From NCBI GenBank assembly GCA_945957395.1, contig CAMFKE010000004.1:62001-126000 (forward strand): a DNA stretch of 64,000 nucleotides, read 5' to 3'. Below, piece after piece: positions 1 through 64,000 of this stretch. Under the pieces are notes generated by a model. The model was not told the DNA's origin. It saw only the letters and a program-made list of their open reading frames with translations, and searched no databases. Numbering within the stretch: the stretch's first letter is position 1; each line of letters opens with the position of its first letter. The DNA is from an uncultured Opitutia bacterium. GTDB lineage: Bacteria > Verrucomicrobiota > Verrucomicrobiia > Opitutales > UBA953. Made by a program: the position numbers and the translations under genes.

Positions 1-540
1 CTTGGCGAGAGACTCGGAGAGTTCGCGCACCGCCAGGTGGATGATGGGGTTGGCGAGCATGCCGGCTTTGCCTTCGTGCAACAGTCGCTCGTGGACCAGG
101 TCGTCGGAAAAGCGGCCGCTCCCTCGGCGCCACAGGCGAACCACAGGGTCCGGCCACCATCCGGAATGTTTCATGAAGCGCCCGCAGAACGAGGAGCGGC
201 GCGGCATGCGATAGACCTCAAAGGGGGGCGCGCCGCGCAGAAGCGTCTCGATTTCCGTTCGCAACCCGGGCCCGAGCCGTTCGTCGGCGTCGAGGCTGAG
301 CACCCACTCCTGCGTGGCCAGCGCCAGCGCGCGGTTCTTTTGCGGGCCGAATCCGGGCCAGTCCGTCCCGACGACGGTCGCGCCCATCTCCCGGCACAAC
401 GCCTGGGTGCCGTCGGTGCTGCCCGAGTCGACGACGACCACCTGCGAGGCGAGGCCGCTGACGGAGCGCAGACAATCTCCGATCATCGCCGCCTCGTTTT
501 TGGCGATGATGATGACGGAAAGCGACAGGGGGGCGTTCAT
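1..540 (-). CDS. Family 2 glycosyltransferase, LPS-core type (3' end outside window)
   Basis: The first 180 codons of a GT-A glycosyltransferase are present; the gene runs off the left edge. The N-terminus reads SVIIIAKNEAAMIGDCLRSV, and VVVDSGSTDGT and SLDADERL (the DxD-type metal/nucleotide-sugar site) follow. This pattern is typical of the WaaE/KdtX-like group that adds a sugar to LPS core or related glycans on the inner face of the inner membrane. The start is the ATG complementary to 538-540, nine bases after the stop of the upstream glycosyltransferase, so it is the third gene of a leftward operon headed by the MsbA-like flippase. The acceptor cannot be told from sequence. Confidence 0.85.
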   Translation of the reverse strand, partial: MNAPLSLSVIIIAKNEAAMIGDCLRSVSGLASQVVVVDSGSTDGTQALCREMGATVVGTDWPGFGPQKNRALALATQEWVLSLDADERLGPGLRTEIETLLRGAPPFEVYRMPRRSSFCGRFMKHSGWWPDPVVRLWRRGSGRFSDDLVHERLLHEGKAGMLANPIIHLAVRELSESLAK

Positions 541-549
541 GGGCGTGGA

Positions 550-1500
550 TTATCGGGTGAAAAGACGGCCGCAAGTGCCTCGCGCGTAGCCGCCGCAACG
601 GGCCAGCCTCACGCGGCTTCGCGACCGATGGTCGGCGTTTCGAAGGAGTGTCGCCAGCGCGACATTGAGGGCGAAAAACGGCGCCTTCAGGGCCGCTACG
701 AGCAGTCGGCCGAGGAGGAATCGCGTGCTGCGCCAGCCGTGAGGGATTTTCATCAGCTTGGCCTCGATGCTTGATTCCGCCGAGTCGCTGGCGAGGCGCA
801 TGGTGTTTTCCTCGGTCAGTCGCGTTGCCGGAATCTGGTGACGCCCGAGGGCGCCGGGATGGAACCACACTTCGCGGCCGGCCCGAAGGATCCGCTCGGC
901 CATCTCGGGCTCCTCTCCCGCAAGCAAGCGCGTGCCGATGCGCCCAAGGTTCGGGTCGAACATGCCGTGCGCATGGAACATCTCGGCGGGTGCCGCCATG
1001 TTGCCGCCGCCGATTCCCGGCTCGAAGGGGAACTTGCGTCGAACCGGCTCGGTGAGCGTCGTGGGCCGGTTGTCCCAAAAGGCTTTCGCCCATTCGGGGC
1101 ATCCGTCGGGAAAGTCGGTGACGAGCGCTCCGTAGACAAGTCCCGGGCGGGCCCCCCTCTCGGTGCGGAAGAGTTCCGTGATGCGTTCAATCCAGTCCGG
1201 ACCTACGAAAACATCGTCTTCCCCGAAGGCCAGGATTTCGCCACGCGCCTCGCGTATGCCTCGGTTGCGCGCATGGGAAACCCCCTGGCGCGGTTCGCTC
1301 ACGAAACGGAAACGCCGGTGGCTCGCGCAGAAATCCCTCGTGATTTTAGGCCCGCCGTCCGACGAGTTGTTATCAATGATCAGCAACTCCCATTCGCCCG
1401 GGTAGGTTTGCAGGTCGAAGCGTCGGAGGGTCTCCCCGATGAAGCGCTCCCGGTTGTAGGTCGGGATGATGACGCTTACGAATGGAAATCGGTCAGGCAT
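550..1500 (-). CDS. Family 2 glycosyltransferase
   Basis: This 316-residue GT-A enzyme opens with FVSVIIPTYNRERFIGETL. It has the IIDNNSSDGG nucleotide-binding segment and ILAFGEDDVFVGPDW, where EDD occupies the DxD position. The C-terminal part has a long basic/hydrophobic stretch (ARFLLGRLLVAALKAPFFALNVAL by eye, split here as RFLLGRLLVAALKAP and FFALNVALATLL) that may bind the membrane. It sits 12 bases downstream of the msbA-like gene and 9 bases upstream of another glycosyltransferase, so the three are probably one envelope-glycan operon. Sugar donor and acceptor are unknown. Confidence 0.88.
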   Translation of the reverse strand: MPDRFPFVSVIIPTYNRERFIGETLRRFDLQTYPGEWELLIIDNNSSDGGPKITRDFCASHRRFRFVSEPRQGVSHARNRGIREARGEILAFGEDDVFVGPDWIERITELFRTERGARPGLVYGALVTDFPDGCPEWAKAFWDNRPTTLTEPVRRKFPFEPGIGGGNMAAPAEMFHAHGMFDPNLGRIGTRLLAGEEPEMAERILRAGREVWFHPGALGRHQIPATRLTEENTMRLASDSAESSIEAKLMKIPHGWRSTRFLLGRLLVAALKAPFFALNVALATLLRNADHRSRSRVRLARCGGYARGTCGRLFTR

Positions 1501-1512
1501 GTCGGGGGCCGG

Positions 1513-3336
1513 CTAGTCGTTCAGGCCGAACTTCTGACGCTCGTAGAGCGAGTGGTAGATGGGCGAGCTTGCCAGCAACGCCTCGTGCGTGCCGTCGGCG
1601 GCCACGCCGAGCGAGGATTTCTCGAAGACCAGGATGCGGGTGGCGAAGCGGATGGTGGAGAAACGGTGCGCGATGATCAGCACGGTCTTGCCGCGGGCGA
1701 GAAGCTCGAGCGCCTCCTGCACCTGCGCCTCCGTTTCGGAATCCAGCGCCGAGGTGGCTTCGTCGAGAACCAGGATTGGCGCATCCTTGAGGAACGCCCG
1801 GGCGATGGCGAGGCGCTGGCGCTGGCCTCCGGAGAGCAGCCCGCCGCGTTCGCCCACGGGGGTGGCGAAGCCCAGCGGCAGGGACTCGATGAAGTCGAGG
1901 GCGCCGGCCTTTCTCGCCGCCTCGCGAATCTCCTCGTCCGTGGCGTCGGGTTTGCCCAGTCGCAGGTTCGCCGCGATGGTGTCGCTGAAGAGAATGGGCT
2001 CCTGCGAAACCAGCGCGATGCGCTCGCGCAGAGCGTCCTGAGCCACCTCGCGAACATCCAGGCCGTCGACGAGCACGCGACCGGAGGTGGCGTCGTAGAA
2101 GCGCGGGACAAGGTTGGCGAAGGTGGTCTTGCCCGAGCCGGAGGGGCCCACAAGCGCGACGATTTCGCCGGGGGCGATGCGAAGGGAGAGGTTTTTGAAC
2201 AGGGGTTCCGGGTCGGACGGGTAGTTGAAGTCGACGGCGTCGAACACGATTTCGCCTCTGGCGGGGGCGGGCAGGGGCTTCGGCGACGCCGGGTCGGCCA
2301 CCTCGATGGGGGCGTTGATGATTTCCTCCAAGCGGGCGAGCGCGGCGCCGGCCTGTTTGAGTCGGTTGTTCACGCTGCCGAGTTTCTTGACCGGGTCGTA
2401 GCAGAAATAGAGGGCGCCCACCAGTCCGACGATGTCGCCTGTCTTCATCGCCACGCCAGCCGACGCGACTTGCCAGATGGCGAAGGAGATGGAGGCCGCG
2501 GCGAGGAACTCGATGGTGGGAGAGAGCGACTTCTCGTACTTCACCAGCTTCATCTGAAGGCGCAGGAAGGCTCCGGTGCGTTCGCGGTATCGCGCGATTT
2601 CCCGCTCCTGCAGGTTATAGGCGCGGATCTCCCTGGGCGCCTGCACGCTTTCGACGAGCATGGCGTTCATCGCCCCGCCTTCGGCGAGCATCTGGTTGGC
2701 TCGGCGCAGAAGCTTTTTGCTGACGAAGCTGATGGGCAGCACGGTGGCCGGGACGACGAGCAGACTGAGCATGAAGCGGTCCATGCCCGGCGTTTCCACG
2801 GCCTTGAAGGTGACGAATCCGAGGGCGAAAATCAGGGTGAACGGCTGGGTCACGAGTTCCCCGATCACATCGATAAGCGCGTATCGCACGATGGCTGCAT
2901 CCCCCGCCATGCGTTGGGAAATGTCCCCGGCGGGGATTTTGCGGAAGAAGTCCAGGTGCAGCCGTTGGAGCTTTTCGAAGACGGAAAGGCGAAGCGCCTC
3001 CAGCGTGCGCATGCCCGCCAGGTTCATCAGGTAATCCTTCCCGAATTGCGTGACGGCGCGGACGAAGAAGGTGCAAGGCAGCAGGAGGATGGCGAAGGTG
3101 AGCACATGTTCGCTGGCGATGCTCCACTCGCCCAGCCGGGTCCACTCCGGGAATTTGGCAAGCACGAGGTTCGTGCGCTCCCCCTCCGGGAAAAGCACGG
3201 GAAGGACCTTCTGGAGCATGAAGGGCAGTCCGAAGCCGGTGGCGGCCGAGTAGAGAACTCCCAGCAGCACCGCGCCTATGAGGTGAGGGACTACGGGGCG
3301 TACGAGTGGCCGGTAGGGACGAAAGGCTTTAAGCAT
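1513..3336 (-). CDS. msbA: ABC-type lipid/lipid A flippase, MsbA-like
   Basis: This is a 607-residue half-transporter with fused membrane and ATPase domains (type IV exporter). After about 330 residues of transmembrane helices comes an ATPase domain with Walker A GPSGSGKTTF, the ABC signature LSGGQRQRLAIARAF, Walker B ILVLDEATSALDSE and the switch histidine in LIIAHRFSTI. MsbA-type proteins flip lipid A-core across the inner membrane, and the two glycosyltransferase genes directly downstream fit that. The open frame extends upstream to 3444, but those residues are low-complexity and basic. I chose the ATG at 3336 (MLKAFRPYRPLVRPVVPHLI), the usual MsbA-like N-terminus. The exact lipid substrate is inferred from context. 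Confidence 0.88.
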   Translation of the reverse strand: MLKAFRPYRPLVRPVVPHLIGAVLLGVLYSAATGFGLPFMLQKVLPVLFPEGERTNLVLAKFPEWTRLGEWSIASEHVLTFAILLLPCTFFVRAVTQFGKDYLMNLAGMRTLEALRLSVFEKLQRLHLDFFRKIPAGDISQRMAGDAAIVRYALIDVIGELVTQPFTLIFALGFVTFKAVETPGMDRFMLSLLVVPATVLPISFVSKKLLRRANQMLAEGGAMNAMLVESVQAPREIRAYNLQEREIARYRERTGAFLRLQMKLVKYEKSLSPTIEFLAAASISFAIWQVASAGVAMKTGDIVGLVGALYFCYDPVKKLGSVNNRLKQAGAALARLEEIINAPIEVADPASPKPLPAPARGEIVFDAVDFNYPSDPEPLFKNLSLRIAPGEIVALVGPSGSGKTTFANLVPRFYDATSGRVLVDGLDVREVAQDALRERIALVSQEPILFSDTIAANLRLGKPDATDEEIREAARKAGALDFIESLPLGFATPVGERGGLLSGGQRQRLAIARAFLKDAPILVLDEATSALDSETEAQVQEALELLARGKTVLIIAHRFSTIRFATRILVFEKSSLGVAADGTHEALLASSPIYHSLYERQKFGLND

Positions 3337-3602
3337 GTCGGGCAGGGCGCGAAGGTGGACCTCGCCCCGGCCCCGGCAAGCCCGGGTCTGCCGCCTCGTC
3401 CGAAAAGTGCCGTCGCGGCGTGCGTTCGGGCGCTTCTGCGGCAAGGGAAGTGGCGTGCCTGATTCGGGGGCATTCCTGCGCCCGGTCGTTTTTTTTCAGG
3501 CCCGACGCGCCCGCTTTTTACGGCTCGCCCGCAGGGGCGCGGGTTGACCGAGGGCGCTCCCGCGGTTCGATGCGCCCTTCATTTCGAAAAATTTCAGTGC
3601 CC

Positions 3603-6600
3603 ATGAGAACTATGGACAAAGGCGCCGCGGCGTCCCGGGAGGCTTTCGCCCTGACGGCCTCCCTGATGCTGACGGCGATGTTGCTGGCTGTCGGCCTGCT
3701 GAGCGCCGCGTGCGTGACGCTGGAGCAGGGGCGCTCCCGTCGCGACCTGGCCCGGGTGCAGGCTCGTCTGCACGCCCGCGCGGCGCTGGCCATCGCGCTG
3801 GGCGAACTGCAGTCGGCGGTCGGTCCCGACCGGCGGGCGACGGCGGAGGCGGCGTTGCTGGCGGAGGAGGAACCCGGGCGCACGCATCCGCATTGGGTGG
3901 GCGTCTGGCGTTCGGACAGGCTGGCGGGCGAAGCTCCGGGAGCGGCCCCCTTTGTCCACCGGTCGGAATCCGGCGCACTGCGCGACCGGAGGTTTTCGGG
4001 CGGGTCGAATTACGACGCGCGACGCGAGGTGCAGCGCTGGCTCGTCTCCGGCGGGGAATTCGAGTCGGCGTCGCGCGCCGACATGCTGGAGGTGGTCGGG
4101 GCGGGGGAGGCGGATTCGCCGGTTTTTGCGCCCGCCGTGCCTTCGGGATCGGGCGTGCGGGTGGCGTGGTGGGCGTCCGACGAGGGAGTTAAGGCGCGGT
4201 ACAACCTTCCAAAGCCGCCACCGCCCGCGGATACGCTTGAGGCGCCCTGTCGCTTGGCGCCGCCTCCGACTGTCGGCGTCGCGGCGCTGCCGGGTTTTTC
4301 CGCCGCCGAGGAAGGCGTGTCGCCCACGATGACCGATGGGGACGCGGAGCTGGTGTGCGCCGCGGACGCGGCGGCCCGTCGTCGTCATTTTCACGACCTG
4401 ACCCCGTTTTCGGCGGGCGTTTTGGCGAATCAGCGCGAAGGCGGGTTGCGGCGGGACCTCACCGCCTTCCTGACCTCGGACGGCGAGGCGTCCGCCGGCG
4501 AGGGGCTTCCTCCGGTGCGCGCGGAGACGCCGCTGCTGGACGGAGCGGGAAGTCCCTTCGCCTTGTTCGGTCCGCGACTAGGCATGTTGCGCGGGTGGGC
4601 CTTGCTCGGCGCCCGGGCCGATGCCGGCTCCGTGTCGCCCGCGATCGGCGAGCGGCAGGTGCGGGCGAGTCGCCCGATTCCGGCGGACGCGTTCCATGAC
4701 GGCACGCATGCGAACCTTCCGGATACGACGGCGTGGAGGTCGCCGATGGTCGCGCCCGTGCTCACCGACGCGGCGGTCCATCACCGACTGGGATTCGATT
4801 CGGCCCGGACGCGCCCGGACGGGGCGCCTTGGCTGCGGTTGCACCTGTATCCGCGGGTGACCTTGTGGAATCCCTACGAGGTGAAGCTCGCCGCCGCCCG
4901 ATACCTGGTGCATCTGCGCGTGGGCGGCAGCCCCGAGTTCCGCCTTGTGAAGTGCAACCGGCGCGTGACGGGCCGGATTACCGGCTGGCGCGTCTATCGG
5001 GACGATGAAGTGAACTACGCCACGACGCAGGGCTCGCTGCTGTTCGTGCTGGATTGCCCGTCCATGGCGCCCGGCGCCTCCCTCCTGTTTTTGCCGGCGC
5101 GCACGCGCGTCTTCGATCTGCGCAATCCGGGGCTCAATACGCTCGTTCCCGCCTCCACCCAAGGCAACGCGCACTTCTTCCTCGAGGACGCCGACGCCTT
5201 CGAGGCGGGCGGGCTTCGTGGGCTCGCCGGTGTGGACCCGCGGGGGGAGTCCTGGCGGCTGGAGAACTCGGCGGCGGAGGATCATGCGGCTGCGCTCAAG
5301 CTCGTGACCGGCGCCGGGGCTCCGGACTGGTTCTCGGCCCGGCTGTATCCGACGCTTCGTTACATCTCGTGCTCCCACCGGTGCGGCGTGGGCACGACGG
5401 CCGACCCGGCCTGGCCCGCCTCGTTTTCCCAGCCGCTGCTGGACACCTTCGACGCCCCGCCGGCGCCGATGACGCGCGACGGCGTGAGGCTTCGTCGGGT
5501 CGAGGAAACGGAGGGCAATCTCGCCGCGTTCGCGCCGCGCGCGCACATGAACTCGGCCGTTCTCGGCGACCACAACCCGCTGGCCCCTTTCGCCTGCCGT
5601 CACCCGATGGACAACGCGACGCCTCAGGAACCGGGCGGGCGCGGTGTGCGCCGTCCCGAATATTTCGGGATCTTCACCCGCGACGCCTTTGACGCCGCCG
5701 CGGAGTGGTCGTCCGGTCGCGTAGTCTGCTCGCCGTTGGTGCGAGACGGGGCCGCGCCCGCGCTCGACTCGGTGGTCGCTTGTCCGTTGCCGCCGGCGCC
5801 GGCGAGGCTCACGGCGCTGGCCGATTTCGGGTGTGCGCCGATGTCGCCCTGGGCCTGGCAGCCGATGCGCGTGGCGGGGGAGTCGAGGTGCGCGCCCTAC
5901 GCGCCGGCGGATGCCAGCGCCTACGGGGCGCGCGAGGAGGCTTGGTCCGGCATGGGCGTCGGCGCGAAGCACTATGCCGATTGGACCCGCTTCGGGGAGT
6001 CGTCGGGGGAGCCTCTGGTGTATGACTCGCGCTTCGAGGTGAATCACGCGCTGTTTGACGGCTGGTGCCTCCTGAGCGGGGACGCCGAACGGCGGCGCGC
6101 CTTTTGCGCCGGCTTCGGGCGCGAGGTTCTGCCGAACGCCCGCCTGGTGCCGGCCCCCGGCGTGTCGGACGCGGCGGAGCGCCTGACGGGGAAGTCGGCG
6201 CTGGCGCGTGGCGCGTCGGCGGTGCTCACGGCCGGAGCGTTCAACATCAACAGCGTGTCGGTGGACGCATGGCGGGCCGTGTTGTCCTCCTCGCTCGACG
6301 CGCGTGAGGGGGCGCCGGCCGGCGCTGTCGTGTATCCGCGCGGGCCTCGCGTTCCGGCTGAAGGGGTCGGCGCGGACGCGCCTTGGCGCACTTCGGATTA
6401 CTGGACGCGCTCGCGCCGGTTGAGCGCGACGGAGGTCGAGCGGCTGGCGACGGAGATGGTGGCGGAGGTGCGGCGGCGCGGGCCGTTCCTGAGCCTGTCG
6501 GACTTTGTGAACCGACGGCTGGTCGGCGGCCGCGTGAGCGCCGACCCGCATGCGCCCTCCGTGAACGCGTGCGGCGCGCTGCAGGCGGCCATCGACCGCG

Positions 6601-6968
6601 CCGCGGTAAACGTCGTGGAGCCCGGCACCGTCATATCGCGTTACTCGGCGCTGCCGGGCACGCGGCATCTGCCGGAGCAGGCGGCCTGGGTGAGCACGGA
6701 GGGCGCCGCGGCGCGCCTTTCCCAGGGCGATGTGCTGCGCGCGCTCGGGCCGGTGATGGCCGCCCGGTCCGACTCTTTCAGGGTTCGTGTGGTCGCCGAG
6801 GCGGCCTGCGGCGACGGGGGTTCGACGCGCGTGGCGCTGGAGGCGTTTGTTCAGCGCACGCCCGCTCCGGTGTGCGCGGACCCGCGCCGGGCGGACGAGC
6901 CCGCGCCGGGCGCGGCGGGGCGGTTTGGCCGCAGGCTGGCGGTTCTCGGCGTGCGCGAGGTTCGGTGA
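3603..6968 (+). CDS. Giant pseudopilin-like protein, Verru_Chthon cassette protein A type
   Basis: The product has 1121 residues. It begins with a prepilin-like helix (EAFALTASLMLTAMLLAVGL) followed by an Arg/Ala-rich stretch and ALAIALGELQSAVGPDRRATA. This N-terminus is characteristic of very large Verrucomicrobia proteins that have a type IV pilin-like N-terminus and a long extracytoplasmic body, known as Verru_Chthon cassette protein A; the assignment is from memory of the family. The usual Gly before the hydrophobic segment is Glu here, so prepilin processing is uncertain. The ATG at 3603 is chosen because residues upstream of it in the frame do not look like protein. No other pilin-like gene adjoins it. 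Function is unknown; a role in a pilus or surface structure is inferred. Confidence 0.75.
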   Translation: MRTMDKGAAASREAFALTASLMLTAMLLAVGLLSAACVTLEQGRSRRDLARVQARLHARAALAIALGELQSAVGPDRRATAEAALLAEEEPGRTHPHWVGVWRSDRLAGEAPGAAPFVHRSESGALRDRRFSGGSNYDARREVQRWLVSGGEFESASRADMLEVVGAGEADSPVFAPAVPSGSGVRVAWWASDEGVKARYNLPKPPPPADTLEAPCRLAPPPTVGVAALPGFSAAEEGVSPTMTDGDAELVCAADAAARRRHFHDLTPFSAGVLANQREGGLRRDLTAFLTSDGEASAGEGLPPVRAETPLLDGAGSPFALFGPRLGMLRGWALLGARADAGSVSPAIGERQVRASRPIPADAFHDGTHANLPDTTAWRSPMVAPVLTDAAVHHRLGFDSARTRPDGAPWLRLHLYPRVTLWNPYEVKLAAARYLVHLRVGGSPEFRLVKCNRRVTGRITGWRVYRDDEVNYATTQGSLLFVLDCPSMAPGASLLFLPARTRVFDLRNPGLNTLVPASTQGNAHFFLEDADAFEAGGLRGLAGVDPRGESWRLENSAAEDHAAALKLVTGAGAPDWFSARLYPTLRYISCSHRCGVGTTADPAWPASFSQPLLDTFDAPPAPMTRDGVRLRRVEETEGNLAAFAPRAHMNSAVLGDHNPLAPFACRHPMDNATPQEPGGRGVRRPEYFGIFTRDAFDAAAEWSSGRVVCSPLVRDGAAPALDSVVACPLPPAPARLTALADFGCAPMSPWAWQPMRVAGESRCAPYAPADASAYGAREEAWSGMGVGAKHYADWTRFGESSGEPLVYDSRFEVNHALFDGWCLLSGDAERRRAFCAGFGREVLPNARLVPAPGVSDAAERLTGKSALARGASAVLTAGAFNINSVSVDAWRAVLSSSLDAREGAPAGAVVYPRGPRVPAEGVGADAPWRTSDYWTRSRRLSATEVERLATEMVAEVRRRGPFLSLSDFVNRRLVGGRVSADPHAPSVNACGALQAAIDRAAVNVVEPGTVISRYSALPGTRHLPEQAAWVSTEGAAARLSQGDVLRALGPVMAARSDSFRVRVVAEAACGDGGSTRVALEAFVQRTPAPVCADPRRADEPAPGAAGRFGRRLAVLGVREVR

Positions 6969-6999
6969 GCTCCGGCGCGCGGCCGGCTTTTCGAGGGCC

Positions 7000-7029
7000 A
7001 AAAAAACGCCGCCCGTTGTCGGGCGGCGT
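7000..7029 (-). terminator. Rho-independent terminator of glgP
   Basis: A perfect 10-bp stem (7006-7015 with 7020-7029) with a TTGT loop is flanked on the left by seven A residues, giving a U-tract on the minus strand. It lies 20 bases past the glgP stop codon and between convergent genes. Confidence 0.85.
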
Positions 7030-7049
7030 CGAGGAAGCCGTATTCCGGT

Positions 7050-9575
7050 TTAGAATTCGCCTTCGTGCGGGACGGGGACGGGCTTGAGGTTCCACACCTC
7101 GCGGGCGTATTCGTGGATGGTGCGGTCCGAGGAGAACTTGCCCACGCGCGCCGTGTTGAGGATGGCCATGCGCGCCCAGCGCTTCTTGTCGCGGAAGGCT
7201 TCGTCCACGCGGGCGTGGGCGTCGCAGTAGGCGCGGTAGTCGGCCAGGACGAGGTAGGGGTCGCCATGGTCGAGCAGGCTGCGCACGAGCGGGTCGAGCG
7301 CGCCGGGGTGGCCCGGGGTGAAGTAGTCGGAGCGCAGCCAGTCGAGGACGGACTTCAGTTCCTCGTCGTTCTCGTAGTACTCCCACGGGTTGTATCCGCG
7401 CGACTGCAGGTCGTGCACCTCCTCGACGGTGAGGCCGAAGATGAAGATGTTGTCGTCGCCGACCTCCTCCTTGATTTCGACATTGGCGCCGTCGAGCGTG
7501 CCGATGGTGAGGGCGCCGTTGAGGGCCAGCTTCATGTTGCCGGTGCCGGAGGCCTCCTTGCCGGCCGTGGAGATCTGCTCCGAGAGGTCGGAGGCGGGGA
7601 TGATCTTCTCGGCGAGCGAGACGCGGTAGTCGGGCAGGAAGGCGACCTTGAGCTTACCCTTGATGCGCTCGTCGGAGTTGATGCGCGCGCCCACGGCGTT
7701 GATGGCGTGGATGATCTCCTTGGCGAGTTCGTAGCCGGGCGCAGCCTTGGCGCCGAAGACGAACACGCGCGGGACGATGTCCAGCCCGGGGTTGGCGAGC
7801 AGCCGGCGGTAGAGCGTGACGATGTGCAGCAGGTTGAGGTGCTGGCGCTTGTATTCGTGCAGGCGCTTGATCTGCACGTCGAAGAGGGCGTCGGGGCTGA
7901 CCTCGATGCCGCACAGCTCCTTGATAACGGCGGCGAGTCGCACCTTGTTGGCGCGCTTCACGGCCATGAAGTCGGCCTGGAATTTGGCGTCGTCGGCCAG
8001 CGGCTCGAGGTGGCGAAGCTGGTCGAGGTTCTTGGTCCAGCAGTCGCCGATCTTCGAGTCGATGAGCGCGGAGAGGGCGGGGTTGCAAAGGCGCAGCCAG
8101 CGGCGGGGCGTGATGCCGTTGGTCTTGTTGTTGAACTTCTGCGGCCACATCTCGTGGAAGTCTCGCAGGAGGTGCTCCTTGAGCAGGCGCGTGTGCAGCT
8201 CGGCGACGCCGTTGACGCTGTGGGAGCCGACGACGGCGAGGTGGGCCATGCGCACCTGCTTGACCGGGCCCTCCTCGATGAGGGAGAGGGATGCGAGCTT
8301 GGAGCGGTCTCCGGGGAAGCGTGCGGAGACCTCGTCGAGGTGGCGCCGGTTGATTTCGTAGATGATCTGAAGGTGGCGGGGCAGGACCTTCTCGAAGAGC
8401 GGAACGCTCCACTTCTCAAGGGCCTCGGCCAGGAGCGTGTGGTTGGTGTAGCCGAACACGCGCACGACGATGTCCCAGGCCTTTTCCCAGGGCAGCATCT
8501 CGATGTCGACGAGGATGCGCATGAGCTCGGCCACGGCGACGGCCGGGTGGGTGTCGTTGAGCTGCATGGCGACCTTCTCGGGGAAGGCCTCCCAGCCCTG
8601 GTTGTGGCGCTTGTAGCGGCGGATGATGTCCTGCACGGAGCAGGAGACGAAGAAGATCTGCTGCACGAGGCGCAGCTCCTTGCCGTGGGCGGTCTTGTCG
8701 TTGGGGTAGAGGACCTTGGAGATGGTCTCGCCGCCGGCCTTTTCGCGGACGGCCTCGATGTAGCCGCCTTCGTTGAAGGTCTTGAAGTCGAACTCCTGCG
8801 AGGCGCGGGATTCCCAGAGGCGCAGGAAGTTCACGGCGCAGGCGCCGTAGCCGACGATGGGCATGTCCCAGGGGATGCCCACGAGCGAGCTGCCGGGCAC
8901 CCAGGTGGGGCGGAAGAGTCCGCAGTCGTCGTAGCGCATCTCGACATGGCCGTAGAGCGGGACGGTGAGCTTGTTCTCGGGGCGGCAGATCTGCCAGGGG
9001 GTGCCGTGCTGCATCCAGACGTCGGCGGATTCGACCTGGCGGCCGTTGACGAACGACTGGCGGAAGAGGCCGAACTCGTAGTGGATGCCGTAGCCGATGG
9101 CCGGGTACTCGAGGGTGGCGAGGGAGTCGAGGAAGCAGGCGGCGAGACGGCCGAGGCCGCCGTTGCCCAGACCCATGTCGACGAACTCCTCGAAAATCTT
9201 TTCGGGGTTCTGGCCCAGCTCGGTCAGCGCGCGGCGGGCGGATTCGAGCAGGCCGGTGTTCACGAGGTTGTTGTGAAGCAGGCGGCCCATGAGGTACTCC
9301 AGGGAGAGGTAGTACATGCGGCGCGCGTTGTTCTTCGCGTGGGTGCCCTGCGTGTGCATGTAGCGCTCCAGCACATGGTCGCGCACGGTCAGGCAGGTGG
9401 CGAGCCACCAGTCCTGCGGGTGGGCGGTGCCGGCGTCGCGCGCCAGCGAGCAATGCAGGTGGCGCAGGATGTCGTCCTTGATCTGCGTGTCATCGAAACG
9501 CAGTTCGAAACAGGTGGAGACGGCTCCCGGGGTGACGGGGGTGAGCACGGGGGCTTGGGTGCGTTTTAGGGCCAT
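7050..9575 (-). CDS. glgP: Glycogen/maltodextrin phosphorylase
   Basis: This 841-residue GT35 enzyme phosphorolyses alpha-1,4-glucan to glucose-1-phosphate in the cytoplasm. The length matches the family. Diagnostic segments are [30 protein letters not shown], the pyridoxal-phosphate site [20 protein letters not shown] (Lys near residue 680) and [12 protein letters not shown]. The first ATG at 9575 gives a normal N-terminus ([14 protein letters not shown]). The gene stands alone, with a clear terminator downstream. No other glycogen gene is in the window. Confidence 0.97.
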
Positions 9576-9750
9576 GGAGGGGCGTGGGTTGTGCCGGCTT
9601 TGCCGGGGGGGGCAATGCGGTACCCCGAGGGGGGGCGCGTGTTAAGTCAAAAGCGGCCGGGGGTGGTGACAGGACCGTGAAAACCGGTCTCCGGCCAAAT
9701 TTAGCGTTCCTGCGAAAGGGGCGCTTGAAAGATGCCCCCCGGGGGCGAGC

Positions 9751-10620
9751 ATGTCGGGCATGAGAAAACGCACCCTCGCCCTGTCCCTTCTCGTCTCGCT
9801 GCTGTCCCCCTGTCTGGCGAACGCCCAGGCCTCCGGCGGTTTCGACGGCGACGAGTTTCGCCGCCTGTCCAAGGAGGAGAGCGCCAAGGTGATGTCGGAC
9901 TTCCGGCGCAGCCGGGTGGCGGGTGTGCGCCGGATGCGCTTTGTCATCACGCACAGCGAGCGCAATGCGGACGAGGATACGCGGTATGTCGGCGAGATGT
10001 GCGTGGCTCCGCTGGCTCAGGGGATGGCGACGCGCGTGGAGCTGCGTGCGCAGGGGCGCCCCGAGTCCGAGCGGCGCGTCTTCCTCATCCTCAACGGGGC
10101 TCAGCCCGCCGTCTACGGGGTGGGGCCGGACGGCGGCGTGCGCCGCGAGGACGCGCAGGCGTTGAGCCCGCTGATGTCCGGCCTGGTCTTCACGCCGTAC
10201 GACCTGCAGATGCCGTTCATCCACTGGCGCGAGTACAAGTATCGCGAGACGGAGCGTTTCCGCACCCGCCCCACCGACTACTTCCGCATGACTCCCGACC
10301 CCGAATTCCGCCGGGTGCATCCGGAGATTTCCGGCGTGAACCTGGGCTTTGACCGCGCCTACAACGCCCTCATGCGCGCCGAGACCCTCGGCGACAACGG
10401 GCGCGCGATTCGCGAACTGCGCGCGGAATCGTTCGGGAAGGTGCGCGGAGAGTGGACCATCCGCTCCATGCGCCTGCGCGACGAGCGCACCCGCGCCGCC
10501 GACACGCTGGAGGTGACCGGCGTCGCGTCGGGCTCGCTGCCCGCGTCGGTCTTCGCGCCCGAGGGGCTGGCCGCTCCGCTGCCCCCCGTGGCCGACTCGG
10601 CGTTCGAAGCGGTGGATTGA
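9751..10620 (+). CDS. Secreted protein of unknown function, possibly LolA-like
   Basis: The product has 289 residues and a clear signal peptide (KRTLALSLLVSLLSPCLANA, cleaved after ANA-Q). The mature part has alternating beta-like segments (RMRFVITHSERN, RVFLILNG) and a DYFRMTPDPEFRRVHPEISG region. The overall pattern resembles outer-membrane lipoprotein-sorting (LolA-like) proteins, but I cannot confirm that. It is monocistronic, with its own terminator 30 bases downstream. An upstream in-frame ATG is absent, and ATG AGA at 9760 (third codon after the start) is an alternative. Location is expected to be periplasmic. Confidence 0.6.
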   Translation: MSGMRKRTLALSLLVSLLSPCLANAQASGGFDGDEFRRLSKEESAKVMSDFRRSRVAGVRRMRFVITHSERNADEDTRYVGEMCVAPLAQGMATRVELRAQGRPESERRVFLILNGAQPAVYGVGPDGGVRREDAQALSPLMSGLVFTPYDLQMPFIHWREYKYRETERFRTRPTDYFRMTPDPEFRRVHPEISGVNLGFDRAYNALMRAETLGDNGRAIRELRAESFGKVRGEWTIRSMRLRDERTRAADTLEVTGVASGSLPASVFAPEGLAAPLPPVADSAFEAVD

Positions 10621-10647
10621 GTCGGCGCAGGCTCCGTTTGCCGCATG

Positions 10648-10682
10648 AAAAAGGCCCCCGTTCCGAAGAACGGGGGCCTTTT
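10648..10682. terminator. Bidirectional terminator between convergent genes
   Basis: A perfect 13-bp stem (10651-10663 with 10668-10680) has a CGAA tetraloop. A residues precede it and T residues follow it, so it can end both the rightward secreted-protein gene and the leftward plsX. Confidence 0.85.
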
Positions 10683-10710
10683 CGCGGGGTCGGTCCGGGT
10701 TGGCGGACGA

Positions 10711-11781
10711 TCAACCCTGCTTGTGGGCGGCGTGGTGGGCCTGGCGCACCTTCTCGTTGGCGACGGCCAGTTCCGCCTTCATGCGGTCCATGAGGTCGGC
10801 CACCAGGGCGTTGCGTCCGATGCGGATGGCGCTGGCGATGGCCGGGGCGCTGGCGGAGCCGTGCGCCTTGATGACCAGTCCAGAAAGGCCCAGCAGGGGC
10901 GCGCCTCCGTAGGCTTCCGGCTTCATGTGCGACTTCACGCCGCGCAGAAGCGGCACAAGCAGCATGCCCGGGATGAGGTACAGCGGGTTGCGCTTCAGGC
11001 GCACCTTCACCAAGTCCATGATCATGGCGAAGAGGCCTTCGCTGGTCTTGAGCACGATGTTGCCGGTGAAGCCGTCGGTCACCACCACATCCACGGCGTC
11101 CTCGAACATGTCGTAGCCTTCGACCGGCCCGACATAGTTGATGCTATCGCCGACCGACTTGAGGTGCGAGTGCGTGCGGTTGATGCGCTCCCCGCCCTTG
11201 CCCTCCTCGGTGCCCACGGTGAGCAGGCCCACGCGCGGCTTGTCGATGCCCAGCGTGGCGCGCGCGTACAGGGAACCCAGGATGGCGCTGTGCACGAGGT
11301 GCTCGGGCGTGGCGTCCGGGTTGGCGCCCATGTCGAGCATGATAAAATGTCCCTGGCGGCGCGGCCAGATGGCCACGAGCGTCGGGCGGTCCGCGCCTTC
11401 GATGGTGCGCAGCTTGAGCGTTCCCGCTCCAACGAGAACCTTCGTGTTGCCCGTGGAGACCACGGCGTCGACCTCGCCCGCCTTCAGCATGTCGAAGGCG
11501 CGCAGCATGGAGGCGTCCTTCTTGGACTTGATCGCCTGCATGGGCTTGTCGTCCATCGAGATCACCTCGCCTGCGTGGCGCAGTTCGACCTGCGGGTGGG
11601 CGGCGAGTCTGGCTTTGTCGAGGAGCGGCTGAAGTTCCGTTTCGCGGCCGACCAGCACGAGCTTGTCGTTGGCGCCGAGGTCGCCGAGCGCGAGGCGCAC
11701 GGCCGAAACGACTTCAGCCGGCCCCTTGTCGCCCCCCATGCAGTCTACTGCGATGCGGTACGAACGGTTGCCGGCTGACAT
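10711..11781 (-). CDS. plsX: Phosphate acyltransferase PlsX
   Basis: This 356-residue enzyme converts acyl-ACP to acyl-phosphate, the first step of PlsX/PlsY phospholipid synthesis at the inner membrane. Family marks are IAVDCMGGDKGP at the N-terminus, VSTGNTKVLVGAG, MLDMGANPDATPEHLVHSA and VVVTDGFTGNIVLKTSEG. It follows rpmF in the same direction with a 66-base gap, the classical rpmF-plsX arrangement. A short GC hairpin (11815-11832) in the gap may attenuate readthrough but lacks a U-tract. Confidence 0.97.
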   Translation of the reverse strand: MSAGNRSYRIAVDCMGGDKGPAEVVSAVRLALGDLGANDKLVLVGRETELQPLLDKARLAAHPQVELRHAGEVISMDDKPMQAIKSKKDASMLRAFDMLKAGEVDAVVSTGNTKVLVGAGTLKLRTIEGADRPTLVAIWPRRQGHFIMLDMGANPDATPEHLVHSAILGSLYARATLGIDKPRVGLLTVGTEEGKGGERINRTHSHLKSVGDSINYVGPVEGYDMFEDAVDVVVTDGFTGNIVLKTSEGLFAMIMDLVKVRLKRNPLYLIPGMLLVPLLRGVKSHMKPEAYGGAPLLGLSGLVIKAHGSASAPAIASAIRIGRNALVADLMDRMKAELAVANEKVRQAHHAAHKQG

Positions 11782-11847
11782 TGCTTAACGGGTTTATTCG
11801 CTAGCTGAAAAGTCGCGGGGCCGTGGCCCCGCAAAGGAAACCGGGCC

Positions 11848-12024
11848 TTACAGGCCGGTGTCGATGACCTTGCGGCCGCGGTATTCGCCCGTGACGGGGT
11901 TCACGCGGTGGCGGCGGTAGAGGGAGCCGTCGGCGGCCTTGCTGAGCTCGGGGGCGTGGAACTGGTTGGCACCGCGGCGGAGGCGGCTGCGGCGCTTGGA
12001 CTGCTTGCGTTTCGGATTGGCCAT
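11848..12024 (-). CDS. rpmF: Ribosomal protein L32
   Basis: This 58-residue protein starts MANPKRKQSKRRSRLRRGAN, with the typical L32 basic N-terminus. It continues FHAPELSKAADG and ends in VNPVTGEYRGRKVIDTGL. The zinc-binding cysteines of some L32 proteins are absent, so this is the zinc-free form. It is a component of the 50S subunit near the exit-tunnel and peptidyl-transferase region. It lies upstream of plsX, as in most bacteria. Confidence 0.95.
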   Translation of the reverse strand: MANPKRKQSKRRSRLRRGANQFHAPELSKAADGSLYRRHRVNPVTGEYRGRKVIDTGL

Positions 12025-12058
12025 GACGGAAAGGTTTTAGGCGTTAAAGAGGCGGACG

Positions 12059-12086
12059 GATGTAGGCTCGGCACTCACCCCGTCAA
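12059..12086 (-). promoter_or_regulatory. Candidate sigma-70-type promoter of rpmF-plsX
   Basis: On the minus strand, TTGACG (complement of 12081-12086) and TACATC (complement of 12059-12064) are separated by 16 bases, 35 bases upstream of the rpmF start. The match is judged by eye, and there is no experimental support. Confidence 0.4.
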
Positions 12087-12138
12087 GCGCGGTTTTTCAT
12101 TTTATTTGACGGGGCGGCGCGGGTCTCTGCGCGCTTCC

Positions 12139-12555
12139 TTACTTAATAAAGCGTTCGGCGAGGATGAGCGCCCAGAGCACCCCGGCGTTGGCGAACGCCA
12201 GGAAGACCGCGGCGCTGCCGATGTCCTTGGCCTTCTTCGCCAGCTCGTGGTGCTCGACGGTCACCAGGTCGACGACCGCCTCGACGGCCGAGTTCAGCAG
12301 TTCGACGATCAGGACGAGCAGGCCGGAGCCGATGAGCAGGGCTCGCTGGGTGAGGGAGAGTCCGGGGATCGCGACGGCGGCGATGACCATGGGGGTCACG
12401 ACCATGAGCTCCTGCCGGAAGGCGTGCTCGTCGCGCCAGGCCGCCGCCAGCCCCTGCAGCGAGTAGCGCGTGGCGTTGAAAACCCGGGCGAGGCCTCCCT
12501 TCGACTTCATGAGGGTCGCGTGGTTCGGGCTTTTGTCGGCGTCGAGGTCGGGCAT
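12139..12555 (-). CDS. dgkA: Diacylglycerol/undecaprenol kinase family protein
   Basis: This 138-residue small integral membrane kinase of the DgkA type recycles diacylglycerol (or phosphorylates undecaprenol). The core ELLNSAVEAVVDLV and HELAKKAKDIGSAAVFLA segments carry the family's catalytic Glu/Asn/Asp pattern. Three transmembrane helices are evident. The frame is open to 12897, but only the part from the ATG at 12555 (MPDLDADKSPNHATLMKSKG) looks like protein, and the upstream part overlaps rpoZ on the other strand. Confidence 0.92.
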   Translation of the reverse strand: MPDLDADKSPNHATLMKSKGGLARVFNATRYSLQGLAAAWRDEHAFRQELMVVTPMVIAAVAIPGLSLTQRALLIGSGLLVLIVELLNSAVEAVVDLVTVEHHELAKKAKDIGSAAVFLAFANAGVLWALILAERFIK

Positions 12556-12724
12556 GGTGGCGGCGTGCCCGGCGGGTGTGCCTGCGCGCGCCCCCTCGCG
12601 CAACCCCGTTTTGAGCCGGAGGCGCCCGCCCGGCCGCCTTTCGAAAAACCTCTTGCCAAGGGCGACCAGCGGCCCACGCTGCCGCGTTTCCAAAAAACCA
12701 CCCGAAGCCAGCACACCACTTACC

Positions 12725-12931
12725 ATGCGCGACGAATACCTCCGGGCCGCCAACAAGGTCATCACCGACCCGAACATCCTCATCAATGTCGTCTCCCGCC
12801 GCGTGAAGCAGCTCAAGGGCGGCATGCCCGCGCTCGTCGAATCGCTTGAGAAGCTGGAGACCGAGGACATCGCCCTGCGCGAGATCATCGAGGGCAAGAT
12901 TTCCTACGAGCTGTACGAGCCGCAGGCCTGA
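12725..12931 (+). CDS. rpoZ: RNA polymerase omega subunit
   Basis: The 68-residue protein reads MRDEYLRAANKVITDPNILI, then NVVSRRVKQLKGG and LREIIEGKISYEL. The VSRRVKQL segment and the C-terminal helix are the omega/Rpb6 hallmark. It helps assemble and stabilise the beta' subunit of RNA polymerase. The start is the ATG at 12725, because the in-frame sequence upstream (to 12470) is antisense to dgkA. A terminator follows. Confidence 0.92.
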   Translation: MRDEYLRAANKVITDPNILINVVSRRVKQLKGGMPALVESLEKLETEDIALREIIEGKISYELYEPQA

Positions 12932-12958
12932 GCCTTCCGGCGTCGCAACCGCTGAAGC

Positions 12959-12986
12959 GGGCGGGGTGAACGACCCCGCCCTTTTT
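12959..12986 (+). terminator. Terminator after rpoZ
   Basis: An 8-bp GC stem (12959-12966 with 12974-12981) with a 7-base loop is followed by TTTTT. It lies 28 bases after the rpoZ stop. Confidence 0.85.
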
Positions 12987-13015
12987 ATTTTCCCTCACCG
13001 GAGCCTCCCCCTTTC

Positions 13016-13486
13016 ATGAGCGCCAAGCAGAAGAGCAAGCCGTTGCCCGAGATCCGCAACTCGAAGGCGGCGCGCGACTATGTCATCGAGGACCGCTACG
13101 AGGCGGGCGTCGTGCTGCGCGGCACCGAGATCAAGTCGATACGCGCCGGCCGCGCGAACATCTCCGACGCCTTCGTGCGTTTCGACCGGGGCGTGCCCAT
13201 CCTGTACCACGCGCACATCGCCGAGTACGACTTCGGCACCTGCAACAATCACTCGCCGTACAGCGCGCGCAAGCTGCTGCTGCACACGCGCGAAATCCAT
13301 CGCATCCAGGGCGAAACCCGCTCGGGCGGACGCGCCGTGATACCGCTGCGCCTGTATTTCAAGGGCTCGCTGCTCAAGTGCGAGATCGCCGTGTGCATCG
13401 GCAAGGACAAGGGCGACAAGCGCGAGGACCTCAAGAAGCGCGAGGCCGACCGCGAGATCCGCCGCACGCTGCACGGTCGCCGCTAG
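13016..13486 (+). CDS. smpB: SsrA-binding protein SmpB
   Basis: This 156-residue tmRNA-binding protein is needed for trans-translation on stalled ribosomes. Recognised segments are NSKAARDYVIEDRYEAGVVL, RGTEIKSIRAGRANISDAFV and HSPYSARKLLLHTREI. The basic C-terminal tail (KKREADREIRRTLHGRR) normally lies in the mRNA channel. It is followed after 19 bases by the trmL-like gene, so the two are probably co-transcribed. The tmRNA gene itself is not in the window. Confidence 0.97.
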   Translation: MSAKQKSKPLPEIRNSKAARDYVIEDRYEAGVVLRGTEIKSIRAGRANISDAFVRFDRGVPILYHAHIAEYDFGTCNNHSPYSARKLLLHTREIHRIQGETRSGGRAVIPLRLYFKGSLLKCEIAVCIGKDKGDKREDLKKREADREIRRTLHGRR

Positions 13487-13505
13487 TCGCGAGCGTACGC
13501 CCGTC

Positions 13506-13982
13506 ATGCTGCACATCGTCCTGCACCGGCCGGAGATTCCGCAGAACTCCGGCAACATCGGCCGCATGGTCGCCATCACCCGGTCGCGACTGCACCTCAT
13601 CCACCCGCTCGGCTACACCATCACCGACGCCAAGTTGCGTCGCGCCGGCATGGATTACTGGCACTCGCTCGACCTGCGCCATCACGACGATTTCGCGGCT
13701 TTCCAAAAATCCCCCGACGGCCCGACCCCGGGGCGCCTGTGGCTGCTCACCACCAAGGCGAAGAAGTGCCTGTGGGACGCCGAATTCGCCGACGGCGACG
13801 GGCTCATGTTCGGCAGCGAATCGTGCGGTGTGCCCGACGCCGTGGCGGCCGCCGTGCCGGAGGCGTTTCACATCAAGATCCCGCAGTTCGACGAGGCGCT
13901 GCGGTCGCTGAACCTGTCCACCGCCGCCGGCATCGCCGCCTACGAGGCGCTGCGTCAGATCAGGCGCGCCGGTTCTCGGTAG
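13506..13982 (+). CDS. trmL: tRNA (cytidine/uridine-34 2'-O)-methyltransferase TrmL
   Basis: This 158-residue SPOUT-family methyltransferase modifies the wobble base of tRNA-Leu species. Signature parts are MLHIVLHRPEIPQNSGNIGR at the N-terminus, the knot motif LMFGSESCGVP and IPQFDEALRSLNLSTAAGI at the C-terminus, which together build the trefoil-knot SAM site. It lies directly downstream of smpB on the same strand. The family assignment is strong; the exact tRNA targets are inferred from E. coli TrmL. Confidence 0.93.
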   Translation: MLHIVLHRPEIPQNSGNIGRMVAITRSRLHLIHPLGYTITDAKLRRAGMDYWHSLDLRHHDDFAAFQKSPDGPTPGRLWLLTTKAKKCLWDAEFADGDGLMFGSESCGVPDAVAAAVPEAFHIKIPQFDEALRSLNLSTAAGIAAYEALRQIRRAGSR

Positions 13983-14020
13983 GCCAAGGGCCTTTCGGCC
14001 CCGCCCGGTCCGGCCGGTTG

Positions 14021-16339
14021 TCAGAACCCCGGGGCGCTCGAGTATGGTTCACGCTCCTCTTCCGGCGTCAGCGGCAGTTTGCCCGAGGTCGCGACTTTCT
14101 TGCCGAGTTCGGTGCGCGGGCAGCGGATGAGCAGCGCGCGACGGCAGCGCTCGGCGAGTTCGGAGTCGTTGTGACGCGCCTGGTATCGACCGAGCTTCCA
14201 GTAGATTTCCGCAGCCTGAGTGTCGTCGTTGGGCAGCAGGCTCGCCGCCGCGTACGCGAGGTCAAAGGCGCGCAGCCGCGTCACGCGGTCTCCGAGCGTG
14301 GCAAGCCGCACGCCTTCCTTCGAAGACGCGATTTCCAGTCCGATGCGCACGCCGCGCCGGGCGGAGTTTTCCTCGGTTTCGGAGTGCCGGCTTCCTCGTC
14401 CGTCGGGGTCTTCGACCTCGCCGCCGCGCAGTCGGGGGCCGGTGACCGACAGGAAAATCAGCTCGCCCCTGTCGGCCATCAGTCTGGCGGCGGCCAGCAT
14501 GTCGGTCGCCCGCTCGCGGTCGGGGCGCGAGAGGTCGAACGCCGCCTTCATCGTCTTCTCATACTCGCGCAGCGTGGGCCTGACATTTTCAGGGAACAGC
14601 GCCTCGGCCTCCGCGAACCGCGCCTCGCGACACAGCCGGCGGCCGGCGATGTAGCGCAGGTAGCCTTCGGGCGTGATGCCGTTGTCGCCCGGCGCCGAGT
14701 CCTTCGCCGGCAGCTTCGCGACAAACTCCAGCAGCTCCGCGGTGGTCATGTGGCGTTCCGCCACGCGAGCCGCATCGCGCCAGTGCGCGCAACGCAGGAA
14801 CAGGCCGAGGGCCTCGGCGGACCTGCCCTGTTTGAGCCGCAAGGCGGCCAGCTCGCCGGCGGCCATGGCCCGCATCGCGAGCGGGTCGGGCATGGCGCTT
14901 TGCACGGGCCGGCCCCTTTCCATGGGGCCGTCTCCGCAAAACGGGGCCGAAATGTCGGGGCAATCGACGGCCTCCAGTGCGGCGGACCTGTTCCAAATCC
15001 CCTGGTATGGGAGCACCCGCGTGACGGAAAAGAGGCGCTGCGCCCCCGACCTTTGCGCGTTAAAATCCGCCCGGTAAAGAGCGCCGTGGTCCGGCACGGC
15101 GGCGGCGAGACGGTCGGCGGCCTTGTCCACGAGCCCCTGTCGCAGCAGGAGGCGCGATGCGATGAGCGCGCCGAGCGGCTCGTCGGGCTTCGCCTTGTCC
15201 GCCCAGCGCTGTGCGGCGGCGTAGTCGCCGCATCGATACGCGACGGCGGCGAGCAGAGGCGCCTCGGGAAACTCCGATTGCGTGGCCTCGATGAACGCGA
15301 GCCAGCCGGACACCTTTTTGCCGAAGGCGCCGTTTTCATCGTAGTTGGGCCAGCCGTTCACGGGTTCGGAGGTGATGCGCGCGGCCACGGCTTCGCGCAC
15401 CCGCGGATGACGCTTCACCAACTCCGCCAGCCGTTCCGGTTTGCCGGCGTGCAGCGCCGTTTCGTTGAGGATCCCGTTGAGCGCCAGGCGCAGTTCGCGC
15501 CGCTGCCACTCCGGGCCGCCGGCGCCGACGATGCGGATGAGCGCATCCGCCGCTTCAAAGTCGTTTCGCGCGAGGTGGCGCTCCAGCTGGTAGGAGGCGG
15601 CGGCGAAGCCGGCGGGGTCGGGCGCGCCCGCCCGCACGGCGGCTCGCACCGCCTCGATCGCCTCGCGCGCCCCGCGCTTTTGCGAGTCCGCGAGCGCGGC
15701 TTTCGCGAGCATGAAGCGGGTCGGCACGGTGAGTTCGAGCCGATCGTCCTGCGGCAGCGCGAGCAGCGCCGACCAGGCCTCGACGCACGGGCGCAGCGCG
15801 GCGTCCCCGGCGGCCTTGTCGGACTCGAACGCCTTCGCGCGCTCCTTCGACAGTCGCTCGCGCCAGGCTTGCGCGCCCTGCTCGTAGAGCGCGTAGGCGC
15901 GCGGAAGGTTCGCGACGCGATGCACAGCCCAAGTCCGGGGCTGCTTTTCCCCGTATTCGTTTTCGCCCCTGTAGCGCAGTTCCGGCGTTTTCCCGGGGCG
16001 CGCGAACACGCCGGCGCTTTTCGATTGGGGCGCGGCGAGGGCGAGCCGGTATTCGGCGTACGCGAAAACCATCTTCTCGCGCTCCGCGTCCGCCGCTCGT
16101 TGGCGGCGCAGCAGCGCGTCGAGCCCGTCCACCAGCGCCTGATTCTCGTCGGCTCCGACGAATTTGAACTCCGTGTCGCCGGCGATGCGCGCGATCTCGA
16201 TGGCGAAGGCGGTCTCGGGGGCGGCGGCGAGCGCCGCGGCGGGGTCGGCCAGGAGGCCTTCGTAGACGCCGCCGGCGCACGCCAGGAGCGGCGCGTGCGC
16301 GAGCAGCGGCAGAGACAGGAGCGGGAGAAGCTTTTTCAC
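14021..16339 (-). CDS. Large exported protein of unknown function
   Basis: The 772-residue product has a signal peptide (KKLLPLLSLPLLAHAPLLAC). The rest is a helix-rich, Ala/Arg/Glu-rich body that looks like an array of degenerate TPR-like helical pairs (for example AAVAYRCGDYAAAQRWADKA and ASLLPNDDTQAAEIYWKLGR). I chose the GTG at 16339: it overlaps the TGA of the upstream DUF3142-like gene (GTGA), implying translational coupling, and it places the signal peptide at the N-terminus. The open frame continues to 17125 only as antisense-like sequence. It is probably a periplasmic partner of the DUF3142-like protein, but its activity is unknown. Confidence 0.75.
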   Translation of the reverse strand: MKKLLPLLSLPLLAHAPLLACAGGVYEGLLADPAAALAAAPETAFAIEIARIAGDTEFKFVGADENQALVDGLDALLRRQRAADAEREKMVFAYAEYRLALAAPQSKSAGVFARPGKTPELRYRGENEYGEKQPRTWAVHRVANLPRAYALYEQGAQAWRERLSKERAKAFESDKAAGDAALRPCVEAWSALLALPQDDRLELTVPTRFMLAKAALADSQKRGAREAIEAVRAAVRAGAPDPAGFAAASYQLERHLARNDFEAADALIRIVGAGGPEWQRRELRLALNGILNETALHAGKPERLAELVKRHPRVREAVAARITSEPVNGWPNYDENGAFGKKVSGWLAFIEATQSEFPEAPLLAAVAYRCGDYAAAQRWADKAKPDEPLGALIASRLLLRQGLVDKAADRLAAAVPDHGALYRADFNAQRSGAQRLFSVTRVLPYQGIWNRSAALEAVDCPDISAPFCGDGPMERGRPVQSAMPDPLAMRAMAAGELAALRLKQGRSAEALGLFLRCAHWRDAARVAERHMTTAELLEFVAKLPAKDSAPGDNGITPEGYLRYIAGRRLCREARFAEAEALFPENVRPTLREYEKTMKAAFDLSRPDRERATDMLAAARLMADRGELIFLSVTGPRLRGGEVEDPDGRGSRHSETEENSARRGVRIGLEIASSKEGVRLATLGDRVTRLRAFDLAYAAASLLPNDDTQAAEIYWKLGRYQARHNDSELAERCRRALLIRCPRTELGKKVATSGKLPLTPEEEREPYSSAPGF

Positions 16340-17670
16340 GGGGAAACGGTTTGGAGGGAAAGGTCGGTGGCGGGGCGTTCGAAACGCATCCAGCCGAGTG
16401 CGCGCGACTCGCCCGGGCGCAGTCGCGCCTCGGGCGGCGCTACGACGAGTGCGGCGTCGCTTTCGCTCACGCGGCGCGAGCCGGGCAGGTCGTAGGCGAG
16501 AGGGCGGCCGACTGCGCCGAAGTCCGCGCGAACCCGGGCGGGCGTGTCGGCGTCGAGCTCGCCCTCGTTGCTCAGGCTGAGGTCGATCGTGCGTCCGTCG
16601 TCGCAGCGTTTCACGCGCAGCGCGATTTTCCCGGGAGACGGGGCTTCGCCGCGGCGCAATTTGGCAAATGCGGCGGCGTTGAGGTTGAACCGGTCGTCGT
16701 CGCAGGGAATGCGGAACCAGTCGAGCCCGGTCAGGTGCTTCGGCGCCGCGGCGCGCAGCTCGCGCACGAGACCGGCCACAGCTGCCGTATCCGGATCCCA
16801 AGCACGCGCCATGACGGAGCCGGGAAATCGTTTGGGCTGCTCGTTTTCGACGCCCAGGAATTTCCCAGCGGCGTCGAAGTGCACGCGGTAGGAGTATGAG
16901 GGGAGGGCGATGCGGAAGGGGCGGCCCAGCGCGTCCGCGCGCGCTATCCACCGGTGCGCCTTGGCGGTGTCGCACAGGGGCGGCAAGGAAACGCGGAAGT
17001 CGGAACTCGGAACGCGGAGATCCCCGCCTTGTTTCTCGTGCGCAGCGGACCCTTCCTGCTCCGAGTTTCGCGTTCCGAGCTCCGCGTTGCCGGGCAGCTC
17101 GGTCAGGTGCACCTGCAGCGTCCACGCGTCGACGGCGGCGAGCAGTTCCGTCAAGTCTTTGGCGTCTAGCCAGCTCGGCATGCCCGTGACACTCAGCCGG
17201 ATTTCCCGTCCGAGCCTTTCACGGGCCTCGCGCAGCAGCCCGGCGTAGTCGCGCAGGCGCGCCGAAGGGCAGTCGAAGTCGAGTTGGGCTTCGGCGACCC
17301 GCGTTCCGGCGCTGCGCAGGGCGTCGCGCGCGCACACCAGCTCGTCGATGACGGCGCTCCGCCAGGCGGTGTCGGCGGCGAAGTCGCCGCCGTGGCGGTT
17401 CACGCGCACGACGCAGGTCACGGGGTGCCGGAGGCCGCGCAGCGAGGGGGAGTCGGCGACATCGGTGCGGCGCACCACGGGGCGCCCGCCCTCGCGCGAC
17501 ACCTCCGCGACCAGCAGCCTTGCCTCCGTCTCGTCGGCGCCGGGGAGGGCGAGTGATGCGAGTGCGCGCTCGCCGGCATCGCCGCGTTGCATCCGCCAGT
17601 AGTATACGCCGTCGCCCGCCGGCGCGTGTGGCGCGGCGAGAAGGGTGAGGGCGAGTAGGGCGCGGCGCAT
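16336..17670 (-). CDS. DUF3142-like exported protein carrying a palindromic insert
   Basis: The product has 444 residues with a short signal peptide (RRALLALTLLAAPHAPAG) followed by DGVYYWRMQRGD. The YYW start, the QLDFDCPSARL segment and HLTGLDWFRIPCDDDRFNL fit the DUF3142 group, whose barrel-like fold suggests a glycosidase-related domain; no activity is known. Residues about 195-227 (GNAELGTRNSEQEGSAAHEK and so on) do not fit the family and are encoded by an imperfect inverted repeat, annotated separately. The gene is translationally coupled to the 772-residue gene downstream. Confidence 0.72.
   Translation of the reverse strand: MRRALLALTLLAAPHAPAGDGVYYWRMQRGDAGERALASLALPGADETEARLLVAEVSREGGRPVVRRTDVADSPSLRGLRHPVTCVVRVNRHGGDFAADTAWRSAVIDELVCARDALRSAGTRVAEAQLDFDCPSARLRDYAGLLREARERLGREIRLSVTGMPSWLDAKDLTELLAAVDAWTLQVHLTELPGNAELGTRNSEQEGSAAHEKQGGDLRVPSSDFRVSLPPLCDTAKAHRWIARADALGRPFRIALPSYSYRVHFDAAGKFLGVENEQPKRFPGSVMARAWDPDTAAVAGLVRELRAAAPKHLTGLDWFRIPCDDDRFNLNAAAFAKLRRGEAPSPGKIALRVKRCDDGRTIDLSLSNEGELDADTPARVRADFGAVGRPLAYDLPGSRRVSESDAALVVAPPEARLRPGESRALGWMRFERPATDLSLQTVSP
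16990..17088. repeat. Palindromic repeat element inserted in frame in the DUF3142-like gene
   Basis: Two 30-base arms (16990-17019 and 17059-17088) are inverted repeats that match at 25 of 30 positions, separated by 39 bases. Each arm is itself built from repeats of CGGAAC/CTCGGAAC type. The element is read through in frame, giving ELGTRNSE-type peptide. Such peptides recur in many GC-rich Verrucomicrobia and Planctomycetes genomes as dispersed palindromes; that is general knowledge, not shown here. Confidence 0.65.
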
Positions 17671-17768
17671 GGGCCGGCCAGTCTGTCCGGGGGCGCCGGC
17701 CGGTCACGCGCGACTTGTTCCCATTCGGCGGTTCAGGTTCCTCCGCCGGAGGGCGGATGCGTGAGCAC

Positions 17769-17799
17769 GAAAAGACCCCGCCGGTAAGGGCGGGGTCTT
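17769..17799 (-). terminator. Terminator of the rplY-pth-rpsF-ssb-rplI cluster
   Basis: An 11-bp stem (17772-17782 with 17789-17799) with a 6-base loop lies 42 bases past the rplI stop. A short A-run on its left provides U residues on the minus strand. Confidence 0.7.
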
Positions 17800-17840
17800 C
17801 GCAGGACCGGCGCGGCTTTGGGGCCGCCTCTGGAAACCGA

Positions 17841-18398
17841 TTACTCGGCGTCCTTGGTCTTGCGGGGCTTGGTGATGCGGCGGCCCTTCTTGTCGAAGCG
17901 GGCTTCCTCTTCCTCAACCTTCTCGGCGGCTTCGACGATGGGGTTGGCGGAGACGATTTCGAACTCGAGCTCGTGGGAGATGTCGGCGTGCAGCTTGATG
18001 TGCGCGATGCTCTTGCCGAGGACCTTGACGGGACCCTGACCGAGGTGGATGCGCTTCTGCTCGATCTCGATGCCCTGCTCGGCGAGCTTGGCATGGATGT
18101 CCTTGACGGTGATGGCGCCGAACATCTTGCCTCCCTCGCCGGTCTTCACGGCGAAGGCGACCTTGGCGGTCTTGAGCTTCTCGACGGCCGTATTGGCTTC
18201 GGCGAGTTCCTTGGCTTCGCGCTTGGTGCGGGCGGCCTGGAGGGCGTCGATGTACTTGCGGTTGGCGTTGTTGACCGGCAGGGCGATGCCCTGGGGCAGG
18301 AGGTAGTTGCGGGCGTAGCCGGCGCGAACCTTGACGCGGTCGCCTTCGGCGCCGAGACCGTCCACGGGCTTCACGAGGAGAACTTCGGAGTTGGCCAT
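17841..18398 (-). CDS. rplI: Ribosomal protein L9
   Basis: The 185-residue protein has the L9 N-terminal domain VLLVKPVDGLGAEGDRVKVR, then AGYARNYLLPQGIAL, the long connecting helix and the C-terminal rRNA-binding domain. It has an extra Glu/Lys-rich C-terminal tail (VEEEEARFDKKGRRITKPRK), making it longer than the usual 150 residues. It is the last gene of the leftward rplY-pth-rpsF-ssb-rplI cluster. Confidence 0.96.
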   Translation of the reverse strand: MANSEVLLVKPVDGLGAEGDRVKVRAGYARNYLLPQGIALPVNNANRKYIDALQAARTKREAKELAEANTAVEKLKTAKVAFAVKTGEGGKMFGAITVKDIHAKLAEQGIEIEQKRIHLGQGPVKVLGKSIAHIKLHADISHELEFEIVSANPIVEAAEKVEEEEARFDKKGRRITKPRKTKDAE

Positions 18399-18452
18399 GA
18401 TGTGTGTCGTTTTGTTGTTTTGAGGGGTTGCTGCGTATTCGCGGTCGGAGCC

Positions 18453-18935
18453 TTAGAAGGGCACGTCGTCGTCGCCGATGTCGGCGGGCGGCGGGGCTTC
18501 GCGGCGCGGGGCGGACTCGCGGCGGGGAGCCGGAGCGGGCGCGGCGCGGCGCGGAGCGGGGGCCTCGTCCGAATAGGACGAGCCGCCCTGGTCGCCGCCT
18601 TCATTGCGGCCGCCGACGAAGGAGAATCCTTCGAGGACGACGCCGAGACGGGACTTCTTCTCGCCGGTGGTCTTGTCTTCCCACTGGTCGAGCTTTAGGC
18701 GGCCTTCGATGAGGATGGGCTTACCCTTGGTGAAGAACTTGCCGATGACTTCGGCCTGCTTCCCGAAGGCGTCCACATCCACATAGGTGACCTCCTCCTT
18801 CTTGTTGCCGTCCTTGTCATTGTAGGTGCGGTTCACGGCCACGGCCAGGCGGGCGACACTGTTGCCGGAAGGCAGGGTGCGCACCTCGGGGTCGCGGGTG
18901 AGGTTGCCCATGATGATGACTTTATTGAACGACAT
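18453..18935 (-). CDS. ssb: Single-stranded DNA-binding protein
   Basis: The 160-residue protein has an N-terminal OB fold (MSFNKVIIMGNLTRDPEVRT, WEDKTTGEKKSRLGVVLEGF). A Pro/Ala/Arg-rich linker leads to the acidic tip DIGDDDVPF, the conserved docking peptide for replication and repair partners. It is placed between rpsF and rplI, a common arrangement with S6. Confidence 0.96.
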   Translation of the reverse strand: MSFNKVIIMGNLTRDPEVRTLPSGNSVARLAVAVNRTYNDKDGNKKEEVTYVDVDAFGKQAEVIGKFFTKGKPILIEGRLKLDQWEDKTTGEKKSRLGVVLEGFSFVGGRNEGGDQGGSSYSDEAPAPRRAAPAPAPRRESAPRREAPPPADIGDDDVPF

Positions 18936-18991
18936 GGTCGGAGGGGGCTTGTGGTGTTTGTAAGGCTCCGTCGATTACGCGGCGTGCGCGC

Positions 18992-19288
18992 TTAGACGGA
19001 CTGGATGAGGATGCGCTTGATGGTCTTGTCCAGGCGCAGCTTGTTGCGGAAGGCGACGGGAGCGGAGGCCGGGGCGGAGAACTCGATCTGCACGAAGACG
19101 CCGTTGGGGTTCTTGCGGTCGGTGACGCGGACGAAGTCCTTCTGGCCGAGGTTCTTCACTTCGGAGACCTTGCCTTCGACGGCCTTGATGGTGTCGGTGA
19201 GCTTGGCGATGATGGTCTCGGTGGGCTCGGTGTAGCCGCGCACATCGAGGATGATGGAAGCGCGGTAGTTGTTGAGGGTGGCGGTCAT
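18992..19288 (-). CDS. rpsF: Ribosomal protein S6
   Basis: The 98-residue protein MTATLNNYRASIILDVRGYT carries the S6 ferredoxin-like pattern (ETIIAKLTDTIKAVEGKVSE, FVQIEFSAPA, LRLDKTIKRILIQ). Its ATG overlaps the last bases of pth by 4 bp, which suggests coupling. It lies upstream of ssb, as usual. Confidence 0.93.
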   Translation of the reverse strand: MTATLNNYRASIILDVRGYTEPTETIIAKLTDTIKAVEGKVSEVKNLGQKDFVRVTDRKNPNGVFVQIEFSAPASAPVAFRNKLRLDKTIKRILIQSV

Positions 19289-19869
19289 GGAGACGGCTTT
19301 CTGTTTATAAGGTTCTGGGCTTCGGGGACCCCCTTGGTGAGGATCGTTTCGAGGCCGGTGAGGTGGAAGGGGAGTCTGTCCTTGTGAAGCGTCAGTTCTT
19401 CAGGGGTCATGCGGCCGAGCACATGGTCGGCGAGGGGCCTGTCGGGGAACCGTTTTGGGCCGATGCCGACCCGGTAGCGGGCGAAGGCGTTCGGCAGGTG
19501 CTCGAGCAGGCTTTTGATGCCGTTGTGTCCGCCGGCGGAGCCTCCCACGGTGAGTTTCACCGATCCGGGTTCGAGGGTGATCTCGTCGTAGACGACGATG
19601 ATGCGCTCGGGCCGGATTTTATGGAAGGCCGCGAAGGGGCCGCAGCATTTCCCGCTTTCGTTCATGTAGGTGAGCGGCTTGAGCAACCTGACCGTGACGC
19701 CGCCGAGGGAAACCTTGGCGTGCGCGCCCCTGTGACGGGCGTCGATCTCGAACGACGCGCCGTGTTTTGCGGCGAAGGCGTCCAGTACGGCGAATCCGAT
19801 GTTGTGCCGGGTGAGGGCGTATTCGGGGCCGGGGTTGCCCAGTCCGACGACGAGCGCGGGTTCGGGCAT
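19285..19869 (-). CDS. pth: Peptidyl-tRNA hydrolase
   Basis: This 194-residue enzyme cleaves peptidyl-tRNAs that drop off ribosomes. Conserved parts are VVGLGNPGPEYALTRHNIGF (with the catalytic His), LLKPLTYMNESGK, IIVVYDEITLEPGSVKL and GGSAGGHNGIKSLLEHL. It lies between the L25 gene and rpsF; the L25-pth pairing is common in bacteria. Confidence 0.96.
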   Translation of the reverse strand: MPEPALVVGLGNPGPEYALTRHNIGFAVLDAFAAKHGASFEIDARHRGAHAKVSLGGVTVRLLKPLTYMNESGKCCGPFAAFHKIRPERIIVVYDEITLEPGSVKLTVGGSAGGHNGIKSLLEHLPNAFARYRVGIGPKRFPDRPLADHVLGRMTPEELTLHKDRLPFHLTGLETILTKGVPEAQNLINRKPSP

Positions 19870-19929
19870 GACTTCTCAAAGAACGCGGTGTCCGGAAGCG
19901 ATATCCGGAAACCGATGACGCGGAATGGT

Positions 19930-20577
19930 TTACTTCTTGGCGGCCGGCTTGGCGGCCGGGGCGGCGGCCTTGGCGGCGGGCGCGGCGGCGGCGGTGGCGT
20001 CGGCGGCGGGGGCCTCTTCCTCTTCCGGAGCGGTGCAGACGACCACGGTGCGCTTCTGGTCGCCCGGGAAGGACACGCCTTCGATCTTCTTGAGGTCGGC
20101 GATGTGGATGGATTCGCCGTTCTTGAGTTCGGTCACGTCGACGGTGACGAACTCGGGGAGGTTCTTGGGCAGGCAGCGGACCTTGACGGTGTAAGCGACC
20201 ACGTCGAGCGTACCGCCTTCGAGGCGGACGCCGTGGGCTTCGCCGGTGATGTGAACGGGCACATCGGCGGTCATTTCCTGGTCGGCCAGGACCTGGAGAA
20301 GGTCGATGTGGACGATCTTCTGGGAGATGGCGTCGCGCTGGAAGTCCTTGATGAGGGACAGGGCCTTGGTGCCGTTGTCGAGGGTCAGCTCGACGATGGC
20401 GGCGGAGGAACCCTTGGCGCGCATGAGGGTGCGGAATTCGACGGAGTCGACGGACACGGGGTTCGTGCCGGCGGAGCCGTAGATGATGGCCGGGATCTGG
20501 CCGGCGTTGCGGATACGACGAGCGGGGCCGCGGCCGGTGCCGGGGCGCTGCTTCACGTTGAGCTTGAGCTGCTTCAT
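19930..20577 (-). CDS. rplY: Ribosomal protein L25/general stress protein Ctc
   Basis: The 215-residue long-form L25 (CTC type) binds 5S rRNA. The N-terminal domain reads KQRPGTGRGPARRIRNAGQI, PAIIYGS, and the C-terminal beta domain contains VPVHITGEAHGV and GESIHIADLKKIEGVSFPG. It ends in a low-complexity Ala/Lys/Pro tail (AAKAAAPAAKPAAKK). The ATG at 20577 was chosen; the 39 upstream in-frame residues lack L25 similarity. Confidence 0.94.
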   Translation of the reverse strand: MKQLKLNVKQRPGTGRGPARRIRNAGQIPAIIYGSAGTNPVSVDSVEFRTLMRAKGSSAAIVELTLDNGTKALSLIKDFQRDAISQKIVHIDLLQVLADQEMTADVPVHITGEAHGVRLEGGTLDVVAYTVKVRCLPKNLPEFVTVDVTELKNGESIHIADLKKIEGVSFPGDQKRTVVVCTAPEEEEAPAADATAAAAPAAKAAAPAAKPAAKK

Positions 20578-20861
20578 TCTGGTATGTTGGTGTCCCTGTG
20601 AGTCACGGGCCCGCCGGGTCTTCCGGACGGCCGCGCCCCGACCGGGGCCGGTCGAGAAGAGGCGGGAGGCAACCCCCCGCCCGGTAAAAGGCAACCTTCA
20701 TTTTGACAGGCGTATGAGGGCCGCCCGGCGGTCGCCGGAGGCTCATGGGGCGCGGCCCCGGGGGAGTTCCCGGTTTTCTTCGCGGGGCGTTCCGGCGATT
20801 TCGCGCTTGCGGCGAGCCGTCGCGACGCCAGCGTGCGCGAGCCGTCGTAAAACGGCTCCGG
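20578..20861. other. Intergenic region between rplY and tRNA-Leu
   Basis: This 284-base stretch must contain the leftward promoter of the rplY cluster and the rightward promoter of the tRNA. I see no convincing gene or consensus promoter in it. A short inverted pair around 20841-20858 (GCCGTCGTAAAACGGC) directly precedes the tRNA. Confidence 0.4.
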
Positions 20862-20942
20862 GGCCTGTTGGCGGAATGGCAGACGCAGTTGACTCAAAAT
20901 CAATCGCCGCGAGGCATGGGGGTTCGAGTCCCTCACAGGCTA
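20862..20942 (+). tRNA. tRNA-Leu (anticodon CAA)
   Basis: This is a class II tRNA with a long variable arm. The acceptor GGCCTGT pairs with ACAGGCT (20935-20941, with G1-U72 as a wobble) and the discriminator is A. T8-G9 and the GCGGAA D-region are typical of Leu tRNAs. The anticodon loop CTCAAAA gives anticodon CAA. The T loop is TTCGAGT. The encoded end is ACCCA rather than a clean CCA. The 3' half is the prophage attachment site and the intact gene is preserved on the integrase side. Confidence 0.93.
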
Positions 20943-20977
20943 CCCAATGCAAAGCCGCCCTGAAAAGGGCGGCTTTG
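20921..20977. other. attL, prophage left attachment site
   Basis: The first 45 bases (20921-20965) are identical to 56692-56736. After one mismatch (20966), eleven more bases agree. The core covers the tRNA-Leu T-loop, acceptor 3' strand and the tRNA terminator. Confidence 0.93.
20951..20976 (+). terminator. Terminator of tRNA-Leu, inside the att repeat
   Basis: A perfect 11-bp stem (20951-20961 with 20966-20976) has a GAAA loop and ends in TTT. The copy at attR (56722-56747) differs by one base at the stem closing pair. Confidence 0.75.
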
Positions 20978-21052
20978 TTGTGTTTATGAGCCTTGCGTGG
21001 CGGTTTTGTGGTTTTTTTGATGGGCTTCCTTCTGTGCTCATTTGGTCATTGA

Positions 21053-22312
21053 ATGGGCGGTTTTGCGCCTTATTTTTGGTCACTGATGGTCACCGAAGGC
21101 ACAGCAAAAAGCACAAAGGCGCAGCCCATTGAGGCGCCCGTTTTCTACGAGTCGGGGCGGGTTAGTCCGTACCGCCTAGACTACCGCACCACCGACCCGA
21201 AGACCGGGAAGGTGAAGCGGGTGAAGCGTTTCTTCGCCAGCCGTGAGGAAGCCGTCGAGGAGTGGCGCAAGACATCGAGAACTCGGCGCGACTACGGGTT
21301 GCACGCCTTGTCCTATGACGCCGAGGCTCATCGCGAATGGATGGAGGCGAAGCGCGTCGTCGGCGCCGGGGTTTCACTCGTGGAGTGCGCTGTGTTTTGG
21401 CTTCGCCATGCCGGCGAGGTATCGGAATCGCCCGAGGTGGGCGAGGGGGTCGCGATCTTCGTTGAGGACAAGCAGGGGCAGGGGCTTTCCAAGCACCATG
21501 TCGCCGATCTCAAGTTCACTTGCGGGAGGTTCGCTGAGTTCTGCGGAAAGATCACCGTGCGCGAAGTCGATGAGGCGACGGTTCGGCGCTTCCTGTTGTC
21601 GCGGCCGGTGTCTGCGCGCTCGATACGCAACGACAAGCTTTCGCTGGCAAACTTCCTCAACTACGCGAAGCGGCGCCGGTGGCTCAAGGAGGTGCCTGAG
21701 ATTCACGCGAGCGACTTGCCCAAGGAGAAGAAGAGCCCCAAGGGCGTGCTCGCCCCTGGTGAGACGGAGCGTATGTTCGCATGGCTCGCGGAGCACAGGC
21801 CCGAGTTCATCCCGTGGGCGGCCATTCAGGCATTCGCCGGTGTACGGCATGCGGAGGCCGACCGCTTCCTGTGGGAATGGGTGGACTGCGATCACGAGCG
21901 CCTCGTGGTTCCTGCGGACATCTGCAAGACCGATGACGATTGGGTGATTCAGGGGCTTCCGCCGGCGCTGTGGAATTGGTTGCGCGAGTATCGCTCCGAG
22001 GGGGCGTTTCGCAAGCCCGACAGCAAACTGGTTTCCAAGCTGCGCCGCCGTTGGGTGGAGGGGGAGGTTATCAAGGCGTGGCCGTCCAACGCGCTGCGCC
22101 ACACCTTCTGCACGATGCACATGAGCCTGACGCAGTCGCCCGACGCCACGGCGGCGAAGATGCGCCACCAGAACACGAAACAACTCTGGCGCTCCTACTG
22201 CGCGAAGATTGTGCCGGCGAAGGTGGCGGAGGCGTATTTTGCGAGCGCCCCGGCGAAGATTTCCAAAGCGGCTTGCCGTCCTGTGCGCCCCGCGAAAAAC
22301 TTAATCGGATAA
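21053..22312 (+). CDS. int: Tyrosine-type site-specific integrase
   Basis: The 419-residue phage integrase has an N-terminal arm-type/SAM-like region (to about residue 230) and a C-terminal catalytic domain. Visible active-site elements are Arg I in AFAGVRHAEADRF, Arg II in SNALRHTFCTMHM, His in KMRHQNTKQLW and the nucleophile Tyr in WRSYCAKI. The position usually held by His in H-x-L-R is Asn here (NALR). It is adjacent to attL, as expected for a tRNA-integrating phage. An internal ATG at 21086 is a possible alternative start. Confidence 0.92.
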   Translation: MGGFAPYFWSLMVTEGTAKSTKAQPIEAPVFYESGRVSPYRLDYRTTDPKTGKVKRVKRFFASREEAVEEWRKTSRTRRDYGLHALSYDAEAHREWMEAKRVVGAGVSLVECAVFWLRHAGEVSESPEVGEGVAIFVEDKQGQGLSKHHVADLKFTCGRFAEFCGKITVREVDEATVRRFLLSRPVSARSIRNDKLSLANFLNYAKRRRWLKEVPEIHASDLPKEKKSPKGVLAPGETERMFAWLAEHRPEFIPWAAIQAFAGVRHAEADRFLWEWVDCDHERLVVPADICKTDDDWVIQGLPPALWNWLREYRSEGAFRKPDSKLVSKLRRRWVEGEVIKAWPSNALRHTFCTMHMSLTQSPDATAAKMRHQNTKQLWRSYCAKIVPAKVAEAYFASAPAKISKAACRPVRPAKNLIG

Positions 22313-22316
22313 CCCC

Positions 22317-23003
22317 ATGAAAAAGATACTCCCGATACTCTCCCTGTTAATCGCCTCCGTGCTGACCGCCGCGACACCCGAGGAGATCATCGCCAAGGCC
22401 GAAGCCGGCAATCTCGATGCCATGGTGTATGCCGCCGACAAAATGCGTCACGGAGGGAAGGGATGGCCAAAAGACTCGCTTCGTGCGGATCAATGGGCGC
22501 AGAAGGCCATTGAGAAAAGGCACATTCCCGCTGTCGCCATTTTCTATTACCGTATCCCTGAGGACAGAAGGGAAGGTGAGCTCAGGAGGGCCGCCGAGGC
22601 CGGACAACAGGTCGCCTTTGCGGCACTGGCAGAGACCATCATGGAGGATGCCACATCGCTCAGCGCGCGCTCCATGAAGCGCTCCGAGGATGAGCGCAGC
22701 AAGCGCGCCATCGAGTCTTACGCATGGGCAAAGCTCGCCATCAAGTCGGACAATTTTCAAGCTCGGGCTAGAGCTGAGCAAACCGCGGATGCGTTCACCA
22801 AGTACATTGGAGAGTTGCGCTACCGTCAGTCGCAGAAAAAATCCGGCTCGGCGTCACTCGGGGATTCCCCGGACAGGGTGGCCGCAAAGGGTCAGGATGC
22901 CGCTAAGCAGCTTGCCGAGCGTATGGCGAAGAAGTTCCCGAATGGGTTCCCGGCGTGGCCGCCGAACTTCGATGACGCTCCATCAGCTAAACCCGCCAAG
23001 TAG
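22317..23003 (+). CDS. Secreted Sel1-like repeat protein, probable prophage cargo
   Basis: The 228-residue protein has a signal peptide (KKILPILSLLIASVLTAATP), then Sel1/TPR-like helical segments (AEAGNLDAMVYAADKM, AIEKRHIPAVAIFYYRIPED, AAEAGQQVAFAALAE). It ends in a Ser/Ala/Lys-rich tail. It lies 4 bases after int, between int and the lysogeny operon, where phages often carry cargo expressed in the lysogen. It has its own terminator. Function is unknown; a periplasmic or envelope location is inferred. Confidence 0.65.
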   Translation: MKKILPILSLLIASVLTAATPEEIIAKAEAGNLDAMVYAADKMRHGGKGWPKDSLRADQWAQKAIEKRHIPAVAIFYYRIPEDRREGELRRAAEAGQQVAFAALAETIMEDATSLSARSMKRSEDERSKRAIESYAWAKLAIKSDNFQARARAEQTADAFTKYIGELRYRQSQKKSGSASLGDSPDRVAAKGQDAAKQLAERMAKKFPNGFPAWPPNFDDAPSAKPAK

Positions 23004-23016
23004 GCGGGTTTTCTTT
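22990..23016 (+). terminator. Terminator overlapping the stop codon of the Sel1-like gene
   Basis: An 8-bp stem (22990-22997 with 23003-23010) is followed by TTTCTTTT. The TAG stop lies in the loop/stem junction. Confidence 0.8.
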
Positions 23017-23115
23017 TGCGAATAACTAGGGCCGGACTTTGCGTGTAAATTTGCTCACTTGTTTTACTTCCGTTCCCCGCCCCGGGCTTTCCGGTGAACC
23101 ACGGATTCTCCTCCG

Positions 23116-23442
23116 ATGTCCGCCTCCTCATGCCGCCCTCAATCCTACTACTGGCGCCGCGCCATTCGCGCCGCCGAACTGTCCGGCGACAGGCTCACGC
23201 TCTGGCGTCTTGCTGAGGTGATCGCTGGTGAGGTGGAGGCCCACGATGAGTTCATTCAGGCGACGTTTGGCCCCATTGTGTTCCTTGACCCGCAGGGCGA
23301 GAAGACGCCGGCGGAACTCTGTGAGTTGCTGGTGCGCGCCCTGGTCGCACGCAAGGCGTTCATTCGCGCCCGCGGATGGTGGCCACCCAAGGGCGTTTGG
23401 GCACCGGGCGAGCTGGGCGAAAAAATGAAGGCCGCCGTGTGA
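23116..23442 (+). CDS. Small phage protein of unknown function
   Basis: The 108-residue protein (MSASSCRPQSYYWRRAIRAA ...) is mostly helical, with conserved-looking Trp residues (RARGWWPPKGVWAPGELGEK) near the C-terminus. There is no recognised domain or signal peptide. It faces the leftward lysogeny operon and ends within its own terminator hairpin. Codon use and GC match the neighbours, supporting a real gene. Confidence 0.55.
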   Translation: MSASSCRPQSYYWRRAIRAAELSGDRLTLWRLAEVIAGEVEAHDEFIQATFGPIVFLDPQGEKTPAELCELLVRALVARKAFIRARGWWPPKGVWAPGELGEKMKAAV

Positions 23443-23456
23443 CGGGCGGCCTTTGT
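23428..23456. terminator. Bidirectional terminator between convergent prophage genes
   Basis: A 9-bp stem (23428-23436 with 23445-23453) with an 8-base loop has an A-run on the left and TTTGTT on the right. It ends the rightward 108-residue gene and can also end the leftward operon that stops at 23462. Confidence 0.75.
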
Positions 23457-23461
23457 TATCT

Positions 23462-24028
23462 TCAGGGTTTCGACTTTTCCGACCCTTGGCTTCTCCAAAC
23501 ATACCAGATTCCAGCGAGCGCCGTAATAACCATGGCGAATCCTCCAATCTGCTTGTCGCGCATGATCAGGATGCCGCCCACAATGAAGAGCGTGAGTAGG
23601 CAAAGGAATGCGAGAATCATGCCGGCCATTCGCTCGACATGCCTGCGTGAGTCGGCCTTATCCGCTGCCGACTGCTGCCCTGCTGCAAGATCCTGATTTC
23701 GATCATTGAATCGGATGTTTGCTCTCACGGCCTCGTTGTTTGCGGCCTGAGCGTCAATCTGGACTCGCTGAGCCGCCTCATCCGTCTCGTGCTGGCGCTC
23801 CAGCATGCGCATGAAGCGCTCCGGGGCGCCCTTGACCCCGAAATCCTCAAACCTCTTTAGTACTTCGGGAGGAGGAAGTCCGAAAGGCTGCACTGCAGCC
23901 TGAACCTGATTGACTACCTGAACTCCAAATTGGAAGGCTCCGCCTTGGGCGGGAGGTCCGAACGGCGCCGCGTGCACGGGCTGGGGCGGGCGTTCAGGCT
24001 TTGGCGGTGAGGGCGGCTGCTCGCTCAT
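23462..24028 (-). CDS. DUF2335-like membrane protein
   Basis: The 188-residue protein has a Pro-rich N-terminus, then PPPEVLKRFEDFGVKGAPER and FMRMLERQHETDEAAQRV, and two C-terminal transmembrane helices (ILAFLCLLTLFIVGGILIM and GGFAMVITALAGIWYVW). The P-x-L-x-x-(Y/F)-E ... G-x-x-E-R ... E-x-Q layout is that of DUF2335 predicted membrane proteins, which recur in prophages. It is the distal gene of the repressor operon, so it is expected to be expressed in the lysogen. A role in superinfection exclusion is possible but unproven. Confidence 0.65.
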   Translation of the reverse strand: MSEQPPSPPKPERPPQPVHAAPFGPPAQGGAFQFGVQVVNQVQAAVQPFGLPPPEVLKRFEDFGVKGAPERFMRMLERQHETDEAAQRVQIDAQAANNEAVRANIRFNDRNQDLAAGQQSAADKADSRRHVERMAGMILAFLCLLTLFIVGGILIMRDKQIGGFAMVITALAGIWYVWRSQGSEKSKP

Positions 24029-24257
24029 GCTCAGGAAGCTCTTCGGCCAGTTTGGAAAGCACCACGGATGAGCGTTGACGAATCTTCGTCATGCTTGAGG
24101 CAATAGTTACCGACTCGAACACAACGGGAGTGATCATCGGCGCCGAGGGTGGGACATAGGCTGGTATGATGGCGCATGATGCGCCTTCGCTTCTGGCGAC
24201 ACCTGCCGTGAGGAGCATGCCGGCGCCGACAAGGAAATCGTGGGCGTTGGGAGTCAT
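23994..24257 (-). CDS. Possible small protein, partly overlapping the DUF2335-like gene
   Basis: The 87-residue frame overlaps the next gene by 35 bases. It has a moderately hydrophobic N-terminus (HDFLVGAGMLLTAGVARSEG), a Pro-rich middle and a helical end (RQRSSVVLSKLAEELPEHER). It fills an otherwise empty gap in the operon and its end overlaps the following start, which suggests coupling, but no family is recognised. It may start later or not be a gene. Confidence 0.35.
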   Translation of the reverse strand: MTPNAHDFLVGAGMLLTAGVARSEGASCAIIPAYVPPSAPMITPVVFESVTIASSMTKIRQRSSVVLSKLAEELPEHERAAALTAKA

Positions 24258-24359
24258 TGGCGTTTCGGTTGGGCGGTCTTGGGTGAATCTATTGCGGAAT
24301 AGGGCAAGGATAATCGTGCTGCCTCTCCGGTCAAGCCGACCGTGATTGAGCCGAGTCTG

Positions 24360-24737
24360 TCACTCGGATTCGACAGGGGCTTTCTTTGGTTCTTGGAGGC
24401 CGTGAAGCAGGTCCCTGTGCAGCACTATCTTGCAGAAGCGCACCATGAGATGGATGGTAAATCCAAGAATGGCGGAGCTCAGGGTGAATACTCCGAGTGA
24501 AAGGGCAAGGAACTGAAGACGCAGCTCGGGGGAGTCCCAGTGTTTTCCAGCGAGCGAAGCGGAGTGTGGAAACCCCACGGCCAGTCCGGAAATCGAGACC
24601 AGAAGCATGATTCCGATGCCTGCCATCACGACCCGCAGGCGGCGGGGGGAGGTGTGCAGGTATTCAGCCGGGTCAAGGTCGGTCGCCTTGATCTGAGCGT
24701 TCAGGTTGTTGTCTCCTTCCTGAAGGTTGGTGCTCAT
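24360..24737 (-). CDS. Small two-helix membrane protein of the lysogeny operon
   Basis: The 125-residue protein has an N-terminal polar segment (MSTNLQEGDNNLNAQIKATD) and two transmembrane helices (RVVMAGIGIMLLVSISGLAV and FLALSLGVFTLSSAILGFTI). Its start overlaps the end of the repressor gene by 4 bases, so the pair is coupled. The GDNNLNAQ stretch resembles GNDNLNTQ in the repressor's C-terminal tail. Function is unknown; a lysogen-expressed membrane protein linked to the repressor is suggestive of exclusion or sensing (inference). Confidence 0.6.
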   Translation of the reverse strand: MSTNLQEGDNNLNAQIKATDLDPAEYLHTSPRRLRVVMAGIGIMLLVSISGLAVGFPHSASLAGKHWDSPELRLQFLALSLGVFTLSSAILGFTIHLMVRFCKIVLHRDLLHGLQEPKKAPVESE

Positions 24738-25267
24738 GCTTGAAAGTTTCGGTTTCGGTTTCCCCTTATGGTCGATTGAGAGCCTTTGGTTCGCTGGGTG
24801 TTCAGGTTGTCGTTCCCCTCTATTTCCGAGCGTGCTTCCAGCTTGTCCTTGCGGGCCTCGAATCCGGCGCGCGTGACGCCTTCCGGGAGCGTGCCTTCGA
24901 GTTCGGCGAGCCGCTTGCGCAACTCGGCCTCCTCGATCTGGAGCTTGAGTATTTCCACCCGCTCGCGGGCGCTGCGCAGGGCGGGGGACTCGGCGGATGT
25001 GTCTCCGCCTAGGTTCGGCCTACGCGAGAAGCTGACTTCCGGAATTGCGTCGCGCGGCCCTTCCCCAGTGAGGAGCCAGTGGGGGTTGATTTCCATGCGT
25101 TCGCATATTTTTCGGATGACTTTGTCGTGTGGTTTTGAGTCACCGGAAAGCCATCTCGACACGGTTGATTGGGCTACGTCGGCATGGGTGGCTAAAATTT
25201 CCTGCGTCACGGAGCGCGAGCGCATGAAGCTGTCGAGTCGTTCGGCAAATGTTTCCCCAGTGTTCAT
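24734..25267 (-). CDS. Prophage repressor, XRE-type HTH
   Basis: The 177-residue protein has an N-terminal HTH_3/XRE domain (residues about 5-70: SVTQEILATHADVAQSTVSR, WLSGDSKPHDKVIRKICERM, NPHWLLTGEGPRDA). A coiled coil follows (SARERVEILKLQIEEAELRK ...), with a tail of Asn/Gly/Thr-rich residues (EGNDNLNTQRTKGSQSTIRG). No LexA-like peptidase domain is present, so induction would not be by RecA-stimulated autocleavage. It is transcribed leftward from a divergent region containing two inverted repeats. It is most likely the lysogeny master regulator. Confidence 0.82.
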   Translation of the reverse strand: MNTGETFAERLDSFMRSRSVTQEILATHADVAQSTVSRWLSGDSKPHDKVIRKICERMEINPHWLLTGEGPRDAIPEVSFSRRPNLGGDTSAESPALRSARERVEILKLQIEEAELRKRLAELEGTLPEGVTRAGFEARKDKLEARSEIEGNDNLNTQRTKGSQSTIRGNRNRNFQA

Positions 25268-25282
25268 GCGGCCCAGTGAACG

Positions 25283-25335
25283 ATTTTAAGAAGTTGGGGC
25301 AATTTCTTAAAATTCGCATTGACGCATATGCGAAT
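25283..25335. promoter_or_regulatory. Candidate operators between repressor and early genes
   Basis: Two perfect inverted repeats lie in the divergent intergenic region: a 10-bp pair (25283-25292 with 25304-25313, spacer 11) and an 8-bp pair ATTCGCAT/ATGCGAAT (25312-25319 with 25328-25335, spacer 8). The stretch is visibly AT-rich against a GC-rich background. Binding by the repressor is inferred from position. Confidence 0.6.
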
Positions 25336-25369
25336 GCATATTGATGTGCATCTCGTAACGCCAAGACCC

Positions 25370-25969
25370 ATGAGCACCGAGAAGAACAAGACCGCCGCCC
25401 AGGGTTGGAGAACCCTTCCGGCCAAGCTTCGCGAGAGGGCGTTTTTCACCGACTCCGCCGACAACTCAAACCTCTTGGCGCGCCTGAGCCGCAAGCTCGC
25501 CGACGCCCTGCGCAGAGACATGGAATATACGGTAGCCATCTGGGCCGATGTTTTCCGCATAGTCGGGCGCGACATCGTCAAGATTCTCGCCGTCGGCCTG
25601 CTGTCCGGTCTGGCGCTCGGTCTGGCGCTCGGATGCGCCACCCGGTCAAGGCCTCGCCAGGCACCAGCCAATCAGGACTCCAAGCAGGGAGCCGGCGACG
25701 CCGCACACGCCGCCTATCCATCCGGCGCGAATCGTGGCGCGGGTCTGAATCTCGGTGAGTCTGGCGGCGAGGGTCTGCTCGATCAGGAATCTCCCGGGAT
25801 TGCCATCGGGGAAGTCGTTATGCCGTTCGGAAAGCTCCTTCAAGGTGAGCTTGGCGAGGCCAAGTTCGCTGAGTTCCTCGAAGTCTCGCCGGGCTTGCTG
25901 ATGACGAATGGCGCGGAGAATATCCTTCATGACTCCGATGTGAGCACCGGCATGGAGGGCCGTCAATGA
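25370..25969 (+). CDS. First rightward early gene; membrane-anchored protein, second half antisense to another frame
   Basis: The 199-residue frame starts at MSTEKNKTAAQGWRTLPAKL. It has a helical N-terminal half and one transmembrane helix (IVKILAVGLLSGLALGLALG), and the remaining 100 residues are Gly/Glu-rich. Its TGA overlaps the ATG of the next regulator (ATGA), which supports it as the head of the rightward operon. However, positions 25646-25930 also encode a more protein-like frame on the opposite strand, so the C-terminal half could be an incidental frame. An in-frame TTG/ATG further upstream lies within the operators. Unknown function. Confidence 0.45.
   Translation: MSTEKNKTAAQGWRTLPAKLRERAFFTDSADNSNLLARLSRKLADALRRDMEYTVAIWADVFRIVGRDIVKILAVGLLSGLALGLALGCATRSRPRQAPANQDSKQGAGDAAHAAYPSGANRGAGLNLGESGGEGLLDQESPGIAIGEVVMPFGKLLQGELGEAKFAEFLEVSPGLLMTNGAENILHDSDVSTGMEGRQ
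25646..25930 (-). CDS. Possible small membrane protein, antisense to the first early gene
   Basis: The 94-residue frame (MKDILRAIRHQQARRDFEEL ...) has a good Shine-Dalgarno-like GGAG 6 bases before the ATG at 25930. A polar helical body is followed by a C-terminal transmembrane hairpin-like stretch (WIGGVCGVAGSLLGVLIGWC). Its composition is more protein-like than the opposing frame. It would be a further leftward gene upstream of the repressor, or an antisense regulator of the early operon. Both cannot easily be full-length functional; evidence is compositional only. Confidence 0.45.
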   Translation of the reverse strand: MKDILRAIRHQQARRDFEELSELGLAKLTLKELSERHNDFPDGNPGRFLIEQTLAARLTEIQTRATIRAGWIGGVCGVAGSLLGVLIGWCLARP

Positions 25970-26394
25970 CCATGACCGAAGCCCAGCGCATCAAGTCCGC
26001 CGCCGCCGCCCGAGGCCTGAAGATGAAGGACATCGCGCGCCGCGTCGGCGCCCACCCTGCCGCATTTTCGAAACTCATCTCCGGCAAGGCCCAGTATCCG
26101 AAGGCGGCCGAGTACCTCGCCGCGGCGAAGGCGCTCCTCTGCATCACCGACCCGGAACCCATCCCGTATGACCGCGCGAGCTATGCGGCCGACTCCACCG
26201 GCATCACCCTGCCGCATGAGTTGCTGGAGTTCCTCCGCAACAAGGCGCGTGCCGATCGGGCGAGCAACCCGCAGGCGTCGATGAGCCGCCTTTTCGTTGA
26301 GGCGGTCGAGGACCGATACCGCCCCGAGTTGCTCGACCACCTGGCGGCTCGGCGCCGAGAGCGTACCGGCAAGAGCGCTCCGTCCGCCGCCTAA
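25966..26394 (+). CDS. HTH regulator, Cro/CII-like position
   Basis: The 142-residue protein has an N-terminal XRE-type helix-turn-helix (AAARGLKMKDIARRVGAHPA, AFSKLISGKAQYPKAAEYLA). A helical C-terminal region follows (GITLPHELLEFLRNKARADR) and the end is basic. It is the second gene of the rightward early operon, opposite the repressor, so a Cro- or CII-like role is likely. The start ATG overlaps the preceding stop. Confidence 0.7.
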   Translation: MTMTEAQRIKSAAAARGLKMKDIARRVGAHPAAFSKLISGKAQYPKAAEYLAAAKALLCITDPEPIPYDRASYAADSTGITLPHELLEFLRNKARADRASNPQASMSRLFVEAVEDRYRPELLDHLAARRRERTGKSAPSAA

Positions 26395-26479
26395 ACCGCC
26401 ACCCAAAGGCCTATCTGCAAAATCCCGGATACACCGGGACGCCGCCGCCGCCTTGCCCATTCCCAACCACCCACCAGTC

Positions 26480-26818
26480 ATGAACGAGACCGAAATCCCG
26501 GCCACCAAGGCCGACATCTTTGAGTTGCGCCGGCTCATCGAGAGCAAGTTCCCCGGCGTGCCCGTGGCGACCGCCGCCACGCTGCCCCCCAGCTACGGGG
26601 GCGACACCACCCGCCTTCGCGGCGACGCCGCCGCCGCCAAGTACTGCGGCTACGCCACCCGCCGGGCGTTTCTCGCATTCGCCGCGCGCCATCGCGTCTT
26701 CCCGATCGTCGAGGCGCGCATCAAGTTCTGGCGGCTGCTCGACCTGGACCGCGCGAAGCGCCCGAAGTCCGAAAACCCCGCTGTCTGGCGTCCCGGCCGG
26801 ATCGGAGGTGGTCGATGA
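26480..26818 (+). CDS. Small protein with winged-helix/excisionase-like segment
   Basis: The 112-residue protein has an N-terminal helix (KADIFELRRLIESKFPGVPV) and a segment DAAAAKYCGYATRRAFLAFA followed by FPIVEARIKFWRLLDLDRAK. That layout resembles the MerR/excisionase DNA-binding fold used to pick a directional partner for integrase. The start at 26480 (MNETEIPATK) was chosen over an upstream in-frame ATG in low-quality sequence. Excisionase or early regulator is an inference. Confidence 0.5.
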   Translation: MNETEIPATKADIFELRRLIESKFPGVPVATAATLPPSYGGDTTRLRGDAAAAKYCGYATRRAFLAFAARHRVFPIVEARIKFWRLLDLDRAKRPKSENPAVWRPGRIGGGR

Positions 26819-27069
26819 TCGTCCTTATCCTGGCGGCCGTCGTGCTTGGCGCGTGTGTTTTCGCGGCCTGCTGCACGGCCCCGTACTGCGAGCCGGCCGA
26901 ACTGCACGCGGCCAACGAGGCCGAGCGTGCCACGCTGCGCCGCGAGGCGGAAGCGGCCTCGCGTGAGTACCATGTGTGCTCCGAGTGCAACGCCGAGCGA
27001 GACCGCGAGGAGTGCCGGCGCTGCGGCGACATGCTCGTCTCCAAGTTCAGCCGGAGGGCCGCCCGATGA
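26815..27069 (+). CDS. Membrane-anchored zinc-ribbon protein
   Basis: The 84-residue protein has an N-terminal transmembrane segment (IVLILAAVVLGACVFAACC), a helical stretch, then a four-cysteine zinc ribbon (CSEC ... CRRCGDM). Its start overlaps the previous stop and its stop overlaps the next start, so it is part of a tightly coupled set of small early genes. Function is unknown. Confidence 0.55.
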   Translation: MIVLILAAVVLGACVFAACCTAPYCEPAELHAANEAERATLRREAEAASREYHVCSECNAERDREECRRCGDMLVSKFSRRAAR

Positions 27070-27257
27070 GCAGGCCCGCCCCGTGCACGGGCTGCACGCT
27101 GCTCAACATGTGCGTCCGCGACAACATGCCGGCGTGCGAAGAGCTCTTCGGCTGGCGATCTGACCATGCCGAGCTCCGCCGCGACGACCGCGAAAGCGCC
27201 GAGCACCACCGCCACGAAATGCAGGACAAGGCCGACCGAAGCGGCCCGACCCGCTGA
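27066..27257 (+). CDS. Cys-rich small early protein
   Basis: The 63-residue protein starts MSRPAPCTGCTLLNMCVRDN with a CxxC-x5-C cluster and a further Cys in PACEELFGWR; the rest is charged and helical. The ATG overlaps the stop of the preceding zinc-ribbon gene and is preceded by GGAGGG. Probably a small zinc-binding phage protein; role unknown. Confidence 0.55.
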   Translation: MSRPAPCTGCTLLNMCVRDNMPACEELFGWRSDHAELRRDDRESAEHHRHEMQDKADRSGPTR

Positions 27258-27353
27258 ACCACAAGACTTTACGCCAAAACGCCGGGGCCAACCTACCAAA
27301 GCCGCCCCGGCGCCGGCGATGAACCCAAGAGAAACACCCAAGAGAACAGCACA

Positions 27354-28199
27354 ATGATCGAAGACCCTGAAATCATCGCCCCGCGCAAGGGCGAACTGGA
27401 AATCACCAACGCCGAGGCCGTGACGCGCGCCGAAATCGACATCGCCATCGCGACGGCCAACCGCTTCCCGCGCAACCTGGCCAAGGTGAAGGCCAACCTC
27501 GTCGCCTTCGCGACGCTCGACGAAGAGACTGCGGCCTCGTGCTTCTACCGCCTTCCCCGCGGCGGCAAGGCGATCGAAGGCCCGTCGGTCCGCATGGCGG
27601 AGATCGCCGTGTCGGAATACCGCAATATCAACGCGGCGACTCGCATCGTCGCCATCGTGGCTACCGGCGACAACCCGCATGTCGTCGTGCAGGGCGTCTG
27701 CCAGGACCTCGAAAAGAACACCCGCATCGTCGTCGAGAAGCGCCGGCGCATCATCGCCAAGACCAAGAACAAGGGGAAGCCCGACGAGGACGACATCAAC
27801 TTGGCGGCCAACAACGCGAGTGCCATCGCGTTCCGTGACGCCGTCTTCAAGGTCGTGCCCGGCGCGCTGATCAAGCCGGCGGTGGACGCCGCGATGCGCG
27901 TCGCTCGTGGCGAAGCGAAACCGATGGCCGACCGTGTCGCCGGCGCGCTCAAGGCTTACGCCGCGATGGGTGTGAGCAAGGAACAGGTGCTCGCGAAGTT
28001 CTCGTACACCTCCGAAGCCCAGATCACGCCCGACGACCTCGACACGCTGTCCGGCCTTCGCACCGCGCTCAAGGAAGGCGAAGTCACCTTGGCTGACGAG
28101 TTCCCGCCCGTCTCCAAGGTCGGCACGGCGAATGCGTCGAAGGAAGAAAAGAAGCCCGGCGACGACCCGTTCGCGCCCGGCGGAAAGGAGGGCGCGTAA
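27354..28199 (+). CDS. Conserved phage recombination-associated protein
   Basis: The 281-residue protein contains ATANRFPRNLAKVKANLVAF, ATLDEETAASCFYRLPRGGK, IEGPSVRMAEIAVSEYRN, VVQGVCQDLEKN and ASAIAFRDAVFKVVPGALIK. This is a widespread phage family of unknown biochemical role, normally found beside a PD-(D/E)XK exonuclease, as here. By position it may act as the single-strand annealing partner of that nuclease (inference). The C-terminus GGKEGA contains the ribosome-binding site of the next gene. Confidence 0.75.
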   Translation: MIEDPEIIAPRKGELEITNAEAVTRAEIDIAIATANRFPRNLAKVKANLVAFATLDEETAASCFYRLPRGGKAIEGPSVRMAEIAVSEYRNINAATRIVAIVATGDNPHVVVQGVCQDLEKNTRIVVEKRRRIIAKTKNKGKPDEDDINLAANNASAIAFRDAVFKVVPGALIKPAVDAAMRVARGEAKPMADRVAGALKAYAAMGVSKEQVLAKFSYTSEAQITPDDLDTLSGLRTALKEGEVTLADEFPPVSKVGTANASKEEKKPGDDPFAPGGKEGA

Positions 28200-28200
28200 C

Positions 28201-28515
28201 ATGTCGCCCGCCGAAACCTTCGCCGCGGCGAAATCCGCACTGTTCCGCTGGCGCGACGAGAACGCCCCGGGCACGCACGCCTGTGTCCGGCTGGAATGCT
28301 GGCAACATCCCGGGTACAATGGCGAGACCGAGACCACGCTGACGCTTACCGTCGCCACCCCCACGGGCATCATCGCGACGGCGGAGACGTCGAACGATGA
28401 CATTCACGCCGCTCTTGGCTGCCTCGACGCCGACAAGGCCGATCGCAAGGCCGCGCTCGACAAGGTGCGCGTCGACAACGCCGAAACCGCCATGGCGGAG
28501 AAGGGCGTCGCATGA
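28201..28515 (+). CDS. Small protein between recombination genes
   Basis: The 104-residue protein starts MSPAETFAAAKSALFRWRDE. It has mixed alpha/beta character, with a short beta meander (ACVRLECWQHPGYNGETETT, LTLTVATPTGIIATAE). It is coupled to the nuclease by an ATGA overlap. The start is set by the GGAAAGGAGG ribosome-binding site just upstream, which recurs before the gene at 32809. No family recognised. Confidence 0.55.
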   Translation: MSPAETFAAAKSALFRWRDENAPGTHACVRLECWQHPGYNGETETTLTLTVATPTGIIATAETSNDDIHAALGCLDADKADRKAALDKVRVDNAETAMAEKGVA

Positions 28516-29933
28516 GCGCCATCCTCAGCGTCTGGCCCGAGGGCAATTACGCCCTCTGGGTGCCGCCCATCGAATCGCACTGGGGCTCGCTCAGGGCCTC
28601 CGTGCGCTTCGTCCGCGGTGAGCATGGCGTCGGCCTTATCGTCCGCTGGTCGTGCGAATCGGCCAACACCGGCCGCACCGAGATGGCGTTCGGAAACTGC
28701 GATCCGTTTTGGTCGACGGCCGACCTGGCCCACCACCTGGCCGATGTTGCGGCGCGTAATCTCAGCATGATCATGGACGTGCCGGCCTATGAGGCCAGGA
28801 TGCTCGCCACGCTCGCCGGTTACACGAATGCCAACGTCGAGTGGGTGGCGGACTACATCAAGGCGACCGGCGTCGAGATCCCGCATAAGGCGGACATGGA
28901 CGCCTCCACCGAAGCGTCTCCCGCTGAAACCGCGCAAGCCGAGGCGAAGGCCAAGGTGGCTAAGAAGCGCGCGGCCAAGCTCGCAGAATCCGCCAAGGCG
29001 CCCGAAGAGACCTCCCCTTCTCCGGTCGAATGTGCGGCGCCGGCAGTTGTTAAGGAACCCTTGATGACTGGCCCGACTCACTTCCGCGGCGTCCTGCTGC
29101 GCGATGCGGCCGACTGGGCCGACCCGAGCGCCGAGGGCGTTTTCGTCGGCGTGAGCAGCGCCGACTATCACGCTGACAAGGGCTCGCTTTCCTCGACGCG
29201 AGTGAGGTCCCTCGTGCAGTCCGAGGCGCACGCCCTGGTGCCGGTGGAGATTTCCAAGGCGGCGCGCGATATCGGGACCCTCGTTCACGGATTCTCGCTC
29301 GAAGGCTTTACCTCCGCCGAGCAGATGGGCTTCAAGGTGGTCGAGGGCAAGACGACCACGAAGGAAGGCTGCGTCACGACGGACATGATCGCCACGGCTC
29401 AGGCCTGCGTGAAAGCACTGCGCGACGACGACAACACCCGTGCGCTCATCGCTCGCGAAGGCCTTTCCGAACTCTCGGTGCGTGTGCGTTGCCCGGACAC
29501 TGGCCTCATGCTCCGTGCCCGCTTCGACCGCGCGCCGTCGGAGGGCTTCGGATGCTTCGACATCAAGACCACCGGCGGCACCATCGAGCAGTTCGTCTCC
29601 TCGTTCTTCGAGTTCGGCTACGACATCGGCGCATTCCACTACCTGCGCGTGTCGGATTTAGCCGGTCTCGGCTATCGCGGCATGTCCTTCCCTGTCGTCT
29701 GCAAGGAGGCGCCGCACGAGGTTGGACTGTTCCACTTCGCTAACGCCGAACAGGTCGCCGACGAATGGGACCTCGCTGCGAAGTCTCACCGCACGGCCTG
29801 CATCCGCGAGCTGCACATTCGTCAGACCGGCGAGGCGCGCAAGCGCACGCACGAGCCCGTCTGGCCGAACGCGAAGCCGTGGCAGGTAGAGTCCCGCCGC
29901 AAGCGTCTCGGTGACTCGGAAATCCCCTACTGA
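28512..29933 (+). CDS. RecE-like PD-(D/E)XK exonuclease with N-terminal extension
   Basis: The 473-residue protein has an N-terminal region of about 185 residues (an uncharacterised beta-rich part and an Ala/Lys/Glu-rich linker). A C-terminal nuclease domain follows, beginning at GVSSADYHADKGSLSSTRVR. Conserved parts are DIGTLVHGFSLEG, RARFDRAPSEGFGCFDIKTT (the D...D-x-K core, Asp and Lys in FDIKT) and GYDIGAFHYLRV. RecE-type enzymes resect double-strand ends for annealing-based recombination, with the neighbouring conserved protein as likely partner. The N-terminal extension is fused and its role is unknown. Confidence 0.8.
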   Translation: MSAILSVWPEGNYALWVPPIESHWGSLRASVRFVRGEHGVGLIVRWSCESANTGRTEMAFGNCDPFWSTADLAHHLADVAARNLSMIMDVPAYEARMLATLAGYTNANVEWVADYIKATGVEIPHKADMDASTEASPAETAQAEAKAKVAKKRAAKLAESAKAPEETSPSPVECAAPAVVKEPLMTGPTHFRGVLLRDAADWADPSAEGVFVGVSSADYHADKGSLSSTRVRSLVQSEAHALVPVEISKAARDIGTLVHGFSLEGFTSAEQMGFKVVEGKTTTKEGCVTTDMIATAQACVKALRDDDNTRALIAREGLSELSVRVRCPDTGLMLRARFDRAPSEGFGCFDIKTTGGTIEQFVSSFFEFGYDIGAFHYLRVSDLAGLGYRGMSFPVVCKEAPHEVGLFHFANAEQVADEWDLAAKSHRTACIRELHIRQTGEARKRTHEPVWPNAKPWQVESRRKRLGDSEIPY

Positions 29934-29941
29934 CACTCGCC

Positions 29942-30208
29942 ATGAGCATGCACCACAACAGCCGTGCCGCTCACGACGCCACCGTGCGGGAGCGCGCCGA
30001 GCGCGAACGCCTTGTCCTCGCCGCCTTCGATTCCCTCGGGGCGGCGAGTGACCGGGAGGTCGCCCGCCATCTCGGCTTCACCGATCTCAACGCCGTCCGC
30101 CCCCGCATCACCGAGATGGTGGAGAGTGGCACCCTGCTCGAGGTTTCCGGGCGCAAATGCGCCATCACCGGGCGCACCGTCCGCACCTGCCGGATGGCCC
30201 TGGCATGA
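29942..30208 (+). CDS. Small winged-helix protein
   Basis: The 88-residue protein has a helix-turn-helix of the winged type (VLAAFDSLGAASDREVARHL, GFTDLNAVRPRITEMVESGT) followed by a short wing (LLEVSGRKCAITGRTVRTCR). This layout is common in phage early regions upstream of the replication initiator, to which it is coupled by an ATGA overlap. Probable DNA-binding accessory of replication or regulation. Confidence 0.65.
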   Translation: MSMHHNSRAAHDATVRERAERERLVLAAFDSLGAASDREVARHLGFTDLNAVRPRITEMVESGTLLEVSGRKCAITGRTVRTCRMALA

Positions 30209-31077
30209 GCGACCGCAAGATGTCGTGGCTCAAGTTCTGGCCCGACGACTATCTGAACAGCGAGCGCGTGAAGCTCATGACCATCCCACAGGAGTGGGCG
30301 TACTTCACGCTCATCATCAGGAGCGCCAGGGATGGAAGCGTCCCTGCGTCGCCCGAGGAATGCGTCCGGTTGCTCGGCAAGGGCGTGAAGTCGAAGGATG
30401 TAGCGGTTGCGCTCGAAGTGTTCGTCCCTGTCGAAGGAAAGGCCGGACGTGTCGCGCATCCTCGTGTGCTTCGTGATCGCGCCGAGGTGCACGCTAAGTC
30501 GGAGAAAAACGCGGAGGCTGCGAACGCACGATGGGGAAAGCGGAGGCGCAATGCGAACGCATCAAAAACGCACAGCGAAGGAGGTGCGTCCGCATCTGAA
30601 ACGCATAGCGAATCCGATGCGGACGGAGTGCCACGCGCGCTCGCGCAAGAGTACAAGAGTACAAGAGTACAAGAGGCAGATAGTAATACTAACCTCGCTC
30701 TTGAAAGGGACGCGCGGAGCGAGCGCGCGGATCATTCGGCCTGGATTGCTCGGGAGGTGGCGGCGCTGCCGCAGGCCTGGTCTCCTGCGCTCAAGGCCAA
30801 GTGGTCGGAGTGGATCACGCACTTGATCGAGCGCGAGCAGCGCCGCCACCCGGCCAAGGACCCGCTGCTTTGCAGGCCCACCACCAGCGCGCTGGACGCC
30901 CACCGCCGCACGCTGTCGCCACTGCCGGACGACGCCACACGCGCCGCCTGGCTGGAAACCGCCATCGGCTCCGGGCTCGCCCGCCCGGCCGAACCCACGC
31001 GCCAGGCTTGCTCCGGCGCAAGAAACCAACCCGGCGCATTCCGCGCCGCCACCGTCAATGAGCGTGAAACCTTCTGA
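30205..31077 (+). CDS. Phage replication initiator, DUF1376/replisome-organizer type
   Basis: The 290-residue protein has an N-terminal domain SWLKFWPDDYLNSERVKLMT, IPQEWAYFTLIIRSARDGSV, typical of phage replisome organizers or DUF1376 winged-helix proteins. A Ser/Ala/Asn-rich linker (residues about 110-165) and a helical C-terminal part follow. The helicase-loader gene overlaps its end, matching the initiator-loader pair of lambda-like O/P systems. The linker contains a direct 8-bp tandem repeat (30647-30675). The start overlaps the upstream stop. Confidence 0.72.
   Translation: MSDRKMSWLKFWPDDYLNSERVKLMTIPQEWAYFTLIIRSARDGSVPASPEECVRLLGKGVKSKDVAVALEVFVPVEGKAGRVAHPRVLRDRAEVHAKSEKNAEAANARWGKRRRNANASKTHSEGGASASETHSESDADGVPRALAQEYKSTRVQEADSNTNLALERDARSERADHSAWIAREVAALPQAWSPALKAKWSEWITHLIEREQRRHPAKDPLLCRPTTSALDAHRRTLSPLPDDATRAAWLETAIGSGLARPAEPTRQACSGARNQPGAFRAATVNERETF
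30647..30675. repeat. 8-bp tandem repeat (AAGAGTAC x3 plus partial) inside the initiator gene
   Basis: Three perfect copies of AAGAGTAC (30647-30654, 30655-30662, 30663-30670) are followed by AAGAG. They encode part of the linker EYKSTRVQEA. The unit is not a multiple of three, so a change by one copy would shift the reading frame. Confidence 0.8.
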
Positions 31078-31915
31078 TTTTCTCTCGCCCACCGAGGCCG
31101 ACCTACGCGGCGAGGGCCGCGTCCGTGTGATGCGCGACGAGCCTGTCGCGCCAAAACCCATCGCCGACCCGTTCGGCGGGCGCTTTGAGCTCAAGTTGCA
31201 GTCCGTCATCTGCCATGTCTGTGGGTGCAAAACCGAGGGATTCGTCGCCCCCGGCACCGCCCCCGAGTCCATCGTCTGCGCAGCGTGCTCCGCGGCGCGC
31301 GACAAGGTGATTCGCTCCGGCAAGGCGAAGAACTGGCGCGATTGGATCCCCAAGGCGTACCGCGATACGGATGCCGATAGGCTGCCCGACATCGCCGGCT
31401 ACAACCGCGCGATGGAATGGGCCACAGCCCTGGCGTCCGCCGGCGAGGATGCGCCGGCGTCACTCCGCCGGTCTCTGCTGCTCTACGGGCTGCCCGACGG
31501 CGGCAAGTCCCGCACGCTCTACTCTGCGCTCAACGTGCTCGACAGGGAGCCTCTGGTCTTCCGCCCGGGGCGTCTGACCGCCGAGGTGATGGACGCCTAC
31601 GGGGCCGGCAAGGCAAAGGCCTTCCTGGATCGTCTGACCAACGCCCCGCTCCTCGTCATCGAGGACTTCGGCAAGGACAAGATCAGCGAGCGCGCCCAAG
31701 AGGCCATCTTCGCCGTCATCGACGACCGCCTGCACGACTTCCGCCCGGTCCTCATCACCACGAACTACACCGGCATCCCCGACAAGGGCCGCGTGGAGGG
31801 CGTGAAGTACTTCGAGGACTGTTTCCCCGATCCCGAGACGGCCGCCGCCGTGCTGCGCCGCCTGCGTCAATTCGCCACCTGCGTGTGCATGCGCCCGAGC
31901 GCCCGACACGCCTAA
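31058..31915 (+). CDS. DnaC-like helicase loader (AAA+ ATPase)
   Basis: The 285-residue protein has an N-terminal zinc ribbon (CHVCGC ... VCAACS) followed by an AAA+ domain. It shows Walker A GLPDGGKSRT (GxxxxGKS), Walker B LLVIEDFGKD, sensor I LITTNYTGIP and an arginine-finger region FPDPETAAAVLRRLRQF. It loads the host replicative helicase during phage DNA replication and acts with the overlapping upstream initiator. The overlap with that gene is 20 bases. Confidence 0.82.
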   Translation: MSVKPSDFLSPTEADLRGEGRVRVMRDEPVAPKPIADPFGGRFELKLQSVICHVCGCKTEGFVAPGTAPESIVCAACSAARDKVIRSGKAKNWRDWIPKAYRDTDADRLPDIAGYNRAMEWATALASAGEDAPASLRRSLLLYGLPDGGKSRTLYSALNVLDREPLVFRPGRLTAEVMDAYGAGKAKAFLDRLTNAPLLVIEDFGKDKISERAQEAIFAVIDDRLHDFRPVLITTNYTGIPDKGRVEGVKYFEDCFPDPETAAAVLRRLRQFATCVCMRPSARHA

Positions 31916-31943
31916 TCAAAAACAAACTCAACGACTTACAAAA

Positions 31944-32807
31944 ATGGCCAAAGTAGACATCGAACTCGTGAAAATGGTGCTCACGCGCAACGAGGTGGAA
32001 ACCCGACTCGTCGCCGGCATCCTCCAGGAACTCCAACAGGAACAAGCCGCCGAAGCGGACGAGGAGAAGGAACCGGCGATCAAGAAACAGTACATCGTCG
32101 TCGTGTACGACCCCGAGGGCGAACTCGAAGGCAAGGAGTTCACCGGCACCATCGTGCAGATCCCGGAGGACGAATCCGTTTACACCGCGGTCGAGCGCCT
32201 GCACCGCGCCGGCTACGAGTTCAACACGACCAAGAAGGGCCGGCGCATGCCGGTGAAGACCGTCGGCGAAGTATGCGAGCACGTCCCCGCCCGCATCGCC
32301 AAGGAGCAGAAGATCTGGATCAAGCACAAGGAGCCCTGCTTCTTGCTGCCCACGGACGGGCTGTTGCCGATGGATCGCTCCGCCGCCACGCAAACGCGCC
32401 GCGTAGAACAGACGCCCCTCTTTGCCAGCGAACCCGAGGAGCCCGGTTTTGAGAAGGTCATCGAGGCCGCGATGGACAGCTTCGAAGCCCAGGAGAAGAA
32501 GACGAGCGACGCCGCGCTGAAGGAGGCGCGCAACTTCCTGCACCTCTTCAAGACCGACCGCGACGCGGCCGTCGCCAAGTTCCGGAATGGCGAGGTTTCT
32601 CCCGAGGCCGCCGACATGCTGCGCGCCACGCTCGGGCTCAGCGCCGCCATCAAGTCGCCGGCGATGAAGCGCCTCATGGACTCCATCGGCGGATTCAAGG
32701 GTGCGCTCAAGGACGCCGGCGTCGCGAGCTGCACCATCAGCACGCTCAATCCGTACGGAAGCGCCCGGAAGTCCGTCACCATCGAAGCCGGAAAGGAGGG
32801 CGTGTAA
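31944..32807 (+). CDS. Phage early protein of unknown function
   Basis: The 287-residue protein has a short helical N-terminus, a beta-rich part (KKQYIVVVYDPEGELEGKEF, TGTIVQIPEDESVYTAVERL) and a helical C-terminal half (FLHLFKTDRDAAVAKFRNGE). No domain is recognised. It lies between the helicase loader and another unknown gene in the replication module. The final residues AGKEGV overlap the next ribosome-binding site. Confidence 0.55.
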   Translation: MAKVDIELVKMVLTRNEVETRLVAGILQELQQEQAAEADEEKEPAIKKQYIVVVYDPEGELEGKEFTGTIVQIPEDESVYTAVERLHRAGYEFNTTKKGRRMPVKTVGEVCEHVPARIAKEQKIWIKHKEPCFLLPTDGLLPMDRSAATQTRRVEQTPLFASEPEEPGFEKVIEAAMDSFEAQEKKTSDAALKEARNFLHLFKTDRDAAVAKFRNGEVSPEAADMLRATLGLSAAIKSPAMKRLMDSIGGFKGALKDAGVASCTISTLNPYGSARKSVTIEAGKEGV

Positions 32808-32808
32808 C

Positions 32809-33681
32809 ATGCACTCCGACACCCTGAAACTGGCGCTCAACCCCGAACACGAGAAGGAAGCCGCGCACCGCGTGCACGTCGTGTTTCTGAACGGAAAGCG
32901 CATAGCGTTCGCAACGGATTTTTACCGTCTCCACGCCGAGCCATCGGAATCCTCGGTTGTCACCACGGGGACGGAAAAAATCCTGCGCCATATCCTTGTC
33001 CCCGAGGCCGATCGCCGCGCCGTCCAGCCGCCCGAGCTCGCCGCCGTGCTCTATGCCGAGCAGCTGGCCCAGAAGTGCCGCGAAACCGCCTTCGTGGCGA
33101 TTGGAGGTCAGGCGCTCAACGCGCACTATGTGGCCGATGCGCTCCGCCATGTCGGCACCGTCGGAGCCTGTTACGTCAAGGCCGGGCCGGAGCACTCGCC
33201 TGTTACGCTCGAGAGCGCCGATCACCCCGGCCGCTGGGCCTGCATCATGCCTTGCCACTGCCACGCGGCCGACGTCGCGCTCCACTGCATCGAAGGCATC
33301 AAGACCCTCGAATGCGTGGCCGCGCGCATGGACTCCGGCGAGTATTGCGACGATGACGAGGACGACGAAGAAAGCCTCTTGGACATTGTGCGCGAACGCG
33401 ACGCCCTGCGCGCCGAGCTCGAAAAGTCCCGCGCCGCCATCACCCATGTCCTCACTCGCATCCGTGACGTGCCGGAACTCTACTGGCACATGGGCGCCAT
33501 GACGGAGGCCGAACGCCTTCTGTTCGCCGCCTACTCCGCGCAGCACGGAATCCCTGTGGCCGAGGTGAAGAAGCGCTTCGCACCCGAGCAGGTGGCTTAC
33601 AATCGCTGGTGCGACGAGCGCGAGGACGCAGAACGCCTGGTTGAAATCGGGCGCCAGCACGAGAAGGAGGGCGACCGATGA
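32809..33681 (+). CDS. Phage early protein of unknown function with acidic segment
   Basis: The 290-residue protein starts MHSDTLKLALNPEHEKEAAH. Its central part is Cys/His-rich (WACIMPCHCHAADVALHC), a strongly acidic run follows (CDDDEDDEESLLDIV), and a helical/coiled-coil C-terminus follows that. The start ATG sits 3 bases after the preceding stop and behind the ribosome-binding site GGAAAGGAGG. It overlaps the methyltransferase start by 4 bases. The function cannot be told. Confidence 0.5.
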   Translation: MHSDTLKLALNPEHEKEAAHRVHVVFLNGKRIAFATDFYRLHAEPSESSVVTTGTEKILRHILVPEADRRAVQPPELAAVLYAEQLAQKCRETAFVAIGGQALNAHYVADALRHVGTVGACYVKAGPEHSPVTLESADHPGRWACIMPCHCHAADVALHCIEGIKTLECVAARMDSGEYCDDDEDDEESLLDIVRERDALRAELEKSRAAITHVLTRIRDVPELYWHMGAMTEAERLLFAAYSAQHGIPVAEVKKRFAPEQVAYNRWCDEREDAERLVEIGRQHEKEGDR

Positions 33682-35099
33682 GCGACTTCATAGCCGACTT
33701 TTTTGCCGGAGGCGGAGGCGCCAGCACCGGCATCGAGTGCGCCCTTGGTCGCTCGCCCGACATCGCCGTGAACCACTCCGAGGAGGCCCTCGCGATGCAC
33801 GCCGCCAACCACCCGACCACGATGCACCTGCGCGAGGACGTGTTCGCGGTGCGCCCGCGCAAGCACACGCGCGGCCGCAACGTGTCGCTGGCGTGGTTCT
33901 CCCCTGACTGCCGCCATTTCTCCAAGGCCAAGGGCGGAAAGCCCAAGGACCGTAAGGTGCGCGGGCTCGCCTGGAGCGCCGTGAAGTTCGCCGAGCAGGA
34001 GCGCCCGGCGGTCATCATCCTCGAAAACGTCGAGGAGTTCGTCACCTGGGGCCCGCTCATGAAGTGCGGAACGCCGTGCCCGGAGCGCGTCGGCCGGACC
34101 TTCCGCAAGTTCACCGGCCGCCTGCGCCGCCTCGGATACGCCGTTGAGCACCGCGTGCTGTGCGCGGCCGACTACGGCGCTCCGACCACCCGCAAGCGAT
34201 TCTTCCTAGTGGCACGCTGCGACGGCAACCCGGTCGTGTGGCCGGAGCCGACGCACCGCGACCCGAAGAAGCCTGTCGACCTGTGGAACGCGCACCTGCC
34301 AGCCTGGCGCACCGCCGCCGAGTGCATCGACTGGAGCATCCCGTGCCCGTCCATTTTCGAGCGTTCGCGGCCGCTCGCGGAGAGCACCTGTCGCCGCATC
34401 GCCGAGGGCATCCGCAGGTATGTCACCGAGTCCGCCGATCCGTTCGTGGTCGGCATCGACAACCAGTCGTCGGGCGCCGGTGCGTGCTGGCCGTCGTCGC
34501 GACCGCTGACGACCATCGTGACGGAGAACCGTCATGCGCTCGTGGTTCCGACGCTCGTGCAAACAGGGTACGGTGAGCGCGAAGGACAGGCGCCACGCGT
34601 TCCCGGTCTCGACAAGCCACTCGGAACGGTCGTCGCCGGCGGCGTGAAGCATGCGCTGGTGTCCGCCTTCCTCGCGAAGCACTACACCGGCGTCATTGGC
34701 ACCGCCCTGCGCGTGCCGCTCGGCACCGTGACCACGCAGGACCATCACAGCCTGGTGATGGCGAAGCTCGCCCCAGGAGGCGACCACGCCGAAGAGGTTT
34801 CAGCGTTCCTCGTGAAATACTACGGCACGGGCGGCGGGCAGGGCATGAAGGAGCCGCTCGGCACCGTGACGACGCGCGACCGCTTCGGCCTCGTGACCGT
34901 GCGCGGTGAGCAATTCCGCATCGTCGACATCGGGCTGCGCATGCTCACCCCGCGCGAACTGGCCCGCGCACAGGGATTCCCAGAGGGCTACAAGCTCACG
35001 GGGACGACCTCCTCACAGGTCGCCCGCATCGGCAACAGCGTTTGCCCGCCGGTAGCCGCCGCGCTGGTTAGCGCGAACGTGAAAGGAGCCGCCCGATGA
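33678..35099 (+). CDS. DNA (cytosine-5)-methyltransferase, phage type
   Basis: The 473-residue protein has the C5-methyltransferase core: motif I DFFAGGGGASTGIE, the catalytic loop FSPDCRHFSK (Cys 78; SPDC replaces the common PPCQ), motif VI ENVEEF (residues 116-121), motif VIII GAPTTRKRFFLVA and the C-terminal motif X region RIGNSVCPPVAAAL. The target-recognition region (about residues 270-410) contains four related repeats of P-L-(G/T)-T-(V/I)-(V/T) type. It probably modifies phage DNA against host restriction. No cognate restriction gene is nearby. Confidence 0.85.
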   Translation: MSDFIADFFAGGGGASTGIECALGRSPDIAVNHSEEALAMHAANHPTTMHLREDVFAVRPRKHTRGRNVSLAWFSPDCRHFSKAKGGKPKDRKVRGLAWSAVKFAEQERPAVIILENVEEFVTWGPLMKCGTPCPERVGRTFRKFTGRLRRLGYAVEHRVLCAADYGAPTTRKRFFLVARCDGNPVVWPEPTHRDPKKPVDLWNAHLPAWRTAAECIDWSIPCPSIFERSRPLAESTCRRIAEGIRRYVTESADPFVVGIDNQSSGAGACWPSSRPLTTIVTENRHALVVPTLVQTGYGEREGQAPRVPGLDKPLGTVVAGGVKHALVSAFLAKHYTGVIGTALRVPLGTVTTQDHHSLVMAKLAPGGDHAEEVSAFLVKYYGTGGGQGMKEPLGTVTTRDRFGLVTVRGEQFRIVDIGLRMLTPRELARAQGFPEGYKLTGTTSSQVARIGNSVCPPVAAALVSANVKGAAR

Positions 35100-35101
35100 G
35101 C

Positions 35102-35560
35102 CTAGTCTTGATGGTTCTCTTCGGCCCAGCGAAGCGTGGCCTTGATTTGCACCTGCGAGTAATACCCCGGTTTCGTATTTGGCTCGAAGACATCATCGGC
35201 AATAGCCGCATCAAAATGCTTTCTGGCCATCTCGTACCCAGGGACAAAAAGCCGCTTCATCATTTCGATAGGCTCTTCCCTGTCCTCGAAGGTGTTGTCG
35301 GAAAGCTGCTGAAGGAACCACGTAAGCCCGTCTGCGCCAAGGAAGTGCGAGAGGGGCATGTGCATATCGACGTCTTTGGATTTCGGCGGATAGCACCCGC
35401 GCTCGCGTGGGGACTTGGGCTTGTGATGAACAAGCACAAGTCGGTGGTAGCGAGGGTGAGCATTGTCAGTGCGGCTCAACCACTCGATATACCCGTCTTC
35501 AGGCTTTTCGATGATTTCACCGCAGGTGTCGCAAATCCATTTGCTCGGGGGGTTATTCAT
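35102..35560 (-). CDS. Leftward zinc-finger-containing protein, likely acquired cargo
   Basis: The 152-residue protein opens MNNPPSKWICDTCGEIIEKP with a CxxC ribbon half and has a His-rich stretch (RYHRLVLVHHKPKSPRERGC). It continues HFLGADGLTWFLQQL and MMKRLFVPGYEMARKHFDAA, ending FEPNTKPGYYSQVQIKATLR. I recall similar hypothetical proteins scattered in bacteria, but no function. It is the only leftward gene inside the rightward early/late cluster, between the methyltransferase and the resolvase, with more AT in its codons than its neighbours. These are signs of an independently expressed cargo gene. Confidence 0.6.
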   Translation of the reverse strand: MNNPPSKWICDTCGEIIEKPEDGYIEWLSRTDNAHPRYHRLVLVHHKPKSPRERGCYPPKSKDVDMHMPLSHFLGADGLTWFLQQLSDNTFEDREEPIEMMKRLFVPGYEMARKHFDAAIADDVFEPNTKPGYYSQVQIKATLRWAEENHQD

Positions 35561-35618
35561 AGTGCAACGAAGCCAACCGAAGTCCGAAGGGGATAGAAGG
35601 AAAATCAGAAACCACCTG

Positions 35619-36233
35619 ATGAACCACCGTTTCGTGCCTCAGCTGATCTCCAAGGGCGACGCCCTCATGCTCACACTGCCCGGCTACCTGCCCGCCACGC
35701 CGAACACCCTGCGAGGCAAGCACTGGTCAGTCGTCCGCAAGGAGAAGACCCGTGCCGCCCGCGCGCTCGCAATCGCCCTCATCGTCGCCGGTCGTGCCAA
35801 CCGCACCCCGTCGCCGAAGGGGAGCCGTTGGCAACTCCACATCGTTCGCAGGGGCCCTGGCATGCTCGACCGCGACAACCTCCCCGGGGCGTACAAGCAG
35901 CTCCAGGACGCTATCGTCGACGCCGGACTCATTCCCGGTGACACGGCGCGCATCCTGTGGCCGACACACTCCGACATGCCCACCAAGTGCCGTGACGAGC
36001 AAGGCACGCTCGTGATGCTCCGGCGCGTCCCCGAGGGGGAGGAGCTTGCCCCGTGGTTCCCTCGCTGCGCTGCGCAAGGGGGGTTCTTAGGGGGCGTCTG
36101 GCTGGACGGTCAAGAGCGCACCCATGACGGCGCCGCAGAGCCCCGGACGACCGGACAAACCAAGCGCGCGCACGCGCGAGTCGTTACCCGCCGTAAGCTC
36201 TGCGGCCTTCGCCCATTGAAGGCTGTGCTCTAA
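35619..36233 (+). CDS. RusA-like Holliday-junction resolvase
   Basis: The 204-residue protein has RGPGMLDRDNLPGAYKQLQD followed by AIVDAGLIPGDTARILWP. RusA-type endonucleases show a D-x-D-N ... K-x-x-x-D-x-L-x-x-x-G-(x)-(D)D pattern; here the DRDN, Lys and DAIVDAG segments fit, and GD stands where DD is common. These metal-dependent enzymes resolve recombination and replication junctions before packaging. The C-terminal 60 residues are extra. The exact start is unsure (35619 or the internal ATG at 35667). Next to it lies the leftward zinc-finger gene. Confidence 0.72.
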   Translation: MNHRFVPQLISKGDALMLTLPGYLPATPNTLRGKHWSVVRKEKTRAARALAIALIVAGRANRTPSPKGSRWQLHIVRRGPGMLDRDNLPGAYKQLQDAIVDAGLIPGDTARILWPTHSDMPTKCRDEQGTLVMLRRVPEGEELAPWFPRCAAQGGFLGGVWLDGQERTHDGAAEPRTTGQTKRAHARVVTRRKLCGLRPLKAVL

Positions 36234-36244
36234 ACCTACCCCCC

Positions 36245-37696
36245 ATGCCTGACGACGCGCCACTTATTCGCCCAGCCGCCTTCAAAGACGCCGTGCGTAA
36301 GCTCAACGACAAGCTTCCGGTGACATCGGTGTTGAAGTCGCGCGAGTGGTCGATGGTGCCCGTGGCGATACGCGAGCGGGCGTTTTTTTCGGCCAGGGTG
36401 GAGAACGCCCGATTCCTTCAGGCCGCCCGCGACGGTATCGACGACTTCCTCAAGTCCGAGGTCGAGGAGACGGACGGTGGCAAGGCGTTGAAGGCCGGTG
36501 GGCGCGAACGGTTCGTGCGCATCATGCGCGAGAAGATGGCGGAGCAGGGGATGCCCATCGTCGGTCCGCATGTCGGTGGCGTCATCGAGCCCACGAGTAC
36601 CGGGCGCCTGCGCCTCATCTTCGAGACGCAGACCACGATGGCGAACGACTACGCGTACTTCAAACACGGCAACGAAGACCCGGCCATCCGCCGCGCCTTC
36701 CCCGCGCAACGCTTCATCCGCGAGATGCCGACGCCCTCGCCGAGGCGCTCCCACGATGCGAACGACGGCGTGGTGAAGCTCAAGTCCGACCTGGCGTTTT
36801 GGCTCTCGATGAACGCGCGGGAGATCGGCGGCTTCGGCGTTCCATACGGCCCGTGGGGCTTCAACTCCGGCATGGGAGTCGAGGATGTCGGGCGTTCCGA
36901 GGCCATCGCGCGCGGACTCATGAAGGCCGACGACCCGACCCCGCCGCCGGTCCCGGAGGAGGGCTTTAACGCCGATGTCATCGCGTCCACGAACGGCATC
37001 GACCCCGACATCATGCGCCAGTTGGAGAAGGCGCTCGGCCCGAAGGCTAAACGGAAGAAGGACACGATCAAACTCGTGCCGGCGACGGAGGCTATGGCGG
37101 CTCCGCTCATTCCGCCCATGTCCGTCAATTTCTCCCTCCTGGGGCGCCCCGACAAGGAGATGGCCGAAGAGTTCCACAGGACGCTCGACGCCATCGATTC
37201 CGTCCACGGCGACGGCGACATGCCCAAGATTGGGGCTCGTCTGACCGCAGGGAAGTTTACTGGAAAATTCGGCATCGCCGAACTGAATGACTGCGCAATC
37301 AGGGTGTGGAAAAACCCGTACTGCGGAACAGGGAACACCGTCGCCCACGAGATCGGGCATCAAATCCACTGGCATGCCTTCGGCAAGGTGCTCTCGGATT
37401 CCCAGTTTGCGAATCACCCCGTGCTGAGCGAGTTCTACAAGGCCGTCACTTCGACCCGGTATTACGCCGGCCTCGTCGCCAAGTACGGAAGGGGCAGCTA
37501 TGTGCCCTCAATGCGTGAAATATGGGCCCGCTCCTATGCCCAGTACATCACCGAGAAGTCCGGGGATGCAGCTTTGATGAAAGACTTGGAGGAAAAGTTC
37601 ACCCGATGGGATTACTACAAAATCCCAGGCGAAGAATGGGGTGGCATTTCCGCCGGAATCGAACACGCTTTGAGGATGAAAGGTTGGATGAAATGA
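36245..37696 (+). CDS. MuF-like head morphogenesis protein fused to a zincin metallopeptidase domain
   Basis: The product has 483 residues. The N-terminal part (to about residue 230) has features of MuF-type minor head proteins: AFFSARVENARFLQAARDGI, RLRLIFETQTTMANDYAYFK, FPAQRFIREM and PYGPWGFNSGMGVEDVGRSE. A linker follows, then a C-terminal domain from about residue 290 with AHEIGHQIHWHAFG, the HExxH zincin motif at 368-372, and a Trp/Tyr-rich end. MuF proteins are known to carry variable C-terminal effector domains in temperate phages; the peptidase here may be a toxin or act on the envelope at injection (inference). The gene sits before the terminase rather than after the portal. Confidence 0.75.
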   Translation: MPDDAPLIRPAAFKDAVRKLNDKLPVTSVLKSREWSMVPVAIRERAFFSARVENARFLQAARDGIDDFLKSEVEETDGGKALKAGGRERFVRIMREKMAEQGMPIVGPHVGGVIEPTSTGRLRLIFETQTTMANDYAYFKHGNEDPAIRRAFPAQRFIREMPTPSPRRSHDANDGVVKLKSDLAFWLSMNAREIGGFGVPYGPWGFNSGMGVEDVGRSEAIARGLMKADDPTPPPVPEEGFNADVIASTNGIDPDIMRQLEKALGPKAKRKKDTIKLVPATEAMAAPLIPPMSVNFSLLGRPDKEMAEEFHRTLDAIDSVHGDGDMPKIGARLTAGKFTGKFGIAELNDCAIRVWKNPYCGTGNTVAHEIGHQIHWHAFGKVLSDSQFANHPVLSEFYKAVTSTRYYAGLVAKYGRGSYVPSMREIWARSYAQYITEKSGDAALMKDLEEKFTRWDYYKIPGEEWGGISAGIEHALRMKGWMK

Positions 37697-37923
37697 GCAA
37701 GACCCTCACGCAAGAGCAGGTTGCCGAACGCATGGCGCTCATGGATTCGTCGCGCCGCGAGGTGGAGCGACGCACGGCCCCGATCCATGTCGCCGTGATG
37801 GCCTTTGCCGATGGATCAGGCACACGCCAGGCTGTCGAGCAGGCGGTGGTTTCCGCCGGCTTTGATGTTGGCGAGACGGACATGTTCATCGCCGAACTGA
37901 CGCAGGAAGACGCCGTGGCATAA
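37693..37923 (+). CDS. Small protein coupled to the MuF-zincin gene, possible immunity or accessory factor
   Basis: The 76-residue acidic/helical protein (MSKTLTQEQVAERMALMDSS ... SAGFDVGETDMFIAELTQED) has an ATG that overlaps the MuF-zincin stop (ATGA), so the two are translated together. It is followed by a terminator. No family recognised. If the upstream C-terminal domain is a toxin, this is the natural immunity candidate; otherwise it may be a head accessory protein. Confidence 0.55.
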   Translation: MSKTLTQEQVAERMALMDSSRREVERRTAPIHVAVMAFADGSGTRQAVEQAVVSAGFDVGETDMFIAELTQEDAVA

Positions 37924-37943
37924 CCGCATCCCCCCTCCTTGTC

Positions 37944-37974
37944 ACCCGCCGTCACACCCGGCGGGTTTTGTTTT
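37944..37974 (+). terminator. Terminator after the MuF-zincin pair
   Basis: An 8-bp stem (37944-37951 with 37959-37966) is followed by a T-rich tail (TTTTGTTTT). It separates the MuF-zincin pair from the terminase genes. Confidence 0.75.
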
Positions 37975-38000
37975 GCCCGTATCTGTCGCACGATGCCCGC

Positions 38001-38465
38001 ATGAAGAAGGTCAAACCCGTCAGCCTGAAGCGCATCGGCACTCCGCACGGCAAGCCCGTCGTCGCCGATGATGTCGTTGCGGAAGCCCTCTCCGCCGCCG
38101 GTGGGCGTGTCTCTGAGGCCGCTCGCAAGTTAGGATATTCCAGGTCGTCGCTCTACGAGCGTATCGCCGCATCGGAGTCCCTGAAGCGCGCTGTGGAACT
38201 GGCTCGTGAGGAACTCGTGGACGAGGCCGAAGCCGGGTTGCGGGCACTCATCAGGGCCGGCGATCCGCAAGCCGTCATCTTTGCCCTGCGCACCATCGGC
38301 AAGAAGCGCGGTTATGTCATCAACGAAGCCCCCGCCGTGACGGTGAACACGAACACCGTCGTCAACACCGGCTTCGGCGAAGACCCCGAGCGCCAGGCTA
38401 AGCTTCTCGCCGCGCGTGATCGCCTGCGAGCTTCCGCCGCCGCCGAGACGGTCGGAAAGAACTGA
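38001..38465 (+). CDS. terS: Terminase small subunit
   Basis: The 154-residue protein starts MKKVKPVSLKRIGTPHGKPV. It has a Fis/terS-type helix-turn-helix (EALSAAGGRVSEAARKLGYS, RSSLYERIAASESLKRAVEL) and a segment common in small terminases (DPQAVIFALRTIGKKRGYV). It would recognise the packaging site. It lies directly before the large subunit. Confidence 0.75.
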   Translation: MKKVKPVSLKRIGTPHGKPVVADDVVAEALSAAGGRVSEAARKLGYSRSSLYERIAASESLKRAVELAREELVDEAEAGLRALIRAGDPQAVIFALRTIGKKRGYVINEAPAVTVNTNTVVNTGFGEDPERQAKLLAARDRLRASAAAETVGKN

Positions 38466-38471
38466 CCCGCC

Positions 38472-39854
38472 ATGGCCGCGCCCGTCCGTGACCCGGACTA
38501 CGACTGGGGCGACATCGTGCCCCCGTGGATTTACGCGCGAGAAGTGCTCGGGCTCGACCCCTACGAGTGGCAGGACTCCGTGTGGGATGCCGTAGGGCAG
38601 CGCCTCCCATGCGCCATCGCGGCGGCAAATGAGTCCGGCAAGACCACCTTTTGCGCGGCACCGCTCATCCTATGGTTCCTCGACCAGTTCGGCGCGCGCG
38701 GCGGTAAGGTGGTCATCACCTCCGGCTCGTGGCTTCAGCTCACCACGCAGTTTGCTCCGGCGATTCGTCGTTACGCGCATCTGTACCCACGGTGGGAGTG
38801 GAACGACACCACAATCCGGATACCGGGTAGCCCCGCCGACTACGGCCTCGTGATGTTCTCGACGGACTCGCCAGGGCGCGCGGAAGGTCACCACGCCGTC
38901 GATCCCATCACGGCGCCGCTCTTCATCATCGCCGACGAATCGAAAACCATACCCGACGGCATCTTCACCGCCTTCGACAGGTGCGGCCCGCAATTCCTGC
39001 TTCTCATGTCCTCGCCCGGTCACTCGTCGGGCAAGTTCTACCGGTGCTTCAACAAGGAACGCGGGCTATACTGGACGCGCCGTGTCACCTCGCACGACTG
39101 CGCGCACATCCCCGAGTCCAAGCGCGAGCGTGACCGGCTCATCTACGGCGAGGACTCCTCCATCTACCGATCGATGCACCTCGCGGAGTTCACCGACCTC
39201 GACGGCGGCGTCGTCTTCCCCCCGTCCAAGCTTCGCGCCCTGCTCGAAAAGCCCCCGCAGTTCACGCCGAGCGGACGCGTGGCGTTCTGCGACTTCGCCG
39301 CCGGTGGAGACGAGAACGTCCTCGCGCTGCGCGAAGGCAACCGCGTGCGCATACTCGACGCCTGGCACGAGGAGGACACCACGCAGGCCGTGCGCCGATT
39401 CATCCGACATTTCCGCGAGCACGACCTGAACGCCGGGCAGATCTACGGAGACGCCGACGGGCTCGGCATCGCCATGATCAACACCATGGCCGACGAGGGC
39501 TGGCACATCCACAAAGTGCACGCCAACGCCTCCCCGCTCGACGCGCACTACTCGAATCTGTCCGCCGAGATGTGGCACAAGACCGCCCGCGCCGTGGACA
39601 AGGGCGAGCTCATCCTGCCCGATGACACCCTCCTCTTCGAGCAGCTCACGAGCCGGCGCACCGACGAACGCGCGCGCGGCAAGCTCGGCGTCGAGCCCAA
39701 GGACAAGATGGCCGCCCGCGGGCTCGGCTCCCCTGACCGGGCTGACGCCGTCATCGGGGCGTGCTACTGCGGCCCGCACATGGGCGGCGCCATAGCCACC
39801 ACCTCCGGCATCCGCTTCGCAAAGCCGGCCTTCTCGCGTCCGTCGTTCCGTTAA
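38472..39854 (+). CDS. terL: Terminase large subunit
   Basis: This 460-residue packaging motor has an ATPase domain with a Walker A-like AIAAANESGKTTFCA and Walker B LFIIADESKTIP (Asp-Glu). The RNase H-like nuclease domain begins at VAFCDFAAGGDENVLALREG and continues with YGDADGLGIA and GSPDRADAVIGACY, the three acidic clusters. It is partnered with the HTH protein upstream and the portal downstream, the canonical head-gene order. Confidence 0.92.
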   Translation: MAAPVRDPDYDWGDIVPPWIYAREVLGLDPYEWQDSVWDAVGQRLPCAIAAANESGKTTFCAAPLILWFLDQFGARGGKVVITSGSWLQLTTQFAPAIRRYAHLYPRWEWNDTTIRIPGSPADYGLVMFSTDSPGRAEGHHAVDPITAPLFIIADESKTIPDGIFTAFDRCGPQFLLLMSSPGHSSGKFYRCFNKERGLYWTRRVTSHDCAHIPESKRERDRLIYGEDSSIYRSMHLAEFTDLDGGVVFPPSKLRALLEKPPQFTPSGRVAFCDFAAGGDENVLALREGNRVRILDAWHEEDTTQAVRRFIRHFREHDLNAGQIYGDADGLGIAMINTMADEGWHIHKVHANASPLDAHYSNLSAEMWHKTARAVDKGELILPDDTLLFEQLTSRRTDERARGKLGVEPKDKMAARGLGSPDRADAVIGACYCGPHMGGAIATTSGIRFAKPAFSRPSFR

Positions 39855-39909
39855 GGCCCGTCACCGCCGCACCGTTCCGTTGATTCTCGCGCCGGGCACG
39901 CTTGCGAGC

Positions 39910-41652
39910 ATGCGATTTCCTTGGTCCAAGCCCGCCCCACAAGTCGTCAAGGCCGCCGAGGCTGCGGCGCCCATTTCTGCGCCCACGGTGTCGGCCGCGC
40001 CGGCGCCGGTGTACTCGCCTACGGTGCGCGACCGGCAGACCCGCACCCTGTCCCGCGCCATCCGCCCGCGCGAGGTCGAGGCCGTACTTGAACGCGCCCT
40101 GCTCGACGGAGACTGGCGCGCACAGGCCGAACTCTTCGACATGATGGAGGACACATGGCCGCGCCTCACGAAGAACCTTAACGAGGTGAAGCGCGCAGTA
40201 TCCCGGTTGGACTACACCGTCACCCCGTTCACCATCAAGGGCGCCGAGCCCACGCCGTCCGCCGCCGAGCGTGCCGAGTTCGTGGACTCGGTGCTGTGGA
40301 GCATGAAGCCCGACGCGACGGCCTTCGAGAAGAACACCGAGGGCATGTTCTACGATCTCCTCGACGCGCACGGAAAGGGAATCTCCGTCGTCGAGGTGTA
40401 CTGGTCTGCGTCTTCCGCCGGCATCGTTCCGCGTGCCGCGCGCCAGCTCCCCGGCCAGTTCGTCGCCTTCCCGTCATTCGGATCCGCCACGCAGGATCGC
40501 ATCCTGTTCGACCCCACCGGACGATATGGCTCCAACGCGCAGCTCGTCCCGTTTCAGCCGGACAACTTCATCGTGGCCGTATGCCAGTCGCGCAGCGGTC
40601 ACCCGGCCAGCACGGCCCTGCTTCGCTCGCTAGCCAAGTACTGGATCGCCTCTCAGTTCGGTTTCCAGTGGCTCGTGAACTATGCGCAGCTTTTCGGAAC
40701 TCCTCTGCGCTGGGCCACCTACGACCCGAACAACAAGGCCCTGCTCGACGACATCTGCGCGATGCTCGAAAACATCGGATCGAGCGGGTGGGGCGCTTTC
40801 CCCGTAGGAACCACGCTCGACATGAAGGAGCCCGCGGGCAAGGCCGCAGACAACCCGCAGAAGTTGGTGATGGATATCGCGGACAAGGCGTGCGACCTCC
40901 TCATTCTCGGCCAGACGCTTACAACGGATGTCGGCGAGTCCGGCGGCTCCCGCGCCCTCGGCGATGTCCATATGTCGGTGCGCGACGATATCATGGCCGC
41001 CGCCGCCGACTGGCTAGCCGGCGTGCTCAACACGCAGCTCGTGCCCTCCATCCTGCGGCTTAATTACGGCGACGACTCAGAGGCTCCCTTGCTCGTGCCG
41101 GACATCAAGGTCGCTGAGGACGCCAAGGCCAACGCTGAGCGCGACAAAATCTTGATCGGCGACCTCGGCTTGCCCGTGGAAAAGGCGTGGCTCTACGAGC
41201 GCCACAAAATCCCGCAGCCCGCGCACGACGCCGACCCGGAAACCATCTTCTCGCCGACTATGCCTGCCGCGCCTGCGTTGCCAGGCGTTCCCCCCGTGTC
41301 GCAGGTCCCCCGTGTCGCCCCCGTTGGCGCTCGTGAGGTGGAGTCCAAAATCCTCATACAGGCCCGTAGGGCCGTAGAGCGAGACCGCCTCGCCGACGCC
41401 GTGCTCGAGCGCCTGTCCGGCGTCGCCGCCGATTGGCTGCGTCCCGTGCGTCCGGTCTTCGCCGACCTCATCGCGAAGGCCACCGACGCCACGATCACCG
41501 ACGCCGATTTCATCAAGGCGCTGGAAACCGCACAGAAATCCATGCCCGAGCTTTTCGACCGGCTCGACAGCGACACCCTCGCCCGCGCCATGGAAGAGGC
41601 GATGGGCGCCGCCGCAGTGAACGGTGCGGTGAAATCTTCAACGCGCGCCTGA
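39910..41652 (+). CDS. Portal protein, DUF935 (Mu gp29-like)
   Basis: The 580-residue portal has an N-terminal region after MRFPWSKPAP. The core holds AELFDMMEDTWPRLTKNLNE, VKRAVSRLDYTVTPF, GISVVEVYWSASSAGIVPRA, IASQFGFQWLVNYAQLFGTP and DLLILGQTLTTDVGESGGSR, which are typical of Mu-like DUF935 portals. It forms the dodecameric DNA channel. The helical C-terminus (after about 480) is variable. I chose MRFPWSK at 39910 over an in-frame ATG at 39880 because no protein-like residues precede it. Confidence 0.9.
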   Translation: MRFPWSKPAPQVVKAAEAAAPISAPTVSAAPAPVYSPTVRDRQTRTLSRAIRPREVEAVLERALLDGDWRAQAELFDMMEDTWPRLTKNLNEVKRAVSRLDYTVTPFTIKGAEPTPSAAERAEFVDSVLWSMKPDATAFEKNTEGMFYDLLDAHGKGISVVEVYWSASSAGIVPRAARQLPGQFVAFPSFGSATQDRILFDPTGRYGSNAQLVPFQPDNFIVAVCQSRSGHPASTALLRSLAKYWIASQFGFQWLVNYAQLFGTPLRWATYDPNNKALLDDICAMLENIGSSGWGAFPVGTTLDMKEPAGKAADNPQKLVMDIADKACDLLILGQTLTTDVGESGGSRALGDVHMSVRDDIMAAAADWLAGVLNTQLVPSILRLNYGDDSEAPLLVPDIKVAEDAKANAERDKILIGDLGLPVEKAWLYERHKIPQPAHDADPETIFSPTMPAAPALPGVPPVSQVPRVAPVGAREVESKILIQARRAVERDRLADAVLERLSGVAADWLRPVRPVFADLIAKATDATITDADFIKALETAQKSMPELFDRLDSDTLARAMEEAMGAAAVNGAVKSSTRA

Positions 41653-41654
41653 TC

Positions 41655-42212
41655 ATGGCCGACGGCGTATCCATCAAGGTATCCGGTCCCGCCCTCACCG
41701 ATGTGCGCAAGCTCCTCGGCAAGGTCGAAGACCGGGCCGCCGCGATGCGCGTCGTCGGTCGTGTCGCCGCGAACGGATACCGCCGGCACTTCCTCGACCT
41801 GAACGCGAAGCACCCAAACAAGCTCGGCGGCAAGCGCACAGGCTTCTGGCGCGCCGTTTCGAAGTCGGTGTCCGTCGTTTCCACGAGCAAGGACAGGGCC
41901 GTCATCGGCATCGGTGATCCGCGCATAGCTCACAAGGTTTACGGCGGAACCATTACGCCGAAGCGCACGAAGTATCTCGCGATTCCCGTGGATGCCACCG
42001 CCCACGGCATCGGCGCGAAGGAATACCCGCAGGCGACCGCGCTGCGCATCTACGGCGGCAAGCTCCTCATCGTGCGCAAGGCCGACGGCAAGCCGCTGTA
42101 CTCGCTGAAGAAGTCCGTGACGCACGCCGCGCAGCCCGACGCCCTGCCCGACATCCGCACGCTCGCCCCCGAGATAGCCGAGGCCCTTCGCGCGTCCTTC
42201 GGCGCGTCGTGA
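41655..42212 (+). CDS. Phage virion morphogenesis/tail completion protein (Mu G-like)
   Basis: The 185-residue protein (MADGVSIKVSGPALTDVRKL, LGGKRTGFWRAVSKSVSVV, KVYGGTITPKRTKYLAIPVD, SLKKSVTHAAQPDALPD) follows the layout of Mu gpG-like morphogenesis proteins: Arg/Lys-rich, with the conserved GG-T-I pattern. It lies between portal and protease/scaffold, as in Mu-like head modules. Probable head-tail completion. Confidence 0.7.
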   Translation: MADGVSIKVSGPALTDVRKLLGKVEDRAAAMRVVGRVAANGYRRHFLDLNAKHPNKLGGKRTGFWRAVSKSVSVVSTSKDRAVIGIGDPRIAHKVYGGTITPKRTKYLAIPVDATAHGIGAKEYPQATALRIYGGKLLIVRKADGKPLYSLKKSVTHAAQPDALPDIRTLAPEIAEALRASFGAS

Positions 42213-42269
42213 CCGCCCGTCAGTCCGACCGACTCGCGCAACACCTTCCCGATTTCGATATTCATCCCC

Positions 42270-43295
42270 ATGACCTTCAAAGGCTGCACCCCGACCTTCC
42301 TCGTCAACGCCCTCGGCATCGCCCCCGGCGCCGACGGTGCGGTGCCTTCTGAAATCCAGTGGATGCCCCCGGGCCGTCACGAGATTTGCGCCACCAAGGC
42401 CGGCAAGCCCGCGAAACTCTCCGTGATGGTGGATGCCACTTCCGCCGCCGCCGTCGCCAAGTCTTTTGACGACCTCGTGAAGGCGGGCAAGCGCCCGTTC
42501 CTGGATTTCAATCACGCCGGCGGCGCGTCGTCCGCTCGCGTGACCGCGGTGCGATGGGCCGGCAACGACCCCAAGGATGGCGGCATCCGCGTCGCCGTCG
42601 AGTGGTCGGACGAGGGCGCCAAGGCCATCACCGGACGCACCTACTTCTCATTCTCTCCGACCTTCCTGGTGGACGCCGCCGGAAAGGTCACCGGCACCAC
42701 CGCCAACATGGGCGGCCTCGTGAACGAACCGGCATTCACCGCCATCGCCCCGGTGGCCGCCTCCGAATCCAGCACCGAACAAACCACCACCGCCATGAAG
42801 AAGCTGCTCCAAGCCCTGGCTACCGCCAAACTGATACCCAACGCCGACATGGAGGAGGAGGCAGCCTGCGCGGCCTTCGCCGACGCCATGAAGAAGAAGT
42901 CCGACGCCGAGGTGAAATGCTCCGAACGCATCACCGCCCTTGAAGCCGAGGTCAAGGCCGCCGCCAAGACTCGCGCCGAGGGCCTCGTCGAGGCCGCAGT
43001 CCGCGAAGGACGAATCCCCTCCAAGGACTCCAAGACGCGCGAGTTCTGGGTGAACTCCATCGTCACCGCCGGCGCTCCGGCCGAAGAGGCCCTGAGGGCC
43101 TCCCCTGTGAACCCCGCGCTCGTCGTTCAGGCCCGCGAAGTGAAGGCCGCCTCCTCGCAGACCGGCGACAAGTCCGCCGAACAGAACCGCGTCGTCGGCG
43201 AATACCGCGCCAAGAACGCCGGCACCTCCTACGCCGATGCGTGGGCCGCCTGCGCCGGCGAGAACCCCGAACTCTTCTCCGAGAAAGTCCGCTGA
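42270..43295 (+). CDS. Phage prohead protease/scaffold (Mu I/Z-like)
   Basis: The 341-residue protein has an N-terminal protease-like domain (to about residue 160: PFLDFNHAGGASSARVTAVR with the catalytic-type His, ITGRTYFSFSPTFLVDAAG with Ser, LVNEPAFTAIAP) and a helical C-terminal scaffold region. In Mu the scaffold is made from a nested internal start. Here an in-frame ATG at 42795 (MKKLLQALATAKLIPNADME, residue 176) begins exactly at the domain junction and could serve the same purpose. Dual use is inferred. Confidence 0.75.
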   Translation: MTFKGCTPTFLVNALGIAPGADGAVPSEIQWMPPGRHEICATKAGKPAKLSVMVDATSAAAVAKSFDDLVKAGKRPFLDFNHAGGASSARVTAVRWAGNDPKDGGIRVAVEWSDEGAKAITGRTYFSFSPTFLVDAAGKVTGTTANMGGLVNEPAFTAIAPVAASESSTEQTTTAMKKLLQALATAKLIPNADMEEEAACAAFADAMKKKSDAEVKCSERITALEAEVKAAAKTRAEGLVEAAVREGRIPSKDSKTREFWVNSIVTAGAPAEEALRASPVNPALVVQAREVKAASSQTGDKSAEQNRVVGEYRAKNAGTSYADAWAACAGENPELFSEKVR

Positions 43296-43302
43296 ACATC
43301 TC

Positions 43303-43373
43303 CGTAGGTAAGGGCCCGGTGGCCCACCCGGCCTCATAAGCCGGTCTCGGCGGGTTCAACTCCCGCACCTGCA
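43303..43373 (+). tRNA. tRNA-like element with CAU anticodon, inside the structural operon
   Basis: A full cloverleaf can be drawn in the gap before the decoration gene: acceptor 43303-43309 with 43367-43373 (C1-A72 mismatch, one wobble), D stem 43312-43315 with 43322-43325, anticodon stem 43328-43332 with 43340-43344, loop CTCATAA (anticodon CAT at 43335-43337), and a T arm with loop TTCAACT. CCCA follows. A at position 8 instead of T and the small D loop are atypical, so it may be a divergent tRNA-Met/Ile2 or a mimic. Confidence 0.55.
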
Positions 43374-43404
43374 CCCACTCTCACCAACCCAACCCCTCCT
43401 CACC

Positions 43405-43791
43405 ATGTACAAAGTTCGTGATGGCTTCATCCAGCCCGCCACTTCTGCCGCCGACCTCTCCACGAAGGCCGGCTACTTCGTCGAGGCGTCTTCGGGCGCC
43501 GTCTCCGTCGTCAACGCCGCCACCGACAACCCGCTCGGCGTCGTCGTCGATGGTGTTCCCTCCGGCGGTGCCAACGCCATCGGACTGCCCGGCATCATCG
43601 CCAAGGTGAAGCTCGACGGCGCGCCGGGCACGGTCGCCCTCGGCACCTACCTCACCGTCACCGCCACCGGCACCGCCAAGGCCGACGCCGCCACCGGCGC
43701 TCGCGTCGTGGTGGCCCGCGCCCTTGAGGCCGGCGCCGCCGACGAACTCATCACCGCCCAGATCATCGTGCCCGTCGTCTACGCCGCATAA
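43405..43791 (+). CDS. Capsid decoration/head stabilisation protein (DUF2190-like)
   Basis: The 128-residue beta-rich protein (YKVRDGFIQPATSAADLSTK, VSVVNAATDNPLGVVVDGVP, GTYLTVTATGTAKADAATGA) follows the DUF2190/cement pattern of small Gly/Ala/Val-rich proteins located immediately before the major capsid gene. It would sit on the capsid surface and stabilise the expanded shell. Confidence 0.75.
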   Translation: MYKVRDGFIQPATSAADLSTKAGYFVEASSGAVSVVNAATDNPLGVVVDGVPSGGANAIGLPGIIAKVKLDGAPGTVALGTYLTVTATGTAKADAATGARVVVARALEAGAADELITAQIIVPVVYAA

Positions 43792-43841
43792 GCGCACGGA
43801 GAGCACAACCCGCACCCCATCACCTTCGAATCACTCTTATC

Positions 43842-44759
43842 ATGAGCCTCGCAGTCAACACCACCCTCACCAACTTCGCCCGCGGCCTCTCTCAGGACCT
43901 CACGCGCGGTTCTCTCGCCGAGTTCCTGTCTCCGACGGTTCTCGTAGCCGCAGGCACCGGCCAGTACAAGAAGTTCGACGATGCCGCCGCCTTTGAAATC
44001 GAGGACACCACCCGCGCCCTCGGTGGCGACCCGAACATCATCAACCTCGAAGCCTCCGACGCCACCTACAACTGCAAGCCGCAGGCCCTTGAGGCCCGCA
44101 TTGACCAGAAGGAGCGCGAGGACTACGGCGAAGGCGACCCCCTCGGCATCGAGCGCATCAAGACCAATATCCTCGTGACGCGCGCCGCGCTCGCCTACGA
44201 GGCGCGCGTCATCGCAGGAGCAAAGACCCTCGCCGCCGTCGGAGGGGGTGTCGGAGTCTGGATTTCCGCGCAGACGAACGACCCCGTTGACGAAGTCGAC
44301 ACGCAGATCGCCGACATCGCCACCAAGACCGGCCAGATGCCCAACCGCATCGCCATCTCCATCGGCGTGTGGAAAGCGCTTCGCAATCACCCCAAGGTGC
44401 TCGCGCGATTCCCCGGCGCCGCCGTAGTGGGCGTCACCACCGCGCAGTTCGCCTCGCTGCTCATCAACCCGAGCATCGAGATTCGCGTCGGTACACTCGG
44501 GCGAAACACCGCCAAGCAGGGCGCCTCGAAGAACATCGCCAACATGCTCGGCAACGAGCTCTTCGTGTTCACTTCGAGCCCCGGCGCGACGCAGTTCGAC
44601 CCGTCCTTCATGAAGACCTTCCGCACCCGCACCGGCGCGATCGACTCCGTGATCACCTACACCGCTCAGAACGGACTCTACGACGGCGTCATCACCAAGT
44701 GGTCGGAGGACATTCAGGTCACCGGCGCCGCTTGCGCCCGCCGTATCACCGTCACCTGA
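43842..44759 (+). CDS. Major capsid protein
   Basis: The 305-residue protein follows the decoration gene. Features are the N-terminal helix (LAVNTTLTNFARGLSQDLTR), KKFDDAAAFEIEDTTRALGG, the long central part and YTAQNGLYDGVITKWSEDIQ near the C-terminus. It fits the HK97-fold capsid family seen with Mu-like heads. It is probably the most abundant late protein, and a terminator-like hairpin follows it. Confidence 0.85.
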   Translation: MSLAVNTTLTNFARGLSQDLTRGSLAEFLSPTVLVAAGTGQYKKFDDAAAFEIEDTTRALGGDPNIINLEASDATYNCKPQALEARIDQKEREDYGEGDPLGIERIKTNILVTRAALAYEARVIAGAKTLAAVGGGVGVWISAQTNDPVDEVDTQIADIATKTGQMPNRIAISIGVWKALRNHPKVLARFPGAAVVGVTTAQFASLLINPSIEIRVGTLGRNTAKQGASKNIANMLGNELFVFTSSPGATQFDPSFMKTFRTRTGAIDSVITYTAQNGLYDGVITKWSEDIQVTGAACARRITVT

Positions 44760-44774
44760 TCCTTGTGATTCATT

Positions 44775-44817
44775 GGGCCGCAGCGTGCTCGGTTCCGTCG
44801 CTGCGGCCCTTCTTTTT
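44775..44817 (+). terminator. Terminator or attenuator after the capsid gene
   Basis: An 11-bp perfect stem (44775-44785 with 44799-44809) with a 13-base loop is followed by TTCTTTTT. Its place after the major capsid gene suggests partial termination, boosting capsid over tail genes. Confidence 0.75.
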
Positions 44818-44837
44818 CACCATAGTCGCACCTCGCC

Positions 44838-45293
44838 ATGTCCTGGATCGCCCTCGACGCCGCCGCCATTCGCACACGCCTCACCGACCTTGAGCGCGGC
44901 GCCTTCGCCGGCAGCGAGGCCCTCGGCGAGGCCGCATACGACCCGCTCCCGGAGATCATCACCGCCGTTACCAGTTTGGTGCGCGGCTATGTCGCCGGGT
45001 GCGCGTCGAATCCCATGGGGCCGGATGGCACGATTCCGTCCCGTCTTGAATCCGCCGCCGTCTCCATCGTCCGTTATCAACTACTCGCGCGCCTACCCGT
45101 GAACGCCGCCGCCTTCATGGAGCAACGCCGCAAGGAGTACGAGGACGCCATCGCGCTCCTCAAGGATGTGTCCGCCTGCAAGTTCGCCGTGGATACCCTC
45201 GGTGACGGGCAGACCTCGACGCCCACCGGAAACGCCCTTGGGCGCGGCCGGTCGGGTTCCATTTTGCCGCGCGTGTTCTTCCCTCGCTTCTGA
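44838..45293 (+). CDS. Head-tail connector protein (DUF1320-like)
   Basis: The 151-residue mostly helical protein (LDAAAIRTRLTDLERGAFAG, PEIITAVTSLVRGYVAGCAS, SIVRYQLLARLP) follows the pattern of Mu gp36-like DUF1320 connectors, which bind beneath the portal. Position after capsid fits. Confidence 0.7.
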   Translation: MSWIALDAAAIRTRLTDLERGAFAGSEALGEAAYDPLPEIITAVTSLVRGYVAGCASNPMGPDGTIPSRLESAAVSIVRYQLLARLPVNAAAFMEQRRKEYEDAIALLKDVSACKFAVDTLGDGQTSTPTGNALGRGRSGSILPRVFFPRF

Positions 45294-45295
45294 TC

Positions 45296-45763
45296 ATGCT
45301 GCGCCACCTCCAAGACCGCATCGCTGAAATCCTCGGAGACGACCCCTTCTTCAAGGCTTCTGCCGGCGCCCCGTCGCTCGATGTCGTCAGCGAGTCGCGC
45401 CACGACCTCCTCGCTTTAGTCGAGCTCTCCTGCGCTAAGAACGGAGCGGTTGTCGTCGTGCGTTCAGCCGGCGGCGCCGCCCGCCCCGAGCAGACCCCGG
45501 AGTTCATCGCCATCACCGAGACACTCGAAGTGCGCGTATCGCTGAACCTCGTCACCAATCGCTCCAAGCGCACCATCCCGGCAGCCAGAGAGGCCGTCAT
45601 CCGGGCCGTGCACGGCCGCCGGGTTTTCACCGACGACCCTTCGTCCGGCCCATCCACTTTCCGCTTCATCTCCCATGACCTCGAAGAGGTGGACGACCAG
45701 GGCAACGCCATCGCCGTCATCCGCTTTGAGGCCGAAACCGACTTCCTCCCCTCGAACTCCTAA
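45296..45763 (+). CDS. Tail terminator/completion protein (Mu gp37-like)
   Basis: The 155-residue alpha/beta protein begins MLRHLQDRIAEILGDDPFFK. It contains ITETLEVRVSLNLVTNRSKR and ends with beta-strands (FRFISHDLEEVDDQGNAIAV, IRFEAETDF). The layout matches tail-terminator proteins located between the connector and the tube gene. The start is 2 bases after the previous stop. Confidence 0.65.
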   Translation: MLRHLQDRIAEILGDDPFFKASAGAPSLDVVSESRHDLLALVELSCAKNGAVVVVRSAGGAARPEQTPEFIAITETLEVRVSLNLVTNRSKRTIPAAREAVIRAVHGRRVFTDDPSSGPSTFRFISHDLEEVDDQGNAIAVIRFEAETDFLPSNS

Positions 45764-45778
45764 CCCCCTCGCACCACC

Positions 45779-46138
45779 ATGGCCAACGAACCCATCATCA
45801 AAGGCGACAACACCATCGTCTGGGGCTGTCCCACCTCCGGCGTTTCCCCCTCCATCGGCTACTTGCAGTCCGCCAAGCGCAAGGACTCCTGCGACAAGGA
45901 CTATGTTGAGGACGCCATCGGCAATCGCGTCACCGCCGTTCTGCGCAACTTCAACGGCGAACTCACCCTTGAGTTCATCATCAAGGGCACCTTCACCGAG
46001 CCCAAGATCGGCGACGCCGTCACCTGCCTCGGCAAGACGGGCTACTGCACCGGCGTTGACCACGAGGCGAACAACAAGAGCCCTCACAAGCGCATCATCA
46101 GCGCCGAGTTCTCCGACACCATCAACGTGGGCGCCTAA
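45779..46138 (+). CDS. Tail tube protein candidate
   Basis: The 119-residue beta-rich protein (EPIIKGDNTIVWGCPTSGVS, VLRNFNGELTLEFIIKGTFT, SPHKRIISAEFSDTINVGA) precedes the chaperone and tape-measure genes, where the tube protein is normally encoded. It is small for a tube protein, and no other candidate is present. Identity is inferred from gene order. Confidence 0.5.
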   Translation: MANEPIIKGDNTIVWGCPTSGVSPSIGYLQSAKRKDSCDKDYVEDAIGNRVTAVLRNFNGELTLEFIIKGTFTEPKIGDAVTCLGKTGYCTGVDHEANNKSPHKRIISAEFSDTINVGA

Positions 46139-46140
46139 GC

Positions 46141-46515
46141 ATGTCCGAGCCTACCGCCGTCATCGCCGCGCTCATCCCGGTCACCGAAAGGGTTGCCGGC
46201 ATCGAGCTTCCCCCGTTCACCCTCGCGCACTGGCTAGCCCTCGAAGCCATTAACCATCCCCTCACCAAGGGCGAGGTGCCCGAGAAGTTCGTGGATATCG
46301 TGCGCGCCGTCGCCCTCTGCTCCATCCCCGGCAAGGACGCCCGCCGCCTCGCAGCAGACCCGCGTGCGCTGGAGTCCGCGGTCGACGAACTCGCCGAACG
46401 CATCCCGCCCCACGCCGTGCGCGATCTCGCTGAGGCCATGGCCCGTCAAGTCGCCCGTGCCTTCGACTCCGCTATTCGAACCAAGGCCCCCGAGGGGGAG
46501 TCTCCTTCGGCGTAG
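46141..46515 (+). CDS. Tail assembly chaperone (G-like), shorter product
   Basis: The 124-residue helical protein (MSEPTAVIAALIPVTERVAG, LPPFTLAHWLALEAINHPLT, DLAEAMARQVARAFDSAIRT) lies between the tube candidate and the tape measure, the place of the G/GT chaperone of siphoviruses. Translation stops at 46515, but an open frame continues in -1 and encodes a conserved-looking domain. Confidence 0.7.
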   Translation: MSEPTAVIAALIPVTERVAGIELPPFTLAHWLALEAINHPLTKGEVPEKFVDIVRAVALCSIPGKDARRLAADPRALESAVDELAERIPPHAVRDLAEAMARQVARAFDSAIRTKAPEGESPSA

Positions 46516-46739
46516 GGCTCGGCTTCGCGCTGTCCCTCATCGGATGCGTCTCCGAAGCCGGGATACCTTACGCCGACGCACTCGACACCGTCCCGCTCGC
46601 CCAGCTCTTTGCCGTCGCCGCCGTCGTTCACCGCAACAACGGCGGCAAGTTCGATGACCTCGACTACGGTGAGCGCGACACCTTCGCCGCTCTTCCGGAA
46701 AACCCAAGCATTCCTCCCACATGGCCGACACCAAGCTGA
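46494..46739 (+). CDS. Frameshifted extension of the tail chaperone (T-like part of GT)
   Basis: This frame has no start codon of its own and is in -1 relative to the chaperone. It reads GVSFGVGLGFALSLIGCVSE, AGIPYADALDTVPLAQLFAV and AAVVHRNNGGKFDDLDY, then stops at 46737-46739, 19 bases into the tape-measure gene. A GGGGG run at 46494-46498 allows a -1 slip (GGG to GGG). The expected product is the N-terminal 119 residues of the chaperone joined to about 81 residues. A -1 frameshift at this position is the rule in tailed phages. Confidence 0.68.
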   Translation, partial: GGVSFGVGLGFALSLIGCVSEAGIPYADALDTVPLAQLFAVAAVVHRNNGGKFDDLDYGERDTFAALPENPSIPPTWPTPS

Positions 46740-48172
46740 ACATCGTCATAGCTGCCAAGGACGGTGCCTCCTCCGCGCTCTCCGGCGTCGCCGCCAGGCT
46801 CGGTTCAGTCGTCGCCGCGGCGCGCAGGGCCGGTGATGGACTTGGCTCCGGTCTGCTTCGCGGTGTCACCTCCATGCCCGCGCAGCTCGCCGCGCTCTCC
46901 GGCGGCGCGCTCACCCTCGGCGCGGCGTTCGCCACCGCCAAGGCGTCCGTCGAAAAGGCCTCGGAGTTCGAAGACATCCGTACCAGCTTCATCACGCTCC
47001 TCGGTTCCACCGACGCTGCGCAAAAGCGCATGGACGAGCTCTCGAAGTTCGCCGCATCCACCCCCTTCGACATCCCGGGCGTGGCGCGTGCTTCGAAGAC
47101 CCTCGAAACCCTCACGCGCGGTGCGCTTTCCACCGGCCCCGGCCTCACGCTCGTGGGCGATGTGGCTGCCTCCACCGGCGTGCAGTTCGACGAGATGGCC
47201 GTCACCATCGGCCGCGCTTATGACGGCATCGCCTCGGGCCGTGCCGTCGGGGAATCGCTCATGCGCCTCCAGGAACTCGGGGCGCTCTCCGGCGACGCCC
47301 GTGGTAAAATCGAGTCCATGCAGGCCGCCGGCCAGAAGGGCGCCGCCGTGTGGTCCGTCATGTCCGGCGAGCTCGCACGCTTCGGTGGCGAAATGGACCG
47401 CCGCTCCGGCACCTTCTCGGGCAAAATGTCCAACATGAAGGACAACTGGGATTCCCTCCTGCGCGCCTTCGGCGAGCCCGTGATGGACTCCCTCAAGCCC
47501 TTCCTCGATGATCTCGGCGCTTGGTTCGAGAAGCTCAAGCCCGCCGCCGTCGAGTTCGGCAACACCGTCTCCGGCGCCATAGACCTTGTGCGCGCCGCCT
47601 TCGCCGACTCTTCCCTCTGGAGCAAGGCCCTGGCCACGCTGTCCGCCGTGGGCTCCACCGCCGCGCTCGTCATCGGAAACCATATCGGCAACTCTCTCAA
47701 GGCCGCCGCCGCCATGTTCGCCGGCGCCCTCATCGCCGCCGCCAAGTCCGCGGGCAATGTGCTCTCGGGCGGCGACGCCAACTACGCCGACGAGTTCGCC
47801 GCCGCCACCGACTCCATGGGCAAGGCGCTGGAAATCGATACCTCCGGAGCCGCCACCGACTTTGCCCTCATCCTCAAGAGCGAGCTGCACGACATTTGGG
47901 GCGACCTGCCGGAGCGCGTCGCCAAGCCATCCGAGACCGTCAACAAGGCCACTCCGTCCAGTTCCGACACAGCCAAGCAGTTCTCCCCCAAGGCGTTAGG
48001 CTCCTCCGGGGACGACCTGGCCAAGGTCGGCATCTTCGCCGGTGGCGCGGCCGGCGCGATGAACTATGCCAGGCGCACGGCGGATGCCTCCGAGCGCATG
48101 GCCAAATCCCTGGGTGTGCTCGAGCGCAACATCAGCGCAGGGCCACGCACCTATTCCCCCTCCTGGGGATAA
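46721..48172 (+). CDS. Tape measure protein
   Basis: The 483-residue protein starts MADTKLNIVIAAKDGASSAL. It has helical repeats and a segment common in tape-measure proteins (FEDIRTSFITLLGSTDAAQK, RMDELSKFAASTPFDIPGVA, GALSGDARGKIESMQAAGQK, GTFSGKMSNMKDNWDSLLRA). Hydrophobic Ala/Gly stretches follow. Tape-measure length sets tail length; 483 residues suggests a short to medium tail (roughly 70 nm at 0.15 nm per residue). A terminator follows. Confidence 0.85.
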   Translation: MADTKLNIVIAAKDGASSALSGVAARLGSVVAAARRAGDGLGSGLLRGVTSMPAQLAALSGGALTLGAAFATAKASVEKASEFEDIRTSFITLLGSTDAAQKRMDELSKFAASTPFDIPGVARASKTLETLTRGALSTGPGLTLVGDVAASTGVQFDEMAVTIGRAYDGIASGRAVGESLMRLQELGALSGDARGKIESMQAAGQKGAAVWSVMSGELARFGGEMDRRSGTFSGKMSNMKDNWDSLLRAFGEPVMDSLKPFLDDLGAWFEKLKPAAVEFGNTVSGAIDLVRAAFADSSLWSKALATLSAVGSTAALVIGNHIGNSLKAAAAMFAGALIAAAKSAGNVLSGGDANYADEFAAATDSMGKALEIDTSGAATDFALILKSELHDIWGDLPERVAKPSETVNKATPSSSDTAKQFSPKALGSSGDDLAKVGIFAGGAAGAMNYARRTADASERMAKSLGVLERNISAGPRTYSPSWG

Positions 48173-48203
48173 CCGTACGCCTCGCGCCGTCACTCCTTGT
48201 CAT

Positions 48204-48237
48204 GCCGTCGGCCTTCAGCGCCGACGGCTTTTCTTTT
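48204..48237 (+). terminator. Terminator after the tape measure gene
   Basis: A 9-bp stem (48204-48212 with 48220-48228) with a 7-base loop is followed by TTTTCTTTT. Confidence 0.8.
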
Positions 48238-48248
48238 CATTCGGGCTC

Positions 48249-49085
48249 ATGACGAGCAACCCCATCTGGATCGGCGATACCCGCCTCCAACTCCAGCCCG
48301 AGCTCCGTGTCGTCGAGTCGGCCGACTCCATAACCACGACCTTCTCGTACGCCGGCCCCTATGAGCTCTGCAAGTCGTCCAAGCCATACCGCGGACAGAC
48401 CGTAGCGGGTTACGCCGGACGCGTTATTTCCACCGACCTGTTGCGCAAGCCCGGGGGAATCGGTCTGCTCACCGTCACTGTCGTGGCCCCGGCCGACGAA
48501 TCCTCACTCTCCTCCACACCGGTTGAGACGAAGTGGGCACTGCGCTGGATGGAGGCGCGCAAGCCTCTCGCGTCTCACCCGCGTTACACCGCCAAAAACG
48601 TCGGGTACGGAGACCCGGCTTTCAGTCAGGCCAAATCCTCCGACCTATGGCAGGACGCCAACAATGAATCCGCCTGCAAGGACATCACCGTCGCCATGGT
48701 CATGGAAGATTGCGCCAAGGGCACCTTGGACGAAGCCAAGGCGAAGCTCTCCACGGGCACCGATGACGACCAGGTTTCACTCGTGAAAGACTACCTCTCC
48801 AAGCTCGCCCGCTCCACCGAGGGATACAAGTCGTTCACGCCCGTCTTTACCAAGGTCACCACCTACCCGACTAGCCCCTCGGGCACAGGCGCCGGCTTCA
48901 TCTCCGGCCCGCCGGCAGGTTGTCCGCTCCTCGGCTCCGTGCCTAACTCCTCCAAGTTCAAATGGTTCAAGGACGCCGACGACGTCACCCCCACCGGCCG
49001 CTCCGGGTCATACGAGCGCACCGAGGTATGGATCGGCGCCGACGACATCGACAGCGACCTCTACCGCAAGTCGGCCAACCCCTGA
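48249..49085 (+). CDS. Phage distal tail protein
   Basis: The 278-residue protein has a beta-rich N-terminus (NPIWIGDTRLQLQPELRVVE, DSITTTFSYAGPYELCKSSK, GLLTVTVVAPADESS) and a middle region with WALRWMEARKPLASHPRYT. It is located immediately after the tape measure, so a distal-tail or baseplate-like adaptor is likely. No family is recognised with certainty. The start at 48249 (MTSNPIWIGD) was chosen; the frame upstream is antisense-like. Confidence 0.55.
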   Translation: MTSNPIWIGDTRLQLQPELRVVESADSITTTFSYAGPYELCKSSKPYRGQTVAGYAGRVISTDLLRKPGGIGLLTVTVVAPADESSLSSTPVETKWALRWMEARKPLASHPRYTAKNVGYGDPAFSQAKSSDLWQDANNESACKDITVAMVMEDCAKGTLDEAKAKLSTGTDDDQVSLVKDYLSKLARSTEGYKSFTPVFTKVTTYPTSPSGTGAGFISGPPAGCPLLGSVPNSSKFKWFKDADDVTPTGRSGSYERTEVWIGADDIDSDLYRKSANP

Positions 49086-49096
49086 CGCTCGACCGT

Positions 49097-49684
49097 ATGA
49101 ACTCCATCCCTCCGCCCCCCAACACCGGCGAGCCGCTGGCGGCTTCGTGGGGCCGCCGCGTCGTCGAAGCCCTGCGCGCGCTCGTGCCTATCGCCGGCCC
49201 CGGCATCCGCGTCTCCTACACCCCGCGCGGCGTTGTCATCGAGTCCACGGCCTCCTCCGCCCCGTCCCGCGCGTCGTCGGCGCAGGACCACCCGTTCAAG
49301 TGCATCAAGGCCGACGCCACGCACCTTCGGTATGTCTTTGGGATCGTCGGCAATGTCGTGCCGACCGTGGCCGGAACGCCTATGGACGAGCTATTGGGGA
49401 CGGCCCCTGGGACTCCGCCTGTCTTGGCCGTTTCGTCCGGCGGCGTGTCGTACCTGGAGACCGTTTGGGGCGGTGCGTCGGAGCCTTACGCCTTGCAGAG
49501 CGCCGCCGTGAAGGTCGGTGCCGGTGTGCCTGACGATGACCTGACGCACGGATACCAGCTCCTCTCCACGCACACGATGATCAATGGCGCGCTGGACTCG
49601 ATCGCGCAGGGCGTCACGCATTCGCTGGCGGTGGAGCGAGTGGCGTGCGGAGGTGGTGCATCCTATTACTGGGGGGCGATGTGA
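49097..49684 (+). CDS. Tail protein of unknown function
   Basis: The 195-residue protein starts MNSIPPPPNTGEPLAASWGR (a Pro-rich leader common in tail proteins). It contains RVVEALRALVPIAGPGIRVS and YTPRGVVIESTASSAPSR, then a Gly/Ser/Ala-rich beta part. It ends AM*, overlapping the GTG of the next gene. Probably tail tip or fibre attachment; not assigned. Confidence 0.5.
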   Translation: MNSIPPPPNTGEPLAASWGRRVVEALRALVPIAGPGIRVSYTPRGVVIESTASSAPSRASSAQDHPFKCIKADATHLRYVFGIVGNVVPTVAGTPMDELLGTAPGTPPVLAVSSGGVSYLETVWGGASEPYALQSAAVKVGAGVPDDDLTHGYQLLSTHTMINGALDSIAQGVTHSLAVERVACGGGASYYWGAM

Positions 49685-50481
49685 ACTCGCTTCTGATCAC
49701 CAATGGTCGTTCCTGCGCGCACACCGTCGACGAGGTGGACCTAACCCCAGGGGGTGTCGGCGCGGGGCATTCGTATAGCATTCTGCGAGGCATGGCGCCG
49801 AGTGTGTTTCGTCGCCATAACTCCGTGCAGGTGCACTGGTCCGCCATCTATGGGCAGGCCTGTGCGTTTTCTCGTCCGAACCCGTTAGGATACCCTGGCT
49901 GCACGGCTCAGGATGCTGCTCAATACTACTCCGATGCGCCGTCTAGTATCTATAACGATTTCGAGCAAACAGGGTTCATGACGCAATGCACTGGCGTGAA
50001 CGCATGCGGGTCTTCATCTCTTGGCCTATCCTACTGCGAGACGCAGTCGGCGCCGTTTGGTGCTGTTACGCCATGCGCTGAGCGAAACCTTGTCGCGTGG
50101 GAAACATTTGCCAGGGATTACTGGTGGAGCCCTTGCACAAAAGGAACAGGCAGCGTACTTAGGGATCCCTGCATGTGGTTCAGAGCGGACGCGAGAATCG
50201 GTGTCATGCTGGATGTTTTGCAGCCTGTCTGTCCTGGTTGCGGCCCTCTTGAGCTGGATGTGGTGGTCAGCCTTAGCGAGGGGGATTTGAAAATAGACCC
50301 CTATCAGGAGCCGTCGTTTTCCCCGGATCCCTCTTATGACAGGGATGTGGTGCTCGGCATGATTGTTGATGCCGGGGTCGCTGGAAGGTATTTCTCGGAA
50401 ACCCTGTCTGTGCCTATGGATGGCAAGACAAACTGGGCGGTTAAGGTCACCGGCATAAGGGTGGTGCCTCGAAATGCCTAA
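49681..50481 (+). CDS. Cys-rich tail-region protein
   Basis: The protein has 266 residues from the GTG start at 49681 (GTGA overlap with the previous stop); an ATG at 49645 would add 12 residues read from the neighbouring gene. It contains 11 cysteines, including CPGCGP, ACGSSSLGLSYCE and DPCMW, and ends VKVTGIRVVPRNA. It uses noticeably more A/T-rich codons than the genes around it, which suggests recent acquisition. It is probably an extracellular tail component stabilised by disulfides or metal; no family recognised. Confidence 0.5.
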   Translation: MNSLLITNGRSCAHTVDEVDLTPGGVGAGHSYSILRGMAPSVFRRHNSVQVHWSAIYGQACAFSRPNPLGYPGCTAQDAAQYYSDAPSSIYNDFEQTGFMTQCTGVNACGSSSLGLSYCETQSAPFGAVTPCAERNLVAWETFARDYWWSPCTKGTGSVLRDPCMWFRADARIGVMLDVLQPVCPGCGPLELDVVVSLSEGDLKIDPYQEPSFSPDPSYDRDVVLGMIVDAGVAGRYFSETLSVPMDGKTNWAVKVTGIRVVPRNA

Positions 50482-50677
50482 GGTGCTGAAGGTTGGTGTT
50501 CGCGCCGGCGATGCCGTGGCCGCGCTGGCCAAGCCTGTCGCGCGAGTCGCCGACAAGCTGCTCGGCACGCACCTTGGCACATGCGGCGGGTGCGCCGGGC
50601 GCCGCCGTGCTCTGAATGCGGCCGGGGGCTCGGATGCGCGCGCATGGCCGCCTGCTGAAGAGGCGATATGGATATGA
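50474..50677 (+). CDS. Small CGGC-containing protein
   Basis: The 67-residue protein has an Ala/Val-rich helix (RAGDAVAALAKPVARVADKL) and the motif LGTCGGCAGRRRALNA, a compact CxxC knuckle. Its ATG lies inside the previous gene's last codons (8-base overlap). It is a small accessory tail-region gene; function unknown. Confidence 0.5.
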   Translation: MPKVLKVGVRAGDAVAALAKPVARVADKLLGTHLGTCGGCAGRRRALNAAGGSDARAWPPAEEAIWI

Positions 50678-50701
50678 TGGCGTGGGCTTCGTGGAGCCTC
50701 C

Positions 50702-50815
50702 ATGTGGCGCATCGGGTTCGCGCGTGAGCGCGTCCCGCTTCGCCATCTCTCGTCAGCGCACAACATCGGCGCGTGGTTGTTCGGCGTGAGCGCAGGCTTT
50801 GTTGATCCGGTGTGA
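50702..50815 (+). CDS. Short (37-residue) tail-region protein
   Basis: The frame encodes MWRIGFARERVPLRHLSSAH followed by NIGAWLFGVSAGFVDPV. Its TGA overlaps the GTG start of the glycosyltransferase-like gene (GTGA), the same coupling seen at other joints of this module, and it fills an otherwise empty gap. Too short for family assignment. Confidence 0.4.
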   Translation: MWRIGFARERVPLRHLSSAHNIGAWLFGVSAGFVDPV

Positions 50816-51435
50816 TTCCCGCCGTCATCTTCACTTCCTCCGCTCACTCCTCCTGCGCCGATCTGGCCGCCGAAAGGCTCGCCGCCCTCGGCGTGTCTCC
50901 CATTCTCGTCTTCGACCGAGACGACCCTCCTCCTGTTCCGCCGCAGCACCCTTTCGAGTTCTCCGATTTCCACCGCGGCGGAAACCTGCGCGGCGGCCTG
51001 TGTCTCGCCGGCATGCTCGACGCTCTCGCTCGCGCACAGGGTGCTTCCCAGGTCGTGCTCAAGGTGGATGCCGATGTTTTCTTGCTTTCCTCCTCCACTC
51101 TCGCCGGGCCCGTTGTCGCCGGAGCTGCCTCCCTCGTCGGGTTCTCCGACCACTCCGGACGCATGCGCGGAGCCGCATACGCGCTCGACGCCGCATCCCT
51201 GTCCTCGTCCGTTCGCCACGAGTGCCTCTCTCGCACCTCCGAAGCCTACCTTGAAGCCCGGCTGCTGCATGCCCTGGCGCGTTCCTCCGGGTTTCATGCT
51301 TCGCTGCTCCCGCGTGCTCTCTGCGAGTACGGTGCCGAGCGCACTGAGAGCACTGTCGCCATCCACTGCGGCCTCGCCGAGTGCCCTCAATCCGCGATGC
51401 GCTCACTCTTCTTGCGTTTCGTCACCCCTCGTTAA
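50812..51435 (+). CDS. Glycosyltransferase-like protein in the tail module
   Basis: The product has 207 residues from a GTG start (IPAVIFTSSAHSSCADLAAE). The segment VVLKVDADVFLLS has a DxD motif (Asp 86 and Asp 88), and GNLRGGLCLAGMLDALA plus a Ser/Ala-rich body follow. The layout resembles small GT-A sugar-transfer enzymes. It sits between tail-tip genes and the fibre, so it may modify the fibre or a host glycan (lysogenic conversion). The assignment rests on the DxD and strand pattern only. Confidence 0.5.
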   Translation: MIPAVIFTSSAHSSCADLAAERLAALGVSPILVFDRDDPPPVPPQHPFEFSDFHRGGNLRGGLCLAGMLDALARAQGASQVVLKVDADVFLLSSSTLAGPVVAGAASLVGFSDHSGRMRGAAYALDAASLSSSVRHECLSRTSEAYLEARLLHALARSSGFHASLLPRALCEYGAERTESTVAIHCGLAECPQSAMRSLFLRFVTPR

Positions 51436-51480
51436 TGCGCAACGCTTCCGCTCCCACCGGCTCGCGTTAGGCATCGGCTC

Positions 51481-53979
51481 ATGCCGACCCCGCTCGCCTT
51501 AGACCTGTTCCTGGATACCACCGGGCCTTTATCCCCGGCCCGTTATCTCGTTTCTCGGTCCTCGCAGCAGTCCGCTCAAACGCTGGCGCTCGTCACCGGA
51601 GATGCTCCTGTCGTACGCCTGTTCCTGCTCAAGCCGTCGGTCACAGTAGGCCAGCCCGCCGAATGCCTCACGCACTCGGGCGCCATCACCTTCTCCCTCA
51701 AGGCTGCGCACTCCGACACCGATGCCCTCGCGCAGACAGGCGCATTCACCCTCGTCACTTCCGAGGCAGAAGGCGACCACTACGAGGCCATACTCGACCT
51801 CAACACCGCCAATATGCTGGCCAAGGTCGCCACACTCGACTCAGGCCTGGCCTCCTTCCGCGCCTTTTTCGACGTCGAACTTCAGGCCCCTTCCAACATC
51901 AAGCGCGTCACCTATCAGGCCACGGCAAACGTCTTCCTTCAGATTTACAACTCCGGACCCGACCCCGCCGCGCTGCCCTCTTACCCTGCGCCGAAACTCA
52001 TCGCCCTAAAGTCCGACCTGGCCGCCGCACAAGGCGGAATCGTCGTCGCCAACGACTGGCGAAACGGCACCTGGTCTATCGGAGGCCCAGAGGCTCCGTT
52101 TTACCCCTTCACGCTCACCGACGGACTCCCGACCTCCATCGGGTACCCCTCCCTAAGCGACCCCATTCATGGCGCATGGATGCCCATACCCACATGGGCC
52201 GACTCCGTCACAATCGCCGGCAACCTCTCCGACATCACCACCTCCGGCATCGACGCCTACATCGGCTTCGCCGACTCCTCCACGGGTCAGGCCGTCGAGC
52301 TGTCGCCCGGCGATGGCGGCTACAACCCGGCACTCAAAGTCACCTTCGGCGCGCCCTTCAACTTCACCGTGGACCGCCCGGGATCAGCCGACGCCCTCGT
52401 CCTGCGCGTCTCCGGAGCCTCCGCTTTCGCCTCAGGGTTCGCCTCCTTCTCGCTGCGCGCCCAGTCTTCCCGCGCCACCACCAACGGGCGCGGGGTGGTC
52501 GAGCTGGCCACTGACTCCGAAGCCATCGCCGGAACGGACGCCGAGCGCGCGGTGACGCCCGCCGCGCTGAAGGCCGCTCTGCTCGCCGGAGGAGCGACCG
52601 TGCCTGACGCCACCACCGCGACCAAGGGGAAGGTGCGACTGGCCACGGAGGCCGAGGCCTCCGACGGCGCTTCCGATTCCATTGCCGTAACGCCTCGCGC
52701 TCTGCAGTTCAGGGTGGACCAGTGGGCCGACCCGTTCAGCTCGCAATACGGCCTCATACGCCGGGCGAGCGACATGGAAGTGCTCGGCATGGATTTCTCC
52801 GCCGACACCCAGGCTGCGGCGCTCACCCTCGGCAACCTGCAATATGGCGGCATTGACCTGATTTCGGACAGCGCACTCCTTACCCTCGGGCGCGCTGTAG
52901 TGCTCCAATCTGGCCAGCTTGTCCTCGAAGGCGGAGGGGGCGCGCCCGCCGGACTTGGGTGGATTCCTGGCTCAGGCTGGGACGCAATCGGCCTGTACTC
53001 GAACGACTCGAACGAGGTGCGCGTGCGCGCCAACCCGTCGAGCCGCGTCTACATCAACGCCTCCGAGTACATGCATGCCGGCTGCGGCATCGATGTGCGC
53101 ACCAATAGCGTGTCCATCGGAGGTGGGGACCCCTACGCCACCCCTGCGTTTCGGTATACGGAGGTCATGGGCGATGGTTACATGCTCATCGACAGCGCTA
53201 CGGAGACCACCGTGCGCTCCGCCGGTTCCCTCAAAGTCCTTAGCGGCATAGAGTCGCCGCTCATCTCCATTCTGCCGCTCCCGGCCGCCGTCGGCGATTG
53301 GGAGTCTTCGCTCTATCTCTTCGGCACGGTGCCTCACCTCAAGTTCGGACGCGGCGGAAGCATCTACGATGTCGAGCTTGGCGTGAACGCCGACTGGTCC
53401 GCCGTGAGCGGCCAGGCGAAGATACTGAACAAGCCGACGCTCGCCGCGGTGGCGACGAGCGGCAGCTACGCCGACCTGACGAACAAGCCCGTGTTGAACG
53501 ACATCTCGGGTGCCGGAACCAAGGTGACCGGCAGCGACGGAAGCGTGCGGTTCGGCGTGGCGGCGGCCATCGGCGGCGCCGGGTTGGATTCTGACGGGCT
53601 GAGCGCGTTCACCGTGGGGGCGGACAATCTTCCGCGGTACAATTTCCGCATGGGAGGCGTGACCTACGGCGTCCCCATTGGAGGGGGCGTCGGCCGCATC
53701 ATCACGGTATCCGGAACCGCCTACACCATCACTCAGGCCGATGCCGGTGCGACGCTGGTCCTGACGAACGCGGGGGTGTGCGCGCTGACCGTGCAGGACT
53801 TCGGTCTGGGAAATTGGGTCAACATCCGGCGGGCGGGCGGTGCGCCGAGCTTTGCGGTGTCAGGTGTCACCCTGAACTGGAGCGGCTGGAGCGGGCTCAC
53901 GACCGTGAGCGCCGGCGGCAGTGTGACGCTATCGCGTGTCACGGGCACGACCTGCGACATCACGGGGAACATGGCATGA
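51481..53979 (+). CDS. Tail fibre protein
   Basis: The 832-residue protein has an N-terminal beta-rich shaft-attachment domain (to about 330). Two tail-fibre repeats follow (GVVELATDSEAIAGTDAERA, VTPAALKAALLA and GKVRLATEAEASDGASDSIA, VTPRALQ). The trimerisation-type repeat KILNKPTLAAVATSGSYADL, TNKPVLND and a C-terminal beta-sandwich come next. Such repeats are typical of host-binding fibres. Its stop overlaps the next start, so the following beta-repeat protein is co-translated, perhaps as a fibre partner. Confidence 0.82.
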   Translation: MPTPLALDLFLDTTGPLSPARYLVSRSSQQSAQTLALVTGDAPVVRLFLLKPSVTVGQPAECLTHSGAITFSLKAAHSDTDALAQTGAFTLVTSEAEGDHYEAILDLNTANMLAKVATLDSGLASFRAFFDVELQAPSNIKRVTYQATANVFLQIYNSGPDPAALPSYPAPKLIALKSDLAAAQGGIVVANDWRNGTWSIGGPEAPFYPFTLTDGLPTSIGYPSLSDPIHGAWMPIPTWADSVTIAGNLSDITTSGIDAYIGFADSSTGQAVELSPGDGGYNPALKVTFGAPFNFTVDRPGSADALVLRVSGASAFASGFASFSLRAQSSRATTNGRGVVELATDSEAIAGTDAERAVTPAALKAALLAGGATVPDATTATKGKVRLATEAEASDGASDSIAVTPRALQFRVDQWADPFSSQYGLIRRASDMEVLGMDFSADTQAAALTLGNLQYGGIDLISDSALLTLGRAVVLQSGQLVLEGGGGAPAGLGWIPGSGWDAIGLYSNDSNEVRVRANPSSRVYINASEYMHAGCGIDVRTNSVSIGGGDPYATPAFRYTEVMGDGYMLIDSATETTVRSAGSLKVLSGIESPLISILPLPAAVGDWESSLYLFGTVPHLKFGRGGSIYDVELGVNADWSAVSGQAKILNKPTLAAVATSGSYADLTNKPVLNDISGAGTKVTGSDGSVRFGVAAAIGGAGLDSDGLSAFTVGADNLPRYNFRMGGVTYGVPIGGGVGRIITVSGTAYTITQADAGATLVLTNAGVCALTVQDFGLGNWVNIRRAGGAPSFAVSGVTLNWSGWSGLTTVSAGGSVTLSRVTGTTCDITGNMA

Positions 53980-54863
53980 TCGAGTTTCAGACGCCCTTCC
54001 CGGCACCCGCCACGCAGGCCATATCGGCCGCGCTGGGCGGCGGCAACTCGCTCGTCTGGGCCGCGCCAGGAAAGACGCTCACGCTGGCCGGCACCAACAC
54101 CTTCTCCGGCACCTTGCGCGTGATTGACGGCACCGTCGCCGGCACGACCAAGGCCAACTTCGGGGCCGGCCCGATTGCCATCGCTGCGTCCGGAACTGTG
54201 GCGATAAACAACAGCGCGACGCAGACGTTTTCGACGGGCATCTCCGGGAGCGGGACTTTTTCGAAGAGCGGGGCCGGGGTGACGATCATCGCCGGCACCA
54301 ACAGTTTTTCGGGTAAGTACGCGTTCACCGGGGGCGACTGCGTGTTCCAGGGGAGCGTCAACGCGGCGCAGGGTAAGCCAAGGCTGGAGTTGACGACCGG
54401 AAAGCTGCTCATCGCGCAGGCGTATGTCGGTCAGGATCTGACTTTCTCCGAAATCGCCAGCACCGGGACCTCGACGGTCAACACCGCATACGAGGCAGCG
54501 ACCGGCGTGCGCACGCTGCATGCCGAGCAGGCGACAAACACGACATTCAATGCCGTCATGTCCGACGCGTCGGGCTCGCGCCTGCTGGCGCTCAAGAAGT
54601 CCGGCGCCGGCACGCTTACGCTCACCGGCGCGAACACGCACACCGGAGGCGTCACCGTCAACGGCGGCACGCTCGTCTCCGGAAGCGCCACCGCGCTGGG
54701 CACCGGTGCTGTTACGGTCAACTCCGGCGGCACGCTCACCTTCTCGGTCAACGCCACCGGCACGCGCACCGTCACAGTCAATGCCGGCGGCGTGGTAAAC
54801 CGAGGCGGATTTGCCCACACCGGTACAAGCTTCGTGAACAACGGCGGCACCATCAACGCGTAG
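53976..54863 (+). CDS. Autotransporter-type beta-strand repeat protein in the tail module
   Basis: The 295-residue protein consists almost wholly of beta-helix-like repeats: TLTLAGTNTFSGTLRVIDGT, ISGSGTFSKSGAGVTIIAGT, and KSGAGTLTLTGANTHTGGVT followed by VNGGTLVSGSATALGTGAVT. The last is the classic autotransporter-associated beta-strand (PATR) repeat. There is no signal peptide, no C-terminal beta-barrel and no PEP-CTERM sorting tail, so it is not a standard secreted passenger. Coupled to the fibre gene by a 4-base overlap, it is likely a virion-surface or tailspike-like protein derived from host sequence (inference). Confidence 0.72.
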   Translation: MIEFQTPFPAPATQAISAALGGGNSLVWAAPGKTLTLAGTNTFSGTLRVIDGTVAGTTKANFGAGPIAIAASGTVAINNSATQTFSTGISGSGTFSKSGAGVTIIAGTNSFSGKYAFTGGDCVFQGSVNAAQGKPRLELTTGKLLIAQAYVGQDLTFSEIASTGTSTVNTAYEAATGVRTLHAEQATNTTFNAVMSDASGSRLLALKKSGAGTLTLTGANTHTGGVTVNGGTLVSGSATALGTGAVTVNSGGTLTFSVNATGTRTVTVNAGGVVNRGGFAHTGTSFVNNGGTINA

Positions 54864-54898
54864 AATTTTCCCCCAACCACCAACCAACACCCCCACCC

Positions 54899-55312
54899 AT
54901 GGCCATCACCCTCTTCCCCGCTGTCACTCCCGCCGCCAGCCCGGCGCGCACCTCCGCCGAGGCCCTTGGACACGGCGCGCGCAACCTCGCCGCGCAGGTC
55001 GAAGCCACGCGCTCGCGCTCCGCCAACGCGCTGTGGCGGCCGCACGACAGCACGCCCGCCGAGGTTCTCGCCGAGCTCTCGCCGGAGTCGCGCGCCAAGC
55101 TTATGTCCGGAGACATCGCCGCGCGCATCCTGCTGGCCCTGCGCCAGAGCGACCCGCTCGCCGCCTTCGTCGCCTCATCGCCGGTGCCGTCCACGCACAC
55201 CGTCGCCCTCCTCGACGCCGCCGGCTCGCCGGTGGATGTGTCGGGCGAGGTGGCCGCGCTGCTCTCCAAGCTCGCCACCGTGGCCGACGCCGCCGCGCTG
55301 CCTGTGCAGTAA
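54899..55312 (+). CDS. Late protein of unknown function
   Basis: The 137-residue Ala/Ser/Leu-rich helical protein starts MAITLFPAVTPAASPARTSA, with a central DSTPAEVLAELSPESRAKLM and LLALRQSDPLAAFVASSPVP. It lies between the beta-repeat protein and the membrane-associated genes of the likely lysis region. No domain recognised. Confidence 0.5.
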   Translation: MAITLFPAVTPAASPARTSAEALGHGARNLAAQVEATRSRSANALWRPHDSTPAEVLAELSPESRAKLMSGDIAARILLALRQSDPLAAFVASSPVPSTHTVALLDAAGSPVDVSGEVAALLSKLATVADAAALPVQ

Positions 55313-55336
55313 CCACCGGTCAACTACACCTCGCCC

Positions 55337-55744
55337 ATGTCGCACCAGTGCCCAATCGAGACGCAGACCGACGACATGCTCCATCGCATGGCGTCAGACT
55401 CCCCTCCGAAACGCGAGGAGGTGGAGCGCCTGCTCGTCATCGCAGCGCGCCACACCGCGCTGCGCCTGAAGGATGGCAATCGCATCATGGGCGAGCAGAC
55501 CACCTGCCTATCCGAACTGCGCGGCTCGCACATTCGCATGCAGGGGGAGCTCAAGGCTCTCAGCGAGACCGTCATGCAACAGCACGACCGCGAACTGAAA
55601 ACCCTGCGCGCCGACCTCGACGGCGTGCGCACCGAGTTGCGCGCCGCTCAGGTCCGCCTCAAATACTGGGCCGCGGGAGCCGCGGCCGTAATCATGGTGC
55701 TGCCCAACCTTAATCTCGGCAAGGTTGCCGAGCTTGTTAAATGA
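55337..55744 (+). CDS. Coiled-coil protein with C-terminal membrane anchor, XhlA-like
   Basis: The 135-residue protein has a long coiled coil (HIRMQGELKALSETVMQQHD, RELKTLRADLDGVRTELRAA) ending in one hydrophobic segment (AAGAAAVIMVLPNLNLGKVA). This order recalls XhlA-type lysis accessory proteins, or a holin-regulating protein. It precedes a lipoprotein gene with which it overlaps by 4 bases, and the pair lies where lysis genes are expected. Confidence 0.5.
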   Translation: MSHQCPIETQTDDMLHRMASDSPPKREEVERLLVIAARHTALRLKDGNRIMGEQTTCLSELRGSHIRMQGELKALSETVMQQHDRELKTLRADLDGVRTELRAAQVRLKYWAAGAAAVIMVLPNLNLGKVAELVK

Positions 55745-56619
55745 AGCCCTTCCCGTTCCAACTCACTGCGGCGCTCGCGGCGCTCACGCTCATCACCTGG
55801 GCGATGTCCGGATGCAGCCTGTTTGCCACGCCGCCCGAGAAGGTGGCGGAGCAAGAGGCCAAGGTGGAGACCTCGAACAAGGCCGTCATCGCCGAGGGTC
55901 AGGCCGAGCTCGCCGGGGCCGCTGTCGCCGCAAACGCGCTGCCGCCCGGTCGCGCCCGTGATGTCACGATCGACTTCCTCAGCCGCGGCGCCGACCTCGT
56001 GGCGCAGGGCAACGGCCCTCTCGACGCCGCCCGCGCTCTCAAGATGCGCGATATCGCCCTGGCGCGCCTCTCCGAGGAAGCCGCCTCGCGAGAAAAGGCA
56101 GAGAAGGCGCTGTCCGGATTGCGCGGCAAGGCCGACGAGGTCTCCTCAGAAAATGGCCGTCTCAAGGACGAGATGAAAAACTTGCAAGGCGCTCTCGCGG
56201 TCTCGTGGGCCGAGCGCGACGCCACCGCGAAGAAGTGGGAAGGCCTCGTGCTCTGGCTGTGGATCATCGGCGGAGTGTGGGTCGCCTCCATCGTCCTGCC
56301 CATCGTCGCCAACATCTTCTCCGGCGGAGCCGCCGGCCCTGTGCTCGGGATCGTGTCGAAGGCGTTCGGGTACATCGCCAGTCCGGCTATCCAGTTCGCC
56401 AAGGACCGAGCCGTCGGCGGGCTCGTGAAAGTCGGCCACGCCCTCGAGGACTTTCGCCAGGACGCCCCTCAACTCGCCGCGCGCATCACCCGCAAGTTTG
56501 ACTCCTACACCGACTCCGACCACCAGGCCATCGTCGGCGAAGCCGCGAGGTATTACCGCGAAAACATCCGGCCTCTCGAGGTCCGCACCCCGCAGCAGGT
56601 CACCGTGACGCCATCGTGA
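55741..56619 (+). CDS. Lipoprotein with coiled coil and internal membrane segment, lysis-region candidate
   Basis: The 292-residue protein has a lipobox (AALTLITWAMSGCSLF, Cys as acylation site), a helical periplasmic stretch (ALARLSEEAASREKAEKALS, GLRGKADEVSSENGRLKDEM) and a transmembrane helix (VLWLWIIGGVWVASIVLPIV). A lipid-anchored, coiled-coil protein with a membrane helix recalls spanin-type lysis proteins, but the length and C-terminal domain are unusual. It is the last gene of the prophage. Confidence 0.55.
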   Translation: MKPFPFQLTAALAALTLITWAMSGCSLFATPPEKVAEQEAKVETSNKAVIAEGQAELAGAAVAANALPPGRARDVTIDFLSRGADLVAQGNGPLDAARALKMRDIALARLSEEAASREKAEKALSGLRGKADEVSSENGRLKDEMKNLQGALAVSWAERDATAKKWEGLVLWLWIIGGVWVASIVLPIVANIFSGGAAGPVLGIVSKAFGYIASPAIQFAKDRAVGGLVKVGHALEDFRQDAPQLAARITRKFDSYTDSDHQAIVGEAARYYRENIRPLEVRTPQQVTVTPS

Positions 56620-56691
56620 CGCCTGGTCACCGCACGGTCACTTTTGGAGTTGTTCGCCTTTCGGTTGAGCATTCATCAAAGATGCTTCGTT

Positions 56692-56748
56692 GGTTCGAGT
56701 CCCTCACAGGCTACCCAATGCAAAGCCGCCCTGAAAGGGGCGGCTTTG
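56692..56748. other. attR, prophage right attachment site
   Basis: This is the second copy of the att repeat: 45 identical bases (56692-56736), one mismatch, then 11 identical. It contains the tRNA-Leu 3' end without the rest of the tRNA, plus the duplicated terminator hairpin (56722-56747). Confidence 0.93.
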
Positions 56749-56761
56749 GCGTTTCAGGGCC

Positions 56762-57679
56762 TCACAGGCGAAGGCCGAGCATCAGGCCGTAGGCCGGGGC
56801 CACGCCGGTCTGGAAGCCGCCGACTTTGAGGTCGTCGGTGTAGAAGCCCTCGCGGTGAAAGAGCGTGACCTCGGCGCGGGCGGCGACGAAGACGGTCTCG
56901 GTGAGGAACTGGGTGAGGATGAGGCGAAGCGGGACCTCGCCGGTGAAGACGCCCTCGGCGCCGGCGCCCGGGCGCAGCGCGTAGGTGGCGGTCTCGTAGA
57001 AACAGGAGAGGCGCACGGAGGTGGCCTTGTTGTCCGTGACATACCAGGTGGCGGCCAGTCCGTTTTGCAGGCCGGTGGCGCGGGCTTCGAGCTCGAGGTT
57101 GGCGTGCGCCGCCCACTTCCATTTCACATAGGGGCTGAGCATGGGGTCGCGCCCGAACTGCGTCTGAATCAATCCGCCCGTCTCCAGCGTCAGGCCGTCG
57201 GCGGGGTGCCACAGGAGCGTGGCGCCTGCGCCGCCGCGAAGGCCGTCGCGGAAGAGGTCGGCGGAGGTTTCCGAGGCGAGCTCGACGGCGGCCACGAGTC
57301 CGGCGCCCCAGCGCTCGTTGAACATGCGCGTGGCGTGGGCGCCGAAGAAGTGCGTCTCGGTGTCGCCGTAGGGCGCGATGTCGCGGAAGTCGTTGTGCGT
57401 CCACTTCGCCTCGTAATCGAGGTCGAGTCGCGTGCGTTCGGCGATTTCGCCGCTGTAGATGATCTCGCCGTCCCAGACCGTGCGGCGCACCGAGCCGGAG
57501 GCCCCGTCGCGGATTTCGGCGCCCGGGCGGTATTCTCCGTAGGTGAGGGCGTAGATTCCGATCTTCTCCGCCGGCTTCGTCTCCGGCGCCGAACGGGCGT
57601 CGGAATCGGTGGGCGCGGCCAGCGCGGCAAGGGGAGTGAGCATCAGGGCGTGCGTCAGGGCGGCGAAGGTCTTGGGCAT
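56762..57679 (-). CDS. Outer-membrane beta-barrel protein (DUF6268-like)
   Basis: The 305-residue protein has a signal peptide (KTFAALTHALMLTPLAALAA) and an alternating amphipathic strand pattern through the body (RTRLDLDYEAKWTHNDFRDI, GAGLVAAVELASETSADLF, GLTLETGGLIQTQFGRDP). It ends in a hydrophobic strand PAYGLMLGLRL typical of outer-membrane barrels. I recall this type as DUF6268. The start at 57679 (MPKTFAALTH) gives the signal peptide; the frame upstream is not protein-like. Substrate or role is unknown. Confidence 0.72.
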   Translation of the reverse strand: MPKTFAALTHALMLTPLAALAAPTDSDARSAPETKPAEKIGIYALTYGEYRPGAEIRDGASGSVRRTVWDGEIIYSGEIAERTRLDLDYEAKWTHNDFRDIAPYGDTETHFFGAHATRMFNERWGAGLVAAVELASETSADLFRDGLRGGAGATLLWHPADGLTLETGGLIQTQFGRDPMLSPYVKWKWAAHANLELEARATGLQNGLAATWYVTDNKATSVRLSCFYETATYALRPGAGAEGVFTGEVPLRLILTQFLTETVFVAARAEVTLFHREGFYTDDLKVGGFQTGVAPAYGLMLGLRL

Positions 57680-57762
57680 GTCGTTTCCTATAAATTCAGT
57701 CGCAGGCATTACCCGGCGGTCGCCTCGAAGGCACGGTTGTTTTTTTGAGGCGGACCGGCGGC

Positions 57763-58962
57763 TTACGCGAACAGGTGTCCGGCGAGCGCCGCGACGGCCA
57801 CAATCGTCCAGGACGGGATGCGTCCGTACATCAGCGTCGCGAACAGGGCAGCCGCGGCGAGCGCGTCGCCGAAGCCAAAGATGGCCTCGCTTGCCACGGG
57901 TGTGCAAAGGGCGGCGAAAAGCACGCCGACCACGGCGGCGTTGGCCCCGAGCAAGCCTGAGCGCACGCGCGAGTTGTGTTTAAGGGAATGCCAGAAGGGC
58001 AGGGCGCCGCCGATGAGCAGCCAGGCCGGAAGAAATATGGCGAACAGCGCCAGCGCGCCGCCGGTCCAGGCGTGGGCGCCGCCTCGGATGACGGTGCCCA
58101 GGTAGCCCGCCAGCGTGAACAGCGGGCCCGGCACGGCTTGAGCGGCGCCATATCCGGCGAGGAACGCGTCGTCGCTCATCCACCCGTTGGGGACGACTTC
58201 GGCGCGCAGCAGGGGCAAAATCACATGGCCGCCACCGAAGACCAGTGAGCCGGCGCGGTAGAAGGAGGACGCCATGCCGGCCTCGCGGATTCCCGTGGCC
58301 GCCGCGAGCGCCGGCAGCGCGAGGAGCAGCGCGGCGAACAGCGCGAGGCAGCCCGCGGCCACGAGGTGGCGTCGGCCGAGCCCCGTGTCGCTTCCGTTGG
58401 GTTCGTCGCGTGCGCGTCCGTAGATGAGAGCTCCGGCGATCGCGCCCGCCGCTATGGCGGAGACCTGCGCGAAGGCGCCCGGGGCGAGAAGCACGAACGC
58501 CGCGGCGCCCGCGGCGAGTGCGCGACGCGCGGTGTCGGGGCAGAGGTTTTTAGCCATCCCCCACACGGCATGCGCGACCACGGCGACGGCGGCGAGCTTC
58601 AGCCCGTGAAGCCATCCGGCGGTGGAGATGTCGCCGAGCGACATCATCATGTATCCGAAAGCCACCATCAGGATGGCGGACGGCAGCGTGAACGCCAGCG
58701 ACGCTAGCATCGCGCCCGCGAGCCCGCCCCGGCGCATGCCGAGCGCGAACACGAGCTGGCTGCTCGCCGGCCCCGGCAGGAACTGGCACAGCGCCACCAG
58801 GTCGGCGAACTCCGCGTCGTCGAGCCAGCGGCGACGCTCCACGAACTCGGCGCGAAGGTAACCGATGTGCGCTACCGGGCCGCCGAAGGCCGTGCAGCCG
58901 AGCTTCAGGAAGGCCGTCGCGATGTCGGCGTTTCCGGTGCGGTCATTGGAGTGTGCGCTCAT
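57763..58962 (-). CDS. chrA: Chromate transporter ChrA family
   Basis: The 399-residue polytopic membrane protein has the two ChrA-type repeats: FLKLGCTAFGGPVAHIGYLR and CQFLPGPASSQLVFALGMRR in the N-terminal half, then RAGSLVFGGGHVILPLLRAE and GYGAAQAVPGPLFTLAGYLG in the C-terminal half. Family members export chromate or related anions. The start at 58962 (MSAHSNDRTG) lies opposite the start region of the hemoglobin gene, and the frame upstream is antisense. Confidence 0.9.
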   Translation of the reverse strand: MSAHSNDRTGNADIATAFLKLGCTAFGGPVAHIGYLRAEFVERRRWLDDAEFADLVALCQFLPGPASSQLVFALGMRRGGLAGAMLASLAFTLPSAILMVAFGYMMMSLGDISTAGWLHGLKLAAVAVVAHAVWGMAKNLCPDTARRALAAGAAAFVLLAPGAFAQVSAIAAGAIAGALIYGRARDEPNGSDTGLGRRHLVAAGCLALFAALLLALPALAAATGIREAGMASSFYRAGSLVFGGGHVILPLLRAEVVPNGWMSDDAFLAGYGAAQAVPGPLFTLAGYLGTVIRGGAHAWTGGALALFAIFLPAWLLIGGALPFWHSLKHNSRVRSGLLGANAAVVGVLFAALCTPVASEAIFGFGDALAAAALFATLMYGRIPSWTIVAVAALAGHLFA

Positions 58963-59088
58963 GTTCCTGCAGGGCGGCGCCCAGCGTCCGTCAACCGTCG
59001 CGCATGTCGAGCGCGCGGCGATTTCTCCGCCCGGGATTTTCCGCAGGGAGGGAATCGTGTCCTTTGTCACACACACAACGAGACGACC

Positions 59089-59496
59089 ATGGACCTCAAC
59101 GACCCGCACACGCCCCTGTACCTCCGCATCGGCGGACGAGAGAAAATCAAGGAGCTGCTCGGCAAGTTCTATGAGGCCGCCGGCAAGGACCCCGTGCTCG
59201 GGCCCGTGTTTAACAACGCCGTCGAGGACTGGTCGCACCACATGGACAAGGTGACCGATTTCTGGGTCACGCAGTGCGGCGGCCCGGTCGTCTATCCCGG
59301 CGGTATGGGGCGCCATGTACGACTCGGCCTTGAGCACGCCCACTTCGTCGCCTGGCTGACCCTTTGGGAAAAGACCTGCCGCGCCGAACTGCCCGAGCGC
59401 GAGGCGACCGAACTGGTGGACCGCGCGAAGTTCTTCGCCGGGCGCATCAAGGAGATGGCCTCCGGCGGCGTGCGCCTTCGTCCGCCCGGCGCCTGA
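59089..59496 (+). CDS. Truncated hemoglobin, group III-like
   Basis: The 135-residue globin starts MDLNDPHTPLYLRIGGREKI. It contains KELLGKFYEAAGKDPVLGPV, FNNAVEDWSHHMDKVTDFWV and HVRLGLEHAHFVAWLTLWEK; the His in EHAHF fits the proximal haem ligand. These small globins bind oxygen or nitric oxide and assist respiration or stress defence. It faces the ankyrin/catalase genes, consistent with an oxidative-stress neighbourhood. Confidence 0.85.
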   Translation: MDLNDPHTPLYLRIGGREKIKELLGKFYEAAGKDPVLGPVFNNAVEDWSHHMDKVTDFWVTQCGGPVVYPGGMGRHVRLGLEHAHFVAWLTLWEKTCRAELPEREATELVDRAKFFAGRIKEMASGGVRLRPPGA

Positions 59497-59529
59497 GGCG
59501 CCGCGCGAGCTAGGGGACTAGGCTATGCC

Positions 59530-59994
59530 TCACGCCGCGCGACGCGCGCGCAGGGCGTGGGCGCGGATGAGGCGCGCCGTGCCGAAGCGGCCGAACATCA
59601 GCGCGTAGGCGGCGGGGGTGAGCCCGAAGCCCTGGTCGGCCCGAGTGTCGGCTCCGGCGTCGAGCAGCAGCTTCACCACCGCCTCGTGCCCCTTGAACGC
59701 CGCTCCGCCCAGCGGCGTCTGCCCGCGGTCGTTGCGGGAGTCCGGCTCCGCGCCGTGAGCGAGGAGCGCGGCGACGGTGTCGGCGTGCCCGTGGTAGGCG
59801 GCGAGCATGAGGAGCGTGTGGCCCTTGGCGTTGCGCAGGTTCGCGGGCAGTCCGGCGTCGAGCATGCGCGCCAGATGGGCCGTGTCTCCCTCGCGGGCGT
59901 AGTCCAGGGCGAGGAGTTGGAGCTCGGCGTAGCGGCGCTCCTCTTCGGGCGTCGCGCCCGCTTCCTCGGCGGCGGTGTGGATTCGGATGCTCAT
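59530..59994 (-). CDS. Ankyrin-repeat protein of the catalase operon
   Basis: The 154-residue protein is made of ankyrin repeats (NAKGHTLLMLAAYHGHADTV, AALLAHGAEPDSRNDRGQTP, LGGAAFKGHEAVVKLLLDAG). Ankyrin proteins directly downstream of catalase genes occur in several bacteria (the AnkB/catalase pairing) and support catalase activity. It is transcribed with katA, 28 bases downstream. The start at 59994 was chosen at MSIRIHTAAEE; the in-frame sequence above is antisense-like. Confidence 0.85.
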   Translation of the reverse strand: MSIRIHTAAEEAGATPEEERRYAELQLLALDYAREGDTAHLARMLDAGLPANLRNAKGHTLLMLAAYHGHADTVAALLAHGAEPDSRNDRGQTPLGGAAFKGHEAVVKLLLDAGADTRADQGFGLTPAAYALMFGRFGTARLIRAHALRARRAA

Positions 59995-60022
59995 GGCGGA
60001 GTCTTCGCGGTGTTGGTGCGGT

Positions 60023-61501
60023 TCAGGGCAGCGTGACGCCGTGCACTTCGCGCAGCGCGGCGCGCACGCCTTCGGCGTAGGCGGAATCGGCCTTCGCGAA
60101 GTGCCCGAGTTGCCGGCCGAGAATCTCCGCGGGCACGCCGCCCATGGCCTCGGCCAGGTTGCGGAAGAGGCGGCGCTTCTCGTCCGCCGACAGCAGGCGG
60201 AACAGGTTGCCCGCCTGCGTGTAGTCGTCGTTGCCGAGACGGTGGTCGTAGCGGTCGCCGTCACCGTCGACCGGGAACGGCGGCTCGGCGAACGAGGGGT
60301 CCTGGGCGGGGCCGCCGAATGAGTTGGGCTCGTAGTAGGCCTCGCCGTATTCGGGGATGTCGGGGCGTCCGGCGCCGTCGCGGTGGTAAGTGTTGGCCGG
60401 AGACACGGGGCGGTTCACCGGCAGCAGCGCGTGGTTGACGCCGAGGCGGTGGCGCTGCGCGTCGGGGTAGCTGAACACGCGGGCCTGCAGCATCTTGTCG
60501 GGTGAGAAACCGATGCCCGGCACGATGTTCGCCGGGCTCAGCGCCGCCTGCTCGACCTCGGCGAAGTAGTTGCGCGGGAGACGGTTGAGCTCGAGCGTGC
60601 CGACCTCGATGAGCGGGTAGTCGGCGTGCGGCCAGACTTTGGTGAGGTCGAACGGGTTGAACGGGGCCGCCTTTGCCTGCGCCTCGCTCATCACCTGGAT
60701 CTTCAGCGTCCAGCGCGGGAAGTCGCCGCGTTCGATGGCCTCGACCAGGTCGCGCTGCGAGCTTTCGCGGTCGCTCCCGATGACCTCGGCCGCCTGCGCG
60801 TTCGTCCAGGTCTTGAATCCCTGGTGCGACTTGAAGTGGAACTTCACCCAGTGGCGTTCGCCCCGGGCGTTGACGAGCGAGTAGGTGTGGCTGCCGTAGC
60901 CGTGCATCGTGCGGTAGTTCTGCGGGATGCCGCGGTCGGAGAAGAGGATGGTCACCTGGTGCAGGCTCTCCGGGCTTTGCGACCAGAAGTCCCACATGGC
61001 GGTGGCGCTGCGCAGGTGCGTGCGCGGGTGGCGCTTCTGCGTGTGGATGAAGTCGGGGAACTTCAGCGGGTCGCGCACGAAGAACACCGGCGTGTTGTTG
61101 CCCACCAGGTCCCAGTTGCCCTCCTGCGTGTAGAAGCGCAGCGCGAACCCGCGCACATCGCGCTCCGCGTCCGCCGCGCCGGCCTCGCCGGCCACGGTGG
61201 AGAATCGCAGGAAGACGGGCGTCGCGCGGCCGATCTCGCCGAAGAGGTGGGCGCGCGTGTGGCGCGAGATGTCGTGCGTGACGGTGAAGGTGCCGAAGGC
61301 GCCCGAGCCCTTGGCGTGCACCGTGCGCTCCGGGAGTCGCTCACGGTTCTGGTGCGCCAGCTTCTCCAGCAGCAGATAGTCGGCGAGCAGCAGCGGGCCG
61401 CGCGCGCCGGCGGAAAGGGAGTTCTGGTTATCGGCGACGGGGGCGCCGTTCGAGGTGGTCATGCGGGTGTGGCTCATCGGTTTTGTTTCGGTGTGCAGCA
61501 T
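60023..61501 (-). CDS. katA: Catalase (monofunctional, haem)
   Basis: The 492-residue clade 3-type catalase breaks down hydrogen peroxide. Visible: the catalytic His in [17 protein letters not shown], the Asn in [20 protein letters not shown], the proximal Tyr in [18 protein letters not shown], and haem-pocket motifs between. Starts at 61501, 61477 and 61462 are all possible; the last two would leave more room for a promoter beside the OxyR site. It is the first gene of the katA-ankyrin operon and divergent from oxyR. Confidence 0.96.
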
Positions 61502-61516
61502 AGCCGTTCCGCTTTC

Positions 61517-61562
61517 ATAGTTGAAATAGATGCTTTGGATTCATGCCATAGGTGAAAACTAT
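61517..61562. promoter_or_regulatory. OxyR-type operator between katA and oxyR
   Basis: Two half-elements follow the ATAG-n7-CTAT pattern: ATAGGTGAAAACTAT (61548-61562) is a perfect match to the LysR/OxyR half-site consensus, and ATAGTTGAAATAGAT (61517-61531) is a good one. The spacing (16 bases) is longer than in E. coli. The perfect site overlaps the oxyR start codon (61561), which suggests autorepression. Confidence 0.7.
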
Positions 61563-62451
61563 GGATGTCCGACGCCTCGAATACCTGGTGGCGCTGGTGC
61601 GCGAGGGTGGTTTCACCCGCGCCGCGGCCGCCTGCGGCGTGAGCCAGCCCACGCTCAGCCAGCAGATCCTCAAACTGGAGGAGGCGGCGGGCGTGCCGCT
61701 CATCCGCCGGCTGCGCTCCGGCATCGCGCTCACCGAGGCCGGCAAGGACTTCCACCGGCGCGCGGTCAACGTGCTGGCCGAGCTCGCCTACGCCAAGCAG
61801 GAGGCCGACGCGCACGCGGGCAAGCTGCGCGGCACGCTGCGGCTGGGCGCCATCCCCACCATAGCCCCGTTCGTGCTGCCGGAGCTGCTCGCCGGATTCA
61901 GCGCGCAGTGCCGCGACATCACGGTCGAGGCCGTCGAGGCGGTGACCGATTCGCTGGTCGACCGGCTTCTCTCCGGCGAGCTGGACGCCGCGCTGGTCGC
62001 GTTGCCCATCCGGGCCGAGCACCTGCGCTCGGTGCCCGTCGCGGAAGATGCCCTGCTGGTGGCCGTGCCGTCGAATCATCCGGCCGCGAAAGCCGGCAAG
62101 GTGACCTGGGATTCGTTGGCCGACGAGCACTGGCTCCTGCTGGAGGAGGCGCACTGCCTGGGCGCGCAGACGCGCGACCTGTGCCGGCGCGCCGGGCTGG
62201 CGCCGCGCGTGGTGCTGCGCGGTGCGCAGCTGGCCACCGTGCTCGGACTCGTCGCGTGCGGGCAGGGCGTGGCCGTGGTGCCCGCGATGGCGGCGAAACA
62301 ACTTCCCGCCGGCGTGGCGCTGGTGCCGTTCGCCGGGCGCGCGCCCGTGCGGCGCATTGCGCTCGTGATGCGCGAATCCTCCGGCAAGGCGCCGCCGCCC
62401 CTGAAGGCGTTCGTGGATTTCCTCAAGGCCCGCTCGCGCGCCAAGGGGTGA
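61561..62451 (+). CDS. oxyR: Hydrogen peroxide-sensing regulator OxyR
   Basis: The 296-residue LysR-type regulator has an N-terminal winged HTH (MDVRRLEYLVALVREGGFTR, AAAACGVSQPTLSQQILKLE) and a C-terminal sensing domain with the redox pair in EEAHCLGAQTRDLC. The two cysteines fall at residues 199 and 208, the same numbers as in E. coli OxyR. The oxidised form would activate katA and the ankyrin gene, and the shared operator precedes both. The ATG at 61561 is preferred over the in-frame GTG at 61552. Confidence 0.93.
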   Translation: MDVRRLEYLVALVREGGFTRAAAACGVSQPTLSQQILKLEEAAGVPLIRRLRSGIALTEAGKDFHRRAVNVLAELAYAKQEADAHAGKLRGTLRLGAIPTIAPFVLPELLAGFSAQCRDITVEAVEAVTDSLVDRLLSGELDAALVALPIRAEHLRSVPVAEDALLVAVPSNHPAAKAGKVTWDSLADEHWLLLEEAHCLGAQTRDLCRRAGLAPRVVLRGAQLATVLGLVACGQGVAVVPAMAAKQLPAGVALVPFAGRAPVRRIALVMRESSGKAPPPLKAFVDFLKARSRAKG

Positions 62452-62464
62452 TGGAAACCGCGAA

Positions 62465-62498
62465 GAAAAAACGGCCCGCGGATTGCTCCGCGGGCCGT
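62465..62498. terminator. Bidirectional terminator between oxyR and the GH101 gene
   Basis: An 11-bp stem (62471-62481 with 62488-62498) is flanked on the left by six A residues, giving a U-tract for the leftward GH101 gene; the right side has a weaker T-run. Confidence 0.8.
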
Positions 62499-62537
62499 GG
62501 TTTGAAGGAGGTTCGCCGGGGTGTCCGGCGAGACGGG

Positions 62538-64000
62538 TCACTTCACCTCTTCGACAAGGAGATTGTCGATGATGATGACGCCTTCGTTGGCCTTGTCCTT
62601 CTTGTTCTTGATGGTCGTGTCGGCGGCTTCGCCGGAGGCCTTTTCGTCCTGCACGATGTTCTTCACGCCGATCCACCAGTCGGGGCGGGAGTCGGTGATG
62701 AAGGTCGTCTCGACGGAGAAGGTCTTCTTGGAGGCGTCCTCGATGAGCTTGGAGTGCGCGGGCTCGGCGCCGTCGGGGCCGGCGACGAAGGCGAAGATGC
62801 CGGCGGTGTCGCACATGGCGTCAAACTTCACGCGGTAGGTGGTGCCGGGCTTGAGCTTGAGCGTGGCGGGCACGGTGCGGTAGAGCATGTTGCCTGCGGG
62901 TTCCTTGCGGCTCTTGAGGGAGTACTTGCCGCCGATGGTGTCGTCGGTGTAGGGCGGGTTGGCCTCGGAGAGGTGGGTGCGCATGTCACCGCCGAAACCG
63001 TACATGAAGGGACCCCAGCCTTCGTCGACATTCTCGAAGTCCTCGAAGAGCACGACGTTGGTCGCGCCGGCGGGAGCGGCGGAGACGCCGGTCTTCACGA
63101 GGCGAACATCGTCGAACTTGACCGTGGCGGCGGAGGGGTCGCCGGCGGTGCGAAGGGCGAGGGCGACGCGACCGGATTCGGGGGCGGTGAAGACGACCTT
63201 CAGGCGGTGCCAGTTGCGCTTATGCTTGGAGGAGGTGTCGGTGTTGTTGGCCAGCAGCGTGGTGGAGACCGCGTTGGAGACGGCCGTGAACGGCGCGTTC
63301 GGGTCGGCGGGCGGGGGCTGCGGGAGCTTGGAGCCGTTGGGGTCGACGAAGGGCTTGGCGATGCGCGAAGCCTGCTCGACGGCGAGGGAGGCGGGGCGCT
63401 TGCCGTCGATGTTGACCCAGACGGAGGCCGAGTAGGTCTGGCCGGCGACGAGGCCGGAGACATCCTGACGGACTTCGCCGGCGGTGGAGCCGCGCATGAC
63501 GAGCTCGGTCTGCCAGGTTTCGGCGTCGTTCTCGATGCTCACGCCGGAGGCGGAGGGGCCCTTCTTCCAGGAGCGGAAGGTGTGGCTGTCGAAGCCGGTG
63601 TCGGCCACGAGGGAGCCTTCGCTCCACTTGAGCTCGGGCATGGCGGGCGCCTCGCTGCGGTAGAGGACGAACGGCGTCTTGGCGGGGATGCCGGCGAGGG
63701 TGACTTCGCCGCCCTTCACGGAGATGTCGCGCTCGAAGACGCGGCCGGTGTCGGTGAGGCGGTAGAGCTTGGCGGTGGTCACGCCTGCCCAGCTCTTGGG
63801 CAGGGTCCAGGAGGAGTCGCCGCCCTTGTCGGTCCAGTGGTAGATCTTGTCTTCGGCGATGGGATCCCAGGGCACGAAGGTGAGGGACTCCTCGGGACGG
63901 CAGGCGAACTTGATGTCGGCGACGCTTTCGCCGTCCTTGCGCTCGGCGAGCTTGGGGTAGCGGCAGACGTTCACGAGCTGGCCGTCGGGGCCGTAGATGC
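62538..64000 (-). CDS. Endo-alpha-N-acetylgalactosaminidase (GH101), C-terminal part
   Basis: The visible part is the last 487 codons of a larger protein whose N-terminus lies beyond the right edge. The reading frame enters the window at IYGPDGQLVNVCRYPKLAER. Recognised: EDKIYHWTDKGGDSSWTLPK, SWAGVTTAKLYRLTDTGRVF (the barrel-trailing region of GH101) and two beta-sandwich carbohydrate-binding-like domains downstream. GH101 removes the core-1 disaccharide from mucin O-glycans. The open frame's internal ATG at 63974 is not the true start. A terminator follows the gene. Confidence 0.82.
   Translation of the reverse strand, partial: IYGPDGQLVNVCRYPKLAERKDGESVADIKFACRPEESLTFVPWDPIAEDKIYHWTDKGGDSSWTLPKSWAGVTTAKLYRLTDTGRVFERDISVKGGEVTLAGIPAKTPFVLYRSEAPAMPELKWSEGSLVADTGFDSHTFRSWKKGPSASGVSIENDAETWQTELVMRGSTAGEVRQDVSGLVAGQTYSASVWVNIDGKRPASLAVEQASRIAKPFVDPNGSKLPQPPPADPNAPFTAVSNAVSTTLLANNTDTSSKHKRNWHRLKVVFTAPESGRVALALRTAGDPSAATVKFDDVRLVKTGVSAAPAGATNVVLFEDFENVDEGWGPFMYGFGGDMRTHLSEANPPYTDDTIGGKYSLKSRKEPAGNMLYRTVPATLKLKPGTTYRVKFDAMCDTAGIFAFVAGPDGAEPAHSKLIEDASKKTFSVETTFITDSRPDWWIGVKNIVQDEKASGEAADTTIKNKKDKANEGVIIIDNLLVEEVK

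Follow-up and report, generated by a model that had tools for sequence, protein, structure and literature searches.

How does a protein related to exported bacterial adhesins come to be encoded in the tail operon of a phage, and what does it do there? The question is raised by P0001, a protein with autotransporter-type beta-strand (PATR) repeats that is encoded directly after the tail fibre of a prophage, in a 64,000-nucleotide stretch (the window) of the genome of an uncultured Opitutia bacterium. The first-pass annotation had proposed that the phage captured a host surface-protein fold as a tail component. Comparison supports this proposal through homology to host modules, a natural swap of the fibre-tip cassette and recurrence of PATR genes in virion-gene clusters, and the presence of P0001 in the virion would follow from this context. 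P0001 is probably a fibre-tip adhesin with a host-derived solenoid core that is swapped as a cassette with the fibre C-terminus.

The prophage is 35.8 kb in length and is integrated at a tRNA-Leu gene. Between its att repeats (Table 1) are encoded a portal, a head protease, a major head protein, a head-tail adaptor, the tape measure and further tail ORFs, and the order at the right end is fibre, PATR ORF, 137-aa ORF and small end genes. This gene order therefore places the PATR ORF in the late tail region. Within the structural operon, ARAGORN detects a tRNA-Met (cat) at 43303-43377 (+), where it separates the head protease ORF from the head ORF that follows.

Table 1. Features of the prophage and of its fibre-tip cassette, in window coordinates.
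Feature	Position	Strand	Basis
attL, 57-nt direct repeat that starts in the 3' end of tRNA-Leu (20862-20944)	20921..20977	+	
Integrase, just inside the att repeat	21053..22312	+	phrog_1 E 8.7e-23
Tape measure, same tail operon	46721..48172	+	phrog_9959 E 1.3e-16, PF20155 E 1.8e-9
Tail fibre, 832 aa	51481..53979	+	phrog_910 E 1.5e-19; PDB matches
Fibre shaft DNA common to the window and L031, 1,002 bp, 99.8% identity	52488..53489	+	blastn, junctions
Exchangeable tip cassette (fibre C-terminus and PATR gene)	53490..54892	+	DNA alignment with L031
ATGA in which the fibre stop and the PATR start overlap	53976..53979	+	sequence
P0001 (295 aa), PATR protein with a predicted beta-solenoid fold, proposed as a fibre-tip adhesin	53976..54863	+	PF12951, TIGR02601; AlphaFold2 model pLDDT 85.8, pTM 0.82
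Host-like passenger module, P0001 residues 15-255	54018..54740	+	identity to four host modules
C-terminal cap, P0001 residues 259-295, common to phage L009	54750..54860	+	37-residue end nearly identical
137-aa gene flanking the cassette; 414 bp, 99.3% identical in L031	54899..55312	+	
attR, the other copy of the 57-nt direct repeat (98%)	56692..56748	+	

The 832-aa ORF is assigned as the tail fibre because it matches phrog_910, a family of tail collar fibres, and because, over residues ~325-443, it has PDB matches to chains of T4-type gp12 and of the long-tail-fibre proximal part. The fibre and its tip had no relatives when used as queries in IMG/VR, and among 388 genomes of the phylum the tip was matched only in the window's own genome. 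Structure prediction for the fibre C-terminus reached a pLDDT of 35 and gave no fold. The ATG of P0001 sits within ...AACATGGCATGA..., and the sequence confirms the 4-base overlap with the fibre gene that had been reported at first reading. Between 53500 and 56800 there is no promoter-like site and no terminator-like site on the + strand, and the fibre and PATR genes are likely to be translationally coupled through the ATGA. Directly upstream of the fibre, a 207-aa ORF (50812-51435, +) matches a 239-aa ORF of another prophage (L032) at E 4e-8 over 78 residues, and the latter adjoins a weakly GT25-like ORF (E 0.0018). The window ORF has no Pfam match; it is possibly a phage glycosyltransferase acting on the fibre or tip.

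P0001 is a member of the PATR family, with scores well above the curated cut-offs and above chance for both Pfam PF12951 (E 1.4e-12; 47.9 bits, cut-off 27; three stretches) and NCBIfam TIGR02601 (E 5.6e-12; 45.2 bits, cut-off 19.85). The earlier description of a 295-residue protein made of PATR-like repeats is thus right for these three stretches and too broad for the whole protein, as about 90 residues (~115-205) form a non-PATR insert typical of the host lineage, placed between PATR-like stretches, and the last ~37 residues form a separate cap distinct from PATR. Its other claim, that signal peptide, barrel and sorting tail are missing, agrees with our searches: in Pfam there is no match to an autotransporter barrel (the C-terminal beta-barrel translocator), the ORF terminating in the cap, and none to a PEP-CTERM motif, while crude hydropathy gives no signal peptide (maximum 10-residue mean 1.0, with no K/R preceding). 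PATR is the sole Pfam family above cut-off, with no match to a tail-fibre-assembly (Tfa) family; in PHROGs there is only a weak tail-fibre match, and a tblastn search of 50,697 phage records gave none. Only 9 of the 295 residues are Asp or Glu, so that the protein has no obvious glycosidase site. A depolymerase identity is not favoured, as acidic residues are few and a lyase or hydrolase match is absent.

The AlphaFold2 model of P0001, computed from an alignment of the window and fetched loci only, is all beta, with a mean pLDDT and a pTM as listed in Table 1. In VIA, the model aligns with a metagenomic beta-helix (Z 18.8, rmsd 2.8, 234 aligned), pertactin (Z 15.8, rmsd 4.1, 279 aligned), the self-associating bacterial protein 4kh3 (Z 14.2), antigen 43 entries (Z 13.5-13.9) and the P22 tailspike 2xc1 (Z 12.6, rmsd 4.3, 264 aligned). 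Foldseek searches of the PDB and BFVD gave no match at E <= 0.001. The model clearly predicts a right-handed beta-solenoid, a class of fold that by itself can neither separate an adhesin from a spike nor decide function.

The core of this solenoid groups with passenger modules of the host. The host genome has 136 PATR matches, and residues ~15-280 of P0001 align with particular modules of four proteins from the host, which are 935 to ~3,600 residues long, P0001 starting at a solenoid module boundary. Over residues 15-255, identity to the four host modules is 41-46%, and the host modules are 44-78% identical among themselves. Two of the four homologues (L034 and L035) end in PEP-CTERM, and one ends, as judged by eye, in a barrel-like YEYRF. 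A profile of the inter-PATR insert, which was built from these very sequences and hence leans towards them, matches 10 times in this genome, and its matches in the rest of the phylum are weaker and confined to 7 of 387 genomes. In a quick tree, P0001 groups with host and same-family modules, with weak support (SH-aLRT 81). Capture of the P0001 core from the host lineage is the simplest reading of these similarities, with transfer probably from host to phage.

The strongest evidence that P0001 is a tip component comes from a natural swap between the window and a second prophage of the same genome. Used as a query, the fibre identified a second fibre on contig C2 (region L031). Between the conserved blocks formed by the fibre shaft and the 137-aa gene, the window has a fibre tip of ~162 residues followed by the PATR gene, and L031 has a fibre tip of ~435 residues and no PATR gene; no PATR match occurs within about 98 kb of the second fibre. 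On its 5' side the cassette begins directly past the LTNKP codons, and on its 3' side it extends to where the 137-aa gene starts, so the borders of the swap are domain and gene borders. The swap therefore indicates that the PATR gene travels with the fibre tip, as expected for a tip component. With tblastn matches for four late ORFs of the window only, the two prophages are otherwise different. All they have in common, in differing order, is the fibre shaft, the 137-aa gene and a pair of tail ORFs (88-95% protein identity), clearly a mosaic exchange of tail genes inside a single genome.

The end of P0001 leads to another phage. On an unrelated 87-kb IMG/VR contig (L009), a 592-aa protein closes a cluster of tail and lectin-like genes, and over its C-terminal 85 residues it has 67% identity to P0001, with the last ~37 almost identical and both proteins terminating at ...VNNGGTINA. 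A profile of the cap searched in IMG/VR and GTDB genomes found this end in L009 only, along with four weak PATR matches in bacterial contigs. In addition, an 847-aa protein of L009 matches the alternative fibre tip of L031 (37% over 423 aa, E 1e-73). Both alternative tip modules therefore have relatives in one other phage.

Three scans of IMG/VR revealed 26 further contigs with PATR proteins, of which about 21, several of them closely related, appear to be of phage type, lacking export or anchoring signals, as assigned by inspection of ends, crude hydropathy and neighbours. Four (L059, L063, L068, L075) were excluded as ordinary exported proteins (autotransporter or PEP-CTERM) or host-like regions on viral contigs, and L070 was counted in neither group. 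In 12 of 17 representatives, the PATR ORF starts at most 17 bases from the upstream gene or overlaps it, and in L074, L062, L069 and L072 it overlaps an upstream tail-region gene by 1-4 bases. L074 repeats the order of the window, with a tape measure, two ORFs, a 361-aa PATR ORF (one-base overlap) and then a sheath-like gene. Neighbouring genes match tail-fibre, baseplate-wedge, head (capsid), tape-measure and tail-tip families, and the phage PATR proteins without export signals lie mostly in clusters of virion genes. The PATR proteins of these other phages reach 1,684 aa. Nine contigs (L042, L044, L045, L046, L057, L062, L065, L069, L072) encode long PATR proteins whose C-termini show a motif like FFPGxTxxxYxxVxLxGAxGRTxxYxxxxSTLTIS, which may be an end domain common to them.

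Related fibres in two genomes of the same bacterial family (L032 and L033) are followed by other genes, with no PATR gene, which counts against the tip-adhesin reading; what follows the fibre is variable. The next large ORF downstream of the L032 fibre (2362-3504, -; 380 aa) carries YadA-head repeats (PF05658, E 1.5e-5), placing a trimeric-autotransporter module in a comparable slot.

Among characterized tails, the closest parallel in arrangement is the gp38 of T2-, S16- and PP01-type phages. The gene for T2/S16-type gp38 directly follows the fibre gene. The protein sits at the end of the fibre trimer as a polypeptide of its own and sets receptor specificity (PMC12892980). Likewise, the gene for P0001 is separate, lies directly after the fibre gene and is swapped with the fibre tip; however, gp38 is a lattice of poly-glycine type II helices, whereas P0001 is a predicted PATR beta-solenoid related to host adhesins, and the two appear similar in arrangement without homology. 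PATR repeats on a right-handed beta-solenoid are also found in autotransporter passengers (IcsA, Ssp, ShdA) and in the PEP-CTERM PATR proteins of the host, but P0001 differs from both in lacking signal peptide, barrel and sorting tail, in its place in a prophage tail operon and in its phage-specific cap. In autotransporters, PATR motifs promote efficient passenger secretion (Doyle et al. 2015, as cited in PMC9977779); since there is nothing to export, PATR in P0001 may be only a stable solenoid element. Tailspikes of the P22/HK620 type belong to the same right-handed beta-solenoid class, but P0001 does not look like a free-standing spike that brings along a head-binding domain, and it has no obvious glycosidase site. 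Similar repeats occur in phage proteins under two automatic names, the "tail fiber protein proximal subunit" of phrog_15824 and the "Autotransporter-associated beta strand repeat" of BFVD A0A6J5M3L0 (uncultured Caudovirales phage), matched by P0001 at E 6.8e-5, by the L042 protein at E 7e-15 and in Foldseek at E 1.6e-3. In the literature searched, no paper was found on either entry, nor anything on PATR or autotransporter repeats in phage tails.

Other roles for P0001 can be weighed against this evidence. Were the gene lysogenic-conversion cargo, the lysogen would display an extra adhesin or mask a receptor; the core is indeed homologous to exported host surface proteins, and the gene is close to the prophage's right end, where cargo genes are often sited. 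This role is nevertheless rather improbable, as the protein has no signal peptide, barrel or PEP-CTERM, and its gene overlaps the fibre gene with no promoter-like site and is swapped along with the fibre tip. A split or decaying C-terminal part of a longer former fibre, without function, would account for the overlap, which could stem from the split of a fused gene, and for the missing PATR gene in the second prophage. We consider it very unlikely given an ORF that is intact from a module boundary to a C-terminus exactly conserved with L009, a confident compact model and the recurrence of 1-4-base overlaps between PATR ORFs and upstream tail-region genes in four other phages.

Fibre chaperones are often encoded directly behind the fibre gene and vary in step with the C-terminus of the fibre. 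P0001 could be imagined to aid trimerisation of the tip and then leave, in the manner of Tfa or of T4 gp38, a chaperone that is released once assembly is done (PMC12892980). A chaperone of this kind is unlikely here, with PATR as the sole Pfam family above cut-off, no tail-fibre-assembly family and homology to long adhesin passengers, and a protein of up to 1,684 aa, the size reached in other phages, is implausible as a transient chaperone. Between chaperone and tip adhesin we favour the latter, given the great length of PATR proteins in other phages and the adhesin-type passenger that makes up the core of P0001.

As a fibre-tip adhesin, P0001 would have its core from the passenger of a host surface protein of autotransporter or PEP-CTERM type, with the export and anchoring parts left out. 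Fibre and PATR genes would be translated together via the ATGA overlap, and P0001 would fold in the cytoplasm as a single right-handed beta-solenoid closed by the phage-specific end piece of ~37 residues. The fibre trimer's own C-terminal domain of about 162 residues probably holds it. Fibre C-terminus and P0001 together make up one exchangeable cassette. At the tip, in contact with the fibre, P0001 would present its surface to the next host cell and bind a receptor there; the position of its gene makes a part in host recognition a reasonable supposition. Nothing specific speaks for glycan binding, which had been suggested initially. It is also conceivable, though doubtful and argued by analogy, that recognition is like-with-like, P0001 docking onto the many host surface proteins that bear the same module, as antigen 43 self-associates. 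If so, the host adhesin family would be both source and receptor for the phage.

To our knowledge, few receptor-binding parts are known for the phages that infect Verrucomicrobia-type bacteria. P0001 is a concrete receptor-binding candidate with a natural control, as two prophages in one genome carry the same shaft and different tips. What would be new here is a module at the fibre tip made out of an adhesin solenoid of the host, and it becomes directly testable whether a tail tip arose from a host adhesin and whether recognition is like-with-like. More broadly, these findings suggest that phages have more than once turned host beta-solenoids of autotransporter type, minus the parts needed for export, into tail adhesins.
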